A DNA stretch of 64,000 bases from Blastococcus sp. CT_GayMR19 (GTDB lineage: Bacteria > Actinomycetota > Actinomycetes > Mycobacteriales > Geodermatophilaceae): contig NZ_SPQL01000008.1 in the NCBI RefSeq assembly GCF_004570385.1, positions 124,001-188,000 of the forward strand, read 5' to 3'. Numbering within the stretch: position 1 is the first letter of the stretch; every line of letters starts with the position of its first letter. The notes beneath the pieces were generated by a model that was not told the origin of the DNA, did no database searches, and was given only the letters and a program-made list of their open reading frames with translations. Shown piece after piece: positions 1-64,000 of this stretch. A program made the translations under genes and the position numbers.

Positions 1-282
1 GTCGTCGCGCCGGACGGCTGCACGCTGGACGCCGAGGGGCACATCTGGGTGGCCGACGGGTTCGGGCGGCGGGCGCTGCGGGTGGCGCCGGGGGGCGCGA
101 TCGTCGACGAGATCGCCGGGCCGGACGGAAGGGGCGTCTACGCCTGCGCGCTGGGTGGGGACGACGGCCGCCAGCTGCTGATGTGCTGCGCACCGGACTT
201 CTACGAGCACACGCGGGCGCCGTTGCGCGAGGCCGTACTGGTGACGACGGAGGTCCAGGTCCCCCACACCGGCCTGCCGTGA
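1..282 (+). CDS. SMP-30/gluconolactonase-like protein, C-terminal part
   Basis: The reading frame is open from the first base, so the gene begins outside the window and only its last 93 residues are seen. The start of the fragment reads APDGCTLDAEGHIWVADG, the repeat typical of the SMP-30/gluconolaconase/LRE beta-propeller family, whose members are often lactonases using a divalent metal. The end of the fragment fits the closing strand of such a propeller. The family assignment rests on that repeat alone; substrate and start are unknown. The downstream ADP-ribosylglycohydrolase gene begins 8 bp after the TGA, so the two could share a transcript. Confidence 0.6.
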   Translation, partial: VVAPDGCTLDAEGHIWVADGFGRRALRVAPGGAIVDEIAGPDGRGVYACALGGDDGRQLLMCCAPDFYEHTRAPLREAVLVTTEVQVPHTGLP

Positions 283-290
283 CCTCTCGC

Positions 291-1682
291 ATGCACCGCT
301 CGCACCGGGTGGCGGGTGCGCTGGTCGGCTCGGCGGTCGGAGATGCGCTGGGCGCGCCCTTCGAATTCGGCCCGGCCGGTCAGTTCACCGCGCGCTTCCC
401 GGTGCCGGCGCGCGGCTCGTGGACGGAGATGTGCGGCGGTGGGTCGCTGGGGTGGGAGCCGGGCGAGTTCACCGACGACACCCAGCTGGCGCTGTTGGTG
501 GCTGCGTCGCTGGTGGAGCGCGGCGGGCTGGACGAGGCGGACCTGTTCGACCGGTTCGTGCGCTGGGCAGCGGCGGATCCGCCGGACGTCGGCAGCCAGA
601 CGCGAGCGGTGCTGACGTCCGGCCCTCCCTGGGACGTCGCGGCGGCCGAGCACTTCGGGTCGACCGGCCGGGCGGCCGGCAACGGCTCGCTGATGCGGAC
701 GACACCGGCGGCAATCTGGTTCTCGCGGTTCGGCACCGAGACGACGATGGACGCCGCGCGCCGGCTCTCGGCACTGACCCACGGCGACCCGGCGGCCGGC
801 GAGGGCTGCGCGATCTTCCACGAGCTGATGCGGGTGGCACTGGACGGCGAGGACCCGCTGGCGGCTGTTCCGTCGGCGCTGGACCTGGTGGCTGACGAGC
901 ACCGAGACCGGTGGGCGGCGGTGCTGGCTGAGGACTGGACGCCGGCTGACGCCACGGAGTCGAACGGCGCCGTGTGGCCGACGCTTGGCTCCGCCGTGTG
1001 GGCGCTGCGGCACGGGAACGACTTCGCCGAGGTGATGCGGCTTGTCATCGACCTCGGCGGGGACACGGACACGGTGGCGTGCGTCGCCGGCGGGCTGGCC
1101 GGGGCGGTGTTCGGCATGGGCGGGATCCCGAGTCGGTGGGCATCGGTGGTTCACGGCCGGGTGCCGGGGCAGGGCGACAAGATGTGGCGCGTGGCCGACC
1201 TGCAGCAGCTCGCCACTGCGCTGGACGGGAAGCCGCTGCAGAGCTACGACCCCGGCGTGATCCCGCGGATCGGTCCGACGGAGGTGCTGCCGGGGATCTG
1301 GGCGGCCAACCTCGACGGGGCGCGGTACAGCGAGACCGACTTCGCGGTCATCTCCCTGTGCCGGCTGGGTGAGCCGTTCCCGCACGAGTTGCAGCGCATG
1401 GCCTACATCGCCGACAACGACCACAACAGCGACCTGGACGTCGTCCTGGAAGACGTCCTCGACGACATGGCGGCGCTACGGGCGGAGGGCCACCGGCTGC
1501 TAGTGCACTGCCACGGCGGAGCGTCGCGCACCGGCCTGGTGCTGCGGGCCTGGCTCATGCGGACGGACGGCATGTCGGCCGACGAGGCGACGACTCACGT
1601 CGCCGAGCGCTGGCCGCACCTGGGCCTCTGGAACGTCAGCTTCACCGACGCCCTAGAACGAATGCGCCTCCCTAGAGACTGA
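291..1682 (+). CDS. ADP-ribosylglycohydrolase fused to a tyrosine/dual-specificity phosphatase-like domain
   Basis: The 463-residue protein has two parts. Residues about 1-300 are an ADP-ribosylglycohydrolase (DraG/ARH type), an all-helical hydrolase that uses two magnesium ions to remove ADP-ribose from proteins or other targets: GDALGAPFEF near the start, EFTDDTQLAL, GNGSLMRTTP and DLGGDTDTVACVAGG carry the conserved metal-binding Asp, Glu and Thr residues. Residues about 320-463 carry LLVHCHGGASRTG, a Cys-X5-Arg phosphatase loop of the tyrosine/dual-specificity type. ATG at 291 was chosen because homologous sequence (HRSHRVAGALVGSAVGDALG) begins there; an upstream in-frame ATG would add unrelated sequence overlapping the previous gene. 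The fusion suggests coupled removal of ADP-ribose and phosphate, or hydrolysis of an ADP-ribose phosphate; this is inference. It borders a defence island but is not obviously part of it. Confidence 0.8.
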   Translation: MHRSHRVAGALVGSAVGDALGAPFEFGPAGQFTARFPVPARGSWTEMCGGGSLGWEPGEFTDDTQLALLVAASLVERGGLDEADLFDRFVRWAAADPPDVGSQTRAVLTSGPPWDVAAAEHFGSTGRAAGNGSLMRTTPAAIWFSRFGTETTMDAARRLSALTHGDPAAGEGCAIFHELMRVALDGEDPLAAVPSALDLVADEHRDRWAAVLAEDWTPADATESNGAVWPTLGSAVWALRHGNDFAEVMRLVIDLGGDTDTVACVAGGLAGAVFGMGGIPSRWASVVHGRVPGQGDKMWRVADLQQLATALDGKPLQSYDPGVIPRIGPTEVLPGIWAANLDGARYSETDFAVISLCRLGEPFPHELQRMAYIADNDHNSDLDVVLEDVLDDMAALRAEGHRLLVHCHGGASRTGLVLRAWLMRTDGMSADEATTHVAERWPHLGLWNVSFTDALERMRLPRD

Positions 1683-1736
1683 CTCCCCTGACATCAGGGA
1701 TGCCAGCGGGGCCCACGACCACCTAACGCCAGCCAG

Positions 1737-3032
1737 CTAGCTGATGCGGCCGCGACGTTTGCGCTCTGCAAAAGCTTCATGCCGGAGGTGGTCAGCCTGC
1801 CCCTGGAAGGCCCGCCAGTCGCCAAGCATGTAGGTGCGTCGCCCTCTACCACCGGACTCGTGCACCTCGAAATCATGTTTGAGCAACTGGATGCGCTTCT
1901 CCACATCAACTATCGAGAGGCGGCCACCCAGCCGCTGAGAAATCCGGTATGCAGTCAACCGCTCGCCGCTATCCCGCAGGACCCGGTAAACCTCGTCGTG
2001 CATTGCCAGGTCAGGTCGAGGTACAAGAGTCGCACGCTCTTTGCGAAGCGCCCGAGCAATGCTGTCGCCAACGGCCCTTGCCACGGGAGGTGGGAATGCA
2101 TTGCCGATTTGGCGGTATCGGCTTGTCTTCAGACCCGTAAAGTGCCATTCATATTCGGGCTCGTCGAGCCACCCCTGCAGTCGCGCCACCATTTCGGTCG
2201 TGAGCTTGGGCCCGCGCGGGTTGGCAGCACGGTCCCAAGCTTCGTCCGGCGCATGATCGGCAAGACCGTGCGCGTCGACCCAGAGACTTTCCCAAGCCCT
2301 TTTCGCCCGAGTCGGCCCCAGATCCGCTCCTCCGTGCTTCTTGCTGCCTCCCACGATGGTGGGCGCAATGGAGTCCGCCCGCTCAACCCACTCATCGATG
2401 TATGGGAAGCCATTCACTGCCATAAGGCGTGCGAGGGTGGTGCCGACTGTCATCGCAGTCTCTTTGGGATCCGGCCACTCGAAGTAGTCGGCGCACTCTT
2501 CGCGCAACGCCACGAGTACCATGCGGGGGCGCAACTGCGGGACGCCGTAGTCCTTTGCGTGAAGGAGCTTCCAGTCCGCCCGATATCCCAGAGACTCGAG
2601 CTGATCCACGACAGCCTGCCGATAACCACCGAATCTGGCGTCACTCAACCCCCGGACATTCTCAAGGAGTAGCGCTTCGGGCCGCACACGGCCGGTCAGA
2701 TTGACTGCCCACGCGAACAGGTCCCGTTCGTCACCAGCCCCAAGCTGCTTCCCGGCCACGCTGAACGGCGGGCAAGGGACCCCGCCAGCGAGCAGGGAGA
2801 CTTTCCCTCTGTAGTCCTCAGGCCGCCAGGTGACCTCACTAGCAACGTCGCCCACGGCAACGATGTTCGCCGAATCCTCCTCCGGCTGAAGCCGTGCGAG
2901 GTTCGAGCGGAGGGTGGCCGCTGCTGTCGCGTCAAGCTCGACGGCAAGGCTGTGACGAAACCCGGCCAAATGCAGGCCAAGCGATTGCCCGCCAGCGCCG
3001 GCGCAGATTTCAACGACGTTCAGGTCGGTCAT
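1737..3032 (-). CDS. DNA (cytosine-5-)-methyltransferase
   Basis: A 431-residue Dcm-type C5 cytosine methyltransferase that transfers methyl from S-adenosylmethionine to DNA cytosine. Visible motifs are the SAM-binding start EICAGAGGQSLGL (motif I, residues 8-20), the catalytic loop GVPCPPFS (motif IV, Cys near residue 87), ENV in LLENVRGL (motif VI) and QLRPRMVLVAL (motif VIII). About 70 residues after the methyltransferase core form a small extra domain of winged-helix appearance, probably involved in DNA recognition. The ATG at 3032 is preceded by AAGGGGGA at good spacing; an earlier in-frame ATG lacks support. It is divergent from vsr with 95 bp between starts. A methyltransferase paired with Vsr and downstream nuclease/ATPase genes indicates a restriction-modification-like system. 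It ends in TAG, so TAG is a normal stop here. Confidence 0.92.
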   Translation of the reverse strand: MTDLNVVEICAGAGGQSLGLHLAGFRHSLAVELDATAAATLRSNLARLQPEEDSANIVAVGDVASEVTWRPEDYRGKVSLLAGGVPCPPFSVAGKQLGAGDERDLFAWAVNLTGRVRPEALLLENVRGLSDARFGGYRQAVVDQLESLGYRADWKLLHAKDYGVPQLRPRMVLVALREECADYFEWPDPKETAMTVGTTLARLMAVNGFPYIDEWVERADSIAPTIVGGSKKHGGADLGPTRAKRAWESLWVDAHGLADHAPDEAWDRAANPRGPKLTTEMVARLQGWLDEPEYEWHFTGLKTSRYRQIGNAFPPPVARAVGDSIARALRKERATLVPRPDLAMHDEVYRVLRDSGERLTAYRISQRLGGRLSIVDVEKRIQLLKHDFEVHESGGRGRRTYMLGDWRAFQGQADHLRHEAFAERKRRGRIS

Positions 3033-3127
3033 GCTTCCCCCTTGTGTGGTTCTGCCGCGCGGCGGCCCCGACGCGTCCCTCACTGCCCACCTGGCACCCG
3101 GCTGTGCAACTCGCGCACACTGCCCTT

Positions 3128-3607
3128 GTGGCGAGACGCGATGCGGTCACCGCAAGACAGCGCCAACCGCAACCCCTCAACGCGGGCCGGGCGCGCAACA
3201 TGCAGGCGAACCGGCGGGTCAACTCGAAGCCGGAAGTTCGGCTTCGCTCCGCGCTCCACGCGCTCGGATACCGCTTCCGGAAGGACCATAGACTCGACCT
3301 GGATGACGTCCGCGTACGCCCGGACGTGGTCTTCACCCGCCTCAAGGTGGCGGTGTTCGTCGACGGCTGCTTCTGGCACGTCTGCCCTGCTCATGGGCGG
3401 GAGCCCACGCGAAATGAGTGGTACTGGACCCCGAAGCTGCGGCGCAACGTCGAGCGAGATCGACGGGCCGATAGCGCCCTCCGCCATGCCGGCTGGACAG
3501 TCGTGCGGGTCTGGGAGCATGAAGCCCCAGAAGATGCGCTGCAGGCTGTCCTCCATGCCGTCGATCACGCCAAGAACCTAAGAGAGGGGTCTGACACCTC
3601 CAGGTGA
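3128..3607 (+). CDS. vsr: very short patch repair (Vsr) endonuclease
   Basis: Vsr nicks DNA 5' of T:G mismatches that arise when 5-methylcytosine deaminates, starting short-patch repair; the gene is classically linked to C5 methyltransferases, as here. The 159-residue protein contains the family opening QANRRVNSKPEVRLRSALHALGYRFRKDH, shown here by its parts NSKPE and LHALGYRFR, then VRPDVVF and VFVDGCFWHVCPAHG with the catalytic Asp and zinc-binding Cys/His, and WTVVRVWEHE near the end. Length matches the family. GTG at 3128 gives the usual basic N-terminal extension; ATG at 3200 is the alternative and would trim 24 residues. No clear ribosome-binding site precedes either, so the start is uncertain. 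Confidence 0.9.
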   Translation: MARRDAVTARQRQPQPLNAGRARNMQANRRVNSKPEVRLRSALHALGYRFRKDHRLDLDDVRVRPDVVFTRLKVAVFVDGCFWHVCPAHGREPTRNEWYWTPKLRRNVERDRRADSALRHAGWTVVRVWEHEAPEDALQAVLHAVDHAKNLREGSDTSR

Positions 3608-3809
3608 TGGCGTCGCCTCCCGGGCGCGCCAACCGTAAGCGACGGATCCCCGCCCCAGCGACATTCCCGACCGACGACACCCCTCGCACCCCTCGCGCCC
3701 CATGGGCAGCGGCATCGACCTAAGCAGACGCCGACGGAAGGCGCGGTCAGCGCGCACACCACCGTAGCGAGCCCAGCTTAGCCCGTGCCACCCTTCGGGA
3801 CCGAGCAGA

Positions 3810-4382
3810 TCACCCTTCAAGTCCGAGGAGGAGCTCACGACGATCCGCCTCGGACAGACTCTTATCTTCGCGAATGTTCCGTGCGACCAGGCGTGCCGCA
3901 GCGCTAAGCACATCTTGCCTTGCGTCAGTTAGGCGGTACACCGTGCCCGCGCCTCCGTCTCGGGTGACCAGATTGAAGCCGAGATCCCTAAGTTCGCGCG
4001 CCCGCCGCTCCGTGTGAACGGCGTCGCCTGCTAGAAGGCGCAGTTCGTCCCCACCCACGTCGGTGCCAATGCGCTCACTCAACAAGTTGAGAATGCGCTC
4101 GTGGATGCGACCAAAGCCGCGAACGGATGCGTATCGGCTACTAAGGCGCGGATACGCCTCTCTCATCACCACTTCGATCGCAGCCTTGGCGGCCATCATT
4201 CTCTCGTCCCCAGAGTACTTCTCGGCGCCCAGCTCCGAGAAGGCCGCCGCCAGAGCCCGCTTTGTCTCCAGGTACCCGCGGGTTAGCCTATGCTCGTCGG
4301 TCGACTGATCCGCAAGGAGATCCGCGAGCAATGTGACTGACTCAAGAGCTTCTTGACGGGCTTTATGCCAACCACCGGTCAT
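3810..4382 (-). CDS. unrecognised 190-residue protein of the GHKL/helicase defence operon
   Basis: I do not recognise this family. The protein is mostly helical. Its C-terminal third (about residues 115-165) looks like a winged helix: helix, RARELRDLGFNLVTRD, then a short GGAGTVYRLTD hairpin, as used for DNA or protein contacts. The N-terminal two thirds contain no visible catalytic motif. Its ATG overlaps the TGA of the preceding helicase gene (ATGA at 4379-4382), so the two are translationally coupled and probably made in fixed proportion. Being last in an operon of GHKL ATPase and nuclease-helicase, it could be a specificity or regulatory subunit; this is inference from position and fold impression only. 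Confidence 0.75.
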   Translation of the reverse strand: MTGGWHKARQEALESVTLLADLLADQSTDEHRLTRGYLETKRALAAAFSELGAEKYSGDERMMAAKAAIEVVMREAYPRLSSRYASVRGFGRIHERILNLLSERIGTDVGGDELRLLAGDAVHTERRARELRDLGFNLVTRDGGAGTVYRLTDARQDVLSAAARLVARNIREDKSLSEADRRELLLGLEG

Positions 4383-6154
4383 TTAACTCTCTTTCCCTTT
4401 GGGGCGGATGCGATCTTGGGCGGGTAGCGAAGAATACTGACGTCTTCGCCAGCGTCCTCTACGGCCCCGAGATCGCCCAGCCATTCACGCAGGAATGTCG
4501 CACTATCGCTGTCCTCTTCGTTCGCCCGCAAGAACGTCACCCGAGAAGGCAAATCCAGCCGGACAGGCCTTCCTGGGCGCGGGCCCGCTTGGTCAAGGCC
4601 CTGCTGAAGCTCCAGGCCGGCGGCGAATCGACGAACATCGGATACGAAGTCGAGGACCACAACCTTGGTCTTTCCGGCAGCCAGCCGCAAACCACGGCCC
4701 AACTGCTGAACGAAGATCCGCCTGCTGTGCGTGACTCGCTGAAAGACAACCAGATTGACGTCTGGCACGTCAACGCCCTCATTGAGGACGTCTACCGCGC
4801 AGAGGATGCCGATTCGTCCATCCGCAAAGTCAAGGAGCAGACTATTCCGGTCAACTGGGCTCATCGTGACACCAGCCGAGGATCGCGAGTATATCGGCGC
4901 AGCGTTCGTGAACCCCAACGCGTTGATGCGGGCTGCCACTGTCTCGGCATGGGCCACCGTTCCGCAGAACACGATCCCCCGGGCACCCTCCCCCAGCTCG
5001 GCCCACGCCTCCTGGGTGCGATGGACGACCGCGTCGTCCCACTGATTAAGGAACATTGTTCGGTTGATTGCCCTGGGACTGAACTTGGAGCCTTTCAGAT
5101 GACTAAGAGCGTCCCAGTCGACGTTATCCGTATACATACGATAATCGACGTTGGACAGGTACCCCGATTGCAGCCCCTTGATTAGGTCAATCGAGATTAC
5201 CGGCTCACTAAACCGATGATCGAGATCTCCACCGCCAGGACGCCAGGGTGTCGCCGTAAGACCGATGAGGAATGGACCATCGGATCCACCAACGTTGAGC
5301 CCGTCTAACACCGCCTCGTATGTATCGGCACCGAGATGATGGCATTCATCCACAACAACGACACGGAACTCCGGCAACGACACTCCTGATGCTACGGCGT
5401 TAGCAAAGGTGTCCCTCGAACCGACGACCATATCGAAGCGCTCTAGATCGCCCCAGGGAGGGCGCTCGTCTCCGTTCACGATTGCACAAAGCTTATCTGA
5501 CGACAGAAAGGGCCAGAACGCCCTCTCAAGTTGGTACACGAGGGGATTTGTATGGGCGAGGATCAGGACTCGCCCGCCCTGGGACAGCTGCGATATCCGG
5601 CGCACCGCTTCAGCCGCTACCCAGGTCTTCCCGAGACCTGTCGCGAGAACGACTAGCGCACTCCCGGCGCGATCTTGCAGGTAACTATTCACGAGGCTCT
5701 GGACGGCCGCTTCTTGATAGGGACGCGGCGTGTAACGGTCGGGCTCTCGTAAGCGCAAGCTTTCGCGCGGAAGACGCTGACCTCGACGCACCAGACTGTC
5801 GTGATCCCATAGTTGCAGCCTAAGACCTTCGGTCGCCAGGGACGCTCTAAGGTCCAGCAGCCCTCTCGTGAATCCTGACTTGCTCACGATTACCGGAATA
5901 TCCGCCCGATAACTTCGAGCCGCAGCGATTGTACGATCCACCACATCTGCACCCACCGGCGTCGACAGCTTTTTCACCTGGAACAACCAGCGGCGGCCGG
6001 CCTTCGTAGCCAGAACATCGGCACCACCGTCACCGGACTGGCCCACAACGGCAACGTAGCTATAGCCCTCGACGACGAGCAAGCGAGATATTAGTCGTTC
6101 GAACGCTTGCCATGAACTCACACTTAGCGAAAAGTCGCTCAAGAAGGATGTCAC
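4379..6154 (-). CDS. Mrr-like restriction endonuclease fused to SF2 (DEAH-type) helicase
   Basis: The 591-residue protein joins a nuclease to a motor. Residues about 15-110 resemble the Mrr_cat PD-(D/E)XK fold: GQSGDGGADVLA with Asp46 and WLFQVKK (59-62) supply the acidic and QxK residues. A superfamily 2 helicase follows: ATGLGKT (Walker A, 171-177), DECHH (motif II, 269-273), GLTATPWR (motif III), a C-terminal RecA domain with GIVFCGT, and QQLGRGLR (motif VI). Such proteins use ATP to move on DNA and cut it. The gene follows the GHKL ATPase with an ATGA overlap and is coupled in turn to the 190-residue gene, so the three probably act as one complex. G+C is visibly lower than in neighbouring housekeeping genes (29 of 60 bases at 5101-5160). 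Confidence 0.88.
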   Translation of the reverse strand: MTSFLSDFSLSVSSWQAFERLISRLLVVEGYSYVAVVGQSGDGGADVLATKAGRRWLFQVKKLSTPVGADVVDRTIAAARSYRADIPVIVSKSGFTRGLLDLRASLATEGLRLQLWDHDSLVRRGQRLPRESLRLREPDRYTPRPYQEAAVQSLVNSYLQDRAGSALVVLATGLGKTWVAAEAVRRISQLSQGGRVLILAHTNPLVYQLERAFWPFLSSDKLCAIVNGDERPPWGDLERFDMVVGSRDTFANAVASGVSLPEFRVVVVDECHHLGADTYEAVLDGLNVGGSDGPFLIGLTATPWRPGGGDLDHRFSEPVISIDLIKGLQSGYLSNVDYRMYTDNVDWDALSHLKGSKFSPRAINRTMFLNQWDDAVVHRTQEAWAELGEGARGIVFCGTVAHAETVAARINALGFTNAAPIYSRSSAGVTMSPVDRNSLLLDFADGRIGILCAVDVLNEGVDVPDVNLVVFQRVTHSRRIFVQQLGRGLRLAAGKTKVVVLDFVSDVRRFAAGLELQQGLDQAGPRPGRPVRLDLPSRVTFLRANEEDSDSATFLREWLGDLGAVEDAGEDVSILRYPPKIASAPKGKRVK

Positions 6155-8661
6155 GTAAGGTGTGCCTCGAGATAGTCCGATGCGGCCCTAGCGCGCGCGA
6201 CTCCTGTGGGCTCCTCGTCGGGGAACCGCAAGTACTCCGCGCAGTCCTCCAGGCACCTGCGATACGCCCCCACCAGATGCTGGCGCGCGCTCTCTGCGGC
6301 GGGGGCCCCGACGACCAACTCATCAGGGAGGTGATCCGTCCAGACAAGGCCGAACCATGCCTCAGGGGCATGGGCGAAGAAGCGCGCGAGCACCCCCGGT
6401 GCTACGTAACGGAGATACTCCCCCGAAGGACGCATATCGGACAGACGCTCCAGAAGCCGCTCATTTATCAGTCTGTCGGCAAGATCGCGCTGCTCGAACT
6501 GGTCGAGAGTGTCAAAGAAGTCGTCGCCGTCCACGTTGCCGGCTAGACGGTCACGAATGCGGTCAAATGTTCCCGAGATTTCCTCCTTCAACTGGTCCTG
6601 CCTGATGGTGAGTTCGTCTCCCCATCTATCAGCGAGCACGATGCATGCGATTGAGTTAACCGAGTGACCCGGCTGACCTTGAAGATCAGGATGAAGGACA
6701 TATAGATACTGGGCCACCTCGATCGCGACTGACTCCTGAGGGTGGATACCCATCTGCGAATAGAGCGCATGGTCGGTATCGACGAATACTTCTATGCTGC
6801 CTGGCGAACGGTAGGAGATAGTGGGTACGGGCTGGCCGTTCCAGACGGGCCGCAGGGGACCCGTGCGATAAACGGACACGTCTATAGGTTCAGTTCGGCG
6901 CCCGTCGGACAGCGTGAACGTCTTGTTGTCCAAGGAAAGCTCGGGAAGCTTTTCTGCATCCCTGAAGAGCACTTCGCGCGTCACCGGATTCTCGGCCCCT
7001 CGTACGCTTCCGCATCCGCGGCAATGCTCATCCTCTACATCGTTTACAGCTGAACAGACAAGGCAGCGCCACGGCTCGACGACCTCTGGCACTTGCGAGC
7101 TGCCGCAGTCAGAACATGAGGTGGCAGAAGCAACAATCTCGGTGCCACAGTTGGCACAAGTTTTGCCGAGCAGGATGCGACCGCAGTCCTCGCAGACCTC
7201 GACCCCGGAGCGGTTCTGGAACCCGCAATCCGGGCATTCCTCGAGTGCCATGACCGGCCGCACATTAGCTTCTTCGACTAGCTCCCACCAGCGAGCGTCG
7301 TCATAGTAACCAGGCTCTCTCTTGAGGAACCGTTCATAGTAGTCCTTTTCGACCTCGCGTGCGATGCGGACGGCCTTCTGCTGCGTCTCATCAAAACGGC
7401 CCATATACATGTCCTGGCGACCGTAGTTGCGGACCTTACGATACCCCTGAAACAGCTTAGATACCGGAGTCGAGTTCTTCTCTCCCGCATTCCAGTTGCT
7501 GGGTAGCAGAGAACCCCCACGCAAGTAGTCCAGGGCGCGGTGCCACTCTTCCCCACTTCGCTGAAAGTCCTGCTTCTGGAAGTCGACGGGAACGTGGTCC
7601 AGGTTTACTTCGCCAACGATCCTGCCTGTTTGCTGATCGGTCGGGTACTCCTTTACAGCTCCACCCAAATCATCTGGGTGATTGAAAAAGGCATCCTTTT
7701 CGCCGACGCGGATCGCGCGTCCATTCCGAATCAGATCGATGCCGAACTGATTGTTATCGTCGAATCGTTGAATGCCAACCCATCCGCGAACCCGTTCCTC
7801 AAGTGTGCGAAATTCATTCCGGCCGCACGCCAAGCATTCGTCGGCATTATCGTCGGCCGCGGTCCCATCGTAAACGCATCTGCGCTGGGAGTGGATCACC
7901 TCGTCGAAGTCAATCCGCGCGGGGATACGGCCCCAGGACTGGCGTTCTACGAAGCGTTCTGATGCCCAAACGCAGTGCTCGAAACCGACAACTGGGTCGC
8001 TGTTTACAAGAATACGAATGCGTCCCTCATCGTCACTTCGCAGAATACTGGCGTAGCGCCGGCCAATCTGCTCGCGCAGCCTCGGCTTTGCTATTGAAGC
8101 CAGTTGCACGATAAAGCCAGCATTTGGGTCGCCTTCGGGCCACCAGTGGTCGATAGAGACTATTGTGCCGTGAGAGAAGTTGGCCGGCTTATCGATGGTC
8201 TCGACCGGAACTTCGAACTTCCTATTGTTCACAACCGTGGGAAGATCAATTACGACTCTGAGTGCGCGTTCATCTGATTTGCGCGCTGTTATTACAGTGG
8301 TCCGTCGGCCGAGCTTTCCGGTCGCGATGTTGAAGCCCATTCCGAACAAGCCGAGATTGTCGTAGCGGTTCTTTCCGCTGAAGCCTGCCTTGAGGGCGTT
8401 CCTCAGACCCTCTCGGTCAAGGCCAGCCCCGTTGTCCCATAGTCGTAGGGCACCCTCTCCCCTTCGAGCCTCTCCCGCCCCTGGTACTAGGATGTCGATG
8501 AGTGGATGCGCGACGGGAAGGCCTTGAATCGCTGCGGCCCGGTAGGAATCGATGCCGTTATCGATGAGCTCACACAACGCGTCCAGGGGCTTCAGGGGCG
8601 TATGGGTGAGAGCGATAAGGACCTTGGGATCTGGCGTAATGTCGAGAACGTCTTCGGACAA
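6151..8661 (-). CDS. MORC-like GHKL ATPase with internal zinc ribbons
   Basis: The 836-residue protein begins with a GHKL (Hsp90/MutL/histidine-kinase type) ATPase: ELIDNGIDS (residues 31-39, catalytic Glu and metal-binding Asn), DNGAG (76-80), GFSGK and GLFGMGFN (93-111). A transducer-like region follows. Around residues 473-550 there are at least three CxxC pairs (CPDCG, CEDCG, CANCG, CSDCG, then CLVC and CRGCG), which read as tandem zinc ribbons. Iyer, Abhiman and Aravind (2008) described prokaryotic MORC/MutL-like ATPases in predicted restriction-modification operons with methyltransferases, Vsr-like nucleases and helicases; this neighbourhood matches. The start is TTG at 8661, fixed by GGAGG six bases upstream and by the natural beginning of the fold. 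It is the first gene of a coupled three-gene operon. Confidence 0.85.
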   Translation of the reverse strand: MSEDVLDITPDPKVLIALTHTPLKPLDALCELIDNGIDSYRAAAIQGLPVAHPLIDILVPGAGEARRGEGALRLWDNGAGLDREGLRNALKAGFSGKNRYDNLGLFGMGFNIATGKLGRRTTVITARKSDERALRVVIDLPTVVNNRKFEVPVETIDKPANFSHGTIVSIDHWWPEGDPNAGFIVQLASIAKPRLREQIGRRYASILRSDDEGRIRILVNSDPVVGFEHCVWASERFVERQSWGRIPARIDFDEVIHSQRRCVYDGTAADDNADECLACGRNEFRTLEERVRGWVGIQRFDDNNQFGIDLIRNGRAIRVGEKDAFFNHPDDLGGAVKEYPTDQQTGRIVGEVNLDHVPVDFQKQDFQRSGEEWHRALDYLRGGSLLPSNWNAGEKNSTPVSKLFQGYRKVRNYGRQDMYMGRFDETQQKAVRIAREVEKDYYERFLKREPGYYDDARWWELVEEANVRPVMALEECPDCGFQNRSGVEVCEDCGRILLGKTCANCGTEIVASATSCSDCGSSQVPEVVEPWRCLVCSAVNDVEDEHCRGCGSVRGAENPVTREVLFRDAEKLPELSLDNKTFTLSDGRRTEPIDVSVYRTGPLRPVWNGQPVPTISYRSPGSIEVFVDTDHALYSQMGIHPQESVAIEVAQYLYVLHPDLQGQPGHSVNSIACIVLADRWGDELTIRQDQLKEEISGTFDRIRDRLAGNVDGDDFFDTLDQFEQRDLADRLINERLLERLSDMRPSGEYLRYVAPGVLARFFAHAPEAWFGLVWTDHLPDELVVGAPAAESARQHLVGAYRRCLEDCAEYLRFPDEEPTGVARARAASDYLEAHLT

Positions 8662-9018
8662 CCCTGGCCTCCGTCGCCGTGCTTACAGCTACCGTTCGTG
8701 TCAATGTACGCGCTCCGAGGCTCGCGAGCCGGGTTGGTTGTCGATGCGCGTGCGTGTGTCGGCCAGGGATACGCTCGAGCTTAGGCCTGGCTGGCGTCTA
8801 GAAGATCACGACATGGGCGACCATCGCGGCAGGTGAGTGCTTGCCTAACGAATTACAGTCTCACCGTCGGTGCCTCGTGTCCGGGTGTTCCGAGCGGCCC
8901 GTCGACCGTGCCGGGCGAGGGGTTGCCCACACAGGCCGATAGGCGTCCGGGTTGGATTCCTCTGCGGCGGGGTGCGCTTTCTCCTGAGCAGTCCACGGCA
9001 TTTGTCCCGGACGGCACA
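8662..9018. other. intergenic region upstream of the defence operon
   Basis: No convincing gene. On the minus strand it should hold the promoter of the GHKL operon: TACATT (complement of 8703-8708) fits a TANNNT -10 box about 40 bases before the TTG start, overlapped by a TTGACA that has no -10 at proper distance. Between about 8760 and 9018 the G+C content returns to the level of the flanking chromosome, so this stretch contains the right edge of the defence island. No direct repeat or tRNA end was recognised. Confidence 0.4.
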
Positions 9019-9773
9019 TCAGGAGGCTGACCTTCGCATGGACCACATCTGCGCCGGGCGCTCCGACTGCATGGCGACGTCCCAGGCGACTGCACCGTTA
9101 ACGACCTCCCTGCGGAAGTTGCCGACCGCGACTCGCGCCAACTCGGGGTCACTCGCCGCCCGCTGGGCCAACTCGACCGCCCGGTCCTCAACCCCCGTGT
9201 CGTCTACCGACTCCCAGGCCAGGCCGAGCTCGACGGCCTTGTCGCCGTTGATCTCCTCGCCGAAGAACGCCATTGCGGCCGCCGCCTCGCGGCCGATCAG
9301 CCGCGACAGAATCACGAAGTGCCCGCCGCCCGGGTGCATCCCGCGCTTGAGGAAGCCGCACAGCAGCCGGGCATCACGGGCCACGATCCGCAGGTCCGCC
9401 GCCAGCAGCATGTTCATCCCGGCACCCACCGCGGAGCCGCGAACCGCCGCCACCGTGGGCACGCGGACCTGCCCGAGCCGGTAGAAGGAGTCGTAGATCT
9501 TGCCCATGCCCTCGTAGGCCTCGAGCGCCGCCGGGTCCTTGCCCGCCGAGGTCAGCGTCGCGATGTCCCCGCCGGCACAGAACGACTTTCCGACCGCCCG
9601 GACCACCAGAGCGCCGACTTCCGGCTTGGCGTCTACCTCGTCGAACGTGGCGATCGCTCGTCGGCCATCGCGGGAGTCAGCGCGTTGCGCCGGTCCGGGG
9701 CGTTCAGCGTCACGATCGCGACGCCGCCGTCCACCTTCGAGCAGCACTTCACCGGATCCGGCGGCGAGCCCAC
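9019..9773 (-). pseudogene. enoyl-CoA hydratase/isomerase family protein, frameshifted
   Basis: The crotonase family start is read from GTG at 9773 (after AGGAAG): it gives VDGGVAIVTLNAPDRRNALT and PAMADE, then runs into TAG about 30 bases later. The rest of the fold (IATFDEVDAKPEVGALVV, FCAGGD, GAGMNMLLAADLR, HPGGGHF) continues in another frame. Near 9660 the sequence GACGAGCGATCGCC looks like GACGAGCTGATCGCC with one base lost, which would explain the switch. It is therefore a pseudogene or a sequencing error. Its C-terminal half strongly resembles the intact paralogue at 61029-61766, and both end in MWSMRR plus a few residues. The usual acidic residues of hydratases are not seen at GAGMNMLL or at the HPGGG turn, so even the intact ancestor may not have been a hydratase. 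Confidence 0.8.
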
Positions 9774-9866
9774 CTTCCTGCCGAGCGGACCGGCCCCGAC
9801 GCCGGTCCATCGCTTCTGCCCGGCATCAGACCACGCGCCAAGACAAGCCCGCCCACGCGGTCGGAA

Positions 9867-12800
9867 CTACGCCGCGACCGTCGCCGACTCCACCAGCCGG
9901 CACAGCGCGTTCACCCGCCGCAGCTGCTCCGGCGTGCGTACCGGCGCATCCAGCAGCAGCGGGCTCAGCACCACGCATGCCAGGGCCTGCGCGCGCGACA
10001 CCGCGACGTTCAGCCGGTTGAGGTCGTAGAGGAACGAGACACCCCGAGGCGCGTCGTCAGCGCTTGTGCTGGTCATCGAGTAGATGACCACTGGCGCTTC
10101 CTGGCCCTGGAACTTGTCCACGGTCCCGACGCGGGCGCCGTCGGGCAGCGCCGCCTTGATGAGGGCAACCTGGGCGTTGTAGGGGGCGACCACCAGCACC
10201 TGCTCCGGGCCAATCAGCGCCTCCTCGCCGAGGTGGTTCCGCCACGTCGATCCCTGCACCGAGTGCCACAGCTGAGCGACGATGCCGGCCTCCTGCTGGC
10301 TCTTGTCCGCAGCCGTCAGCTCGTGCACGACCGGGCGCACGCGCAGACCGCTACCGGACATCGGACCCTCCCCCAGCACCGTCACCCGTTCGCGGCCGTC
10401 CGCCGAGCGCAGTCGCCCTTCGTACGCCAGGTCGGAGACGAACGACGTCAGGTCCGGATGCATCCGGTACGACCGATCCAGGAAGACGCCACGCTCCGGA
10501 GGGATCGTCGCGTGCCCGTCGAGCAGGTGCTCCAGCGCCGAGGCGCCCGACTCGCCCGGATGCACCGCCTGACTCGGCTGGGCCAGCTGCTGCGGGTCGC
10601 CGAGCAGCACCATCGACTGCGCGCCCCGCGCCACCGCGATGGCGTTGGCCAGCGAGAACTGCCCGGCCTCGTCGACCACCAGCACGTCGACGGCCTGCGC
10701 CAGGCCCGCACGCGTCCAGAACCACGCCGTCCCACCCACGAGGTTCACGTCGCCGTCCACCAGCTTCTTCGTGACCACGGCGTTGTCGGCAGACCACGCC
10801 ACGTCGTCCCAACCGCAGTGCTGGCTCTCGTCGCACTTCTGCAGCGCCGGCCGTCCCACCGCCTTCAGCAGGTTGCCGATGACCGCATGCGAGGTCGCCG
10901 TGACTCCCACCTTCTTGCCGGCATCCAGCAGCTGCCGGATCAACTCAGCGGCGGCGGTCGTCTTGCCGCTCCCGGGCGGGCCCTGGATCGCGAGCACCTC
11001 GCCGTCGAGCGCGAGCCCGAGGCGCACGATCGCCTGGGTCGTCGACTCGCCCTCGCGCAGCTGGGTTCCCGCGGGGACGCGTCGCTCGACCAGCGCCTGC
11101 CCGAGGCAGTCGCGATCGGCCAGCACGTCCTCCCCCGTCGCCTGGATCGCCTCGCGAAGGCTCTTCGTGTTGAGCGGTCCGCCCGGCCCGAGACCCCGCG
11201 GCCGGGGCGAGACTGCCGTCGTCTTGAGGACCAGGCGGCCGTCCGCCGCGTCCAGCTCGAAGACCGTGCCGGCCTTCTTCGCGGTGTCGACGTCGAGCGC
11301 GTCGTCCCCGGTGGACAGCTTCGTGTCCTGCACCGGGAACGCGTACTCGTACAGATGACTGCGCTTCTCCGCGCCGCGGTCGACCGGTTCGGACAGGCCA
11401 CCAAGCGCGGCGCCGTCCTCGATCAGCGCCTCCTGATCCAGCGTGCTCAGCCGGAAGACCTCCCACCACGCCGGGCGGTCCTCGCGGCGGTGCCAGCCCA
11501 CCAGGTCGCCGAGCAACTGGTGCCCGGCGTCGTGCAACCGCGCCGCGAGCGCCAGCTCCGCGGCTTCGACGTCGCTGACCGGCTGCACCGGCTCGTCCGC
11601 CTTCGACGAAGGACGCGGCTGCGGGCCGTGCAGCGCCACCAGCTCGGCCCGCTGCTGCTCGAGCCAGTCGTGCAGCTCACGGGTCGAGTCGACGTCGTCC
11701 TTGTTGTAGGACTCGATGTCGTCGAGCTTCTGCTGGTCGCGGTCGGCCAGCCACTGCTCGTACACGAGCACGCTGCCGAACCCGCTGGCCACCGCACCCT
11801 CGTGCGACCGGCCGTAGAACGCCTCGACCTCCTTGATCGAGTACGACTCCTTGCTGATCCGCATCGACTGCCGGACGACGGGATAGAGGTCGACGAACCG
11901 CTCCTCGCGCAGCAGCTGGTCCAGCTCCGCCTCGCGGACGCCGTAGCCGCCGGTCAGCTTCTTGAGCGCCGTCACCTCGTAGGGCGCGTAGTGGTAGACG
12001 TGCATCCCCGGGTCGGCCTTCACGGCCTCGACCAGCCGGTCGATCAGGTCGGCGACCATCTGCTTCTCCGCCGGACGGTCGTGCGCCCACAGCGCCGTGA
12101 ACCCGCCCAGCCGATCCCCAAGGCCGGCGAGGTACTCGATGCCCGTGCCGTCCTCGAACCAGGGATCGCCCTCGAAGTCGAGGTAGAGGTCGCCGGGGCT
12201 CGGCGGCGGCAGGCGCAGCAGCCCGAGGCCAGGCTGCGGGGCGAGGAGCGTGCACGACTGCTGTCCGGTGGTCCGCTCCTTGAGCTGCTCGGCGGCCTGC
12301 TGCTGCAGCCGGGTGCGCGCGTCGGCGCCGATGCCGGATGCCTTCAGCAGCTCCGGGGGCGCTGTCGCCAGGTCGTACAGGGTCGCGATGCCCACCGCCC
12401 GCAGCAGGTCCCGGTGGTCGCCGCGCATGAAGGCGACCAGGCCGAGGTCGTCTGTATCCCGCAGCTCGGTGTTGCACCGATCGGCCCAGCGGCACTGCTC
12501 GCAGTAGCCGATCGGCGACGGGCCCGTCGACGGCGGCGCGTCGACGAAGGTCTCCAGCCGAGCCCGCGCGCGGCGGGCGTAGGCCGCGACGTCGATCAGC
12601 CGCCACGGTCGTGAGACGCCGTCCCCGGTGACGACGTGGATGAACTCCGGCGCAACCCCCTGGAGCACGGTGAGCCGCTCGGCGTAGGTGGCCATCTGCA
12701 GCAGCGCGGCGACCTTGAGCTTGCGGGCGAGCTTGGTGTCGGCGATCTCGTACGACCAATCACCGAAGTCCGACGGTGTCTCGACGCGCAGCAGGAAATC

Positions 12801-13148
12801 GGCCTGCCCGCCCCAGGCCCCGTCGAAGAACGTGCCTTGGTAGACGACGTCCACACCGCGGCGCATCGCCTCGACGGTCTGCTCCTCCGCCCGGCGACGT
12901 CCCTCGGCGTCGAAGACGGTGTCGATCCGCGCGGCCGTGCGGCCCGCTGCCTCCAGCGAGGCCAGGTACTTCTCCTCGTGCGCGATGCCACGGTCGAAGA
13001 CGAACTGCAGCTCCTCGGACACCTCGACGTCCGGCCCCGTCCACTCCCCCGTGGCCACCCCGAGGTCGAGCCGGGTGAGGTGCCGGCACTCCTGATGGTG
13101 GGTCAGGTCGGTCGGGCTCAGCACCAGCTGCCCGTCGAGTCGCTGCAT
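9867..13148 (-). CDS. TM0106-family RecB-like nuclease with SF1 helicase (Dna2-like)
   Basis: The 1093-residue protein begins with a RecB/Cas4-like nuclease (residues 1-280), including IAHEEKYLASL, GGQADFLLR, YEIADTKLARK with the catalytic Asp and Lys, and a cysteine cluster ending in CEQCRWADRC that suggests an iron-sulfur site. A middle region (about 330-530) has DLYLDFEGDP and YNKDDVDSTRELHDWL, the RNase H-fold 3'-5' exonuclease-like domain (RNase_H_2) seen in this family. The C-terminal superfamily 1 helicase has GPPGSGKTT (Walker A), DEAGQFSLA (motif II), LLGDPQQL (motif III), VDKFQGQEAPVVIYSM and LNVAVSRAQ. It probably processes DNA ends or RNA:DNA structures. ATG at 13148 was chosen for the GGGAGG upstream and because the nuclease fold begins there (MQRLDGQLVLSPTDL). 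Whether it belongs to the nearby defence island is unknown; its G+C matches the chromosome. Confidence 0.85.
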   Translation of the reverse strand: MQRLDGQLVLSPTDLTHHQECRHLTRLDLGVATGEWTGPDVEVSEELQFVFDRGIAHEEKYLASLEAAGRTAARIDTVFDAEGRRRAEEQTVEAMRRGVDVVYQGTFFDGAWGGQADFLLRVETPSDFGDWSYEIADTKLARKLKVAALLQMATYAERLTVLQGVAPEFIHVVTGDGVSRPWRLIDVAAYARRARARLETFVDAPPSTGPSPIGYCEQCRWADRCNTELRDTDDLGLVAFMRGDHRDLLRAVGIATLYDLATAPPELLKASGIGADARTRLQQQAAEQLKERTTGQQSCTLLAPQPGLGLLRLPPPSPGDLYLDFEGDPWFEDGTGIEYLAGLGDRLGGFTALWAHDRPAEKQMVADLIDRLVEAVKADPGMHVYHYAPYEVTALKKLTGGYGVREAELDQLLREERFVDLYPVVRQSMRISKESYSIKEVEAFYGRSHEGAVASGFGSVLVYEQWLADRDQQKLDDIESYNKDDVDSTRELHDWLEQQRAELVALHGPQPRPSSKADEPVQPVSDVEAAELALAARLHDAGHQLLGDLVGWHRREDRPAWWEVFRLSTLDQEALIEDGAALGGLSEPVDRGAEKRSHLYEYAFPVQDTKLSTGDDALDVDTAKKAGTVFELDAADGRLVLKTTAVSPRPRGLGPGGPLNTKSLREAIQATGEDVLADRDCLGQALVERRVPAGTQLREGESTTQAIVRLGLALDGEVLAIQGPPGSGKTTAAAELIRQLLDAGKKVGVTATSHAVIGNLLKAVGRPALQKCDESQHCGWDDVAWSADNAVVTKKLVDGDVNLVGGTAWFWTRAGLAQAVDVLVVDEAGQFSLANAIAVARGAQSMVLLGDPQQLAQPSQAVHPGESGASALEHLLDGHATIPPERGVFLDRSYRMHPDLTSFVSDLAYEGRLRSADGRERVTVLGEGPMSGSGLRVRPVVHELTAADKSQQEAGIVAQLWHSVQGSTWRNHLGEEALIGPEQVLVVAPYNAQVALIKAALPDGARVGTVDKFQGQEAPVVIYSMTSTSADDAPRGVSFLYDLNRLNVAVSRAQALACVVLSPLLLDAPVRTPEQLRRVNALCRLVESATVAA

Positions 13149-13862
13149 CGCCCCGTGCCTCCCGATCTCCGTCGTCCGGCCGGATGACGTCCGGACCACC
13201 ATGCCTCGCGAGCAGGGTTCCGGACGCCTCTGACACGAAGCCGGTCCCGGAGCCGGGGGCGTCACCCGGACGAGCGACCTCATCCAGTCGACGTCCGGGA
13301 GCGACGCCACGACGGTTCGCATCAGCGACCCTGGCTCGTCGCACTCAAGCCCCGGGCCTCCGTTGTGGCCGTCCGCCACCGCCGCCGAGCCTCCCGGACA
13401 CGGCCGAACGGGCGGCAGAGTTGGCCGACTGGCCGAGCGGCGGCATCAGCTCCGCGATGACCCACGCCTCCACCGTGCAGGGCTTCCGTGCCATCGTCTT
13501 CCCCCAGCCGAGCTGCTGCTCGGCTGCTACCGCGTCGGTTCCTGGTCGACCACGACAGCGGCGGCAGCGCTACCGCCGCCACGTACGAGAGCCGCCAGAC
13601 CATGAACCGCGTCAAGGGCAGGCCGTCACGATCCGCGCGGAGTTCCTCGACCGCGGGCCCGCACGTCGTGGAGGTGGCCGTTCGACCTCGTTCATCGGCC
13701 ACCTCCGACCTGCCGAGATGGCCTGACCCCAGGAGGCAGCGGCCCGGCGACCGACCGAGAGGGGCGCGCCGGGGGCACTGGGCAGGGGTCCCCTGTGCGA
13801 GCACCATGACCCTCGCGGCGACGCCGCTGGGGCGCCGCCCGCCATCCCGAGAGGAGGGCGGC
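13149..13862. other. non-coding or decayed stretch with the leader of the ABM-like gene
   Basis: No open frame here has a family signature, a ribosome-binding site or a plausible amino-acid pattern, on either strand. It may hold degraded coding sequence, as the next region clearly does. The last about 45 bases (13816-13862) form a G/C-rich hairpin-like leader ending in GAGAGGAGGGCGGC, the ribosome-binding site of the following gene; a similar leader precedes its paralogue at 53341. Confidence 0.4.
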
Positions 13863-14486
13863 ATGTACGCCCGAACCACCACGGTCCACGCCGACCCGCA
13901 GCGCATCGACGAGGGCATCCGCTACGTCCGCGACGAGGTCATGCCGGCAGTGCAGGGCATGCCGGGCTGCATGGGGCTGTCCATGCTCTCCGACCGCGAC
14001 TCCGGCCGGTGCATCGTCACCACGAGCTGGGACTCCGAGGAGTCGATGAGCGCCAGCAGGGAAGCGGTCCGTGCCATGCGCGAGCAGGCCACCGACGTGA
14101 TGGGTGGCCGCTTCGACGTCGACGAATGGGAGATCGCGGTGATGCACCGTGCCCACGCCATGGGCGATGGGGCCTGGGCCCGCCTCACCTACAGCCGGCT
14201 CCACGACGCCGGTCAGGCCGACCGCGTCATCGAGGCGTGGAAAGCGAACATCCTGCCCCGCATGGAGGAGTTCGACGGCTTCTCCAGCGTCAGCCTGATG
14301 GTCGACCGCGCCGCCGGTCGCGGCGTCGGCACCATGTGCTTCGACACCCGGCAGGCGCTGGACGCGTCACGCGACGCGGCCGGGCGCATGCGCGCCGAGT
14401 TCGCCGGCCGGATAGGCGTCGACATCACCGAGGTGGTCGAGATGGAGGTGGCCATCCACCACCTGCGGGTGCCCGAGATGGTCTGA
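13863..14486 (+). CDS. tandem ABM-like (dimeric alpha/beta barrel) protein, copy 1
   Basis: The 207-residue protein is made of two similar halves of about 100 residues, each beginning with a beta strand and carrying a glycine-rich turn and a strand ending in a hydrophobic triplet (GCMGLSMLSDRDSGRC in the first half; GFSSVSLMVDRAAGRG in the second). This is the pattern of antibiotic biosynthesis monooxygenase-like ferredoxin folds, here fused in tandem so that one chain forms the barrel. No cofactor site is evident; family members range from cofactor-free oxygenases to stress proteins. It starts at ATG 13863 with GAGGAGG upstream. A close paralogue lies at 53341-53961, with almost identical N-terminus (MYAR.TTV, YVRDEVMPAVQ) and C-terminus (HLRVPE). 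Function unknown. Confidence 0.7.
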   Translation: MYARTTTVHADPQRIDEGIRYVRDEVMPAVQGMPGCMGLSMLSDRDSGRCIVTTSWDSEESMSASREAVRAMREQATDVMGGRFDVDEWEIAVMHRAHAMGDGAWARLTYSRLHDAGQADRVIEAWKANILPRMEEFDGFSSVSLMVDRAAGRGVGTMCFDTRQALDASRDAAGRMRAEFAGRIGVDITEVVEMEVAIHHLRVPEMV

Positions 14487-14489
14487 GTA

Positions 14490-14766
14490 CGGCGCCGAGC
14501 TGCGGGACGGGCGCACGCGCACCCATCGGCTGTGGTACGTCCTCCCGCAAGCTCGCGGGCCCGGGCTCAGCGGCATGGCGCAAGGCTTCCCGATCCGCGC
14601 GGCGAGGCGCGGCCCACCTGGCCCATCCCGTATGGGGTGACGGCTGGTCGAGTGCGCCCGCGCGCTGACCACTGTCGATGAGGCTCCTCGCCTCGCCGCG
14701 CCCGACGAGCCGGTGTCCTGTGCGGCTCCACCAGAACTTCGGTCGTGAGCTCGAACGACGAGCCGC
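14490..14766 (+). pseudogene. DUF1810-family protein, decayed remnant
   Basis: The stretch 14497-14549 aligns without gaps to the intact DUF1810 gene at 39505-39930: it translates as ELRDGRTRTHRLWYVLP against ELQAGRKHSHWMWFVFP. The next segment still matches (MAQ, then after a frame change HLAHPV and the DNA string CTGGTCGAGTGCGCCCG), and the end (14700-14766) matches the last part of the gene through GACGACGAGCCG. The middle third is deleted, the start is missing and frames shift, so no protein can be made. The homology was found by comparing the two loci directly in this window. Confidence 0.75.
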
Positions 14767-14769
14767 CTT

Positions 14770-15653
14770 CGAGACCCGGGAGCCGAGCAGCCGCACCGAC
14801 CCCACCGGGACCCGATCGTCGGGACCCAGCTCCACCACGGGCTCCACCCGCAGGTCGGCGTCGCCGTCCCCACGCAGGTCGACGGCGAGCGCTCCCGGCT
14901 CGACGACGACGCGCACCCGCCTGCCGCGCGTGGTCAGCAGAGGCACACCGTCGTCGATCACCTGCTGCAGGGCCGGCCACAGGGCGGACCGAAGTCCTCG
15001 AGCCGTACCGGCGCGTCGCCGGCGCCGTGGTAGTAGCCGGGACCGTCGTCGCCGGCCGCGTGTGCCCGGTACAGGCCGCGGAGCGCGGCTGCCCGCATGG
15101 GATCCCGTTGCTGGTCATAGTCGTACTGCAGTCCTCGCCAGGACACGCCGGTGCGAATCCAGCGGCCTTTCGCTCCCGGCACGACCGGACGCAGGCGCAC
15201 CGACTGCTGCCCGGCTGCGGAGCCGCGGCCCGGCGGCTCGATGTCGAATTGCAGCCCGAGCGGGGCGCCTCCGCCGTGCGCGGACGGGGCGGACTCCGCC
15301 AGGTCGGCCATCGCCAGCTCCCAGGCCGAGGCGGGCGGAGCCTCTTCGGGCGCTGCGTCGAGGGCCTCCCTGGCAACGATGAGCACCGCCGTGGCGTGCT
15401 TGCAGTCGGCGCCGACCGGGCAGCTGCATTCTCCCCACCACTGGGCGGACCCGTCGTCGTACTCAGCGGCCGTCATGTACCGACGCCCACCGCTGCCCGC
15501 CCGCAGCAGCAGGCCGACGGCGGTGACCGTGCCCTGGTCGTCCACCCGCACGGGCACCACGTCGACGTAGCGGATCGGCAGCCGCACACGGCCGGAGTCC
15601 ATCCCCTCCGGGGCCGGCCATCCCGCGTCGGTCGCCGCCGTCATCTCGGTCAT
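14770..15653 (-). pseudogene. chimeric relic: DUF4916/NUDIX-like start fused to a SWIM-domain SNF2 helicase fragment
   Basis: Codons from ATG 15653 to about 15485 encode the first 56 or so residues of the protein that is intact at 31011-31544 (compare LPIRYVDVVPVRVDD with LPILYVDVVPVRVDD). The frame then runs directly into a different protein: WWGECSCPVGADCKHATAVL, a SWIM zinc finger (CxC...CxH) as found at the N-terminus of bacterial SNF2-family helicases, and LGLQFDIEP-like sequence. A frameshift near 14970 breaks this part (WPALQQVIDDGVPLLT continues in another frame), and the helicase core is absent. A deletion joining two genes, followed by decay, explains this. An open frame of 260 codons starting at 15740 remains and could still be translated, but a function is unlikely. 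Confidence 0.75.
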
Positions 15654-15751
15654 GGGAACTGTCTGACCGATGTCTCGGGCCGCGACGTCGTCGGCCGACA
15701 GCCCGCCAGATTTCAGCAGCGCGGACAGTCGCCAACGCACCGTTTCGTGGT

Positions 15752-15763
15752 TAGGTTTTCGGA
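15752..15763 (+). promoter_or_regulatory. leaderless promoter, -10 TAGGTT
   Basis: TAGGTT (15752-15757) matches the actinobacterial TANNNT -10 box and lies six bases before the ATG at 15764, the spacing expected when transcription begins at the start codon. No ribosome-binding site is present, which agrees with a leaderless mRNA. The -35 region has no clear consensus. Confidence 0.5.
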
Positions 15764-18301
15764 ATGGGTGCTGAATTCACCCTCGGCGCGGAAGAAGAGT
15801 TGCACCTCATCGACCTGGATCGATGGGAACTGTCCGCCAGGGCCCCGCAGATTCTCTCGCGATTGCCCAGCGAATTTTACTCAGCCGAAATACAGCGGAC
15901 GACAGTTGAAACAAATACGGCGGTCGTCCGCTCCCTGAGCGATCTCCGCGAGGAACTCCTGCGCCTGCGGGCCGGGGTCATCGAAGTGGCTGCGAAGGAG
16001 AACCTCGGCGTCGCCGCGGTCGGCACGGCACCCCGCTCGACCTACGCCGACTTCGAGCTGACCAGCACCGGCCGCTACAGCCGGATGCAGGAGCAGTACC
16101 GCCTGCTCGTCGACGAGCAGCTGATCTGCGGTACGCAGATCCACGTCGGCGTCGCCGACCGCGACGTGGCCGTCGAGATCGGCCAGCGGATCGCCCGCGA
16201 CCTCCCCGTCCTGCTCGCGCTGTCGGCCAGCAGCCCGTACTGGAACGGCCAGGACACCGGCTACGCCAGCATCCGCACGATCATCTGGCAGCGGTGGCCC
16301 AGCGCCGGCTCCCCCGGCCGGGTCACCTCCGCCGCCGAGTACGACCAGCTGATCGGCGACCTGATCAGTTCCGGCGTGATCGCCGACGCCAAGATGGCCT
16401 ACTTCGACGTCCGGCCGTCCGCGCACGCGCCCACCCTGGAACTGCGGGTCGCCGACGCCTGCCCCCTGGTCGACGACGCCGTCCTCATCGCCGGCCTCTT
16501 CCGCGGCATGGCCCGCGCCGCCGAGCTCGACATCGAGGCCGGCCGCCCGTACGTCGCCCCGCTCGCGCCGCTGCACCGCGCCGGCATCTGGCAGGCGGCC
16601 CGCAGCGGGCTGTCCCGGCAGCTCGTCGACGGCACCGGCCGGCCGCGACCGCGGCCCGCGCACGACGTCGTCCGCGACCTGGTCTCCCGGCTCCGTCCGC
16701 AGCTGGAGGAGTTCGGCGACTGGGAGACCGTCAGCGACCTCACCGAGACGGTGCTGGCCCGCGGCAACTCCGCCGACCGGCAACGCGCCGCCTACGCCGA
16801 ACGCGGCAGCCTCGAGGACGTCATGCGGCTCGTCGTCGAGGAGAGCGGCGGTTCCGAGGTCCGGCCCGACGAGGCGCCCCCCGCTCTCCGCCGGTACCGG
16901 GCCCGGGCCGGCGACGAGGCCCTCGGGCCCGGATCCGTGCCCCGCCCGGCCTACCGCGGGATCGTCGCCACGCTCCAGGGGCTGGGGCCGGCGGAGCTGC
17001 GGGACCGCGACTCCGTTCGCGACGACTGGGTCGCCCGGCAAGGCCTGACGTACGCCCGGGACGGCGAGGAGCGCCCGTTCGCCGTCGACCTGTTCCCCCG
17101 CGTCATCGGCGCGCACGAGTGGGCCGGGCTGGAGACCGGCCTGACGCAGCGCGCCTGGGCGCTCGAGTCCTTCCTCCGCGACGTCTACGGCGAGCAGCGG
17201 ATCCTCCGCGACGGCGTCCTGTCCGAGGACGTCGTCCGGCGCTGCCCCGGCTGGGCGGAGGAGGCCACGCGGCTGCCCCCCGGGGTCGTGCGGGCCCCCG
17301 TCATGGGCTTCGACCTCGTCCGCAACGAGTACGGCGGCTGGCGGGTGCTCGAGGACAACCTGCGCTCCCCCAGCGGCGTCGCGTACGCCGTCGCGCTCCG
17401 GGGGCTGATGGACGCCGTCCTGCCCGAACTTCCCCGCCCGCCCGGCCTCGCGCACCCGGCAGCGGCCTACGAGCTGCTGCGCTCGACCCTGCTGTCGTCC
17501 GCGCAGCCGGGCACCCGGGCGGTGCTGCTCTCCAGCGGCCCGGGCAGCGGCGCCTGGTTCGAGCACCGCCGCCTCGCCGACGGTGCCGGGCTGGGGCTGG
17601 TCCTCCCCGACGACCTCGACGTCACTGATGGGCGGGTGGTGCACCGCGACGGCGGCGATCCCATCGGCGTCCTCTACCTGCGCATCGACGTCGAGCTCCG
17701 GGACCTGGTGGACGGATCGGGCCGGCCGATCGGGCAGCAGCTGCTCGACGTCGCGATCGACGGCCGGGTCGTCCTCGCCAACGCCCCCGGCAACGGGATC
17801 GCCGACGACAAGTCGACCTATCCCCTCGTCCCCGAACTCATCACGTACTACCTCGCCGAGCATCCCGCCCTGGAGTCGGTGCCCACCTACCGCACCGCCG
17901 ACGAGATCGAGCGGCGCGGCGTCCTCGAGCGGGTCGGCGAGCTGGTGACCAAGCCGGTCGACGGCTACGGCGGCGCCGGCGTGCTGATCGGCCCCGCGGC
18001 GACCGCCGCCGAGGTCGCGCAGCGCCGGGCCGAGATCGCGGCCGGTCCGGATGCCTGGGTGGCCCAGGAGGTCGTCTCGCTGTCCTCGCTGCCCTGCCTG
18101 GAGGCCGGCCGGATGGAACCCCGCCGCGTCGACCTGCGGGCGTTCGTCTACCTCACCGGGCCTCGCCGCGAGGACTACCGCCTGGCACCCCTCGCGCTGA
18201 CCCGCGTCGCCCCGCCCGGCAGCCTGATCGTCAACAGCTCGCGGGGTGGCGGCGCCAAGGACACCTGGATCGTGACCGGACCGACCGAGGGAGGCCACTG
18301 A
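15764..18301 (+). CDS. carboxylate-amine ligase (YbdK/GCS2) fused to circularly permuted ATP-grasp protein
   Basis: The 845-residue protein joins two ligase-type modules. Residues 1 to about 370 are a YbdK/glutamate-cysteine ligase 2 domain: TLGAEEELHLID, the core of the ATP/metal site, GTQIHVGV, and TLELRVADACP. Residues about 390-845 are the circularly permuted type 2 ATP-grasp module (DUF404/DUF407): FPRVIGAHEWAGLETGLTQRAWAL, FDLVRNEYGGWRVLEDNLRSPSG, TKPVDGYGGAGVLIGP and VNSSRGGGAKDTW. Both modules make amide bonds at the cost of ATP. The stop overlaps the AsnB-type amidotransferase start (TGATG), so the products likely act in one pathway. By analogy with N-acetylglutaminylglutamine amide synthesis, a small peptide could be built here and then amidated; the exact product is inference. 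Confidence 0.85.
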   Translation: MGAEFTLGAEEELHLIDLDRWELSARAPQILSRLPSEFYSAEIQRTTVETNTAVVRSLSDLREELLRLRAGVIEVAAKENLGVAAVGTAPRSTYADFELTSTGRYSRMQEQYRLLVDEQLICGTQIHVGVADRDVAVEIGQRIARDLPVLLALSASSPYWNGQDTGYASIRTIIWQRWPSAGSPGRVTSAAEYDQLIGDLISSGVIADAKMAYFDVRPSAHAPTLELRVADACPLVDDAVLIAGLFRGMARAAELDIEAGRPYVAPLAPLHRAGIWQAARSGLSRQLVDGTGRPRPRPAHDVVRDLVSRLRPQLEEFGDWETVSDLTETVLARGNSADRQRAAYAERGSLEDVMRLVVEESGGSEVRPDEAPPALRRYRARAGDEALGPGSVPRPAYRGIVATLQGLGPAELRDRDSVRDDWVARQGLTYARDGEERPFAVDLFPRVIGAHEWAGLETGLTQRAWALESFLRDVYGEQRILRDGVLSEDVVRRCPGWAEEATRLPPGVVRAPVMGFDLVRNEYGGWRVLEDNLRSPSGVAYAVALRGLMDAVLPELPRPPGLAHPAAAYELLRSTLLSSAQPGTRAVLLSSGPGSGAWFEHRRLADGAGLGLVLPDDLDVTDGRVVHRDGGDPIGVLYLRIDVELRDLVDGSGRPIGQQLLDVAIDGRVVLANAPGNGIADDKSTYPLVPELITYYLAEHPALESVPTYRTADEIERRGVLERVGELVTKPVDGYGGAGVLIGPAATAAEVAQRRAEIAAGPDAWVAQEVVSLSSLPCLEAGRMEPRRVDLRAFVYLTGPRREDYRLAPLALTRVAPPGSLIVNSSRGGGAKDTWIVTGPTEGGH

Positions 18302-20091
18302 TGTGCGGACTGGCCGGTGAGCTGCGCTTCGACGGCACCGTCGCCGACGTCGCCACGCTGCAGCGCATGACCGGGTGCCTGGAGCGACGCGGCCCCGACG
18401 GCTCCGGCACCTGGGCGCGCGGCCCCGTCGCACTGGGCCACCGGCGGCTGTCGATCATCGACCTGTCGGTCAACGGCGCCCAGCCGATGGTCGATCCGCA
18501 CCTCGGGCTCACCGTGGTGTTCAACGGGATCATCTACAACTACAAGCAGCTGCGCGCCGAGCTGCAGGCGGCCGGGCACCGGTTCTTCTCGACGTCCGAC
18601 AGCGAGGTCGTGCTCAAGGCCTACGCCGAGTGGGGCACGGCGTTCGTGGACCGCTTCCTCGGCATGTTCGCCGTCGCCGTCTTCGAGCACCGCACCGGGC
18701 GCCTGGTGCTGGCCCGCGACCGGCTCGGCATCAAGCCGCTCTACGTCGACCAGCGCGGCGACCGCATCCGTTTCGCCTCGACGCTGCCCGCACTGCTCGC
18801 GGGCGGCGGCGTCGACACGTCGATCGACCGCGTCGCGCTGGCCCACTACATGACCTTCCACTCCGTCGTCCCGGCGCCGCGCACCATCCTCACCGGCGTC
18901 CGCAAGCTGCCGCCGGCCACCGTGCGCGTCGTCGAACCGGACGGCGCCAGCCGCGACACCGTCTACTGGACGCCGGAGTTCACCCGCGACCCGGACCGCC
19001 GCGGCTGGACCGCCCGCGACTGGGAGGAGGCGCTGCTGGACAAGCTGCGCGTCGCCGTCGACCGGCGGATGGTCGCCGACGTGCCCGTCGGGGTGCTGCT
19101 CTCCGGCGGCATCGACTCCAGCCTGGTCGTGGCGCTGCTGGCCGAGGCCGGCCAGACGGGCCTGAGCACGTTCAGCATCGGCTTCGAGTCGGCGGGCGGC
19201 GAGTCCGGCGACGAGTTCGAGTACTCCAGCCTGGTCGCCGAGCGGTTCGGCACCGACCACCATCGCATCCGGATCGACAGCGCCCGCCTGCTCCCAGCCG
19301 TGGACGCCACGGTCGCCGCGATGAGCGAGCCGATGGTCAGCCACGACTGCGTCGCCTTCTACCTGCTCGGCGAGGAGGTCTCGCAGCACGTGAAGGTGGT
19401 GCAGTCCGGGCAGGGCGCCGACGAGGTGCTCGGCGGCTACGACTGGTACCCGCCGCTGTCCGGCGTCCCGAGGGACGGCGCCGTCGAGGCCTACTCCCGG
19501 GTCTTCTTCGACCGCCCCTGGGCCGCGATGGGTTCGGTTCTGGAGCCGGAGTGGATGGTCGCGGACGACGCCCCGACCGCCTTCATCGCCGAGCAGTTCG
19601 GCCGCCACGGGGCCGAGACCTCGGTCGACGCGGCCCTGCGCAACGACACGACGATCATGCTCGTCGACGACCCGGTGAAGCGGGTGGACAACATGACGAT
19701 GGCGTGGGGCCTGGAGGCGCGGGTGCCCTTCCTCGACCACGAGCTGGTCGAGCTGGCCGGCCGCATCCCGCCGGAACTCAAGCTCGCCGACGGCGGGAAG
19801 GGCGTGCTGAAGCGGGCGGCCCGCGGGATCGTGCCCGACGAGGTCATCGACCGCACCAAGGGATACTTCCCCGTGCCGGCGATCCGCCAGCTCGAGGGCC
19901 CGTACCTGGAGCGAGTACGCGAGGCCCTGACCGACCCCGCCGCCAAGCGGCGCGGGCTGTTCCGCCCGGACGCCGTGGAGGCCATGCTCGCCGACCCCAA
20001 CGCGACCCGGACCACCCTCGGGTCGAACGCACTGTGGCAGCTTGCTCTGCTGGAGATGTGGCTGCAGAAGATGGAGGACGTCGGACGGTGA
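18301..20091 (+). CDS. glutamine-dependent amidotransferase, asparagine synthase family (AsnO-like)
   Basis: The 596-residue protein starts MCGLAGEL: after removal of Met the catalytic Cys of a class II glutaminase is exposed. The glutaminase domain (1 to about 200) includes RRGPDGSG, LGHRRLSIIDLS and VFNGIIYN. The synthase domain has the ATP-pyrophosphatase loop LLSGGIDSS (about residue 267) and the C-terminal GLEARVPFLDHELVELA. It resembles the subfamily that amidates N-acetylglutaminylglutamine (AsnO) rather than housekeeping AsnB, mainly because of the neighbouring ligase fusion and peptidase; this distinction cannot be proved by eye. It starts at 18301, overlapping the previous stop by one base, and its TGA overlaps the GTG of the peptidase gene by four. 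Confidence 0.85.
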   Translation: MCGLAGELRFDGTVADVATLQRMTGCLERRGPDGSGTWARGPVALGHRRLSIIDLSVNGAQPMVDPHLGLTVVFNGIIYNYKQLRAELQAAGHRFFSTSDSEVVLKAYAEWGTAFVDRFLGMFAVAVFEHRTGRLVLARDRLGIKPLYVDQRGDRIRFASTLPALLAGGGVDTSIDRVALAHYMTFHSVVPAPRTILTGVRKLPPATVRVVEPDGASRDTVYWTPEFTRDPDRRGWTARDWEEALLDKLRVAVDRRMVADVPVGVLLSGGIDSSLVVALLAEAGQTGLSTFSIGFESAGGESGDEFEYSSLVAERFGTDHHRIRIDSARLLPAVDATVAAMSEPMVSHDCVAFYLLGEEVSQHVKVVQSGQGADEVLGGYDWYPPLSGVPRDGAVEAYSRVFFDRPWAAMGSVLEPEWMVADDAPTAFIAEQFGRHGAETSVDAALRNDTTIMLVDDPVKRVDNMTMAWGLEARVPFLDHELVELAGRIPPELKLADGGKGVLKRAARGIVPDEVIDRTKGYFPVPAIRQLEGPYLERVREALTDPAAKRRGLFRPDAVEAMLADPNATRTTLGSNALWQLALLEMWLQKMEDVGR

Positions 20092-21944
20092 CGGCAGAGG
20101 TCGCGACGGGCACGGTCGAGGAGGCGGTCGAGCTCGCGTCCGAACTCGTCGACGCCTGGGGCAGCTGGGGCCCCAACATGACGCCGGACGCGCGACAGGT
20201 CGCCTTCATCAGCGACCGCTCCGGCATCCCGCAGCTGTGGGTCCAGGACGTCGTGCTCGACGGATCCCCGCCCCCCGCCCGGCACGTTCCGCTCTCCGAG
20301 GACCCGGTCCTCGCGGTCCGCTGGGCGGCCGACAGCGGCTGGCTCACCTGCCTGATCGCGACGGACGGCGGCGTCCGGACGCAGGTGTGGGTGGTGCGGC
20401 CTGACGGCTCCGACGCCCGCCGCATCGCCGGCGACGCCCACACCCACGTCGAGCTCGGCCCGTGGACCCGCAGCGGACACCGCTTCGTGGTCACCTTCCC
20501 CGGCCTCAGCAACGGGCACCCGACGAGGTCGTACCTGGCCGACCCGCTGACCGGCCGGCTCGACCCGCTCGCCGAGGGGCACCTCATCCACGTCCTCGAC
20601 ATCTCGCTCGAGGAGCGGTTCCTCGTGCTCAAGGACGGCGAGCGCGGGCAGCAGTACGTGTCGGTCATCGACCGGCTGATGGACGAGGACTTCAGCGCGC
20701 TGACCCACGGCGCGACCGGCTCGACCGACCAGGGGCTCATCCGGCCGGCCCCCGAGGACCACGCCGGCCCGGTGTACGTCTACCTCGCCTCCGACGTCGG
20801 CCTGCCCCGCAAGGTGCTGATCGGGCTGCCGTTCGGACCCAACGGGTGGCGCGGCGAGCCGCGGACCCTCGCCGCCCGGGACGACGCCGACCTCGAGTGG
20901 GTGGACGCCGACGACGCCGGCCGGCTCCTGCTGCTCGTCTGGAACGTGGCCGGCGCGAGCGAGATCGAGCTGTTCGACACCGCGACCAGGTCGTCCACGC
21001 CGATCAGGGGCCTGCCCGGCCTGGTCGCCTCCACGCCGGTGCTCTCCCGCGACGGGTCCAGCGTGATCCTCGGCGTCGAGGGTCCGGAGCGGCCGCGCGA
21101 GCTGTGGCACCTCGACACCCGCACGCACGCCTGGCACCGGGTGACCGACGGACCGAAGGTGCCCGACCGCCCGCTGGTGGTCCCGACCCTGGAGCGGTTC
21201 GCCGGCCGGGACGGCCTGCCGCTCACCGGCTGGCTGTACCGGTCAACGACACCTATCGGCGCCGCGGCGCTGGCCCTGCACGGCGGCCCCGAGGGGCAGG
21301 AACGCCCGACCTTCGATCCGCAGCACCAGGCGCTGGCCGCAGCGGGCATCACCGTGTTCGCGCCCAACATCCGCGGCTCGTCCGGGTTCGGGCGCGAGTT
21401 CGTGCACGCCGACGACCTGCACGGCCGGTACGCCGCGTTCTCCGACGTTACGGCCTGCGCCGACCACCTCGTGGCGCACGGACTGGCCGAGCGCGACCGC
21501 GTCGCGGTCACCGGGCGCTCCTACGGCGGCTATCTCACGCTGGCGTCGCTCGCGTTCTCCCCCGGCGTGTTCGCCGCGGGCATCGACATCTGCGGGATGT
21601 CGGACCTGGTCACCTTCTACCGGGACACCGAGCCGTGGATCGCCGCCGCCGCGGTCACGAAGTACGGGCACCCCGAGCGCGACCGCGCTCTGCTGGAGGA
21701 CATCTCACCGCTGGCCTCGGCGGGCAACATCGACGTCCCCCTGCTCGTCGTGCACGGTGAGCACGACACCAACGTGCCGATCGGCGAGGCCTCCCAGGTC
21801 GTCGCGGCCCTGCGGGGGCTGGGCCGGACGGTGGAGTACCTGGAACTGTCCGGCGAGGGGCACGTCTTCCGCCGGACGACGTCCCGGAAGGAACTGGCCG
21901 GCGCGATGACCCGCTTCCTGCACGCCCACCTCCAGGTGGCCTGA
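20088..21944 (+). CDS. S9 family (prolyl oligopeptidase-like) peptidase
   Basis: A 618-residue serine peptidase: a WD/beta-propeller-like N-terminal half (about 1-360) and an alpha/beta hydrolase C-terminal half. The catalytic Ser lies in VAVTGRSYGGYLTL (about residue 478), the Asp in LLVVHGEHDTNVP and the His in SGEGHVFRR. The propeller normally restricts access to small peptides. No signal peptide is seen, so it is probably cytosolic. GTG at 20088 overlaps the amidotransferase stop (GTGA) and is followed by a helical segment (TVEEAVELASELVDAW). In the operon it may degrade the peptide made by the upstream enzymes, as peptidases do in known peptide-osmolyte clusters; this is inference. Confidence 0.87.
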   Translation: MTAEVATGTVEEAVELASELVDAWGSWGPNMTPDARQVAFISDRSGIPQLWVQDVVLDGSPPPARHVPLSEDPVLAVRWAADSGWLTCLIATDGGVRTQVWVVRPDGSDARRIAGDAHTHVELGPWTRSGHRFVVTFPGLSNGHPTRSYLADPLTGRLDPLAEGHLIHVLDISLEERFLVLKDGERGQQYVSVIDRLMDEDFSALTHGATGSTDQGLIRPAPEDHAGPVYVYLASDVGLPRKVLIGLPFGPNGWRGEPRTLAARDDADLEWVDADDAGRLLLLVWNVAGASEIELFDTATRSSTPIRGLPGLVASTPVLSRDGSSVILGVEGPERPRELWHLDTRTHAWHRVTDGPKVPDRPLVVPTLERFAGRDGLPLTGWLYRSTTPIGAAALALHGGPEGQERPTFDPQHQALAAAGITVFAPNIRGSSGFGREFVHADDLHGRYAAFSDVTACADHLVAHGLAERDRVAVTGRSYGGYLTLASLAFSPGVFAAGIDICGMSDLVTFYRDTEPWIAAAAVTKYGHPERDRALLEDISPLASAGNIDVPLLVVHGEHDTNVPIGEASQVVAALRGLGRTVEYLELSGEGHVFRRTTSRKELAGAMTRFLHAHLQVA

Positions 21945-22045
21945 ACCTTCGCGGAGCCGCGAGCTGCAGCCACGGCGCCGGGTTCTCACAGGTTCCGCCC
22001 GTACCCTGGCCACTCGAAATTCTCGGCGGAGGGGGACAGCAGCGC

Positions 22046-23077
22046 ATGCGCTTCGCGCCACGTCGTCGCCAGGAATCGTCCGAGCCACCGGTCGACCGGG
22101 TTGCCACGCGCCCCTTGCCCCGGCCGGTCCCGGACGACCACTGGCCGCCCGCGCAGCCCCAGCCGTGGGAACGTCCGCCCGCCGAGCCAGGCCCGCCGCA
22201 GCCCGAACGGCGTCCGCTCCTCGGCCGCCGCCGGGAACAACCGCCGCCCGAGGCACCGAAGCCCCGCCGCCGCAGGAGGCTGTCGCTCCGCATCGCCCGG
22301 GTGGTGGTCATCGCCTTCCTCGTCCAGGCGCTCCTGATGCTGTCCCTGCGCTGGATCGATCCGCCGACTACGGCGTTCATGGTCGCCAATCCCGGCGACG
22401 CCATCCAGCAGTCGGTGCCGGTCGAGCACGTCTCGCGCAACCTGCTCGCCGCCGTCATCGCTCACGAGGACGCCGAGCTCCCCTACCGCGACGGCGCCTT
22501 CGACTGGATCGACATGTTCAGCCGCGCGACCGAGCACCTGCGCGGCGGCGAGGACCCGTCCGGCTCCACCATCCCGCAGCAGGTGGCCAAGAACATCTTC
22601 CTGACCGCCGAGCCGAGCGCCCTACGCAAGGCGCTCGAGGCCGGCCTGTCCTCGGAGCTGGCGATGATGGTCGACGACCGCCGCATGCTCGAGCTCTACG
22701 TCAACTACGCGCAGTTCGGCCCCACGATCTACGGCGCCTGCGCGGCCAGCTGGTACTACTTCGACTCCCCGCCGTCCTCGCTCTCCGTCGGCGAGGCCGT
22801 GCAGCTGGTCGGCCTGCTGCCCTCCCCCGGCCACGTCCGGCGCGCACCCGGCGGCGGGCTCGACTTCCAGGTCGACGACGGCCTCGGCTGGCTGTCCCGC
22901 TCGCACGTGATCAACGCGCAGAACCGCGTGCCCCGGCACCTGGAGGAGAAGGGCTTCACCCCGGTCGAGGACGCCGGCGTCGAAGGGCTCGCTCAGGACC
23001 AGCCGGCGAGCGACGACGACTGCTCGGAGATGCCCGACGACGTCGCCGAGCTGATCGCCACCGAGGGGACCGCCTGA
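22046..23077 (+). CDS. GT51-family peptidoglycan transglycosylase (MtgA-like)
   Basis: The 343-residue protein has a long proline- and arginine-rich cytoplasmic N-terminus (about 1-80), one membrane segment (about 85-105, ARVVVIAFLVQALLML) and an extracytoplasmic glycosyltransferase 51 domain that polymerises lipid II. Motifs are AVIAHEDAELPYRDGAFDW (weaker than the usual EDxxFxxHxGxD but with Glu-Asp kept), GSTIPQQVAKNIFL (clear GSTITQQxxKN equivalent) and DRRMLELYVNYAQFG. There is no penicillin-binding domain, so it is monofunctional. GGAGGGGGA lies about nine bases before the ATG. Length exceeds typical MtgA because of the N-terminal tail. The altered first motif leaves some doubt about activity. 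Confidence 0.8.
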   Translation: MRFAPRRRQESSEPPVDRVATRPLPRPVPDDHWPPAQPQPWERPPAEPGPPQPERRPLLGRRREQPPPEAPKPRRRRRLSLRIARVVVIAFLVQALLMLSLRWIDPPTTAFMVANPGDAIQQSVPVEHVSRNLLAAVIAHEDAELPYRDGAFDWIDMFSRATEHLRGGEDPSGSTIPQQVAKNIFLTAEPSALRKALEAGLSSELAMMVDDRRMLELYVNYAQFGPTIYGACAASWYYFDSPPSSLSVGEAVQLVGLLPSPGHVRRAPGGGLDFQVDDGLGWLSRSHVINAQNRVPRHLEEKGFTPVEDAGVEGLAQDQPASDDDCSEMPDDVAELIATEGTA

Positions 23078-23203
23078 TCCACACCGGGATGCTCGCTGCC
23101 TCCCGTCGCCGATTGACCCGTGTCGAGCTGGACGCCACGATGGCCGGATCCACCAGGTCGCCGACGGACCTGCGCCCGCCAGTCGATGACGACGAGGGAG
23201 ACC

Positions 23204-24091
23204 ATGAGCGACACGGAGACGATCCAGATTCCCCACCTCGGTGGCTCGACCATCGGCTACCGGTTCGGCAAGGCCTACGACGCGTCGCTCCCGACCCTGG
23301 TGATGGTCAACTCGTTCAGCACCTCCGTCGAGCTGTACCGGCCCCAGTTCGTCGACGAGAAGCTCTCCGCCACGGCCAACCTGCTCGCGCTCGAGCCGTA
23401 CGGGCACGGCCGGACCCGCGCCACGTACGGGCAGTTCACCTACTGGGACTCGGCCATCGCGGGGCTGCAGGTGCTCGACGCGCTCGGCATCTCCGGGGCG
23501 TTCGTGCTGGGCACCTCGCAAGGTGGGTGGATCGCGGCCCGCATGGCCATGCTCGCTCCCGGCACCGTCAAGGGCATCATCCCGCTCGGCACCTCGATGG
23601 ACTTCGAGAGCCAGCGCAGTCGCGATCTGGGGTGCTGGGACGGGGTCGAGTTCTGCACGCCCGCCATCGACGCGCTCGCCGCGTCTGTCAGCGACGACTG
23701 GGTCATCCCGGTCGAGCTCGTCGACGCCGTCCTCGCGGAGGGCTTCGGCGAGGACGTGCCGGCCGAGGACCGCGCGTTCTGGCACGAGACGCACCAGAAG
23801 AACTACACCGGCGACGACGGACGTGCGCGGCTCCGGATCAGCAGCATCAACCTCCGTGACCGTGACGGCCTGCACGGTCGGCTGGACAGCGTGCAGTGCC
23901 CGGTCCTGTGGATGCACGGCACCGCGGACCGGGTCTACTCGGTGGCCAACGCCCAGGACGAGATCACGCTCTTCGTCAACAGCGCCGGCGCCGAGCTCCG
24001 CGTCGTCGACGGCGGCCAGCACTTCCTGAGCGCCACCGACCCCGACGCCGTGAACGCCGCGACGGTCGAGTTCATCAACCGCTGGAAGTAG
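23204..24091 (+). CDS. alpha/beta hydrolase
   Basis: The 295-residue protein has the alpha/beta hydrolase layout: LPTLVMVNSFSTS near the oxyanion hole, the nucleophile elbow VLGTSQGGW (Ser about residue 105), an acidic residue in LWMHGTADRVYS and the catalytic His in DGGQHFLSATD. No signal peptide; cytosolic. Start at ATG 23204 after GAGGGAG. Substrate not predictable. It stops at TAG and is convergent with the cytosine deaminase gene, with only 36 bp between them; CCTGC-GGC-GCAGG at 24113-24125 may form a weak shared hairpin. Confidence 0.85.
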   Translation: MSDTETIQIPHLGGSTIGYRFGKAYDASLPTLVMVNSFSTSVELYRPQFVDEKLSATANLLALEPYGHGRTRATYGQFTYWDSAIAGLQVLDALGISGAFVLGTSQGGWIAARMAMLAPGTVKGIIPLGTSMDFESQRSRDLGCWDGVEFCTPAIDALAASVSDDWVIPVELVDAVLAEGFGEDVPAEDRAFWHETHQKNYTGDDGRARLRISSINLRDRDGLHGRLDSVQCPVLWMHGTADRVYSVANAQDEITLFVNSAGAELRVVDGGQHFLSATDPDAVNAATVEFINRWK

Positions 24092-24127
24092 CGCTCGACG
24101 CGCCCGTCGCCACCTGCGGCGCAGGGG

Positions 24128-24604
24128 TCACTCCTCGCCGATGTCCTCGTTCCACAGGGCGGGCTCGCGGGCGATGAAGTCCTCCATCAGCTCGATGCAC
24201 TCGGCGTCGTCCAGCACGACGACCTCGACTCCCCGCGAGCGGAGCAGCTCCTCCCCGCCCAGGAACGTGCGGTTCTCGCCGATGATCACCCGTGGGATCT
24301 TGTACAGCAGGATCGCGCCGGTGCACATGTCGCACGGCGACAGCGTGGTCACCATCGTGGCCCGCGCGTAGACCGACGCGGGGAGCCGGCCGGCGGCCTC
24401 GAGGCAGTCGGTCTCGCCGTGCTTGATGGCGCTGCCCTCCTGCACCCGCCGGTTGTGCCCGACGGCGATCACCGAGCCGTCGACGACGAGCGCGGCACCG
24501 ATCGGCACCCCGCCCTCGTCGCGACCGCGGCGGGCCTCCGCGACGGCGGCGGCCAGCAGCTCGGCCGGGGACGGCCCGGGTGCGGAGGGAGCGGACGACG
24601 TCAT
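24128..24604 (-). CDS. cytosine deaminase (FCY1-like zinc deaminase)
   Basis: The 158-residue protein belongs to the CMP/dCMP deaminase fold. IKHGETDCLEAAG supplies the zinc-binding His and catalytic Glu, and LSPCDMCTGAILLYKIPRV the two zinc-binding Cys. The C-terminus AREPALWNEDIGEE closely resembles that of yeast cytosine deaminase (ending DWFEDIGE), which favours cytosine to uracil conversion over tRNA or guanine deamination. It is the last gene of the nucleoside/base transporter operon, 25 bp after the permease gene, with AGGAG before the ATG. Together they suggest uptake of pyrimidines and salvage of cytosine as uracil and ammonia. Confidence 0.85.
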   Translation of the reverse strand: MTSSAPSAPGPSPAELLAAAVAEARRGRDEGGVPIGAALVVDGSVIAVGHNRRVQEGSAIKHGETDCLEAAGRLPASVYARATMVTTLSPCDMCTGAILLYKIPRVIIGENRTFLGGEELLRSRGVEVVVLDDAECIELMEDFIAREPALWNEDIGEE

Positions 24605-24629
24605 GAGGGGTCTCCTGGAGAGGTAGGGG

Positions 24630-25529
24630 TCAGGCCCGGCGGTAGGGGGTCAGGTACGAGCCCGGGTAGCGCACCCCGCGGCCGCGGATCGCCAGGGCGG
24701 CGATGACCACGAGGTAGGGCAGTGCGATGAGCAGCTCGTTGGGGACCGAGCCGAAGGCGGACGTGATGGCCAACTGCAGCTGCAGCGCGTCGAAGAAGCC
24801 GAACAGCAGCGCACCCAGCACCACCGGCCACACCTTCCAGCGGCCGAAGATGACCAGGGCGATGCAGATCCAGCCGCGCCCGCTGACGATGTCGAGGGTG
24901 AAGGTGCCCAGCACCGAGAGGGTGAGGAACGACCCGCCCAGCGCCATCAGCGCCCCGCCGACGACCAGCGCCGTCCACCGGGTGCGGGCCACCGAGATGC
25001 CGGCGGTGTCCGCGGCCTCGGGGTTCTCGCCGACGGCGGTCAGCCGCAGGCCGGCCCCGGTCGACCGGAGCACCCACCACACCGCCGGCGCCAGCAGCAG
25101 GAATGCCACGAACGTCATCGGGTACTGGGCGAGGATCCCGCCGCCGGAGAACAGCCGGTCGAACTTCACCGTGACGGTCCGCTCGCCGCCGCCGAACAGC
25201 AGCCGGTTGGTGAAGTCGCAGGCGGCGACCAGCAGCAGCGTGGTGCCGATGCCGGCGACGTGCTGGTTCACCCCCAGCGTCACCGTCAGCAGCGCCATCA
25301 GCGCACCGGCCAGTGCGCCCGCGACGACGGCCGCAAGCGTCGCGATCGCCAGCGAGTCGGTGCGCGAGGCGACCAGGAAGCCGACGAAGGCACCGGCGTA
25401 CAGCGTTCCCTCGATGCCGAGGTTGAGGACGCCGGTCCGCTCCCCCAGCAGCGCGCCGAGCCCGCCGAACACCAGGGGGGTGGCGATGGTCAGGGTCGCG
25501 GCGAGGACCGCGAGAATCGGGAAGTCCAC
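24630..25529 (-). CDS. BMP-type ABC transporter permease 2 (nucleoside uptake)
   Basis: The 299-residue protein has about eight to ten hydrophobic segments and the family signature GERTGVLNLGIEGTLYAGAFVG (split here: GERTGVLN, LGIEGTLY) and VNQHVAGIGTTLL of BPD_transp_2 permeases such as NupQ/YufQ. These form the membrane channel for nucleosides or bases delivered by a BMP lipoprotein. Start is GTG at 25529, three bases after the stop of the first permease gene. It lies within the operon binding protein, ATPase, permease 1, permease 2, cytosine deaminase. Confidence 0.88.
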   Translation of the reverse strand: MDFPILAVLAATLTIATPLVFGGLGALLGERTGVLNLGIEGTLYAGAFVGFLVASRTDSLAIATLAAVVAGALAGALMALLTVTLGVNQHVAGIGTTLLLVAACDFTNRLLFGGGERTVTVKFDRLFSGGGILAQYPMTFVAFLLLAPAVWWVLRSTGAGLRLTAVGENPEAADTAGISVARTRWTALVVGGALMALGGSFLTLSVLGTFTLDIVSGRGWICIALVIFGRWKVWPVVLGALLFGFFDALQLQLAITSAFGSVPNELLIALPYLVVIAALAIRGRGVRYPGSYLTPYRRA

Positions 25530-25532
25530 GGG

Positions 25533-26611
25533 TCAGCCCCCTCCCGCTCGGAGGGGCTCGGCTGATCGGGGTGTTCGCCGGACCAGCCGGTAGTGGCGCA
25601 CCGACAGCGCCGCCACCACCGTCAGCAGCAGCACCGAGGTCAGGACGCCGCCCATCTGGCTGGGCAGCTGCAGCCTGATCGAGGCGTTCTGCGCCCCGAC
25701 CTGGACGTCACCCAGCAGCAGCGCGACGGCCAGCACGCCGAGCGCGGACAGCCCGCCCAGGGTGGCGACGACGACGCCGGTGTAGCCGTACCCGGCGGCC
25801 AGGCTGCCGGTCAGCTGGTGCTGCACGCCCATCACCTGCGAGGCGCCCCCCAGCCCGGCGAGCGCCCCGGAGACCAGCGCGCTGCGCCACTGCAGCAGCC
25901 CCACCGGGACGCCGGAGAACTCCGCCGCCGACGGCGACTGCCCGGCCGCGCGCAGCCGCACGCCCAGCGGCGTCGCGAGCAGGACGACGGCGATGACCGC
26001 GACCAGCACCAGCCCGAGCAGCAGCCCGGCGTGCACCCGGGTGCCGAACAGCGACGGCAGCTCGTAGCCCGACCCGAAGCGCTCGGAGTCGGGGAACCCG
26101 GTCTCGGGGTTCCGCCACGGCCCGTTCAGCAGCCCCTGGAGCAGCAGCACCGCCACGGGGTTGAGCAGCAGGGTGGTGACCACCTCGTCGATGCCGGCCC
26201 GCCGGCGCAGGAACGCGGGCAGGAACGCCCACGCCACGCCGCCCAGCGCGCCGGCGACCAGCCCCACCGGCAGCGCGGCGACCGTGGGCAGGTCCGGCAG
26301 GGAGAGGGCGACGGCGGTGGTCGCCATCGCGCCGGCGAGGAACTGCCCCTCGGCACCGATGTTGTAGTAGCCGACCCGGAAGGCGATGGCCACCGCCAGC
26401 CCCGTGAACAGCAGCGGGGTGGCCGCGAGCAGCACCTCGGCCAGGCCGTTGGGGGTGGTCAGCGGCGTGACGACGTACCGCTCGAACGCCGCCACCGGCG
26501 CAGACCCGGCCATCCGGATCGGCCCGGCGGTCAGCAGCAGCGTGAGCAGGACGGCGACGCCGACGGAGGCCGGGGCCAGCCAGCGGGGCTCGCGGGAGCG
26601 CAGCACGAACC

Positions 26612-26615
<4 letters not shown>
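25533..26615 (-). CDS. BMP-type ABC transporter permease 1 (nucleoside uptake)
   Basis: The 360-residue membrane protein matches the NupP/YufP half of the transporter: multiple hydrophobic segments, YNIGAEGQFLAGAMATT (the conserved IGAEGQ motif) and AGIDEVVTTLLLNPVAVLLL. It pairs with permease 2 to form the channel. The ATG at 26615 overlaps the TGA of the ATPase gene (ATGA), so translation is coupled. Confidence 0.88.
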
Positions 26616-28230
<1,615 letters not shown>

Positions 28231-28234
<4 letters not shown>

Positions 28235-29316
28235 CCCCCGACCGTGGTGGAGCCGGCCGGCTCCTCCTCGTTCACCGGGGTGGTGAAGCTGCCGTCCTCG
28301 ATCTCGGCCTGCCGCTCCTCGACCATGGTGATCAGGTCGGCCGGGATCTCGAAGGCCGTTTCGGTGTTGATCGGGGCCAGCGAGCTGCCGCCGTTCTTCA
28401 GGAACGAGTACTCGGCCAGGTTCTGCGCCTCGTAGCTGCCGTCCTCGACCGCGGCGACGACCGCCTCGATGGTCGGCCGCATGTTCCAGACCAGCGACGA
28501 CACCACGTACTCGGGGGCCTGGTCCTTCTGGTCGACCATCATCCCGAACACCGGCAGCTGGTTCTCCTCGGCCGCGGCGATCACGCCGTCGCGCTCGGCG
28601 AACAGCACGTCGGCGCCGCCGGCGATCGCCGCCTCGGCGGCCTGCTTCGCCGTCGCCGGGTCGAAGAAGGAGTTGATGAAGGAGACGGTGACCCTGGCGG
28701 CCGGATTGGTCTCCTGGGCACCCGCGGTGAAGGCGTTGACGATCCGGTTGACCTCGGGGATGGGCATCGCGCCGACCACGCCGATGGTGCCGGTCTTCGT
28801 CAGCCCGCCGGCCATCATCCCGGCGAGGTAGGCGGGGTCCTGCAGCCAGTTGTCGAACACGCTGAAGTTGGGCGCCTGCTCCTTGCCGCCGGAGCCGAAG
28901 ACGAAGGCCGTGTCGGGGAACTCCTTCGCCACCTCGCGCACGGCGTCCTCGGCGGCGAAGGCGTCGCCCACGATGACGTCGGGGTTCTCGGTGGCGATGA
29001 TGTCGCGCAGTGACCGCTCCATCTCGTCGGCGGTGGCCAGGTCGTCGACGTGCTCGTAGGTGATCGCGCCGTCCTCGGCGACGGCGGTCAGCGCGGCGTG
29101 GATGGCGCCGTCCCAGGGCTCCTCCAGGGGCGTCGCGAACGCGCCGAAGACCGAGATCGTGTCCTCGCCGGCGGACGACGACCCGCCGCCCTCCTCCTCG
29201 CCGGTGTTGCCACCGCAGGCCGCGAGCACGAGGGCCGACGCCGCCAGGCCGGCCACGAGCGCTGTCCTCCGGTGCCGTCGAGCGATGGGCTGCTGCGTGG
29301 TGGACATCGAGGACAT
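28231..29316 (-). CDS. BMP family nucleoside-binding lipoprotein
   Basis: The 361-residue protein begins with a basic, hydrophobic signal sequence ending in LAAC-GG (lipobox Cys34), so it is anchored outside the membrane. The rest is a periplasmic-binding fold of the basic membrane protein family: DVIVGDAFAAEDAVREVAKEF-like segments (IVGDAFAAED), TGTIGVVGAMPIPEVNRIVNAF-like segment (VGAMPIPEVN) and GGADVLFAERDG. Such proteins bind nucleosides such as guanosine or other purine compounds. It is the first gene of the operon, with GAGGGAGGGAAGG before the ATG, and is divergent from the PucR regulator. Confidence 0.9.
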
Positions 29317-29405
29317 GGCCTTCCCTCCCTCAGGCGACCCCGGCGGTCGGCTGTCAGCACGCTAGGGCCCGAGGGGCATCCGACCCAAGAGACGCGGCGT
29401 CATCA

Positions 29406-29443
29406 CCAGCCGGTTAAGGCTGGACGTTCTGTACGGTGCGCCC
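29406..29443 (+). promoter_or_regulatory. leaderless pucR-type promoter with inverted repeat over the -35 region
   Basis: TACGGT (29432-29437) matches TANNNT and lies six bases before the GTG at 29444, so the mRNA is probably leaderless. CCAGCC-GGTTAA-GGCTGG (29406-29423) is a perfect inverted repeat over the -35 area, in the 127 bp between the regulator and the divergent transporter operon. It could be the operator used by the PucR protein or another regulator to control both directions. Confidence 0.45.
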
Positions 29444-30988
29444 GTGCCGTTCACGCTGAGCGACCTGCTGGCGCTGCCGTCGGTGCAGAGCGCCCGCCCG
29501 GAGCCGGCCGGGTCACGGGACGGCCTGGACGGCCGCGTCGTCCGCTGGGTGCACACCAGCGAGATCCACGACATCGCGCCGCTGCTCAAGGGCGGCGAGG
29601 CACTGCTCACCACCGGGCTCGGCCTGGTCGCCCTGCCCGCCGAGGGGCACCGGGCCTACGCCGCCGCGCTTGCCCGGGTGGGGGTGGCCGCGCTGCTGCT
29701 GGAGCTCGGGCGCAGCTTCCCCACCGCGCCGCCGGCGCTGCTCGACGAGGCCGCGCGAGTCGGCCTGCCGGTGATCCTGCTGCACGGCGTGGTGCCCTTC
29801 ATCGAGGTGACCGAGGAGGCCCACGCCGCGATCCTCGCCCAGGAGGTCACCGCGCTGCGGGAGGTCGCCGAGCAGCGCACCCGGCTGCTGCAGGCCATGG
29901 CCGAGAGCCCCGGCGTCGTCGGTCTGGTCGGTGCGTGCTCCCGGCTGGCCGGGCAGCCGGCCAGCCTCGTGACCGCCGACGGCGAGCTCGTGGCCGGGTC
30001 GTCGGTCCCGGAGAGCGGCCAGGACGACGGGGAGGACAAGGGCGTCGACGTCGTCGTCGGCGGGCGGGTCTGGGGCCGGCTCACGCTGCACGGGCCGACC
30101 GGCCGGCGCGCGCGGGCCACCCTGGAGGCCGCCGGTCCGCTCGTCGCGCTGGAGGTGCAGCGCTCGCCGGCGGGTACCAGCAGCCGACGGCTGTCCGCCG
30201 CGCAGCTGCTCTCCGACCTGGTCAGCGGCCGGTACCCCTCGACCCGCGATCTCGCCTCGCGGGCGCTGGGCGTCGGGTTCGCCGTCCGCCCGGGGCACTC
30301 CGTCGTCGGCTGCGTCGTCCGGCCACGGTCGTCGCGCTCGACGCTGCCCGGGTGGCTGCAGACGGTGCAGGAGACCTCGTCCCGCCACCTCGGCGCCACG
30401 ATGGTGGCCGAGCAGGACGGACACGTGCTCGTCGGCGCCGCCGTCCCGGCGGCGGCGGCGCGCCGCCAGCTGGCGGCCATGACCGCCGACCTGAACGGCC
30501 GGCTGGGCGCGGTGGGCGGCGTGCTGGTGTGCGCCGGGCCGCTGGTCGACGACGTCCCCGCCCTGGCCGGGTCGCTGCAGTCGGCGCTGGACACCGCCGA
30601 CCTCGCCGTCCGCATGGCGACGGCGTCGGACCTGGTGCTGTCCGAGGACGTCGCGCTGTACCAGCTGCTCCGCACCATGGTCGACGACGCGGCGCTGGAG
30701 CAGTTCACCACCGGGCAGCTGGGCCCGCTGCTGCAGCACGACGCCCGGACCGGCGCCGGCCTGGTGATGACGCTCGACACGCTGTTCGTCGCGGGCATGA
30801 GCAAGAGCCGCGCGGCGGACATGCTCGGCGTGCGGCGGCAGACCCTCTACGGCCGGGTCGAGCGCATCTGCCAGCTGCTGGGCGGGGTCGACCTGGAGCA
30901 GCGCGAGACGCGCACCGCGCTCGACCTCGCCCTGCTGTGCTGGCGGCTGCGGCTCAACGGAGGCCGCGCCGCGACCTCTCCGCGCTGA
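29444..30988 (+). CDS. PucR family transcriptional regulator
   Basis: The 514-residue protein has the N-terminal PucR ligand domain (about 1-125: FTLSDLLALPSVQSARP, WVHTSEIHDIAPLLKGGEALLTTGLG), a central GGDEF-like region and a C-terminal PucR-type helix-turn-helix (about 445-505: LFVAGMSKSRAADMLGVRRQTLYGRVERI). PucR proteins commonly control purine uptake and catabolism and respond to a small metabolite. Divergent position beside the BMP transporter/cytosine deaminase operon makes that operon its likely target. GTG at 29444 is supported by the leaderless promoter. Confidence 0.87.
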   Translation: MPFTLSDLLALPSVQSARPEPAGSRDGLDGRVVRWVHTSEIHDIAPLLKGGEALLTTGLGLVALPAEGHRAYAAALARVGVAALLLELGRSFPTAPPALLDEAARVGLPVILLHGVVPFIEVTEEAHAAILAQEVTALREVAEQRTRLLQAMAESPGVVGLVGACSRLAGQPASLVTADGELVAGSSVPESGQDDGEDKGVDVVVGGRVWGRLTLHGPTGRRARATLEAAGPLVALEVQRSPAGTSSRRLSAAQLLSDLVSGRYPSTRDLASRALGVGFAVRPGHSVVGCVVRPRSSRSTLPGWLQTVQETSSRHLGATMVAEQDGHVLVGAAVPAAAARRQLAAMTADLNGRLGAVGGVLVCAGPLVDDVPALAGSLQSALDTADLAVRMATASDLVLSEDVALYQLLRTMVDDAALEQFTTGQLGPLLQHDARTGAGLVMTLDTLFVAGMSKSRAADMLGVRRQTLYGRVERICQLLGGVDLEQRETRTALDLALLCWRLRLNGGRAATSPR

Positions 30989-31010
30989 CGCGACCTGGCG
31001 GGAGTGGCGG

Positions 31011-31544
31011 TCAGACGCCGAGGTGCGCCAGCGCCTGCAGCAGCAGCGTGCTCTGCCCGTTCTCGAACTCGGCGAGCACGGCCGGGTCGCGGGCCTCGAG
31101 CGGCGAGAACCAGGTCAGCTCGAGCGCGTCCTGCTGCGGCGCGCAGTCCCCTTCGACCGGCACGACGTAGGCCAGCGACACCGCGTGCTGCCGCGGATCG
31201 TGGAACGGCGTCACGCCTGGGGTCGGGAAGTACTCGGCGACGGTGAAGGGCTGCGGCGCCGGCGGGATCCGCGGCAGCGCGAGCGGACCGAGGTCCTTCT
31301 CCATGTGCCGCAGCAGGGCCGCCCGCACGCGCTCGTGGTACAGCACCCGCCCCGACACGAGGGCGCGCTTGATCTGCCCGTCGCCGCCCGCCCGCAGCAG
31401 CAGGCCGACCTTGGTGACGGTGCCGTGGTCGTCCACCCGCACGGGCACCACGTCGACGTAGAGGATCGGCAGCCGCTCACGGGCGGCGTCCATCTCCTCG
31501 GGTGCGAGCCAGCCAGCGTCGGTCGCCGTCGTCACGTCGGTCAT
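31011..31544 (-). CDS. DUF4916/NUDIX-like protein
   Basis: The 177-residue protein begins MTDVTTATDAGWLAPEEMD and has LPILYVDVVPVRVDD, GLLLRAG, HAVSLAYVVPVEG and ALELTWFSPLEA, the strand pattern of NUDIX-like DUF4916 proteins of actinobacteria. The usual Nudix box (GX5EX7REUXEEXGU) is degenerate: the region GRVLYHERVRAALLRHMEKDLG keeps its helix but not all metal-binding Glu residues. Catalysis is therefore uncertain. A 5' fragment of a paralogue survives in the chimeric relic at 14770-15653. The upstream bases TAGACAGTTCGC resemble those before the relic (CAGACAGTTCCC), so promoter sequence was copied too. Confidence 0.75.
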   Translation of the reverse strand: MTDVTTATDAGWLAPEEMDAARERLPILYVDVVPVRVDDHGTVTKVGLLLRAGGDGQIKRALVSGRVLYHERVRAALLRHMEKDLGPLALPRIPPAPQPFTVAEYFPTPGVTPFHDPRQHAVSLAYVVPVEGDCAPQQDALELTWFSPLEARDPAVLAEFENGQSTLLLQALAHLGV

Positions 31545-31593
31545 GCGAACTGTCTAATGCATGCCCGTCCGGCGACCGGATCCCGGGCGGGCG

Positions 31594-31971
31594 CTACCCC
31601 TGCGGCGGCGTCGAGTCGGAGTTCCAGATGTCGAGGTTCAGGCGCCACGCGCCGTCGGGCTGCCTGCGGTGGACGACGACGTACTTGCCGGTGTCGACGA
31701 CGTCGGCGCCCACGCGCATCTCGTACACCCCCTCCTCGACCGCGACGTCGTCGCGCTCCTCGAGCGAGACCGTCTCGAGCGCGCCTCCGGTGATCCCCAT
31801 CCCGAGGGCTTCCTGCCAGAACTGCTCGATCTCGCCGCCGGTGACCACCGGCGCGCCCGGCGGCATCACCCGGGCGTCCGGTGCGTAGACCGACGCGATC
31901 ATGGCGGCGTCGCCCGTCTCCATCCCCTTCATGAACGTGGCGTTCAGGGCGTCGATGTCGCTGCGGCTCAT
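31594..31971 (-). CDS. SnoaL-like/DUF4440 NTF2-fold protein
   Basis: A 125-residue NTF2-like protein: N-terminal helix DIDALNATFMKGMETGDAAMIASVYAPDARVMPP (parts GDAAMIASVYAPDA and ARVMPPG are the family pattern), then YVVVHRRQPDGAWRLNLDIWNSD near the end. Members of this fold bind small molecules or act as isomerases/cyclases; many have unknown roles. GAGGGGAAG precedes the ATG. No functional link to neighbours is apparent. Confidence 0.8.
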   Translation of the reverse strand: MSRSDIDALNATFMKGMETGDAAMIASVYAPDARVMPPGAPVVTGGEIEQFWQEALGMGITGGALETVSLEERDDVAVEEGVYEMRVGADVVDTGKYVVVHRRQPDGAWRLNLDIWNSDSTPPQG

Positions 31972-32146
31972 GGCTTCCCCTCATCCGTGGGACGCCAGCG
32001 TCCCGACGGCGGCGCAGCCCGGTCAATGCGTGCTCCCGTCCCGACGCGCCGGTTGGCGGGCGGCCGACGTTCCGCGCTCCCCCGGTCACCGGGCGCAGCG
32101 CGGACCCCGCCCACGTCGGTCGACGGCCTCGGGATTGGATGGCCGG

Positions 32147-33082
32147 GTGGCCGACGCCCGGGTGCGACCCCGCATCTCCACTCCGCTGCTGGCCGTGGTG
32201 CTCTGCCTGGTCTGGAGCTCGGCGTTCATCTTCGTCAAGCTGGCCCTGCGCGACGCCCCGGCCGAGGTCTTCGCCGCCCAGCGGGCCCTTGCCGCGGCTC
32301 CCGTCCTGCTCGCGGCACTGCTGATCCGGGACGCGGCCGGGCTCGGCCGAGCGCTCCGCCGGCCCCGCGTGCACGTGGTCGGCCTGGTGCTCGGCGCGAC
32401 GCTCGTCGCCGGCTTCCTGATGCTCTCCACGGTGGGGCTGGAGTTCTCGGGCATCGGTTTCGGCGTCGTGCTCATCTACGCGCAGCCGCTGCTCGTGGCC
32501 GGGATCGCCCGCGTGACGCTGAACGAGCGGCTGAGTGCGCGTCAGGTCGTCGGGCTCTTCGTCGGCTGGGCGGGCATCGCGCTCGCCGTCCTGGGTGAGC
32601 TGTCGGGCGCGGACCCCGGTCCGCGCGTGTGGCAGGCCGCCCTGCTCTTCCTGGGCTCGGCCGTGTGCTTCGCCGTCGGCACGGTGGTGGTCAAGGCGGT
32701 CACCTCGGGGCCCCGCGCGGTGCCCCTGCCGCCGGCGCTGCTGCTCGCGTTCGTCTACGGCTCGGTGCCCTTGGCCGTCTTCGCGACGACCGCCGACGAA
32801 CCGGTGCGGTGGACCGGGTCGCTGGTCGTGTCGGTCCTCTACGCCGGGGTGGTCTCGCTGGCCATCGGCTACCTGCTGCAGTTCGCGCTGCTGGAGCGGG
32901 GTGACGCCGGCGTGGTGAGCAGCTACATCTTCGCCGTGCCCATCCTCGCCGCCGTCTACGGCGTGCTGATCTTCGGCGAGCGGCTCTCCGTCGGGCTGGT
33001 GGTCGGCGCCGTCGCCGTGGCGGCCGCGATCCTGCTCGTCACCGTGCCGGCCCGTCCGCGCGTACTCGAGGAGACGCCCTGA
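32147..33082 (+). CDS. EamA/DMT family transporter
   Basis: A 311-residue inner-membrane protein with ten hydrophobic segments in two EamA repeats (VLCLVWSSAFIFVKLAL at the beginning of the first; SSYIFAVPILAAVYGVLIFGE in the second), typical of drug/metabolite exporters. GTG at 32147 was chosen because six bases upstream lies TTGGAT, a near TANNNT box of a leaderless promoter; TTG 32135 is an alternative. Substrate unknown. Confidence 0.85.
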   Translation: MADARVRPRISTPLLAVVLCLVWSSAFIFVKLALRDAPAEVFAAQRALAAAPVLLAALLIRDAAGLGRALRRPRVHVVGLVLGATLVAGFLMLSTVGLEFSGIGFGVVLIYAQPLLVAGIARVTLNERLSARQVVGLFVGWAGIALAVLGELSGADPGPRVWQAALLFLGSAVCFAVGTVVVKAVTSGPRAVPLPPALLLAFVYGSVPLAVFATTADEPVRWTGSLVVSVLYAGVVSLAIGYLLQFALLERGDAGVVSSYIFAVPILAAVYGVLIFGERLSVGLVVGAVAVAAAILLVTVPARPRVLEETP

Positions 33083-33159
33083 CGGCGGCCCGGCGACACC
33101 GCATCAGCTCCCGGGACTGCGGCAGCCCCAACCGGAGCAGATCCGAGACGACATTCGAC

Positions 33160-33194
33160 TTGATGGACAGTGTCGCTGTGACGACACTGTCTGT
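33160..33194 (+). promoter_or_regulatory. promoter covered by a perfect 10-bp palindrome (operator)
   Basis: GACAGTGTCG (33166-33175) and CGACACTGTC (33182-33191) are perfect inverted arms around a six-base spacer, ending three bases before the ATG of the HTH gene. A -35-like TTGATG (33160-33165) and a -10-like GACACT (33183-33188), 17 bases apart, place the transcription start at the ATG; there is no ribosome-binding site. A protein bound to the palindrome would block this promoter, as expected for autoregulation by the HTH product. Confidence 0.6.
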
Positions 33195-33863
33195 ATGGCG
33201 CTCGTGACGACCCAGCAGGCCGCCGACCGGCTCGGCGTATCGGTCCGGCACGTCCAGCGACTGGTCGCCGGTGGAGACGTGGTTGCGATCGGCCCCGACC
33301 GGATCGACGCCGAGTCCGTCGCCCAGTGGATGGCCCAGCGGGAGGGCAGCCGGTTGCGCGCATGGGAGGAGCCGACGGCCTGGGCCGCGATCGCACTGCT
33401 GGAAGGCGAAGCGGCGACGTGGCTGGGCCAGGCGCAACGGTCCCGCCTGAAGACCGCCATTGCCGGAACCAGCGCGGTCGAGCTCACCGCGCGGAGCCGC
33501 AATAGGGCCGGGATCCACCGCTTCCACGCGCATCCGTCGGCCGTGGGCCGCCTGGCCCGGGACATCGTCGAGTCCGGCGCCACCCGGGGCGTCGGCGGGC
33601 TGACGGCAGCGATGGACCGGCTCGACGGATATGTCGCCGCGTCCGCACTACCGCGTCTGGTGCAGCGCTACCGCCTGAGCGCCGACCCGGCCGGCAACGT
33701 CACCCTGCGGACGACGGACATGCCGGTGGACGTGGTCGCCGAGGTCGCGCGCGGCCGCCGGCACGTGCTCGCGGGCCTCGACCTCGCCGGCTCGACCGAT
33801 CCCCGTGAGCGCTCGGCCGGCCAGCGCATCCTCGACCGTGCCGTGCGGGCACTGCGTGGCTGA
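33195..33863 (+). CDS. excisionase/MerR-like HTH protein, possible antitoxin
   Basis: A 222-residue protein with an N-terminal helix-turn-helix of the excisionase/MerR-like type (residues 1-50: TTQQAADRLGVSVRHVQRLVAGG, shown by QAADRLGVSVRHVQRL; then DRIDAESVAQWM). The remaining helical region (about 55-222) has no known domain by eye. The palindromic operator at its start codon fits autoregulation. The following gene encodes a nucleotidyltransferase-like protein, so the pair resembles an AbiEi/AbiEii-type toxin-antitoxin or MenAT-like arrangement. That reading is inference. Confidence 0.75.
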   Translation: MALVTTQQAADRLGVSVRHVQRLVAGGDVVAIGPDRIDAESVAQWMAQREGSRLRAWEEPTAWAAIALLEGEAATWLGQAQRSRLKTAIAGTSAVELTARSRNRAGIHRFHAHPSAVGRLARDIVESGATRGVGGLTAAMDRLDGYVAASALPRLVQRYRLSADPAGNVTLRTTDMPVDVVAEVARGRRHVLAGLDLAGSTDPRERSAGQRILDRAVRALRG

Positions 33864-33872
33864 GGTCCTCCG

Positions 33873-33894
33873 GCCACCGACGCCGGCCGGTGGC
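33873..33894 (+). other. hairpin between the HTH and nucleotidyltransferase genes
   Basis: GCCACCG and CGGTGGC form a 7-bp stem around an 8-base loop, 9 bases after the HTH stop codon. It has no T-tract. It might lower expression of the downstream gene relative to the upstream one, an arrangement seen in toxin-antitoxin operons; not demonstrated. Confidence 0.35.
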
Positions 33895-33942
33895 TGAGGC
33901 CGCCCGTGGCCGGACGTCGCGGAGCTCGCCGCAGCCGTACCG

Positions 33943-34626
33943 GTGGCCGCATGGACGTTGATCGGCGGACTGATGGTGCAGCTCCACGGCGTCGCCGCGG
34001 GTCTCCCGGTGGTACGACCCACCAACGACGTCGACGTCCTGCTGCACGTCGAGACCGGGCGAGGGCGCGCCGCGCAGGTGGCCCGTGGTCTGGAGGAACT
34101 GGGATACGAGCTGGCTCCGAGCATCGATCCCCGCACCGGCACGGCGCACCGGTTCGTCCGCGGTCAGGCCGTCGTCGACCTCGTGGGCTCCGGCGTCGAA
34201 CCCTCCGTCGTCGACGTGGTCGCGGCCGACCACGCGCCGCCCAGCACACTCGAGCGGTTCCGGGGATACGACCTCGTGCAGGTCGCGGGCGGGACCCAGG
34301 CGCTCCGGCGGACGGTTCGTGCGGAACTGGGGATCACCGGATCGGCACCGACCACGGTCAGCGTGCCGGACGCCTTCGGTGCGCTGATCCTCAAAGCGGC
34401 AGCGCACAGGGCCGACGCCCGCGACCGCGACCGCCACCTGACCGACGCCGCCGTCCTGCTGGCCTGCGTCGACCCGTTCGAGGAGCGGGCCCCATCCGGG
34501 AGCGACCGGTCGCGCCTGCTGCACCTGCGCCGACACCTCGCGGATCCGACCGCGCCGGCGTGGCTGCCGCTCCCCGAGGACGCCCGCCGGAACGGTCAGG
34601 CAGCCCTCGACCTGCTGTGCGCCTGA
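33943..34626 (+). CDS. nucleotidyltransferase-like protein (AbiEii-like), possible toxin
   Basis: A 227-residue protein (from GTG 33943) beginning WTLIGGLMVQLHG...PTNDVDVLL: GG followed by a hydrophobic Asp-x-Asp is the pattern of minimal nucleotidyltransferases, including AbiEii-type toxins that transfer nucleotides to RNA or protein. Later, FGALILKAAAHRADARDRDRHLTDAAVLLA is the helix with conserved Lys/Asp often seen in AbiEii-like proteins. In-frame sequence upstream of the GTG (DVAELAAAVP) also looks native but has no start codon before a TGA at 33895, so the true start is unclear or the 5' end is damaged. It is co-directional with, and 79 bp after, the HTH gene. Confidence 0.7.
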   Translation: MAAWTLIGGLMVQLHGVAAGLPVVRPTNDVDVLLHVETGRGRAAQVARGLEELGYELAPSIDPRTGTAHRFVRGQAVVDLVGSGVEPSVVDVVAADHAPPSTLERFRGYDLVQVAGGTQALRRTVRAELGITGSAPTTVSVPDAFGALILKAAAHRADARDRDRHLTDAAVLLACVDPFEERAPSGSDRSRLLHLRRHLADPTAPAWLPLPEDARRNGQAALDLLCA

Positions 34627-34643
34627 TCCCTACGGTTGCCGGC

Positions 34644-35193
34644 ATGCGCGACGAGCTGGACTTCGACGACGTCGAGCGGGTCGAAGCCTCCGCCCGGACG
34701 CCGAAGGCCCCACCGGCGGGCGGCGGCACAGCTGGTGGAGTGGGCGCAGGAACGGAACCCGGCCGACGACGTGACCCCCGGCGACCTGCTGTCGGCGGCG
34801 GGCTGGCATCTCGATCAGGCGGGTGACACCGAGGCGGCGCTCGCGCTGCACCGCCGGGCGCTCGACGCCGAAGGGACGACGACGCCGGACGCCCGGTGCA
34901 CGCTGCACGCGGCGCTGCTCCAGGCGGGTCGGCCGGACGAGGCGCGGCAGGTCGCCGACGACCTCCGCCACTCACGACCGCGACTGGTCGACATCGCCGC
35001 GATGGCCGAGAACTTCGACCTCGCCGGCGACCTCGAGCAGGCGCTGCGCTGGGTCGCCATGGCCGTGAACAGGCTCGAGCTGGACGTCGAGGAGGACGAC
35101 GACTCCGCAGTCATCATCTCGCTGAACGTCCGGCGGCTGGTGCGGCACGAGCTCGGCTTCCCGCCCGACGAGCTGGACGAGACGGGCCCCTGA
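34644..35193 (+). pseudogene. tetratricopeptide-like protein, frameshifted near its start
   Basis: A leaderless promoter (TACGGT at 34631-34636, seven bases before ATG 34644) and the acidic start MRDELDFDDVERVEAS indicate the beginning. The rest of the protein (AAAQLVEWAQERNPADDV, AGDTEAALALHRRALDAEG, QAGRPDEARQVADDL, helix pairs of tetratricopeptide type) is in another frame. The shift falls between about 34690 and 34730 in a C/G-rich run. It is either a recent mutation or a sequence error. In the intact form it would have about 180 residues; role unknown. Confidence 0.65.
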
Positions 35194-35208
35194 CACCACC
35201 GCCCGGCC

Positions 35209-36600
35209 TCAGACGGGTTCCGGCACCCGCTCCTGCGGCCGGCGGCGGACGCTCCGCACGGTCCGGACGGCGGCGTTGCGCGCCAGCTCCCGGATCGGGC
35301 CGGTGTCCCACATCTGCCGCGACGGTTCCGAGGGAGCCGGTGGGGCGGCGGCTTCGGCCTTCGGCGCGGTGAGATTGAGGATCGCCGCCCGGCGCCGCGC
35401 CAGCAGCGCTTCCTTCTGCCGGTCGATCCGCTCCCGCTCGGCCATCACCAGCAGCTCTTCCTTCGCCCGCGCCACCGTCTTCCGCGACTCCTGGGCGAGC
35501 TCCTCGATCTCCACGTCGCCGGTGTCGCGCAACGCCGCGAGCCGGTCGTAGGCGGTCGGCGGGCTGAAGTTCAGCAGCAGCTTCATGAGCACCGGCAGGA
35601 TCTCCACGCTCATGAACAGCAGCGAGAGCATGAACTGCGCCGCCGCCAGGGTGCCGTTCCGGTCGCCGAGCCGGTCCAGCGCCTCCAGCCGCATCAGCAG
35701 GCCGCCGGAGACCTCGTTCGACGCGTCGAACGACGCCTGCAGCCGGTCCTGCTCCTCGGTCAGCCGGGTCAGCTCGGCCCGGTCGGTGTCCAGCGACGAG
35801 GCGGCCAGGGAGGCGCTGCGCCCCTCGGCCGCCGACGCCGCAGCGACGGCGTCGTCGAGGGCCGCGCGCGCCGAGACCACGACCGCCGCCTGCGCGTCGG
35901 CCGCGGCCCGGGCCTCCACGTAGGCCTGGCCCGTCCCGGCGTCGCCGGTGCCGCACGACCCGTCGAGCTCGCACTGCGCCTTCGCCTCGAGCGCCCGCGC
36001 GGTACCGATCTCCGCGTCCAGCGCGGCCTGGCGAGCCGTCACCTCGGCGCGCACCACGGCGAGGCCGTCGTCCGCACGGCCGCCGCTGGCCACCACCGCC
36101 TCGGACAGGGCGATCCGCTCCTCCAGCTCCGGGAGGTGCGCGAACCGCGCGTCGTCCGACAGCGAGGCCCGATAGGCGTCGGCCGACTCGGACTGCATCG
36201 TCACGATCTCGGTGTCGATCTCCTTCGAGAACACCTGCATCGTCAGCGGCGTCGCGATGACCACGCCGAGGATCAGGGCGAGCCCCACCCGGGGGACGGC
36301 GAGGACCAGGTTCCGCTTGAGCGAGGAGTCGTGGGCCATCCCGACCAGCAGCATCCGGTCGAGGTTGACGACGACGAAGCCCCAGCCCAGGCCGATCAGC
36401 ACCGCGAACGGCCACCACACACCGAGGGCCATGTGCACCGCGAACGCCATGGAGACCAGGGCGAGCCCACCCGTGCTGAGCAGCACACCGCCCAGCGCCA
36501 CGAACTTGGCGCGGGCACCCGGCGCCGCCACCAGCACGTCGGGTCGCGCGCCGGCCAGCACGGCCAGGCCGTTGCCGATCCGCCCTCGTCGGAACTTCAA
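35209..36600 (-). CDS. DUF4407 membrane protein
   Basis: A 463-residue protein with three membrane segments near the N-terminus (about 29-50, 58-80, 97-120: FVALGGVLLSTGGLALVSMAFAVHMAL region, WWPFAVLIGLGWGFVVVNLD, LALILGVVIATPLTMQVF), a long alanine- and glutamate-rich coiled coil with a pair of cysteines (ELDGSCG), one more membrane segment (about 295-320) and a charged cytoplasmic tail. NLDR after the second segment is the DUF4407 signature. Function is unknown. It starts with TTG at 36600, preceded by AGGGGG. Confidence 0.8.
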   Translation of the reverse strand: MKFRRGRIGNGLAVLAGARPDVLVAAPGARAKFVALGGVLLSTGGLALVSMAFAVHMALGVWWPFAVLIGLGWGFVVVNLDRMLLVGMAHDSSLKRNLVLAVPRVGLALILGVVIATPLTMQVFSKEIDTEIVTMQSESADAYRASLSDDARFAHLPELEERIALSEAVVASGGRADDGLAVVRAEVTARQAALDAEIGTARALEAKAQCELDGSCGTGDAGTGQAYVEARAAADAQAAVVVSARAALDDAVAAASAAEGRSASLAASSLDTDRAELTRLTEEQDRLQASFDASNEVSGGLLMRLEALDRLGDRNGTLAAAQFMLSLLFMSVEILPVLMKLLLNFSPPTAYDRLAALRDTGDVEIEELAQESRKTVARAKEELLVMAERERIDRQKEALLARRRAAILNLTAPKAEAAAPPAPSEPSRQMWDTGPIRELARNAAVRTVRSVRRRPQERVPEPV

Positions 36601-36896
36601 TGCGGTGCACCCCCTGGCGACGGGGTCGCGGTGACCGTCGCCTTCCCTGGTCTTATCGGCACCCTTCCCGGCATCACGGGACGCTTCCGGCCGTGACCGA
36701 TCTCGCGTCGGCCGTTCCGGGGTGAGCCGGGCGGGACGGCCGGGCGGCCCCGGCGTGGGAGGATCCAGTCAGCTGACCGACGGCGACGCACCCCTGGCGA
36801 GGGTTCGCCGTCCTCCCCGAACGGCCTCGACGACACCGAGGCACGACTGGGCCGGCCGGTGCTCGTGCACGGACCCACCGAACGAACGGGAACTTC

Positions 36897-37733
36897 ATGG
36901 CTCTGATCGCTTGTCCCAAGTGCAACAGCGAGGACATCAACGGCACGCCCCAGGCGGACAGCCGGCTGCTGATCCACTGCAACGACTGCGGCACCGAGTG
37001 GCTGCGCGGCGAGGCCCGCCGCGACCCGGGCCGCCCGGCGGTGCAGACGATCGACTCGCTGCACGCCGAGTTCCCGACCGCCGCCGCCGTCCGCCACGAG
37101 ATCCGTGAGCGGGTGGCGATCCTGGAGTCCGAGTTCCTGCTCAACCGCCCCGAGCCCGACCCGGAGGTCGCGGACTACCGGAAGCGCTACCAGGAGCTGT
37201 TCAGCCGCGAGAACCTGTCGACGGCGCCGGCCGACGACCTGCTGCACTTCGCCAACTCGGCCACGATCGCCTCCCCCGGCAACATGTCCGGGCTCAACCG
37301 CGCGTGGAAGACCCAGGGCCAGGACAAGGCGGCGCACAAGGTCCGCGAGTCGATCGAGTACCTGCTCTACGGCCCCGAGAGCCTGCGCCTGGAGGACCGG
37401 CTGACCCAGCTGATCGAGGGCAAGAAGGGGCTCGGCTTCCCCTCGTTCAACAAGGAGCCGCTGCTGACCAAGGTGCTCTGCGTCGTCGAGCCCGACCGGT
37501 GGCTGCCGATTCTCAAGTACTCCGCCCCGGCGGACGGCAAGAAGGAGATCGCCAAGCTGGTCTTCGACCTGGACCTGCCCCCGGCCGCGAAGACGTCGTG
37601 GACGATCGGGCGCCTGGCCACCTGGAGCAACGACCTGCTCCGCTCGCTGGTCGGCAACGACATCCCCAACCTGCAGCTGGCGACGCAGTTCCTGCTCTGG
37701 GCCAAGAACCAGCCGCCGACGTCCCGCACCTGA
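36897..37733 (+). CDS. zinc-ribbon protein of unknown function
   Basis: A 278-residue protein starting with a zinc ribbon (ALIACPKCNSEDI ... HCNDCGTEW, residues 3-34). The remaining part is charged and helical; SPGNMSGLNRAW, YLLYGPESLRLEDRL, GLGFPSFNKEPLLTKVLCVVEPDRWLPI and TQFLLWAKNQ are its most distinctive segments. The C-terminal region recalls the helical substrate-binding parts of McrB-type restriction proteins but no catalytic motif is present. It is convergent with the next small gene; the two stop codons lie inside the small palindrome CTGACC-CGG-GGTCAG (37730-37744). The 296 bp before it (36601-36896) show no gene or clear promoter. Confidence 0.65.
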   Translation: MALIACPKCNSEDINGTPQADSRLLIHCNDCGTEWLRGEARRDPGRPAVQTIDSLHAEFPTAAAVRHEIRERVAILESEFLLNRPEPDPEVADYRKRYQELFSRENLSTAPADDLLHFANSATIASPGNMSGLNRAWKTQGQDKAAHKVRESIEYLLYGPESLRLEDRLTQLIEGKKGLGFPSFNKEPLLTKVLCVVEPDRWLPILKYSAPADGKKEIAKLVFDLDLPPAAKTSWTIGRLATWSNDLLRSLVGNDIPNLQLATQFLLWAKNQPPTSRT

Positions 37734-37740
37734 CCCGGGG

Positions 37741-37983
37741 TCAGCGAGGGGTGGTCGGCACCCAGCCGGAGGCGATCCTCGCGTAGACGGCCTGCAGCGC
37801 GGCCAGCGGCGACATGCCCTGCTCGAACTGCAGCCGGTGCACCTCCGCCTGGACGGCGTCCCACCGGTCCGGGGGTGCCGCCTCGCGCAGCTTGGTGCGC
37901 GTCCCGGCCAGCTCGGCGGTCACGCCGAACGGCTGGACGGGTCGCCGAGGGGACGGCACTGCGCCCACGGCCTCGACCTCCAT
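37741..37983 (-). CDS. small hypothetical protein (80 residues)
   Basis: An 80-residue protein with a basic, proline-rich start and the C-terminal half RWDAVQAEVHRLQFEQGMSPLAALQAVYARIASGW, which forms two amphipathic helices. TACAGT (complement of 37991-37996) lies seven bases before the ATG, a leaderless-promoter pattern that supports this short frame. I recognise no family. The gene is divergent from the next one. Confidence 0.55.
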   Translation of the reverse strand: MEVEAVGAVPSPRRPVQPFGVTAELAGTRTKLREAAPPDRWDAVQAEVHRLQFEQGMSPLAALQAVYARIASGWVPTTPR

Positions 37984-38091
37984 GGCGCGCACTGTAGTCA
38001 CTCCACTACTGAAAGCGATAGGTGTTTCGCGCGCATATCGCTCGGCGGGGTAGCTGCGACGATGGCCGCACCGAATCGGGAGGGGGAGCCG

Positions 38092-38883
38092 GTGGACGAC
38101 GACCAGCTCATCCTGCCGAGCGCCGGCCCCGAACCGCTTCCCCTCGACACCGCGGTGGCCGCCATCCTGGGGTACGCCCTGGGACGGCGACCGCTGTACT
38201 TCCGGGCACCCAACGCGCACACCGGCCGGTGGGTCGAGATCCCCGCCTTCGGCTACGAGCGGTTCGACCGCCGCCCCGGTTCTCCCGAGCCTCTCGGCGA
38301 GCCGGACATCCTCCCCGCCGAGGGGCTGCACGGCCGCCTGGATCCGGACTCGTGGGCGGCGACGCGGGCGGCTCTGGACGACGTCGCTCCCCTCGCGGAG
38401 GCCGCCACCGACCGCGCCGCCGGCCGTCCGTTTGCCGAGCTCCCGGACGACGAGTTCTCCGTGCTGGCCGAACCCGGAACGGTCGGCGCCGGCCTCCGCC
38501 GCATCTGGGAGCGCTGCTCCGACACACCGGCCGTCTCGGCCCAGCACGTCAACGCGGCCCTGCACCACCGCCGTCCCTCGCTGTTCCCGCTGCTGAGCCG
38601 CGGCACCCGGCGACAGCTCCTTCCGCACGTGCAGGAGGGCGACAGCGGTGTGGAGGCGGTGATCCGCCGGGAGGTCCGGGCGAACGAGGCGGTGCTCGGG
38701 CTCCTGCAGGAGCGTGCCGCCGAGCTGCTGGACGGCGATCCCCCGCTGACCGTCCTGCGGCTGCACGACATCCTGCTGTGGCTCAGCGGCGGCCTGCGGT
38801 TGACCCACGCCGTCGCGCTCGGCCGGCGCAGCGCCGAGTGGTGGACCTACCGGGAGGCCCACCCCGGGTCGCGGCCGGTCTGA
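38092..38883 (+). CDS. hypothetical protein of about 263 residues
   Basis: Family not recognised with certainty; it has the general look of actinobacterial DUF6308-type proteins. Visible parts are LPLDTAVAAILGYALGRRPLYFRAPN, ELPDDEFSVLAEPGTVGAGLRRIW, VNAALHHRRPSLFPLLSRGTRRQLL and LRLHDILLWLSGG, a helical soluble protein. GTG at 38092 is preferred because AGGGGGAG stands just upstream; ATG 38062 in the same frame would add ten residues. Its end overlaps the end of the convergent TIGR03086 gene by 37 bases. Confidence 0.65.
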   Translation: MDDDQLILPSAGPEPLPLDTAVAAILGYALGRRPLYFRAPNAHTGRWVEIPAFGYERFDRRPGSPEPLGEPDILPAEGLHGRLDPDSWAATRAALDDVAPLAEAATDRAAGRPFAELPDDEFSVLAEPGTVGAGLRRIWERCSDTPAVSAQHVNAALHHRRPSLFPLLSRGTRRQLLPHVQEGDSGVEAVIRREVRANEAVLGLLQERAAELLDGDPPLTVLRLHDILLWLSGGLRLTHAVALGRRSAEWWTYREAHPGSRPV

Positions 38884-39431
38884 CCCAGCAGCCGGTCGAA
38901 CACCGGGGAGTCCTCCGGCACCGGCACGACGGGTCCGTAGATGCCGTCGCGCGCCTCGGGGGCCTCCTTCTCGAAGTCGGAGACGAACCCGAGGCATCGC
39001 TGCGCGGCGCCCGCATCGGGACGGTAAGGCTGGCCGGTGGCGACGGCGAGGTCCCAGCCGTGCACCAGCACCTCGTTCAGGGCGACGATGCCCATCACCG
39101 GTGCCGGCATCTCCACTCCGCCGGCCTCCGCCGTCCCCTCCGACGCCGACGGCTGCGCCCACGCCGCGACCTGAGCGTCCAGCTGCTGCGGCAGCCGCTC
39201 CCGCCAGTCGGCCGGCAGCTGGGCGGCGTCGGCGCTCGGAGCGCCCTGCATCGGGGTCTTCTCCGCGGCCATCCGGAACGCCAGGGTCAGGCCGACGAGG
39301 TGGTCGAGCAGACCGGCGACCGAGGTTCCGGCGCACGGCGTCGGACCGTCGAGCTGGTCGTCTCGGACGCCGGCGACCACGTGGGCGACCTCGGCAGCGG
39401 CTGGGGCCAGCTCAGGAGTCTTGGTCTGCAT
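38847..39431 (-). CDS. TIGR03086 family metal-binding (DinB/mycothiol-type) protein
   Basis: A 194-residue protein of the DinB-like fold with DDQLDGPTPCAGTSVAGLLDHLVG at the N-terminus (metal-binding His in LLDHLVG) and VALNEVLVHGWDLAVATG at the C-terminal half (second His). Related enzymes are mycothiol-dependent maleylpyruvate isomerases and S-transferases of actinobacteria. The conserved metal-site histidines are present. Substrate unknown. Confidence 0.85.
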   Translation of the reverse strand: MQTKTPELAPAAAEVAHVVAGVRDDQLDGPTPCAGTSVAGLLDHLVGLTLAFRMAAEKTPMQGAPSADAAQLPADWRERLPQQLDAQVAAWAQPSASEGTAEAGGVEMPAPVMGIVALNEVLVHGWDLAVATGQPYRPDAGAAQRCLGFVSDFEKEAPEARDGIYGPVVPVPEDSPVFDRLLGQTGRDPGWASR

Positions 39432-39504
39432 GTGTCTTGAGACTGCGGGCGGACGGGGAAGTCATCGGGTTGCCGACAATGACCCAGGGCGTCAACCTGC
39501 GAGC

Positions 39505-39930
39505 GTGAGCGACCCCTTCGGCCTGCACCGCTTCGTCACGGCGCAGGACGGCGACGGCACCTACGACCAGGCGCTGCGCGAACTGCAGGCCGGCCGCAAG
39601 CACAGCCACTGGATGTGGTTCGTCTTCCCGCAGGTGGAGGGCCTGGGCAGCAGCCCGATGGCCCAGCACTACGCGATCTCCGGCCTCGCGGAGGCCCGGG
39701 CCTACCTGGCGCATCCGGTGCTGGGCCACCGGCTCGTCGAGTGCGCCCGTGCGCTGACCGCTCTGGAGGGGACGGACGCCGTCCGCGTGTTCGGCCCGGT
39801 GGACGCCCAGAAGCTGCAGTCGTCCATGACCCTGTTCGCGCAGGCGGCACCCGACCAGCCGGTCTTCCGTGCGGTGCTCGACCAGTACTTCGACGGCGTC
39901 CTCGACGAGGGGACGACGAGCCGTCTCTGA
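39505..39930 (+). CDS. DUF1810 family protein
   Basis: The 141-residue protein has the full DUF1810 pattern: FGLHRFVTAQDG, ALRELQAGRKHSHWMWFVFPQ, MAQHYAISGLAEARAYLAHPVLG and QKLQSSMTLFAQ. Structures of the family are helical and the function is unknown. GTG at 39505 matches the usual start. A decayed second copy lies at 14490-14766. Confidence 0.88.
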   Translation: MSDPFGLHRFVTAQDGDGTYDQALRELQAGRKHSHWMWFVFPQVEGLGSSPMAQHYAISGLAEARAYLAHPVLGHRLVECARALTALEGTDAVRVFGPVDAQKLQSSMTLFAQAAPDQPVFRAVLDQYFDGVLDEGTTSRL

Positions 39931-40045
39931 CGGCCCGTCGCCGGGACGGATTCCCGGGATTCTCGGGACATCTGTACCTGTCGGGCGGGACGCGCCTCTT
40001 CCTAGCGTGAGCCGTCCGCTTCCGCCGAGCCCCCGAGGTGCCTCC

Positions 40046-40792
40046 ATGACCGCCGCGGTCCTCCCCCGCTCCGCCAAGACACTCATCCCGATGCCCCGGA
40101 TGTCGACGGAGAAGCTGCCCCGCCGGACCGCCGCGGTCGGCTACCAGGAGGTCCTGCACCGGACCGTCCGCCGCGAGTTCCGGCTGCTCGCGGAGCTCGC
40201 GAGCTGGGCCCCGGCGGACGACGCCCAGCGCACCGCCGAGCTCACCCGGCACGCCGACCTGATCGGCCGCGTCCTGATCCAGCACCACGCCGCCGAGCGC
40301 GAGCACCTCTGGCCGGCGCTCTTCGCCTCCGTGCCCGCCTGGGAACAGGACGCCGTCCGCGTGGTCGTCGCCGACTGGACGACCCGGGCCGCGCTGCTGG
40401 ACCACGGCCTCCGCGACCTGTCCACGGTCGGGCGTCAGTGGGCCGTGGCCACGACGCTCCCCGCCCGGGATGCCTTCGTCCGCGCCTGCGCCCGCGTCGC
40501 CGCCGCCGTCGACGCGCACACCGCCGCGGAGGAGAGGGAGCTGCTGCCGCTGCTCGCCCGGTACCTGCCGGACGGCGAGTGGACGGCGGTCCGCCGCGCG
40601 GCCGTCAGCACGCTGTCGGGCCGCGAGCAGATGCTGGTGCTGGGCCTCGCCCTCGAGGACGCCTGCGCGCTCGACCGGGCCCGCCTGCTCGCCGGTCTCT
40701 CCCCCGCCGCCCGCACCGCCTGGCGCGTCGTCGGCCGCCGCAATTTCCGCACCGCCGTCGTCCGGCTGCGGGGGGCGCCGCCGGCCGCCTGA
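40046..40792 (+). CDS. hemerythrin-domain protein
   Basis: A 248-residue four-helix-bundle protein. HRTVRREFRLLAELASW, LTRHADLIGRVLIQHHAAEREHLWPAL and AAVDAHTAAEERELLPLLARYL carry the His and Glu residues expected for a di-iron hemerythrin-like site. The hemerythrin at 43066-43731 has the same pattern, and the two genes face each other across the XRE/NB-ARC regulator. Possible roles are oxygen, nitric oxide or iron sensing. GAGGTG precedes the ATG. Confidence 0.8.
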   Translation: MTAAVLPRSAKTLIPMPRMSTEKLPRRTAAVGYQEVLHRTVRREFRLLAELASWAPADDAQRTAELTRHADLIGRVLIQHHAAEREHLWPALFASVPAWEQDAVRVVVADWTTRAALLDHGLRDLSTVGRQWAVATTLPARDAFVRACARVAAAVDAHTAAEERELLPLLARYLPDGEWTAVRRAAVSTLSGREQMLVLGLALEDACALDRARLLAGLSPAARTAWRVVGRRNFRTAVVRLRGAPPAA

Positions 40793-40811
40793 GGTCCGTT
40801 ATCTTCCGCCG

Positions 40812-43091
40812 GTGAGCGAGGGCCCCGCGGAGTTCGCCGAGCTGCTCCGCCGGTTCCGGGAGCGCGGTGCCCTCAGCCAGGAGGAGCTGGCGACCCGCGC
40901 GGGCCTCACGGGGAAGGCGGTCGGCGCCCTCGAGCGGGGTGAACGGCGGCGTCCCTATCCGCACACGGTGCGGGCGCTGGCCGACGCCCTCGGTCTGGAC
41001 GACGGCGAGCGCGACGCCCTCACCGCCGCCGCACGGGCCGGCGACTCCCGCACCGCCGTCCCCACTGCGCGGATCCCGGCTCCCGCCACGCCGCTGATCG
41101 GGCGCGAAGCCGAGCGGGCCGAGGTCGTGGAGCTGCTGCGGTCGGGCGCCACCCGGCTGCTGACGCTCACGGGACCCGGCGGCGTGGGCAAGACCAGCCT
41201 GGCCCTCGACGTGGCCCGCGCCCTGGCGGCCGACTTCCCCGACGGCGTGGCCCTCGCCGAGCTGGCGCCGGTCTCCGAGGCGAGGCTGGTGCTGCCCACG
41301 GTGGCCCGGGCCCTCGGCGCGACGCAGCTCGCTCCGCCACTCGTCGACTCGCTCCCCTCGTTCCTCGGCAGCCGCCGGCAGCTGCTCGTGCTGGACAACG
41401 TGGAGCACGTGCTCGACGCGGCGGCCGACCTGGCCGGGCTGCTCGCCCGCTGCCCCGGGCTGGTCGTGCTGGCCACCAGCCGGGCGGCGCTTCGGGTGCG
41501 CGGGGAGCGCGACCGGCCGCTGGAGCCCCTGTCGCTGCCGGCTGGGTCCGATCCCGCGGCCGTCGCGTCCTCCGCCGCGGCGCAGGTCTTCCTGGACCGG
41601 GCCCGGGACGCCGGCCGTTCCGTCGCCCTGACCTCCGCGACCGCCGCCGACGTCGCCGCGATCTGCCGCCGGCTCGACGGGCTGCCCCTGGCCCTCGAGC
41701 TGGCCGCCGCGCACGCGCGGTTCCTGTCCCCTGCGGCACTGCTCGGCCGGCTCGACTCCGCGATCAGCTCCCCGCTGAGCCGCGACCTCCCCGCCCGCCA
41801 GCGCACGGTGCGGGCGACCCTCGACTGGAGCCACGAGCTGCTGACCGCGGACGAGCAGCGCCTGTTGCGCCGGCTGTCGGTCTTCGCCGGCGGCTTCTCC
41901 CTGGACGCCGCGCAGCAGGTGGCCGGCGAGGGCGCCGACGTCGTTCCGGCGCTGTCCGCCCTGGTCGAGCAGTCGCTGGTCATCCCCGAGGACGGCGACC
42001 GGTACCGGATGCTCGAGCCGGTCCGGCAGTACGCGGCGTCCCGGCTCGAGGAGGCGGGCGAGGCCACGGCGCTCGCCGACCGTGCCGCCGACTTCTTCGC
42101 CGCTCTCGCCGCGGCGGCCCGGGACGGGCTGCGGACTGCCGACCAGGCGGAGTGGCTGGCGCGCCTGGACCGCGACCACGACAACCTGAGCGCCGCGCTG
42201 CGCCGGCTGATCGAGCGCGGCGACGCGGGGACGGCGGCCCGGCTCGGCGCGGACACCTGGCTGTACTGGGCACTGCGGGCCCACGCCGTCGAGGGCCTCG
42301 GCTGGATGTCGCGCGTCCACGCCGACGCCCTCGCCGACCGGGCCGCGCTGCACCTGACCGTGGCGGGGCTGCGGTTCGCGTCGGGCGACGTCCCCGGCAC
42401 GCTGACCTCCGCGACGGCCGCCGCCGACGCCGCCCGGCCGATCGGGGACGACGACGTGCTCGCCCAGGCGCTCGTGCTGTCGGCCTCGGCCGCGGCGTTC
42501 CTGGGCGACCTCGCCACGGCGGAAGCCGGGCTGGCTGAGGTCGCCGCGCTGTCCGGTACGGGCTGGGTGCGCGCCCACGCGGCCCTGGCCCGCAGCCAGC
42601 TGCTCTTCCAGGCCGGGGATCCCGCCGCGGCGATCGCCGCCCTCACCGAGGCCGAGACGCTGGCCCGGGAGCTGGGGGGCCCGTTCACCCTCGCGACGGT
42701 CCTCAACGTGCAGGCCAGCTTCGCCCTCCTCACCGACGACGAGGAGACCGCGCTCGACCAGTGGACCGAGGCCGCTGCGCTGGCCGCCGACGTCGGCACC
42801 ACCTGGACGCTGGTCTACACGGTGCCGGGGCTCGCGGTGGTGGCCGCCCGGCGGGGGCAGCACGAGCTCGCGGCGGAGCTGTTCGCGGCCGGGTCGGCCA
42901 CCGCGGAGGCGGGGTCGGTGGCGGTGACCTTCCCGCCCGACCTGGAGTTCGCGCGGCAGTGGCTGGCCGCCGTCCGCACCGAGCTGGGGAACGACGCGTT
43001 CCGGCGAGCCTGGGAACGCGGGCGCGGGTTGCGCCCGGACGACGTCCCCCGGCTCGCCGGCACGATCAGCGGCCCTCGCGCACGCGCCTGA
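40812..43091 (+). CDS. XRE-type HTH regulator with NB-ARC/AAA ATPase domain and helical repeats
   Basis: A 759-residue regulator. Residues 1-70 are an XRE helix-turn-helix (LSQEELATRAGLTGKAVGALERGERRRPYP). Residues about 90-370 are an NB-ARC/STAND ATPase: GPGGVGKTSLALDVA (Walker A), QLLVLDNVEHVLDA (Walker B) and LPLALELAAAHARFL. The C-terminal half is made of TPR-like helices (for example LARSQLLFQAGDPAAAIAALTEAETLA). GTG at 40812 is supported by TATCTT (40800-40805) six bases upstream, a leaderless promoter, and by the start of the HTH. It would switch between ADP and ATP states on an unknown signal. Its 3' end overlaps the convergent hemerythrin gene by 26 bases. Confidence 0.87.
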   Translation: MSEGPAEFAELLRRFRERGALSQEELATRAGLTGKAVGALERGERRRPYPHTVRALADALGLDDGERDALTAAARAGDSRTAVPTARIPAPATPLIGREAERAEVVELLRSGATRLLTLTGPGGVGKTSLALDVARALAADFPDGVALAELAPVSEARLVLPTVARALGATQLAPPLVDSLPSFLGSRRQLLVLDNVEHVLDAAADLAGLLARCPGLVVLATSRAALRVRGERDRPLEPLSLPAGSDPAAVASSAAAQVFLDRARDAGRSVALTSATAADVAAICRRLDGLPLALELAAAHARFLSPAALLGRLDSAISSPLSRDLPARQRTVRATLDWSHELLTADEQRLLRRLSVFAGGFSLDAAQQVAGEGADVVPALSALVEQSLVIPEDGDRYRMLEPVRQYAASRLEEAGEATALADRAADFFAALAAAARDGLRTADQAEWLARLDRDHDNLSAALRRLIERGDAGTAARLGADTWLYWALRAHAVEGLGWMSRVHADALADRAALHLTVAGLRFASGDVPGTLTSATAAADAARPIGDDDVLAQALVLSASAAAFLGDLATAEAGLAEVAALSGTGWVRAHAALARSQLLFQAGDPAAAIAALTEAETLARELGGPFTLATVLNVQASFALLTDDEETALDQWTEAAALAADVGTTWTLVYTVPGLAVVAARRGQHELAAELFAAGSATAEAGSVAVTFPPDLEFARQWLAAVRTELGNDAFRRAWERGRGLRPDDVPRLAGTISGPRARA

Positions 43092-43731
43092 TGTAGCGCT
43101 CGTACCGGCGGGCGAACACCGTCCGCAGCAGGAAGCGCACCGGGGCCGGGACGACCCCGAGCATCTCGGCACGCTCCTCGGGGGTGGCCTCCTCGAACAC
43201 CGCGCCGAACAGGATCGGGAGGTCCTTCATCCGCATCTCCTTCTGGCCGTGCTCGCCGAGCTGGTTCCACTCGGCCTGCGTGATGTGGCGGGCGGCAAGC
43301 GGCAGGATCTCCCGCTCCTCGTCGTCGAGGTGCTCGAGCAGGGCGGTGCGCAGCTCGTCGAAACCGGCGCCCACCTCCTCGGTGACGGCGGGGCGGGCCT
43401 CGGCCTCCCAGCGGGTCAGCGCGGGGCCGAGCTTCTGGATCGCGGCGTCGACCCGCTCGTGCTGGGCCTCCATGCGGTGGACGAGGGCGGCGTCGGGCGT
43501 GCACCGCTCCAGCAGCTTCGGCCAGAGCAGGACGTCCTCGCCGGTGTGGTGCAGGTGCAGCCCGGTGAGGACCATCCGGGCGTGCCCGGCGAGGACGGCC
43601 GCGCGGGCGGTGTCGCCGGCGGGGACGGCGCGGACGAGCTCGGGGATCAGCCGGAACTCGCGGCGGAAGGCGCGGTGCACGACCACCATGTCGTGCACGT
43701 CGGTGAGCGGGGTGTTTGCGGTCTGGGTCAT
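43066..43731 (-). CDS. hemerythrin-domain protein
   Basis: A 221-residue protein with HDMVVVHRAFRREFRLIPEL, VLTGLHLHHTGEDVLLWPKLLERC (HHTGED is the iron-binding pattern), MEAQHERVDAAI and LLEHLDDEEREILPLAARHI. These give a hemerythrin-like di-iron or haem-binding bundle. The C-terminal tail has a basic, hydrophobic segment (PAPVRFLLRTVFARRYERYIRRV). It resembles the hemerythrin at 40046-40792 and is encoded on the opposite strand. Confidence 0.85.
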   Translation of the reverse strand: MTQTANTPLTDVHDMVVVHRAFRREFRLIPELVRAVPAGDTARAAVLAGHARMVLTGLHLHHTGEDVLLWPKLLERCTPDAALVHRMEAQHERVDAAIQKLGPALTRWEAEARPAVTEEVGAGFDELRTALLEHLDDEEREILPLAARHITQAEWNQLGEHGQKEMRMKDLPILFGAVFEEATPEERAEMLGVVPAPVRFLLRTVFARRYERYIRRVREGR

Positions 43732-43840
43732 GGCTCGACCCTGTCGGCGGCCGCCGTCCCGCTACACCCACAGCAGACCCACGCCACCCCCACAGTCGCC
43801 CCGCGCGGCGCGATTTCCTGCAATCGAGCACGCTGGGGCC

Positions 43841-44875
43841 GTGAGCGAGGACAACAGCGGATCCGGCTACGTCGAGCGCGAGTACAAGCGCGACTCCAAC
43901 TACATCCCCGACCGGATCACGGCGGACGGAGCGGACGGCTGGCCGGTGGAGCCGGACAGGTACCGCCTCGTCGCCGCCCGGGCCTGCCCGTGGGCGAACC
44001 GGGCGGTCATCGTCCGCCGCCTTCTGGGCCTGGAGCCGGCCATCTCGATGGGCATGTGCGGGCCGACCCACGACGAGCGCAGCTGGACCTTCGACCTCGA
44101 CCCCGGCGGCCGCGACCCGGTGCTCGGGTACGAGCGGCTGCAGGAGGCCTTCCTCGCCCGCTTCCCCGACTACGACCGCGGCATCACGGTGCCGGCGATG
44201 GTCGACGTCCCCTCGCGCCAGGTGGTCACCAACGACTTCGCGCAGCTCACCCTCGACCTCTCGACCGAGTGGACGGCGCACCACCGCGACGGCGCCCCGG
44301 ACCTGTACCCGGAGAAGCTGCGGGACGAGATGGACGACGTCATGCAGCGCGTCTACACCGAGGTCAACAACGGGGTCTACCGGTGCGGGTTCGCCGGCTC
44401 GCAGGACGCCTACGACAAGGCGTACGGCCGGCTGTTCACCACGCTCGACTGGCTCGAGGACCGCCTCGCCGACCAGCGGTACCTGATGGGCGAGACGATC
44501 ACCGAGGCCGACGTCCGGCTGTTCACCACGCTGGCCCGCTTCGACGCCGTCTACCACGGCCACTTCAAGTGCAACCGGCAGAAGCTGACCGAGTTCCCCG
44601 CGCTGTGGGCCTACGCGCGCGACCTGTTCCAGACACCGGGATTCGGCGACACGATCGACTTCCCGCAGATCAAGGAGCACTACTACGTCGTCCACACCGA
44701 CATCAATCCGACGCAGGTGATCCCGGGCGGCCCGGACACCTCGAACTGGCTGACGCCCCACGGCCGGGAGTCGCTCGGCGGCTCACCGTTCGGCGACGGC
44801 ACGCCGCCCGGGCCGGTCTTCCCCGACGAGGAGGTCCCGGCCGAGCACGGTCCGGGTGGCATACCGCACCGCTGA
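43841..44875 (+). CDS. Xi-class glutathione S-transferase-like protein (hydroquinone reductase type)
   Basis: A 344-residue protein with RYRLVAARACPWANRAVIVRRLLGLE, the CPWA active site typical of glutathionyl-hydroquinone reductases (YqjG/ECM4), and the C-terminal GST domain segments YTEVNNGVYRCGFAGSQDAYD and RYLMGETITEADVRLFTTLARFDAVYHGHFKCN. These enzymes remove thiols from conjugated quinones. Actinobacteria generally use mycothiol, so the thiol partner may differ. GTG at 43841 was chosen by family length. CACGCT six bases upstream may be a weak -10. Confidence 0.87.
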   Translation: MSEDNSGSGYVEREYKRDSNYIPDRITADGADGWPVEPDRYRLVAARACPWANRAVIVRRLLGLEPAISMGMCGPTHDERSWTFDLDPGGRDPVLGYERLQEAFLARFPDYDRGITVPAMVDVPSRQVVTNDFAQLTLDLSTEWTAHHRDGAPDLYPEKLRDEMDDVMQRVYTEVNNGVYRCGFAGSQDAYDKAYGRLFTTLDWLEDRLADQRYLMGETITEADVRLFTTLARFDAVYHGHFKCNRQKLTEFPALWAYARDLFQTPGFGDTIDFPQIKEHYYVVHTDINPTQVIPGGPDTSNWLTPHGRESLGGSPFGDGTPPGPVFPDEEVPAEHGPGGIPHR

Positions 44876-44927
44876 GGCCTGTGGACGACGGATTCGCCGT
44901 CGCTCCGAATTTGCCACGGTGGGCGGC

Positions 44928-45365
44928 ATGACGAAGCCGTCGCTTGCCGAGGTCCCCATCCGCTCCGCCGCCGAGCTCACCGACCGGTGGGCCACGGTGC
45001 TCGATCCGCCGATCTTCGGCGCGCGCAGCCTCTGGCTCATGTGGCTGGGGACCGACGGCCTGGTCCTGCCGATCATCGTCCCGGTCGACGACCTGCCGCC
45101 GCTCCCCGACCAGGCCCTGGCGGCCGGACTGCTGCAGGTGCACGCCGGCGTGGTCGCCGACCACCTGGGCGGCGAGGGTCACCTGGCGCTCGCGCTGTGC
45201 CGCCCGGGGCGGCCCCAGGCGAGTTCCGACGACGAGCGATGGGCCGCCGGGCTGCGCGCCGCGTTCGACGACGGCCTGGACGGGACATGGAGCCTGCATC
45301 TGGCCGCAGGCGGCCGCGTGTCCCAGCTCGTCGCCCCACCCATCCGCATCTGGGCTCGCGGCTGA
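44928..45365 (+). CDS. conserved hypothetical actinobacterial protein
   Basis: A 145-residue soluble protein with SLWLMWLGTDGLVLPIIVPVDDLPPLPD and GHLALALCRPGRP, a short alpha/beta pattern (JAB-like or DUF in appearance) without catalytic motifs. I do not recognise the family. Start at ATG 44928. No link with neighbours. Confidence 0.65.
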   Translation: MTKPSLAEVPIRSAAELTDRWATVLDPPIFGARSLWLMWLGTDGLVLPIIVPVDDLPPLPDQALAAGLLQVHAGVVADHLGGEGHLALALCRPGRPQASSDDERWAAGLRAAFDDGLDGTWSLHLAAGGRVSQLVAPPIRIWARG

Positions 45366-45445
45366 GTTCACCCGTTGCGGCGAACGGGGCCGGGATGTCC
45401 ACAGTTCCGGTAAGGCCACGCCTCGGACCTGCGTACTCTCCGACG

Positions 45446-46033
45446 GTGCGTGATCTTCGGAGGGGCGGCCAGGTTCGGGGCGTGGTCGCCGGGCTCGTCC
45501 TGGGGACGGCGTTGCTGAGCGGCTGCTCAGAGGCGACGGAGGCCAACGACACGCTGCCCTCGGCGAGCCCGGCCCCCACCACCGAGGCGTTGCCGCCGAT
45601 CGGACCGGCCGACTTCCCCGTCCCCAACGAAGCTCGCACCAAGGACGCCGCCAGCGCCGAGGCCTTTCTCCGCTACTGGATCGACCTGATTAACCGTCAA
45701 CGTTCGCTGTTGGCCGGTCAGCCCCTGCGCGACCTCGGTCCGGAGTGTCGTGACTGCTTGCGTATCGCCAACAATTACGACGAAGCGGCGGCCGCCGGCC
45801 GCCACTTCGAGGGCGGCGAACTATCACTCAACGATGTCACAGAGCCCCAATTCAGCGGTGATGAAGTGTCAATCACCTTCGGAATCCGACGAGAAGCCGT
45901 CGTGTTGATGGATGCGGCCGGCGCACCCGTGGACGACGGGCTACCGATGCAGCCGAATTTGGGTTCCGGAATTACGCTCGCCTGGTCGGAGCCGGACAAG
46001 TCTTGGCTGGTGCTGAGCATGACGCTCGGATGA
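45446..46033 (+). CDS. DUF6318-like lipoprotein
   Basis: The 195-residue protein starts with a short basic region and LVLGTALLSGC (lipobox Cys27), indicating a membrane-anchored lipoprotein. FPVPNEARTKDAASAEAFLRYWIDLINRQ and LRDLGPECRDCLRIA are typical of the DUF6318 family of actinobacteria, unknown function. TACTCT (45434-45439), six bases before the GTG at 45446, gives a leaderless promoter. The TGA overlaps the ATG of the next gene (ATGA), suggesting a joint surface function. Confidence 0.75.
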   Translation: MRDLRRGGQVRGVVAGLVLGTALLSGCSEATEANDTLPSASPAPTTEALPPIGPADFPVPNEARTKDAASAEAFLRYWIDLINRQRSLLAGQPLRDLGPECRDCLRIANNYDEAAAAGRHFEGGELSLNDVTEPQFSGDEVSITFGIRREAVVLMDAAGAPVDDGLPMQPNLGSGITLAWSEPDKSWLVLSMTLG

Positions 46034-46923
46034 CGAGGGCCCTGCGCCGACTCCTCATCGCGGCGACTTTCCTGAGTGCGCTGCTCGTCGCCTCACCCGC
46101 GGCCGCTTGCGGTTATGACACCGAGTGCCGAGTGGAGCTCGAAGATAGCGCGGCGACAGTGGGCTTTGAGGGGGCGGGCGTCTCCGAGGTCGTGGGCGTC
46201 GGCGGTCCCGAATACTTCCAATACGCGTATCGACTGCTCGACCCTTGTCTTGCAGCCGCCGAGACCAGGGGCTATTGCTCCCCTACCGACGTTCGGGAAT
46301 GCCCTGAGCAGCCCGACCGTGTGATGGGCTACTTCGTCGTTGACCGTCGTCCGATCGTTCCGAGCCAGGGTCCCGCCGTCGAGCCAGTCCCGAACGGCTT
46401 CGGGCCAGGCGATCCGATTGGCGACTGGAGCTACTTCCGCGAGGGATGCTTCGACATCACGCCGCTCAACCCACCGCCCTCCCCGGGCGAGGTGTTCAGC
46501 TACTTCGAGCGGCTGCCGCTGCCGACCCTGACGACGCAGCACCAGCCACCGGGGAACGGGCTCTCCGGACTGCCGGTCATCTTCTACACCGACTCCCCGA
46601 CGACGCAGACGTTCACCGTCGACGTGCGCGGCTTCACTGTCGTCATCGAGGCGAGGGCCACGCAGTACACCTGGCACACCGGCGACCCCGCGAGCCCGGC
46701 CGTCGTCAGCACCGACCCGGGCCGGCCCTACCCGAACGAGACCGTCGAGCACGACTACCGCTCGGGCACGTACACCGCCTCCCTGACCGTGACCTGGGGC
46801 GCGACGTTCAGCATCAACGGCAGCGCGCCGCAGAACGTCCCGGGCACCACCACCACCGACGGCCCGCCGGTCACGTTCGACGTCCTCCAGGCCCGCCCGG
46901 TTCTCACCGACCCGTACAACTGA
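46030..46923 (+). CDS. secreted protein of unknown function with a PKD-like C-terminus
   Basis: A 297-residue protein with signal peptide LLIAATFLSALLVASPAAA followed by mature CGYDTECRVE. Six or more cysteines suggest disulfides. The C-terminal half (IFYTDSPTTQTFTVDVRGFTVVIEARATQYTWHTGD ... TVEHDYRSGTYTASLTVTWG) is an immunoglobulin/PKD-like beta sandwich, shown by the HDY...G.Y.ASLTV pattern. Translationally coupled to the lipoprotein gene. Similar pairs occur in actinobacteria; role unknown. Confidence 0.7.
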   Translation: MTRALRRLLIAATFLSALLVASPAAACGYDTECRVELEDSAATVGFEGAGVSEVVGVGGPEYFQYAYRLLDPCLAAAETRGYCSPTDVRECPEQPDRVMGYFVVDRRPIVPSQGPAVEPVPNGFGPGDPIGDWSYFREGCFDITPLNPPPSPGEVFSYFERLPLPTLTTQHQPPGNGLSGLPVIFYTDSPTTQTFTVDVRGFTVVIEARATQYTWHTGDPASPAVVSTDPGRPYPNETVEHDYRSGTYTASLTVTWGATFSINGSAPQNVPGTTTTDGPPVTFDVLQARPVLTDPYN

Positions 46924-46986
46924 CCGACCGTCCGGGCGATCGACGATCTCCAGTCCCGTAACGCGAGCGGTCCCCGCCCACGACCG

Positions 46987-47007
46987 CAGCGCCCCGGTAG
47001 GGCGCTG
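46987..47007. terminator. GC-rich hairpin, possible terminator
   Basis: CAGCGCCC and GGGCGCTG form a perfect 8-bp stem around CGGTA, 64 bases after the secreted-protein gene and before the LLM oxidoreductase gene. There is no T-tract, which is common for actinobacterial terminator-like hairpins. Confidence 0.45.
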
Positions 47008-47129
47008 AGACCTCGTCGTTGCGACGCGCCGACCGCCAGCGGATGCCTCGGACCGTGCGACTCCCGAACCCCTCGCGTCGAGGTATGCCGCGGCTTACGT
47101 TCGGGGCACCGCCGACCTGAGGAGAACCC

Positions 47130-48314
47130 GTGGACCGCCTGCGCTTCGGCATCTTCCTGGCCCCGTTCCACCCGGCCGGGGAGAACCCGACCACGGCCCT
47201 GCAGCGCGACCTCGACCTGGTCGCCCACCTGGACCGGCTGGACTACGACGAGGCCTGGATCGGCGAGCACCACTCGGCCGGCACCGAGATCATCGCCTCG
47301 CCGGAGATCTTCATCGCGGCCGCCGCCCAGCACACCCGGCGGATCAAGCTGGGCACCGGAGTGACCTCGATCGCATACCACAACCCGCTCTGGGTGGCCG
47401 AGCGCATGGTGCTCCTCGACCACCTCACCCGCGGCCGGGCCATGCTGGGCTGCGGCCCGGGGTCCTTGCCGACCGACTCGATGATGCTCGGTCTCAACCC
47501 CACCGATACGCGGGAACTGCTCGAGGTCAACCTCGACATCATCATGCGGCTCCTGCGCGGCGAGACGGTGACACAGCAGACCAAGACCCACAACCTGGTG
47601 AACGCCAGGCTGCACCTGCGGCCCTACACCCAGCCGTGTTTCGACGTCGCGGTGGCTGCCGTGGCGTCCCCGACGGGACCGCGGATGGCCGGCCGGCACG
47701 GCATCGGGCTGCTGTCGATCGGCGCCACCCTCACCAAGGACGGCTTCGACGCGCTGGCGCACCACTGGGGCGTGGTCGAGGAGCAGGCGCAGACCCACCA
47801 CCAGACCATCTCGCGCGCGGCCTGGCGACTGGTCGGGCTCATGCACATCGCCGAGACCCGAGACCAGGCCTATCGCGACGTCGAGCACGGCATAGAGACG
47901 TGGTTCCGCTACTTCCAGAAGACCGCCGCGTTTCCCCAGATGGCGGTCGAGGGCGGCGACGTCAAGGAGATGATCGACTTCATCAACGACGCCGGCGTCG
48001 GCGCGATCGGCACCGTCGAGGACGCCCGGGCCCAGGTCCAGCGGCTGTGGGACCAGTCCCATGGCGGCTTCGGCGCCATGCTCCTGCTCGCACACGAGTG
48101 GGCCAACCCGCAGGCGACCAGGCGCTCCTACGAGCTCATCGCCCAGCACGTCATGCCGCACTTCCAAGGCGGTCAGACCACGCATGCCCAGGCCAGCCTC
48201 CAGGCGAAGGAGCACGCCATGGGCAAGCGGGAGGACTACGCCGCCCAGCAGATGCAGGCGGTCGCCACCATGACCGAGCGCTACCAGCAGGAGCTCGCTG
48301 CGAAGAAGGGCTAG
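47130..48314 (+). CDS. LLM class flavin-dependent oxidoreductase
   Basis: A 394-residue bacterial-luciferase-like monooxygenase using FMNH2 supplied by a reductase. FGIFLAPFHPAGENP, YDEAWIGEHHSAG, IKLGTGVTSIAYHNPLWVAERMVLLDHLTRGRAMLGCGPGS (parts) and LNPTDTRELLEVNLDIIMRLL are the classic family segments of the limonene 1,2-monooxygenase-like group. GTG at 47130 follows GAGGAG. Its stop is TAG, again read as a normal terminator. Substrate unknown. Confidence 0.87.
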   Translation: MDRLRFGIFLAPFHPAGENPTTALQRDLDLVAHLDRLDYDEAWIGEHHSAGTEIIASPEIFIAAAAQHTRRIKLGTGVTSIAYHNPLWVAERMVLLDHLTRGRAMLGCGPGSLPTDSMMLGLNPTDTRELLEVNLDIIMRLLRGETVTQQTKTHNLVNARLHLRPYTQPCFDVAVAAVASPTGPRMAGRHGIGLLSIGATLTKDGFDALAHHWGVVEEQAQTHHQTISRAAWRLVGLMHIAETRDQAYRDVEHGIETWFRYFQKTAAFPQMAVEGGDVKEMIDFINDAGVGAIGTVEDARAQVQRLWDQSHGGFGAMLLLAHEWANPQATRRSYELIAQHVMPHFQGGQTTHAQASLQAKEHAMGKREDYAAQQMQAVATMTERYQQELAAKKG

Positions 48315-48349
48315 GTCCGTCGGGGGGCACCCGCTCTTCCGGATGCTCG

Positions 48350-49222
48350 TCAGTGCCCGACGGCCCGTTCCACGGCTCGCGCCAGCAGGCGATGGCCTTC
48401 GGCCGTCGGGTGGACGTCGTCGGGGTACAGGAGCCCCGCGGCGATCGTGCTGCCCCCGGCCTCGAGGGCACGCGACTCGAACGCCTCGAAGGCGTCCGCG
48501 ACGACCGCATCGTTGTCGTCGGCGGCTTCGGCGATGGCTTCGTTCAGTGGCCGGACGAAGCCATCGACCTCCACCACGTTGGTGTAGTCCAGCGCGTAGT
48601 AGGTCAGCACGACGATCCGCCCGCGGTAGTCCCCCTCGTCGCGCAGTGTGTCCAGGATGACGTCCAGGTTCTCCTCCAGCTGGTCGGCCATGACCTCCGC
48701 CTCGGCCGGCGTCGTGCACTGACCGGTGCCCAGGCAGAGGAACAGGTCGTTCGCGCCGAGCTGGATGGTGACGAGCCGGACGCGGGGCGAGTCGTCCAGC
48801 ACCTCGAGCGCGTAGTCGAGCTGTGCGCCTTCGTAGTCCTCGTGCAGGGGGAACCGATCCCGGTAACCCAGGCCGGACGGGTCGAGGGAGTTCGCGCAAC
48901 CGTTGCTCTGGGCGTCGGCGTCGATGAAGCTGGCCGTGGTCTCCCCCGGGCAGCTGGCGTTGATCAGGCGCAGGTCCCAGTCGTCGGCGATCAGGTCGGG
49001 ATAGCCCACGAAGTTGTCGGGGTCCGGGTAGAGCTCCACTGCGTTCCCGATGAGGCCGAACGGCACCGAGTCACCGAGGGCCAGGTAGGTGCGGTCCCGA
49101 CTCTCCGAGTCGTCCTTCCCTGCCGGCGTCGCGAGCGCCGGGGTGCTCACGGCGACCGGACCGACGGCCGCCACCACCACCATGGCGACAAGACCCACCC
49201 GCCGGCGCAGGGAAGAAGACAT
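48350..49222 (-). CDS. secreted SGNH/GDSL hydrolase
   Basis: The 290-residue protein starts with a Sec signal peptide (RRRVGLVAMVVVAAVGPVAVSTPALA). The mature part has block I YLALGDSVPFG (nucleophile Ser), an oxyanion Gly in NASCPGETTASF, block III LGANDLFLC and block V DDVHPTAEGH with catalytic Asp and His. Likely an extracellular esterase or lipase. ATG at 49222 is chosen over an ATG 54 bases upstream because of GAGGAG at proper spacing and the signal peptide. Confidence 0.87.
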   Translation of the reverse strand: MSSSLRRRVGLVAMVVVAAVGPVAVSTPALATPAGKDDSESRDRTYLALGDSVPFGLIGNAVELYPDPDNFVGYPDLIADDWDLRLINASCPGETTASFIDADAQSNGCANSLDPSGLGYRDRFPLHEDYEGAQLDYALEVLDDSPRVRLVTIQLGANDLFLCLGTGQCTTPAEAEVMADQLEENLDVILDTLRDEGDYRGRIVVLTYYALDYTNVVEVDGFVRPLNEAIAEAADDNDAVVADAFEAFESRALEAGGSTIAAGLLYPDDVHPTAEGHRLLARAVERAVGH

Positions 49223-49351
49223 GGGCGCTCCTCGGGGCGAGCGGCCGGCGGGCTCTCCGACCGCGGTCGGGGTCATGACCCCGCCACGCTAGGACCGGCC
49301 GTCTCGGAACGGAACGTCCTCTCTCCCGGTAACGGGCCCGGGCGACAGCGA

Positions 49352-50092
49352 CTAGACGATCCTGATGCGCAGCCGGCGGAAGCCCCGCCCCTTGTTCTCC
49401 ATCTTCACGACCTCGATCCGGCCGACCATCGCCGTCGACGCCACGTGCGTGCCGCCGTCCGCCTGGGTGTCGAGGCCGACGATGTCGACGATCCGCACCA
49501 CGTCGATGTCCGGAGGCAGCAGGTCGGTCGCCGTGCGGATGATGTCCGGGATCGCGTAGGCCTCGTCCCGCGGCAGCGTCTTCACCTCGATCGGCCGGTC
49601 CGCGGTGATCTCCTCGTTGACGGCGGCAGCGACGCGCTCCTTGAAGTCCGCCGGCACCTCGGCCAGGTCGAAGTCCATCCGCGCGGTGAGCGGCTCCATG
49701 TTGCCGCCGGTCACCAGTGCGCCGAAGTCGCGGAAGACGACGCCGGTGAGCACGTGCAGCCCGGAGTGCGTCCGCATCAGGGCCGTCCGGCGCTCGTCGT
49801 CGAGCGCTCCCCGCACCGCCGTTCCCGGAGGCGGGACCGGGTCGCCCTCGACCGGGATCAGGTACAGCTCGTCGCCCTTGCGGGTACCGGCGATGCGGGT
49901 GCGCACCCCGCCCCACAGCAGCACGCCCTCGTCCGGCGGCTGCCCACCGCCGCCGGGATAGAACGCCGACCGGTCCAGCACGATCCCCTGCTCCGGGTCG
50001 GCGGCGAGCACGGTCGCGTCCCACTCGCGCACCGTGGAGTCGGCGAGGTCGAGGCGGTGGGTGTGGCCGTGCCGGTCCGTTTCGCTGGTCAC
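49352..50092 (-). CDS. alanyl-tRNA editing protein (AlaX-like)
   Basis: The 246-residue protein has the second-domain fold of alanyl-tRNA synthetase used to hydrolyse Ser- or Gly-tRNA(Ala): FYPGGGGQPPDEG, RTHSGLHVLTG (zinc-binding His pair) and TQADGGTHVASTAMVG. The last motif usually reads CGGTH; the Cys is Asp here, as in some actinobacterial relatives, so zinc may be bound differently. GTG at 50092 is the start. Its stop is TAG. Confidence 0.85.
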   Translation of the reverse strand: MTSETDRHGHTHRLDLADSTVREWDATVLAADPEQGIVLDRSAFYPGGGGQPPDEGVLLWGGVRTRIAGTRKGDELYLIPVEGDPVPPPGTAVRGALDDERRTALMRTHSGLHVLTGVVFRDFGALVTGGNMEPLTARMDFDLAEVPADFKERVAAAVNEEITADRPIEVKTLPRDEAYAIPDIIRTATDLLPPDIDVVRIVDIVGLDTQADGGTHVASTAMVGRIEVVKMENKGRGFRRLRIRIV

Positions 50093-50150
50093 GCCTGCAT
50101 GGTGCCCTGGAGGGCGAAAACTGTCATAGGGCGCCTCTAACGTGCGGTGT

Positions 50151-51704
50151 GTGTTCGACGGTCAGCCACCTCCGATCCCGGACGACGGCGACCCGATCCA
50201 CGACCGACCGGACGACGTCGCCGCGCCGCTGAGCGACCTCGAGCTCGTGGCCGACATCTGGGCCGCCGACGCCCGCGAGTCCCGCCACGTCGCCGAGCGT
50301 GCCGCCTCCGTCGCCGCCCTGGCCCGGCGCCGCAGCATCGAGCGCGACAAGGATTTCAGGCAGCTCGGTGGTCCCGGGCTCGATTCCCGCCTGCGGCAGT
50401 CGCCGGTGCTCGCCGACGTGTCGGAGACGTTCGTGACCGAGCTGGCGATGATCCGGTGCTGCTCGGAGCGGGAGGCCGAACTCCTGGCCATCGAGTCGAT
50501 CCTGCTGACCACCAAGCTCAGGGGCACCTGGAGCGAGCTGTACGCCGGGCGCATCGACGTCCGCAAGATGCGTGCCATGGTCGACCTGCTCGGTCCGGCC
50601 ACGCCGAAGGTGGCCACCGCGATCGAGCAGCGCGTGCTTCCCGACGCCGAGCACCTCACCGTCGCTCAGCTTCGAGCCAGGGTTCGCCGGGTCCTCGCGC
50701 GGCTCGACGCCCAGGCGATGGACAAGCGGCGAGCCGAGGCCGCCCGCCGAGCCGGCGTCTGTCACCAGCCCACCCGCGACGGCATGAGCCAGCTCATCGT
50801 CGATCTGTCCGTCGCGGGCGCGGCCGCGTGCGTCGACGCGATCAGCCAGTACGCCGACCTGCTCCGTGCCGACGGCGACGAGCGTCCGATCGGGGTCATC
50901 CGCGCCGCGGTAGCCCAGGACCTGATCCTCCGGCCGTGGGACACGACCCGGCCGCCCGTCACCGCCCGGCTCGACATCCACGCGCCCCTCTCTGCGCTGT
51001 CGGCCGACTCCCCGTGCCCGCCCCCAGCCGAGATCGCCGGCGAGGTGGTCACCGCCGCGCAGTGCCGGGAGCTGCTCGAGCAGCTGGACATGCTGGGTGT
51101 GCGATCCGCTCCCGCGGGCGGATGCGTCCGGGTCGCCATCGGTGATCCGGTGACCGGCCGGCTCGTCGCCGTTGCCACCCGCAACGAGCTCCGCCGCGGG
51201 GCCTTCGGCACCGCCCGGCGCTCGAAGCGCCGGGGCCGCCGGCCCACGACCTCCTCGCCCCCAGGTGACAGGCCACGGGCCGGCGGACACCACGACCGAG
51301 ACCCCGATCGGCCGGCGGACGGCCCCGGATTGCGGCCACCACCACCGAGCCATGGATATCGCCCCACCGCTCCGCAGCAGAGATTCACCGAGGTGCGCGA
51401 CCGGCACTGCCGCATGCCCGGCTGCCGGCGACGCGCCGGGCGCTGCGACATCGACCACGCCGTCGCCCATGCCGACGGCGGGGCCACCGCCTGCTGGAAC
51501 CTCTGCTGCCTGTGCCGGCGGCATCACCGGATCAAGACGTTCGCCCGCGGCTGGCGCTTCGAGCTCCTCGCCGACGGACGACTGCTCGTCCGAACGCCGA
51601 GCGGGGTCTCCCGCGTCACCCGCCCCCCGAGCTGGACGTGGGACCCCGAACCCGACCCGCCCTGGCTCGAGGAGGAGGCTCCAGCCGACCGTGCCGCCCG
51701 GTGA
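50151..51704 (+). CDS. DUF222/HNH endonuclease family protein
   Basis: A 517-residue protein of the abundant actinobacterial DUF222-HNH family: DUF222 region (RCCSEREAELLAIESILLTTKL, GRIDVRKMRAMVDLLG) and a C-terminal HNH endonuclease (RDRHCRMPGCRRRAGRCDIDHAVAHADGGATACWNLCCLCRRHHRIKT in parts: CDIDHAVAHADGG, NLCCLCRRHHR). Such genes occur in many copies per genome, possibly with mobile introns or repeats. GTG at 50151 is chosen: TAACGT (50138-50143) lies seven bases upstream, a leaderless promoter, and homologues begin with MFDG. An in-frame GTG at 50142 would add three residues. Confidence 0.85.
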   Translation: MFDGQPPPIPDDGDPIHDRPDDVAAPLSDLELVADIWAADARESRHVAERAASVAALARRRSIERDKDFRQLGGPGLDSRLRQSPVLADVSETFVTELAMIRCCSEREAELLAIESILLTTKLRGTWSELYAGRIDVRKMRAMVDLLGPATPKVATAIEQRVLPDAEHLTVAQLRARVRRVLARLDAQAMDKRRAEAARRAGVCHQPTRDGMSQLIVDLSVAGAAACVDAISQYADLLRADGDERPIGVIRAAVAQDLILRPWDTTRPPVTARLDIHAPLSALSADSPCPPPAEIAGEVVTAAQCRELLEQLDMLGVRSAPAGGCVRVAIGDPVTGRLVAVATRNELRRGAFGTARRSKRRGRRPTTSSPPGDRPRAGGHHDRDPDRPADGPGLRPPPPSHGYRPTAPQQRFTEVRDRHCRMPGCRRRAGRCDIDHAVAHADGGATACWNLCCLCRRHHRIKTFARGWRFELLADGRLLVRTPSGVSRVTRPPSWTWDPEPDPPWLEEEAPADRAAR

Positions 51705-51710
51705 TGCGTG

Positions 51711-51729
51711 CCCGGCCGCCGCCGCCGGG
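51711..51729. terminator. GC-rich hairpin after the HNH gene
   Basis: CCCGGC and GCCGGG form a 6-bp stem (extendable with TG/CA through a bulge) around CGCCGCC, seven bases after the stop codon. No T-tract; a possible actinobacterial terminator. The following 200 bp to the PHA depolymerase gene contain no other feature I recognise. Confidence 0.4.
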
Positions 51730-51936
51730 GGCAGGGCGTGCGACTCCCGCGTGGGGTGACCCGGGTGCGGCTGGGGCGCGTGGGGCGCCTGCTGCCCCCC
51801 GGGCGACAGTGCCGTGCGAGGTGTCTCCCCGTCGACGGAGGGGGGTCCTCCGCGCGTTTCTCGTGAACGGCGGTTAAGTTTCATCCACGTGACGCGCGTC
51901 ACGCTCAGCTCTCCGCGCCGACGACAGGCAGGTCCC

Positions 51937-53181
51937 GTGCTCTACACCGCTTACGAAATGAACCGTCGAGCAGGCGCGCCTGTCGTCGCCGCCTCCGAGC
52001 TGACCGCGCGCGCCCTGCACGCGCTGCCCGCCCCGCTGGCCCGGACGCCCGGTGTGCGGCACCTCCGGGCCGCGTGCGAGATCGTCGCCAAGGCGCGGCC
52101 CACGCACGACCGCCCCGCCTACGGCATCGAGACCGTGCGCGTCGACGGCCAGTCGGTCGACGTGTTCGAGCGCCCGGCGACGACGACCCCGTTCGCCACC
52201 CTCCTGCACTTCGCCAAGCCGTCGGTCCACGGCCAGCCCCGCGTGCTCGTCGTCGGGCCCATGTCCGGGCATTTCACGACCCTGATCCGGCCCACCATCA
52301 CGACCCTGCTGTCCGACCACGACGTCTACGTCATCGACTGGCACAACGCCCGGGACATCCCCGCCGACCAGGGGAAGTTCGGGCTCGACGAGTACATCGA
52401 GCACGTCGTGGAGGCCCTTCGCCACCTCGGGCCGGACACCCACGTCGTCGCCGTCTGCCAGCCCGCCGTCCCCGTGCTGGCCGCCGTCGCCCTGCTCGCC
52501 GCCGCGGACGACCCCGCCCAGCCGAGCAGCGTCACGCTCATGGCCGGCCCGGTCGACACCCGCGTGAACCCCAACCGGGTCAACACCGCGGCCGAGACCA
52601 AGCCGCTCTCCTTCTTCGAGAAGCGACTCATCTCCACCGTCCCGGCGCGGTACCCCGGCGCCGGCCGGCGGGTCTACCCGGGCGTCGTCCAGCTGACCGC
52701 CTTCATGTCGATGAACCCCAAGCGGCACCTGACCGCCCACGCGCGGCTCTACCGCGAGCTCGTGGCCGGCAACGAGGTGGGGGCGGCGGCGATCCGCGAC
52801 TTCTACGACGAGTACGGCGCCGTCATGGACGTCCCGGCCGACTTCTACCTGGAGACGGTCGGGCGCATCTTCCAGGAGCACCACATGGCGACCGGCCGGT
52901 TCACCTGGCGTGGCCAGCACGTCGACCCGGGTGCCATCCGGCGCACCGCGCTGCTCACGGTCGAGGGCGCCCGCGACGACATCTGCTCCCCCGGGCAGAC
53001 CCTGGCGGCGCACGACCTGTGCACCGGGATCCCGGCGGAGCGCAAGCACCACCACCTGCAGTCCGGTGTAGGCCACTACGGCGTCTTCAGCGGATCCCGC
53101 TGGGAGGCCGAGGTCTACCCCGTCCTGCGGTCCTTCATCGAGGCCTCCCGCGTCGAGGAACCGGTCGCCGCGCCCGCCTGA
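51937..53181 (+). CDS. phaZ: intracellular polyhydroxyalkanoate depolymerase (PhaZ-type)
   Basis: A 414-residue protein of the intracellular PHB depolymerase family: VLYTAYEMNRR at the start, VLVVGPMSGHFTTLIRPTITTLL, DVYVIDWHNARDIP, VVAVCQPAVPVLAAVALLAA (CQPxVP, the active-site Cys motif of this group), and the C-terminal LLTVEGARDDICSPGQT and VGHYGVFSGSRW supplying the Asp and His. It releases hydroxyacids from stored polyester granules. GTG at 51937 follows AGGCAGG and begins the conserved LY.AYEM opening. Confidence 0.88.
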   Translation: MLYTAYEMNRRAGAPVVAASELTARALHALPAPLARTPGVRHLRAACEIVAKARPTHDRPAYGIETVRVDGQSVDVFERPATTTPFATLLHFAKPSVHGQPRVLVVGPMSGHFTTLIRPTITTLLSDHDVYVIDWHNARDIPADQGKFGLDEYIEHVVEALRHLGPDTHVVAVCQPAVPVLAAVALLAAADDPAQPSSVTLMAGPVDTRVNPNRVNTAAETKPLSFFEKRLISTVPARYPGAGRRVYPGVVQLTAFMSMNPKRHLTAHARLYRELVAGNEVGAAAIRDFYDEYGAVMDVPADFYLETVGRIFQEHHMATGRFTWRGQHVDPGAIRRTALLTVEGARDDICSPGQTLAAHDLCTGIPAERKHHHLQSGVGHYGVFSGSRWEAEVYPVLRSFIEASRVEEPVAAPA

Positions 53182-53340
53182 GCTGCTGGTTCCCTCGGCT
53201 GCCCCTCAGCGGCCCCTTCGGAACGCCAGGACGCCCCACTCCGGCACGCCCGGGAGCGTTGCCACCGGTGCGTCCGGCGAGGACGGTGGACGGCGCGGCG
53301 ATGCCGCGGGGCGTCGCCGGCAACCGAGAGGAGTGGTGGC

Positions 53341-53961
53341 ATGTACGCCCGATCAACCACCGTCCGAGGGGATCCGCAGAAGATCGACGACGCGGTCAGG
53401 TACGTGCGTGACGAAGTCATGCCGGCCGTTCAGCAGATGAGCGGCTGCGTCGGCCTGTCGATGCTCTGCGACCGCGAATCCGGCCGCTGCATCGTCACGA
53501 CCGCCTGGGCCGACGAGAGCGCGATGCACGCGACCGAGGAGGCCGTCCGCCCGATGCGGGAGCGCCTGGCGGAGATGTACGACGGGCAGCGCGAGATCAA
53601 CGAGTGGGAGATCGCGATCCTGCACCGAATGCACGAGGCACCGGACGGCGCCTGTACGCGCGTGACCTGGACCCGCGCCGATCCGGCCGAGATGGACCGG
53701 GTCGTCGACACCGTCCGCATGGCGCTGCTCCCCCGCCTCGAGGACCTGGACGGGTTCTGCAGCGTCAGCGTGATGGTCAACCGGGACAACGGCATGTGCG
53801 CCCTCGCCGCGACCTACATGACCCGGGACGCGATGAGCGGATCGCGCGAGGCGGTCTCGAAGATGCGGGACGAGTTCACCCAGCAGCTCGGCATGGAGGT
53901 CTTGGACATCGCCGAGTTCGACCTGGCCCTCGCCCACCTGCGAGTACCCGAGACAGTCTGA
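53341..53961 (+). CDS. tandem ABM-like (dimeric alpha/beta barrel) protein, copy 2
   Basis: The 206-residue paralogue of the gene at 13863. It shares MYAR.TTV, YVRDEVMPAVQ, GLSML.DR.SGRCIVTT and HLRVPE with copy 1, and differs mainly in the second half (RADPAEMDRVVDTVRMALLPRLEDLDGFCSVSVMVNRDNG). Two ferredoxin-like halves form the barrel. The ribosome-binding site GAGAGGAGTGGTGGC and the GC-rich hairpin leader (about 53294-53340) resemble those of copy 1. Function unknown. Confidence 0.72.
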   Translation: MYARSTTVRGDPQKIDDAVRYVRDEVMPAVQQMSGCVGLSMLCDRESGRCIVTTAWADESAMHATEEAVRPMRERLAEMYDGQREINEWEIAILHRMHEAPDGACTRVTWTRADPAEMDRVVDTVRMALLPRLEDLDGFCSVSVMVNRDNGMCALAATYMTRDAMSGSREAVSKMRDEFTQQLGMEVLDIAEFDLALAHLRVPETV

Positions 53962-53971
53962 GGGGGTTCCC

Positions 53972-54004
53972 GGCCGGTTCCCCGTCGCAGCACGGGGACC
54001 GGCC
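53972..54004. terminator. bidirectional terminator-like hairpin
   Basis: A strong stem of 13 bp with one bulged T (GGCCGGTTCCCCGT / ACGGGGACCGGCC) around CGCAGC, exactly between the ends of two convergent genes (53961 on plus, 54010 on minus). It likely stops transcription from both sides. No T-tract. Confidence 0.6.
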
Positions 54005-54009
54005 AGCTC

Positions 54010-55038
54010 TCACAAAGGCAGTACCGGCGCCGAGACCGAACGCGTTCCGCCCATCCACCCGGGCAGGAGCAGCATCTTCACGCCCGCTCCCCCGGTGACG
54101 ACGACGTGCACGTCCGCCGCGGAGGCGGCCACCGTCAACCCGCCGAGCGCATCGGCCGCCACCAGACCGGCCGCACCCGATCTCAGCAGCGCGCTCCCCC
54201 GCTCGAACAGGAATCCCGCGATCCGCTCGGTGTCCCATCCGCGCTGCGCGGTGTAGGCCGCCAGCTCCGGCGGCATCAGCAGGAACTGCTCACCCAGGCG
54301 GGCCCGGCGCGGATCGCCCGCGGCCAGGGCCACCCCGGCCATCGCCGCCGCGGCCGGCGCCAGGACGTCCGGCACGTCGCGGTAGCCCTCGGCCGGCAGC
54401 ACCTCCACCACGCTCCCGGCCCCCACCACGGTCACGGCGTCCGCGTCCGCCGCGAACCCCCGCCGGACGGCGAGCGAGGGCAGCGGCCCGCCGGGGACCT
54501 CCGCCGTGCAGCATGTGTACTTCGCCGGCGAGCCGATGGTCGCCATGTCGGTCAGGCCCGCCGTCGCGCCGCCGATCCCGGCCAGCGCCAGCGAGACGGC
54601 CCGGCCCGCGCACGCGTTGGCCCGGTTGCCGGTGCCCAGCCCACCGGCACCCGATGTCAGGCCCGCCCGCGCCGCGACCGGACCGTGCACCAGCACCGCC
54701 ACCGCCGGCGCACCGGTCGTCGTCGCGATGCCGAGCAGGTTGAACGCGTCGTCCAGCGCCGCCCGGCAAGCGGCCACCACCACCGGCAGCTGCACCGGCC
54801 GGCAGCCGGCCAGCACCGCGTACCAGCCGACGGCGCCCACCGTCAGCTCGCCGAACAGCGGCGGCACGAGTCCGAGCACCGCGTCCGGAGCACGGACGCC
54901 GGCCAGCATCGCCGTGAGCCGGCCAGCGGTCGGCGGCACGACCGGCAGCCCGTCCCCGTGCCCGGTCGCCAGCAGGTCGTCGAGCACCACCGACGGGTCG
55001 GCGTCGGCCGCCACGAGAGGCGGGTCCGACGAGGTCAC
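54010..55038 (-). CDS. unknown protein, paralogue B of the selenoprotein operon
   Basis: The 342-residue protein resembles that at 56290-57333: HGDGLPVVPPTAGRL near the start, WYAVLAGCRPVQLPVVVAACRAALDDAFNLLGIATTTGAPAVAVLVHGPV in its core (parts shared: GCRPxxLPVVxAA), GNRANACAGRAVSLAL, KYTCCTAEVPGGPLPSLAVRRGFA and VVTGGAGVKMLLLPGW. I recognise no catalytic motif. Its GTG start overlaps the MFS stop (GTGA). The two paralogues flank an MFS transporter at the end of the operon that encodes the UAG-selenoprotein, so they may be parts of the same pathway, perhaps binding or converting its substrate. Confidence 0.75.
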   Translation of the reverse strand: MTSSDPPLVAADADPSVVLDDLLATGHGDGLPVVPPTAGRLTAMLAGVRAPDAVLGLVPPLFGELTVGAVGWYAVLAGCRPVQLPVVVAACRAALDDAFNLLGIATTTGAPAVAVLVHGPVAARAGLTSGAGGLGTGNRANACAGRAVSLALAGIGGATAGLTDMATIGSPAKYTCCTAEVPGGPLPSLAVRRGFAADADAVTVVGAGSVVEVLPAEGYRDVPDVLAPAAAAMAGVALAAGDPRRARLGEQFLLMPPELAAYTAQRGWDTERIAGFLFERGSALLRSGAAGLVAADALGGLTVAASAADVHVVVTGGAGVKMLLLPGWMGGTRSVSAPVLPL

Positions 55039-56243
55039 GGGACGGGCTGTTCGACCCGCGGCTCGGGTGCGCGGTCCGGGCGCGGCACCCACCGCCACAT
55101 CGCCACCGCACCGAGCAGCCCGACGCCACCCACGAACCACACCCCGCTGGCGAGCCCGGCGACCGCCGCCACCCCGCCGAGCAGCAGCGGACCTGCACCG
55201 AGGCCGAGGTCGGCGAGCAACCGGAAAACGCCGAGGAAGGATGCCCGGCCCGCGCTGGGCGAGGCGTCGGCACCCAGGACCATGACGAGGCCGCTGCTCA
55301 TGCCGTTGCCCAGCCCCATGAGGGCCGCGGCGAGCGCGAACGTCACGACCCCCGAGGTGAACGGCACGGCGATCAACCCCAGGCCCATGAGCAGCATGGC
55401 CGGAACGGCCACCCACATCCGGCCGTAGCGGTCCATCACCTTGCCGGCCGGATAGAACAGCAGCATGTCGACCGCGCTGCTGAGGCCGAAGATCAGCGCC
55501 GTGGTCGAGGCGTCCAACCCGATGCTCTGGCCCCAGATCGGGATGACCGCCAGCCGCGCGGCCCGGACCACGCCGACGAACGACGCCGCCGTCCCCACGG
55601 TGAGCAGGACCTTGCGGTGCGAACGGACGACGTCGGCCAGCCCGACCTTGGCCGAGGACGTCCCGGCCCCGTGTCCGGGGACGTCCGGCAGGAACAGCAG
55701 CAGCAGGGCACCGGCGGCCGCCGCGGCGATGTGGACCCCGTACGCCGCGTCGGTCCCGCCCAGCGCCATGGCACCGGCACCCAGGAAGGGGCCGGCGAAC
55801 GTACCGATCCGCTGCACCCCGCCCAGGGTGGACAGCGCCCGGGCCCGCATGTCCGGGGAGACGGCCTCGGTGAGGTAGGCCTGCCTGGCCAGCTGCCACA
55901 CCGCGGTGGCCGCGCCGGTCAGGCCGACGGCCACACCCAGCACCCACACCGCCGGAGCCAGGACGCACACGACCAGCGCGGCCGAGACGAGCAGCGTCGC
56001 CCACAGCATGGCGCGGCGCTCGCCGATCCTCGCGGTCAGTTGGCCCGCCGGGATGTCAGCCAGCAGGTGACCGAGGCCGACGGCGCCGACGACGACGCTG
56101 GCGCCCCCGACACCGGCACCTAGATCCAGCGCCGTCAGGGCGATGACCGGCGCGATCGCCCCTTGACCCAGCCCATAGAGCATCGACGGCAGGAACACGG
56201 TCGGTGCGACCGACCGCAGCGACACCGTGCCGGCGACCGTCAC
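55035..56243 (-). CDS. MFS transporter
   Basis: A 402-residue membrane protein with about 12 hydrophobic segments. PAGQLTARIGERRAMLWATLL is the loop 2-3 motif of major facilitator proteins, and AGKVMDRYGRMW its repeat in the second half. It may import the substrate or export a product of the operon. GTG at 56243, 46 bp after the previous gene, and overlapping stop with the next gene indicate co-transcription. Confidence 0.87.
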   Translation of the reverse strand: MTVAGTVSLRSVAPTVFLPSMLYGLGQGAIAPVIALTALDLGAGVGGASVVVGAVGLGHLLADIPAGQLTARIGERRAMLWATLLVSAALVVCVLAPAVWVLGVAVGLTGAATAVWQLARQAYLTEAVSPDMRARALSTLGGVQRIGTFAGPFLGAGAMALGGTDAAYGVHIAAAAAGALLLLFLPDVPGHGAGTSSAKVGLADVVRSHRKVLLTVGTAASFVGVVRAARLAVIPIWGQSIGLDASTTALIFGLSSAVDMLLFYPAGKVMDRYGRMWVAVPAMLLMGLGLIAVPFTSGVVTFALAAALMGLGNGMSSGLVMVLGADASPSAGRASFLGVFRLLADLGLGAGPLLLGGVAAVAGLASGVWFVGGVGLLGAVAMWRWVPRPDRAPEPRVEQPVP

Positions 56244-56289
56244 CGGCGGTCCCCGTCAGCAGCGAGTGCGGGCGGCCGCGCGACGGCGG

Positions 56290-57333
56290 TCACGAGCGCA
56301 CGGGGACGGGACGCGAGACCGCCGCCGTGGCCCCGAACGACGGGATCCACGCCGAGTGCTTCCCCGCACCCCCGGCGACCAGGACGTGCAGCATGTCGGG
56401 GCCGGTGCTGACCGGGAAGAAGTCGCCGTCGGGCTTCACACCCCAGTCCTCGAACTGGCGGTGGTTCTCCTCCGACACCTTCGACACCGGCACGCGCGCC
56501 CGCTCCCACAACGTCTCTCGCAGCTCGTCCGCCGTCCACCCGTCGCGGTGCAGCGTCGCCGCGTGCTCCGGCCCGAGCACCAGGAAGTGCGGGCCCTTCA
56601 CGTACAGGTTGTTGGACCCAGTCTGCGCCATCGTCCCGGCGATGGTCATCAGCAGGCCCTCGCCGGTCGTGCTGCCGTGGTCGTTGATGTTGTGCGGCCC
56701 CTCGCAGGCCGCCACCGTCACCACCGACTCACCCGGCGCGAACCCGCGGCGCACCGACAACGGCTCGAACGGGCTCTCCTCCTCGTTCTCACCGAAGCAC
56801 CACGAGTACTTCGCCGGGTTGCCCTGCGTCGACCGGTCCATCGAGCCGGGGCGCGCGCCGCCGATGTGCGTCGTCACCAGCTGCACCGCCCGCCCGATGA
56901 CGGCGTTGGCCCGCGTCCCCTGTCCGAAGCAGTTCGTCCCGCAGTTGATCCCCAGGGCGGGGCGCACGGGACCGTTGACGATCACCAGCGGCGCGCACGG
57001 GTGCGTCGTGGCCAGCACGCCGTGCAGGTTGTACTCCGGCGCGAGCATCGCCCGCACCGCCGCGAGCACCACCGGCAGGTCGGCGGGCCGGCACCCGGCC
57101 ATCACGGCGTTGGCCGCGAAGCTCTCCCGCGTCGGCACCAGCCCGGACGGCGGCACCGGCCCCAGCTCGAGCTCGATGCCCTCGAGCGCGGCCAGCGCCG
57201 CCGACACCCGCGCCGGGGTCGGCGGCACCGTGGGCAGCCCGTCGCCCCAGCCCCGCTCCCAGGCGACCTCGTGCCAGTTCTCCTCGGTGACGCCCGGCAG
57301 CTCGAGCACCTCGGTCGTCCCCCCGGCGGTCAC
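56290..57333 (-). CDS. unknown protein, paralogue A of the selenoprotein operon
   Basis: A 347-residue protein: EVAWERGWGDGLPTVPPTPARV, AVMAGCRPADLPVVLAAVRAMLAPEYNLHGVLATTHPCAPLVIVNGPV (parts), GINCGTNCFGQGTRANAVIGRA and HVLVAGGAGKHSAWIPSFG. Four Cys in the middle (INCGTNC and others) could bind metal or serve redox. No known catalytic motif was recognised. GTG at 57333 overlaps the TGA of the selenoprotein gene (GTGA), so it is coupled to full read-through: only a ribosome that passes TAG at 57582 reaches this start. See paralogue B at 54010-55038. Confidence 0.78.
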   Translation of the reverse strand: MTAGGTTEVLELPGVTEENWHEVAWERGWGDGLPTVPPTPARVSAALAALEGIELELGPVPPSGLVPTRESFAANAVMAGCRPADLPVVLAAVRAMLAPEYNLHGVLATTHPCAPLVIVNGPVRPALGINCGTNCFGQGTRANAVIGRAVQLVTTHIGGARPGSMDRSTQGNPAKYSWCFGENEEESPFEPLSVRRGFAPGESVVTVAACEGPHNINDHGSTTGEGLLMTIAGTMAQTGSNNLYVKGPHFLVLGPEHAATLHRDGWTADELRETLWERARVPVSKVSEENHRQFEDWGVKPDGDFFPVSTGPDMLHVLVAGGAGKHSAWIPSFGATAAVSRPVPVRS

Positions 57334-58790
57334 TCGGCCCCCCGCGCCTCGTCGGCCAGCGTCAGCAGCTCCGCCGCGGCGGTCTCGATCTTCGCGGCCA
57401 GCTCCCCCTCGTTCAGCCCGCCCACCGGGTGCGGCACCACGATCAGCCGCGGCGACACCCGCCGGGCCTTCGCCTGCGCCTCCACCAGCGGCAGGAACGT
57501 CGAGGTCACCAGCAGCGGTGCCACGACGCCACGCTTCTCCAGTTCGACCGAGTCGTGGAGACTCCACGACGAGCACGAGCCCTAATCACCGACCGCCACC
57601 ACGACCATCTTGTAGTTCTGCGAGAGCCAGTCGATGGTGTCCTTGTCGGCCGCCGCCGAGGCGTTGTCCTTGCTGGCGAAGCCCAGGTCCCGCAGGTCCC
57701 AGTGCGCCTGCAGCCGCTCCCCCACCCCGCGCAGCAGCTCGGTGGCGTTGGGCTTGGAGTTGGTGAACAGCGCGACCTGGGTCCAGTCGGCGGTCCCGCC
57801 CGCCCGCACCTCGACGTCGGCGTCGTCCGGCAGCACGCCGAACGTCGGATCGACGATGCGCAGCCCGCCGCCCGCCGGCCCCCCACCCGCCGGTCTCAGT
57901 GCCGCGACGGCGGCCTGGCCCGCAGCTGCCCCGTCGGCGACGACGGACAGCAGCGTCTGGGCGGCGCCGGCACGCGCGTCACCGGCCACGAACACCGTGG
58001 GGACGGCGGTGCGCACGCCGTCCTCGGTCAGGAGACGCTTCTCCGCGTCCGCCGGTAGGCCGTCGACCAGCCCGACCGGCCCGCTCCGCCCGACGTACGG
58101 GAAGACGCCCTGCACCGGGAGCTCGCGCTCGCCGTCGCCGGTCCGGACCGTGACGCCCTGCAGCACGCCGTCGGCGCGCAGCCCGGTCACCATGGCGCCG
58201 GTCAGCACCTCGACCCGGTCGGCCGCCGTCAGCCGCTGGTCGCGCTCGGGTGACCAGCGCGGCGTCCCGGGCACCAGCACCGTCACCGAGGACGCCAGCT
58301 CCGCGAGCTCGAGCGCCTCCTCCGCGGTCCACTCGTCGTCCCCGACCACCGCGACCGCCTTGCCCCGGTAGAGCGGACCGTCGCAGCCGGCGCAGGTCGA
58401 CAGGCCACGGCCGACCAGCGCCTCCTCGCCGGGCAGCCCGAGGCGCCCGTTGGTCAGCCCGGTCGCGATCACCACGGCGCCCGCCGTCACCTCGCCGCCG
58501 GACGTCTCCAGGCGCGCCGGCGCCCCGGCGTGCACGCGCGTCACCTCGTCGAAGCTCATCGTGACGCCGGCCGCCTCCGCCCGGGCGACCAGCTCGGAGA
58601 TCAGCGCCCAGGGCTCCGCGGAGCCGCCCGGCTCCGGGTAGTCGTGCAGCGTGGTCAGGTTGACGAGCTGACCGCCGGGCGACAGCCGGTCGTAGGCGAT
58701 CACCCGCCGGCCCGCCTCCGCCGCCACCCGCGCCGCGGTCAGCCCGGCGACACCCCCGCCGACGACGGCGATCTCCCATTCGGTGCTCAT
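57330..58790 (-). CDS. UAG-encoded selenoprotein: thioredoxin reductase-like flavoprotein fused to a UGSC domain
   Basis: If TAG (57584-57582 on the minus strand) is read as selenocysteine, the gene encodes 486 residues with Sec403. Residues 1 to about 310 are a thioredoxin reductase-like flavoprotein: VVGGGVAGLTAA (FAD site), STCAGCDG (redox CxxC, Cys133/136), a second nucleotide fold with a weak motif (AVVGDDEW) and VFVAGDARAG. Residues about 325-486 are a UGSC domain: NSKPNATELLRGVGERL, KMVVVAVGD-[TAG]-GSCSSWSLHDSVELEKRG, VVPHPVGGLNEGELA. The UGSC family is named for Sec-Gly-Ser-Cys, and here the stop codon stands exactly at the U. UAG-directed selenocysteine was reported for Geodermatophilus and Blastococcus (Mukai et al., 2016). 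A bSECIS-like hairpin begins 11 bases after TAG. ATG 58790 overlaps the previous stop (ATGA). Termination at TAG would give a truncated flavoprotein; a nonsense mutation is the alternative. Confidence 0.82.
57552..57570 (-). promoter_or_regulatory. bSECIS-like hairpin after the TAG codon
   Basis: On the minus strand, 11 bases after TAG, GTCGTGG-AGTCT-CCACGAC forms a perfect 7-bp stem (inner G-A-G-T-C-T-C can pair further). E. coli fdhF places its upper SECIS stem 11 bases after UGA, with the apical sequence AGGUCU; here AGTCT is similar in position and sequence. It overlaps the codons for Ser-Trp-Ser-Leu-His-Asp, so it is both coding and structural. Probable binding site of SelB. Confidence 0.7.
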
Positions 58791-59866
58791 GCGTTGCCCA
58801 GTCCCGTCGAGATCCGTGGCCAGAGCTCGTCCGCGCCGGCCTCCGCCAGCTGGCGGCCGAGCTCGCGGCTCCAGTAGCGCTCGCTGCCGAACTCGTCCCG
58901 CCAGGACCACAGCCGCCGGCTGAGCTGGCCGAGCTCGTACTCCTTGGTCATCCCGATCGCCCCGTGTGCCTGATGGGAGGCGCGCGCCGCGATCGTCGCC
59001 GCCTCGCTCGCCGCCGCCTTGGCCGCGGCGACGTCGAAGAAGCCCGGCTCCGGCCGGGCGTTCAGCGTGGCCACCTCGGTCGCCAGCCCGGCCATCTGCG
59101 CCTCCTCGGCGATCGTCACGAGGTGAGTCTGCACCGCCTGGAACCGGGCGATCGGACGGCCGAACTGGTGCCGCTCCCCGGTGTACCGGACGGTCAGCTC
59201 GCTCACCCGCGCCAGTGCCCCGGAGATCAGTGCGGCCCGGCTCAGCGCACCCCGCAGCCGCAGCGCATCGCCGGTCACGCCGGCGGGGGCGACCCCCACG
59301 GCGTCGTCGGGCAGTCCGGCGTCGGTCCACTCCAGGGTGTCCCGCGGCTCGGCGGCCAGGTTGCGGCCCCCGGTCACGCCCGCCGACGCGACCGGCGCGG
59401 ACACCACGTACCGGTCGCCGCCGGCGTCGGCCAGCAGCGCGACCCGCTCACTGCGGCCGCCCCACGGCACCCGCTGCACCCGCGCGGTCAGCCGCCAGGC
59501 GCCCGGCCCGCCGGCGAGCTCGACGGCGTCCCCGGGCCGGCCGACCGCCACCGAGAGCGGGCCCTCCGGGAGCTCCAGGCCCGCCGCGGCCAGCAGCCAG
59601 CCGCCCAGCAGACCGGTCTCCGCCAGGGGCACCGGCGCGGCGAAGCGCCCGGCCACGGTGAGCAGCGCGCACGCGTCGGCGATGTCGCCCCCGGACCCGC
59701 CGGCCTCCTCGGGCACCGACACGTACGGGAAGCCGGACTCGGCGAGCGCCGACCAGAGCCGCTCGCTCCACCCGGTCGCCTCGGCGGCGACGACGTCCTC
59801 GGGGGTGCACAGATCGCGGAAGAGGCCGGTGGCGACGTCGGTCAGCATCGCGCGGTCGTCGCTCAT
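58787..59866 (-). CDS. acyl-CoA dehydrogenase, second (short) subunit type
   Basis: A 359-residue member of the acyl-CoA dehydrogenase family: FPYVSVPEEAGGSGGDIADAC, RYTGERHQFGRPIARFQAVQTHLVTIAEEAQ (the flavin-binding helix pattern), ASEAATIAARASHQAHGAIGMTKEYELGQLSRRLWSWRDEFGS. The usual catalytic Glu of medium-chain enzymes is not clear in the region GMTKEYELGQLSR. Such divergent subunits often pair with a second dehydrogenase to make a heteromer, as next door. The ATG overlaps the preceding stop (ATGA); the TGA overlaps the start of the selenoprotein gene. Confidence 0.85.
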   Translation of the reverse strand: MSDDRAMLTDVATGLFRDLCTPEDVVAAEATGWSERLWSALAESGFPYVSVPEEAGGSGGDIADACALLTVAGRFAAPVPLAETGLLGGWLLAAAGLELPEGPLSVAVGRPGDAVELAGGPGAWRLTARVQRVPWGGRSERVALLADAGGDRYVVSAPVASAGVTGGRNLAAEPRDTLEWTDAGLPDDAVGVAPAGVTGDALRLRGALSRAALISGALARVSELTVRYTGERHQFGRPIARFQAVQTHLVTIAEEAQMAGLATEVATLNARPEPGFFDVAAAKAAASEAATIAARASHQAHGAIGMTKEYELGQLSRRLWSWRDEFGSERYWSRELGRQLAEAGADELWPRISTGLGNA

Positions 59867-61002
59867 GCCGAGAGCCCCTTCGCCGCCACCGAGCGCAGGA
59901 TCTCCGTCGTCCCGCCCTGCAGCGTGTACTTCGGCGACGTGAGCACCGCCTCGGCGAGCAGCTCGCCGAACAGCGACCCCGAGCCCTGGTCGAGCTCGGT
60001 CTCGGCCGCGACCCGCAGCGCCTCCACCAGGTCCTGCTCGAACCGGGTCCCGACCTCCTTGACCAGCGCCGCCTCGATCGCCGGCGCAGCACCGGCGTCC
60101 AGCGCCCGGGCGACCGACAGCGACAGCTGGCGGATCGCCCAGAACCGCGCGGCCAGCCGCCCGACGACCGTCGCCTCCTCGTCGGAGACACCCGTGCCGG
60201 CCTTCTCGCGGAGGAACTCGCGCAGCACCGGGAAGGTCGACAGCCACCGGTCCGGGCCGCTGCGCTCGTAGGCCAGCTCGCTGGTCACCTGCTGCCAGCC
60301 GGACCCGATCTCGCCGAGCACCATGTCGTCGGGCACGAAGACGTCCTCGAGCGCGACCTCGTTGAAGTGGTGCGAGCCGTCGATGTAGGGGATCGGCGAG
60401 ATCCGCACCCCGTCGGCGTGCAGGTCGACGATCAGCTGGGAGAGCCCGGCGTGCTTCTTCCCCTCCTCCATCGGGGAGGTCCGGCAGAGGACGGCGAAGA
60501 AGTGGTTGTTGTGCGCCTCGCTGGTCCACACCTTGGTGCCGGTGACGGTCCAGCCGCCCTCGACCCTGGTCGCGCGGGTGCGGACGGAGGCGAGGTCGGA
60601 GCCGGAGTCGGGCTCGCTCATGCCGAGGGAGAAGTAGATCTCCCCCGCCGAGATGCCCGGGAGGAACCGCTGCCGCTGCTCCTCGGTGCCGTAGTGCAGC
60701 AGGGCCGGGCCGGTCTGCCGGTCGGCGACGAAGTGCGCGCCGACCGGGGCGCCGGCAGCCAGGAGCTCCTCCGCGACGACGAACCGCTCGACCGCGCTGC
60801 GCCCGTGCCCGCCGTACTCGGGCGGGAGCGCCATCCCCACCCACCCGCGGGCGGCGAGCTTCCGCGAGAACGCCGGGTCGTGCCGGCCGGCGAACCCGAG
60901 CGCCGGCCGGTGGTCCGGGGGCAGCTCCGCGGCCAGGAACTCGCGCACCTCGGCACGCAGCGCCGCCTCGGCGGGGCTGAGCGGGGTGGGACCGAACTGC
61001 AT
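59863..61002 (-). CDS. acyl-CoA dehydrogenase, first subunit type
   Basis: A 379-residue acyl-CoA dehydrogenase: ALPPEYGGHGRSAVERFVVAEELL, LGMSEPDSGSDLASVRTRATR (the SEPxxGSD flavin motif), TGTKVWTSEAHNNHFF and LQGGTTEILRSVAAKGL at the end. It removes two hydrogens from an acyl-CoA thioester using FAD. ATG at 61002 follows AGGAG. It overlaps the second dehydrogenase gene, a typical layout for two-subunit dehydrogenases acting on unusual acyl-CoAs such as those from sterol or aromatic side chains. Confidence 0.88.
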   Translation of the reverse strand: MQFGPTPLSPAEAALRAEVREFLAAELPPDHRPALGFAGRHDPAFSRKLAARGWVGMALPPEYGGHGRSAVERFVVAEELLAAGAPVGAHFVADRQTGPALLHYGTEEQRQRFLPGISAGEIYFSLGMSEPDSGSDLASVRTRATRVEGGWTVTGTKVWTSEAHNNHFFAVLCRTSPMEEGKKHAGLSQLIVDLHADGVRISPIPYIDGSHHFNEVALEDVFVPDDMVLGEIGSGWQQVTSELAYERSGPDRWLSTFPVLREFLREKAGTGVSDEEATVVGRLAARFWAIRQLSLSVARALDAGAAPAIEAALVKEVGTRFEQDLVEALRVAAETELDQGSGSLFGELLAEAVLTSPKYTLQGGTTEILRSVAAKGLSA

Positions 61003-61028
61003 GCGGAGCTCCTGGGTCGCCGGGGGGA

Positions 61029-61766
61029 TCAGGCCGTCTCGCGCCGCCGCATGGACCACATCTGGGTGGCCCGCTCGAAGTGCAGCCCGGCGTCCCAGCC
61101 GATCCCGGGCGGGCCGGCCTCGGTACGGAAGGACCGCACCGCCTCGCGGGCGAGCTCGGGGTCCTTCGCCGCCCGCCCCGCCAGCTCCAGCGCCAGGTCC
61201 TCGACCTGGTCGTCCGGCACGGCCTTCCAGGCCAGGCCGATCTCGGCCGCCCGGACGCCGTCGATCTCCTCGCTGAACAGCCCCATCGCGGCGGTGGCCT
61301 CGCGGCCCGCCGTGCGCGAGGAGATGGTGAAGTAACCGCCACCGGGGTGCAGGCCGATCCGGAGGAAGCCGGCCAGCAGGCGGGCGTTCTCCGCCACCAC
61401 GCGCAGGTCGGTGGCCAGCGCCAGGTTGATCCCGGCCCCGACGGCCGCCCCGCGGACGGCCGCGATCGTCGGCATCGAGAGGCTGCCGACCCGCTTGAAG
61501 GCGGTGTAGACCGCGCCGAGCTCCTTGTAGTTCTGGTCCTCGGCCTGGTCCGCGCCCGGGTTCCAGCGGCGGCGGTCGGCGCCCGAGCAGAACATGCCCC
61601 CGGCACCCCGGACCACGGCTGCGCCCACGGCCCGATCGGCGTCCACCTCGTCGCACAGCGCCGACAGCTGCAGCCCCATCTCCGGGGTCAGCCCGTTCTT
61701 CACGTCGGGGTTGTCGACGGTGAAGACGGCGACGCCGCCCTGCTTCTCGAGCGTTATCTGTCCCAC
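61029..61766 (-). CDS. enoyl-CoA hydratase/isomerase family protein
   Basis: A 245-residue crotonase-fold protein: ITLEKQGGVAVFTVDNPDVKNGL, VVRGAGGMFCSGADRRRW (oxyanion loop), AVRGAAVGAGINLALATDLRVVAENARLLAGF and IGLHPGGGYFTISSRTAGREATAAMGLF. The two catalytic Glu of true hydratases are not at the expected places (GAGINLAL, HPGGGY), so hydration of a double bond is uncertain; isomerase or thioesterase chemistry is possible. It is a close relative of the frameshifted gene at 9019-9773. GTG at 61766. Confidence 0.85.
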   Translation of the reverse strand: MGQITLEKQGGVAVFTVDNPDVKNGLTPEMGLQLSALCDEVDADRAVGAAVVRGAGGMFCSGADRRRWNPGADQAEDQNYKELGAVYTAFKRVGSLSMPTIAAVRGAAVGAGINLALATDLRVVAENARLLAGFLRIGLHPGGGYFTISSRTAGREATAAMGLFSEEIDGVRAAEIGLAWKAVPDDQVEDLALELAGRAAKDPELAREAVRSFRTEAGPPGIGWDAGLHFERATQMWSMRRRETA

Positions 61767-61818
61767 GGGGGATGTCCTGCCTCTCTAGGGGTCGGGTCGG
61801 GCGGGGTGCGTTGCAGCC

Positions 61819-63987
61819 TCATTCGCCGAGCGGAACGCCGCGCCCGCTCGTGCTGACCAGGACGTCGACGGCGGTGGCACCGCGCCCGCGCGCTGCCACG
61901 ATGAGCGGGTTGACCTCGAGTTCGGTGAGCCGGTCCCCGCCCGCGACGATGGCCTGGGACAGCCGCATCACGGCGTCGACGGCGGCCGGGACGTCGGCCG
62001 GCTCGGCACCGCGGAACCCGGCCAGCAGCGGCCACGCGCGCAGGCTGCGCAGCATCGCCCAGGCCCGCTCGGGGGTGACCGGGGCCAGCCCGGAGGCGAT
62101 GTCCCGGTAGAGCTCGGTCGTCACACCGCCGAGCCCGACCGTGATCACCGGCGGGAAGCCGTCCCGCCCGGCGGTGGCGCCGAGGATCAGCTCGGTGCCG
62201 GGCGGGATCAGCTCCTGCACCAGCACGCCCTCGACGTCCGGCACGTGGTGCCGCTTCGCGGAGTCGAGCAGCTCGCGGAAGACCGCCGCGGCCTGCTCCG
62301 CCGGGACGCCGACCCGCACCCCCCCGACGTCGCTCTTGTGCGCCAGCTCGCCCGCCGCCAGCTTGAGCACGCCCGGGCCGGGCAGCGCGGCGACGGCCTC
62401 ACGGGCCGCCTCGGGGGTGGTGACCAGCGTCGAGGAGGGCTGCGCTATCCCGATCGCGCGCAGCAGCGCCGACCCGTCGACGACCGGCGCCTGCAGCAGC
62501 TCCCGGATCTCCGCGGACGGCGGCGCCGGCGCCGGCGGCAGCGCCGGGACGGTGCCGGGGTGGCGGGGTGGGGCCATGCGGGCCGCGCACCGGGCGACGT
62601 CGCCGACCGAGCCGAAGATGGGGATGCCGGCCTCGCGGAAGACCGCACGGCCCTCGGTGGTGAGTTCCTGGCCGGCGATCCAGCCGACCAGCAGCGGGAC
62701 GGGCAGCTTGCCGGCCGTGGCCACCAGGTCCTCGGCCAGCCGGGCGCCGGCGTCGCCGACGACCATCGTGACGAACACGGCCACCACGTCGACGGACGGG
62801 TCGTCGGCGACCATCCGGCAGACGTCGCCGAAGGCGTGCGCGCCGCGGTTGAACAGCTGGGCGGTCACGTCCACCGGGTTGGTGAGCGCCCCGAAGGCCG
62901 GGATCAGCGGGCGGAGCCGGTCCTGCGTCGCCGCGGCCAGTTCCGGCATCTCCAGGCCGAGGTCCTCGCACTGGTCGGCCGCCAGGCTCCCCGCGCCGCC
63001 CGAGGTGGTGACGACGGCGACCCGCCGTCCCTCCGACCGCTTGCCGGTGGCCAGCACGGCCGCGACCGCCAGCAGCTCGTCGATGTCGTGGACCAGGACG
63101 ACGCCGTGCTCCTGGGAGGTCAGCACGAACGCGACGTCGTCACCCAGCATCGACCCGGTGTGGCTGGCCACCGCGCGCCGGCCGGCGCTGGAGCGCCCCG
63201 AGCGCAGCACCACGAGGTGCTTGCCCATCTCCCGCGCCCGGCGCGCCAGCGCGGCGTAGGCGACGCCGTCGTCGGCGGCCTCGACGTAGAGCATGAGCAC
63301 CCGGACCGCCGGGTCCGCCAGCAGCTCACCGGACACCTGCACCAGGTCGAGGTCGGCCTGGTTGCCGGTGCTCGCCCACGCGGCCAGCCCGAGGCCCATG
63401 TCGGTGGCCAGGTCGAGCACCGACCCGCCGACCGCCCCGCTCTGCCCGACGTAGGCCACCCCGCTGTCGTGCGCCAGGGGCCGGTCGGCCGCGGCGGTGA
63501 AGGTCGCGACGACGCCGGTCGGTGCGTACAGGAAGCCCTGGCAGTTGGGGCCGAGCACGCGCACCCCGGTCTCGCGGGCCACCGCGGTCAGCCGCTGCTG
63601 CAGGGCCACGCCCTCCGGGCCGACCTCGGCGAAACCGGACGCGTAGACGACGGCGGCCTTCGCCCCGACCGCCGCCGCCTGCCGGATGGCGTCCTCGACC
63701 CGCTCCGCGGCGACCAGCACGAGCACCAGGTCGACCGGGCCGGGCACGTCGGCCAGCGTCGGGTAGCACTTCTGCCCGACCAGCTCCTGGTAGTTCGGGT
63801 TGACCGGGTAGATGCCGCCCGCGTAGCCGTGCTCGACGAGGTAGCGCAGCGGCCGCGCCATCAGGTTCTCCGAGCGACCCGAGATCCCGAGCAACGCGAT
63901 GCCGCGCGGCCGCAGCAGCGCCTGCAGGCCGTCGGGCCGGGCCCCCTGCGGCGGTTCCGGGGCGGATCCCGACGGCGGCTCGGTCAT
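61819..63987 (-). CDS. acetate-CoA ligase family protein (ADP-forming acyl-CoA synthetase type)
   Basis: A 722-residue protein with both halves of an NDP-forming acyl-CoA synthetase. N-terminal half: CoA-binding domain (LLRPRGIALLGISGRSEN, GGIYPVNPNYQELVGQKCYPTLADVP region, ATGKRSEGRRVAVVTTSGGAGSLAADQCE) with the swinging His seen as SHTGSMLGDD. C-terminal half: ATP-grasp (LLQAPVVDGSALLRAIGIAQPSS, VLKLAAGELAHKSDVGGVRVGV, GVLVQELIPPGTELILGATAGRDGFPPVITVGLGG). It would activate an acid as a CoA thioester for the dehydrogenases and crotonase that follow. First gene of the operon in this window. Confidence 0.87.
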   Translation of the reverse strand: MTEPPSGSAPEPPQGARPDGLQALLRPRGIALLGISGRSENLMARPLRYLVEHGYAGGIYPVNPNYQELVGQKCYPTLADVPGPVDLVLVLVAAERVEDAIRQAAAVGAKAAVVYASGFAEVGPEGVALQQRLTAVARETGVRVLGPNCQGFLYAPTGVVATFTAAADRPLAHDSGVAYVGQSGAVGGSVLDLATDMGLGLAAWASTGNQADLDLVQVSGELLADPAVRVLMLYVEAADDGVAYAALARRAREMGKHLVVLRSGRSSAGRRAVASHTGSMLGDDVAFVLTSQEHGVVLVHDIDELLAVAAVLATGKRSEGRRVAVVTTSGGAGSLAADQCEDLGLEMPELAAATQDRLRPLIPAFGALTNPVDVTAQLFNRGAHAFGDVCRMVADDPSVDVVAVFVTMVVGDAGARLAEDLVATAGKLPVPLLVGWIAGQELTTEGRAVFREAGIPIFGSVGDVARCAARMAPPRHPGTVPALPPAPAPPSAEIRELLQAPVVDGSALLRAIGIAQPSSTLVTTPEAAREAVAALPGPGVLKLAAGELAHKSDVGGVRVGVPAEQAAAVFRELLDSAKRHHVPDVEGVLVQELIPPGTELILGATAGRDGFPPVITVGLGGVTTELYRDIASGLAPVTPERAWAMLRSLRAWPLLAGFRGAEPADVPAAVDAVMRLSQAIVAGGDRLTELEVNPLIVAARGRGATAVDVLVSTSGRGVPLGE

Positions 63988-64000
63988 CGGGCAGCGCCTT

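What the first reader, a model, noticed from the sequence alone, without database searches (positions are those of the whole stretch)
57330..58790. In-frame TAG read as selenocysteine in a thioredoxin reductase-UGSC fusion
The UGSC domain is interrupted by TAG exactly where the family motif has selenocysteine (followed by Gly-Ser-Cys). The frame continues for 82 codons of clear family sequence to a TGA that overlaps the next gene. UAG as a selenocysteine codon is reported for Geodermatophilus and Blastococcus, but this flavoprotein fusion is, to my knowledge, not a known member. Automated annotation would split or truncate the gene.
Basis: partly seen in the sequence, partly recalled or inferred. 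Interest (0 to 1): 0.95.

Follow-up and report, generated by a model that had tools for sequence, protein, structure and literature searches.

The report
UAG-coded selenocysteine in flavoprotein–UGSC fusion
A soil actinobacterium appears to read one internal UAG stop codon as selenocysteine, making a protein that joins a thioredoxin-reductase-like flavoprotein to a little-studied selenium-using domain distantly related to glycine/proline reductases.

Summary
A 402-codon frame (minus strand, 58790 to 57330) meets TAG at the Sec position of the UGSC motif and runs on for 83 codons to a TGA overlapping the next gene. The genome has tRNA-Sec(CUA) beside selA, selB and selD. The fusion is in 19 of 112 family genomes; all 19 have exactly one TAG here, and the downstream half evolves as coding sequence. 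Homologues read have TAG, TGA or Cys. A hairpin 11 nt after the codon is kept in Sec genes with compensatory changes and not in Cys homologues. UAG as Sec is very likely (0.96).

UAG-coded UGSC and FDH selenoproteins of Geodermatophilaceae are in print; I found no report of this fusion. New here: the TrxR-like half lost the NADPH motifs; UGSC is distantly homologous to the Sec half of GrdB/PrdB; a ~350-aa partner family without Pfam entry lay nearby in 74 of 75 UGSC loci examined. Best reading: a flavin-fed, GrdB/PrdB-like reductase acting with its two partner proteins beside acyl-CoA genes. The chemistry is inferred and the substrate unknown.

The parts
57330..58790 (-). TrxR-like flavoprotein/UGSC fusion selenoprotein gene, 486 residues with Sec at 403, TGA stop
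57909..58775 (-). TrxR-like FAD/disulfide oxidoreductase domain (residues 6-294); FAD motif GxGxxG kept, NADPH motifs altered
58383..58394 (-). redox-active CAGC motif (Cys133, Cys136, numbered by hand on the translation)
57360..57857 (-). UGSC domain (PF24696, residues 312-477)
57582..57584 (-). in-frame TAG read as selenocysteine (U of UGSC)
57552..57570 (-). SECIS-like hairpin: 8-bp stem, GUC loop, starting 11 nt after the TAG
56290..57333 (-). large partner 1 (L1, 347 aa), no Pfam or NCBIfam match; a gene of this family lay in the flanks of 74 of 75 UGSC loci examined
55035..56243 (-). MFS transporter; no homologue above 35% identity seen in the flanks of the 11 named fusion loci
54010..55038 (-). 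large partner 2 (L2, 342 aa), paralogue of L1 (36% identical)
58787..59866 (-). acyl-CoA dehydrogenase-like gene 2, stop overlaps the start of the fusion
59863..61002 (-). acyl-CoA dehydrogenase gene 1
61029..61766 (-). enoyl-CoA hydratase family gene
61819..63987 (-). ADP-forming acyl-CoA ligase-like gene, upstream end of the cluster seen in the relatives

Best explanation
UAG at codon 403 is translated as selenocysteine by tRNA-Sec(CUA), SelA, SelD and SelB, directed by a SECIS hairpin 11 nt downstream; UAG still ends another gene of the genome (selB), so recoding is local. The product is one chain: an N-terminal TrxR-like flavoprotein (FAD plus CAGC disulfide) and a C-terminal UGSC domain in which Sec403 and Cys406 can form a selenenyl sulfide. 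Inferred: electrons pass from the flavin to CAGC and then to the Se-S bond. The UGSC domain is a small, distant relative of the Sec half of GrdB/PrdB, and with its partners L1/L2 it reductively cleaves a bond in a small organic acid or its CoA ester, which the CoA ligase, acyl-CoA dehydrogenases and hydratase of the operon then process. Confidence by step: UAG as Sec 0.96; flavin/CAGC reduces the Sec domain 0.75; GrdB/PrdB-like chemistry with L1/L2 0.45.
For: Machinery: tRNA-Sec 66.7 bits (cut-off 47) with CUA; selA 421 bits, selB 303, selD 386, all over cut-off, same cluster. PylS best hit 26.5 bits against a cut-off of 178, so no pyrrolysyl-tRNA synthetase was found. CUA was read in 29 of the 37 family genomes (5 gave UCA only, 3 were not read); the 15 other-family loci read have UCA. 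Codon swap: TAG in 19 of 19 fusions; TGA in the split homologue L066 of another family, whose tRNA-Sec is UCA; Cys in G243, which has no tRNA-Sec match at E <= 1e-8. Hairpin: 28 Sec genes, 96.9% of cells paired (shuffled 91.8%), 8 cells with changes on both sides, 0 of 500 shuffles as high on these two; 8 Cys homologues 56.3% (shuffled 56.0%). Third-position variation at invariant residues is 0.023 in codons 1-11 after TAG, 0.178 later, 0.211 before; 19 of the 21 AGT serine codons counted are the one at the hairpin tip. The upper stem of E. coli fdhF also starts 11 nt after its Sec codon. Other UAG candidates in the genome: an FdhA-like gene and a PrdB-like gene. UGSC vs GRDB Sec half: hhalign 94.9%, E 4e-8, Sec on Sec; control L1 vs GRDB 0.2%. 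L1-type gene in the flanks of 29/29 and 16/16 and 29/30 loci; natural UGSC-L1 fusion in Pseudonocardia. Split order UGSC-L1-TrxR-L2 in G095.
Against: No protein or selenium data. Related sequences inflate the shuffle test; two of its five measures are weak (pairs with a change on both sides: 16 of 500 shuffles as high; further pair types: 386 of 500), and part of the hairpin is forced by conserved residues (Cys homologues L078, L079 and L082 keep a 7-bp stem with a larger loop). The flavoprotein lacks the NADPH motifs, so its electron donor is unknown. P0001 has no PF07355 hit at E <= 0.001. L1 shows no sequence or fold link to GrdE/PrdA or to anything solved. The host belongs to a family known (recalled) as aerobic, while Grd/Prd are mostly anaerobic enzymes. 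The acyl-CoA dehydrogenases are absent from the B. mobilis cluster, so they are not essential to it. Only 4 of the 19 fusion genomes had their tRNA-Sec anticodon read.
Confidence: 0.62

Rival explanations
1. The UAG terminates translation and the gene is a pseudogene or a sequencing artefact; the downstream frame is a remnant.
For: UAG still ends selB in this genome.
Against: 19 of 19 orthologues in five genera keep exactly one TAG here and no other stop; downstream codons evolve as coding sequence; tRNA-Sec(CUA) and selABD present.
Confidence: 0.02
2. UAG is read through by another amino acid (pyrrolysine, or a near-cognate tRNA).
For: ARAGORN labels the CUA tRNA 'tRNA-Pyl', which I take to follow from the anticodon alone.
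Against: Rfam calls it tRNA-Sec at 66.7 bits; PylS is far below its cut-off; homologues read have TGA or Cys at the site.
Confidence: 0.02
3. The protein is made as Sec protein but is a general thiol/peroxide reductase (antioxidant), with the flavoprotein as its reductase; L1/L2 and the acyl-CoA genes are only neighbours.
For: Many Sec oxidoreductases are antioxidant (PMC13188914 passages); PMC2398784 (section 9 read) suggested a Trx-like fold and redox activity for UGSC.
Against: The best solved matches of the model are flavodiiron flavodoxin domains (weak, TM 0.49), with no thioredoxin among the 50 listed; an L1-type gene lay in the flanks of 74 of 75 UGSC loci, one of them fused; the profile link is to GRDB.
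Confidence: 0.3
4. Both products matter: some ribosomes stop at UAG, giving a 402-residue flavoprotein, and selenium supply sets the ratio to the full-length enzyme.
For: UAG remains a terminator of selB in this genome; the short product would hold the whole flavoprotein domain.
Against: The short form would end inside the UGSC domain, leaving about 90 residues of it; no expression data.
Confidence: 0.15

Closest known systems
UAG-decoded selenoproteins of Geodermatophilaceae (FDH, UGSC-motif, AhpC): Mukai 2016 (not held, recalled), PMC5330540 section 17 and passages
   Same: Same family of bacteria, CUA tRNA-Sec, TAG at the Sec site, UGSC motif; a bSECIS is shown there for the AhpC gene.
   Different: No flavoprotein fusion, partner genes, GRDB link or PrdB-like UAG gene is mentioned in the parts read. 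Family genomes also hold TAG-containing UGSC matches outside the fusion, so the reported UGSC proteins may be those.
UGSC family (PF24696 / NF041046)
   Same: Pfam 123.8 bits (cut-off 25), UGSC motif, L1 partner next door.
   Different: Fused to a flavoprotein; NCBIfam NF041046 scores 107.9, below its cut-off of 125.
UGSC/Unknown_1 fusion of ocean metagenomes (PMC2398784, section 9 read)
   Same: UGSC domain joined to another protein.
   Different: Unknown_1 is not described as a flavoprotein; it may be the L1-type partner, which I could not check because the figure is not held.
Glycine/betaine/D-proline reductase selenoprotein GrdB/PrdB (PF07355)
   Same: Distant homology of the Sec half, Sec aligned with Sec; glycine reductase uses thioredoxin dithiol (PMC10298544 passages).
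   Different: No direct PF07355 hit; partner without any Pfam match; reductase fused to the chain; host lineage different.
Bacterial thioredoxin reductase (TIGR01292)
   Same: FAD motif, CxxC, whole-domain similarity (2.7e-53).
   Different: 180.7 bits against a cut-off of 343; the GGGDSA and HRR of the solved reductases are replaced in 12 of 12 distinct fusions aligned.

Membership tests
UAG-decoded bacterial selenoprotein | In-frame TAG at the position where homologues have Sec (TGA) or Cys | tested here: met
UAG-decoded bacterial selenoprotein | tRNA-Sec with CUA anticodon and SelA, SelB, SelD in the genome | tested here: met
UAG-decoded bacterial selenoprotein | SECIS-type hairpin right after the codon | tested here: met
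   binding by SelB not testable here
UAG-decoded bacterial selenoprotein | Selenium in the purified protein | not testable with these tools
   needs 75Se labelling or mass spectrometry
UGSC (PF24696) | Score over Pfam gathering cut-off and UGSC/CGSC motif | tested here: met
   123.8 vs 25 bits; motif
UGSC (NF041046, equivalog) | Score over NCBIfam cut-off | tested here: not met
   107.9 vs 125 bits
NADPH thioredoxin reductase | FAD-binding GxGxxG and redox CxxC | tested here: met
NADPH thioredoxin reductase | NADPH motifs GGGDSA and HRR; TIGR01292 cut-off | tested here: not met
   motifs replaced in 12 of 12 (against the solved TrxR sequences); 180.7 vs 343 bits
GrdB/PrdB (PF07355) | Score over Pfam cut-off | tested here: not met
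   no PF07355 in the scan of P0001 at E <= 0.001
GrdB/PrdB (PF07355) | Distant homology of the Sec half with Sec aligned to Sec | tested here: met
   hhalign 94.9%, E 4.3e-8; L154 hits PF07355 and, below cut-off, PF24696
GrdB/PrdB system | Pyruvoyl partner GrdE/PrdA | tested here: not met
   L1 and L2 have no Pfam match even at E 5
GrdB/PrdB system | Reductive cleavage of glycine, betaine or proline | not testable with these tools
   needs enzymology

The most novel reading that the evidence does not exclude
UGSC plus its L1/L2 partners is a wide-spread, undescribed selenoenzyme system: a GrdB/PrdB-like reductase, seen here in actinobacteria and (Cys form) in Natronomonas, that cleaves a bond in an acyl-CoA-linked compound. 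In Geodermatophilaceae it has become self-powered by fusion with a flavoprotein that no longer uses NADPH in the usual way, and its catalytic residue has moved from UGA to UAG together with the tRNA and other selenoproteins.
Probability: 0.4. Interest if true: 0.8.

Novelty: new variant of a known kind. Interest (0 to 1): 0.62.

Why it matters
It gives a well-supported natural case of UAG recoding to Sec with a visible SECIS, a TGA-using split relative and Cys homologues, so the codon switch can be studied gene by gene. It also gives a handle, the first I found in my searches, on what UGSC selenoproteins do: a fused electron donor, a closely linked partner family with no Pfam entry or solved relative found, and a distant link to glycine/proline reductase. 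Annotation by the standard code would cut the gene at the UAG.

Tried and rejected
Considered and rejected: pseudogene or sequencing error (19 of 19 orthologues); pyrrolysine (no PylS over cut-off); a thioredoxin fold for UGSC (no thioredoxin among the 50 solved matches listed). The viral structure library gave nothing useful. L1: no Pfam match at E 5, two chance-level PDB sequence matches (E 0.49 and 0.8), no fold match at E <= 0.001. The UGSC profile gave five PDB sequence matches at E 0.015 to 0.95, unrelated in kind and taken as chance. The GRDB profile has no solved relative at E <= 0.01. A second Sec system near the UCA tRNA-Sec of G029 was sought in 39.7 kb of that contig with selA, selB, selD and the fusion: no match. 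The first neighbourhood ORF calls were rough and missed known genes; I used tblastn instead.

Dropped before counts: in alignment A2 Sec genes whose 48-nt stretch was the same as one included; L079 in A3 as a duplicate of L078; L096, L106 and L107 because my motif pattern did not find them; L167, L168 and L169 likewise. Of the 25 fusion loci read, six were duplicates, leaving 19. No tree was built. Papers seen: PMC5330540 (passages, section 17), PMC2398784 (passages, section 9), PMC13188914, PMC9312934, PMC7539508, PMC10778597, PMC7609411, PMC10298544 and PMC10418091 (passages only); others as search listings only. Absence of the fusion from print rests on searches in an open-licence library that lacks Mukai 2016 and the two Haft papers I asked for.
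Full report
Observation. The window's minus strand holds a frame from ATG at 58790 to TGA at 57330, interrupted once by TAG at 57584-57582. Residues 6-273 match pyridine nucleotide-disulphide oxidoreductase PF07992 and residues 312-477 match UGSC PF24696 at 1e-35, with the TAG at the U of UGSC. There are 83 codons after it, not 82, and the TGA overlaps the GTG of the next gene.

Decoding machinery. No tRNA was found in the window. Its genome (G000, 4.57 Mb, 42 contigs, completeness 100) has a tRNA-Sec at 66.7 bits against a gathering score of 47, with anticodon CUA, in a cluster with selA (421 bits), selB (303) and a Cys-type selD (386), all over their cut-offs. ARAGORN prints tRNA-Pyl for it; the best PylS match is 26.5 bits against a cut-off of 178. 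Of 37 genomes of the same family, I read a CUA tRNA-Sec in 29, UCA only in 5, and did not read 3; one of the 29 (G029) has both. The 15 loci read from other families of the order have UCA.

The codon column. Of the 112 genomes of the family searched, 19 hold the fusion; each match has exactly one stop, TAG, and it is the codon before GSCSSW in all 19. PF24696 alone gives 95 matches in 54 of 112 genomes: 72 with one TAG, 23 with none, 0 with TGA or TAA (my count). In a phylum-wide draw of 396 genomes, 26 have UGSC; of the 41 matches, 34 have TGA, 1 TAG (own) and 6 no stop (my count). Wherever my motif pattern read the codon it was TAG, TGA or a Cys codon; it missed six loci (L096, L106, L107, L167-L169). 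In G095, of another family of the order, the same set is split: UGSC (TGA), L1, a separate TrxR-like gene, L2 and a permease, with a selB-like gene and a UCA tRNA-Sec within the same 18.5 kb. G243 has a Cys form and no tRNA-Sec match at E <= 1e-8. Only 4 of the 19 fusion genomes had their tRNA-Sec anticodon read (G000, G009, G022, G026). The window's own genome has one UGSC match, the fusion.

Selection. Among 19 distinct fusion loci the 83 codons after TAG differ most at third positions (0.115, 0.099, 0.201), as do the 60 before it (0.104, 0.111, 0.214). The first 11 codons after TAG are nearly frozen even at third positions: 0.023 at invariant residues, against 0.178 later and 0.211 before. 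The serine codon at the hairpin tip is AGT in 19 of 19; only 21 AGT were counted among the serine codons of these genes.

SECIS. Eleven nt after the TAG an 8-bp stem closes a GUC loop (window 57570-57552). The upper stem of E. coli fdhF and the stem of the FdhA-like gene of this genome also start 11 nt after the codon (10 nt in the PrdB-like gene). On 28 distinct Sec genes (5 TAG, 23 TGA) 96.9% of cells pair, against 91.8% in shuffles (0 of 500 as high); 8 cells change on both sides (0 of 500). Two further measures do not stand out: pairs with a change on both sides (2; 16 of 500) and further pair types (4; 386 of 500). One pair is C-G in 21 and G-C in 7; another is G-C to A-U in the split homologue. 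Eight Cys homologues pair at 56.3%, shuffles at 56.0%. Caution: relatedness inflates shuffles, and conserved residues force part of the stem. Of 18 further TAG-type UGSC loci from the family, 17 keep all 8 pairs and one 6; the 9 Cys ones read keep 3-6. A stem of 7 bp or more starting exactly at this offset occurs at 4 of 466 codons of the gene, this one included; one of 8 bp or more at 550 of 127,880 positions of the window's two strands.

More UAG genes. The genome has an FdhA-like frame with one TAG followed by a like hairpin. It also has a PrdB-like gene (L154) with TAG at UPVC, where the relatives L155 and L156 have TGA. UAG ends selB here and in G029, so recoding is local.

What the protein is. 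The flavoprotein half has GxGxxG and CAGC/CAAC in 12 of 12 distinct fusions aligned, but the GGGDSA and HRR of the solved thioredoxin reductases are replaced by G(D/E)D(E/D)WT and VPxxP. It scores 180.7 against the TrxR cut-off of 343. I therefore call it TrxR-like; its donor is open. (That some ferredoxin-dependent TrxR-like enzymes also lack NADPH motifs is recalled, not tested.) The UGSC domain was modelled at pLDDT 86.8, pTM 0.83, as an alternating strand-helix fold with the Sec just before a helix after a strand. The best solved matches are flavodiiron flavodoxin domains, weak (E 8e-5, TM 0.49). A 35-sequence UGSC profile matches a 14-sequence profile of the Sec half of GRDB proteins at 94.9%, E 4.3e-8, Sec on Sec; with 17 sequences it was 89.2%, E 2.2e-6. 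The control, L1 against GRDB, gave 0.2%. L154 matches both Pfam families, UGSC below cut-off. P0001 itself has no PF07355 match, so this is distant kinship, not membership.

Partners. A gene of one ~350-aa family (L1/L2) lies in 29 of 29 phylum loci and 16 of 16 named loci and 29 of 30 family loci, 74 of 75 in all; most of the loci hold 1.5 to 5 kb of flank. In Pseudonocardia L080 UGSC (Cys) and L1 are one frame. L1 has no Pfam, NCBIfam or credible PDB relative, and a good model (pLDDT 86.5, pTM 0.89) without a solved match at E <= 0.001. In 10 of 11 named fusion loci the order is CoA ligase, hydratase, two acyl-CoA dehydrogenases, fusion, L1, L2; Blastococcus mobilis lacks the dehydrogenases.

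Mechanism. Shown by sequence: the codon, the machinery, the hairpin, coding selection, the fusion, the partners. Inferred: electron flow flavin to CAGC to Se-S; reductive bond cleavage with L1/L2 on an acid that enters or leaves as a CoA ester. The comparison is with glycine and D-proline reductase, where a Sec protein works with a (probable) carbonyl-bearing partner and thioredoxin or another dithiol donor (PMC10298544 passages).

Known or new. UAG-coded FDH and UGSC selenoproteins with CUA tRNA-Sec in Geodermatophilaceae are in print (PMC5330540 section 17, citing Mukai 2016, not held). I found no mention of a flavoprotein-UGSC fusion, of L1, or of a UGSC-GRDB link in the searches and passages named in Tried and rejected; supplements were not open to me. 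Hence: new variant of a known kind.

Noticed in passing
G029: L009/L133 (contig C17) and L055/L134 (contig C11): One genome of the family carries both a UCA and a CUA tRNA-Sec; the UCA one lies in a 19.9-kb stretch of lower G+C (0.697; the next 19.8 kb of that contig 0.76; the CUA locus 0.772). It may be an acquired UGA-reading tRNA.
   Followed up: partly
L154 (G000 contig C16:5478-5930): A PrdB-like gene of the same genome has TAG at the Sec position (UPVC); relatives L155 and L156 have TGA.
   Followed up: partly
L080:4998-6668: Pseudonocardia sp. MH-G8 has UGSC (Cys form) and the L1-type partner in one open frame.
   Followed up: partly
L112 (G095 C2:286000-304500): The split TGA version of the cluster sits near a selB-like gene and a UCA tRNA-Sec, with a permease after L2 that weakly matches SaoE (46 bits, cut-off 325).
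   Followed up: partly
L039:5996-7750 and L134: selB ends in TAG in this genome and in G029, although TAG is the Sec codon there.
   Followed up: partly
G075, G514, G515, G516, G527, G531, G532, G541: These family genomes hold both TAG-containing and stop-free UGSC copies; the one stop-free copy read from each (L158-L165) has Cys and lacks the AGT codon at the hairpin tip.
   Followed up: partly
window 55035-56243: An MFS transporter gene sits between L1 and L2 here but was not seen (above 35% identity) in the flanks of the 11 named fusion loci.
   Followed up: no
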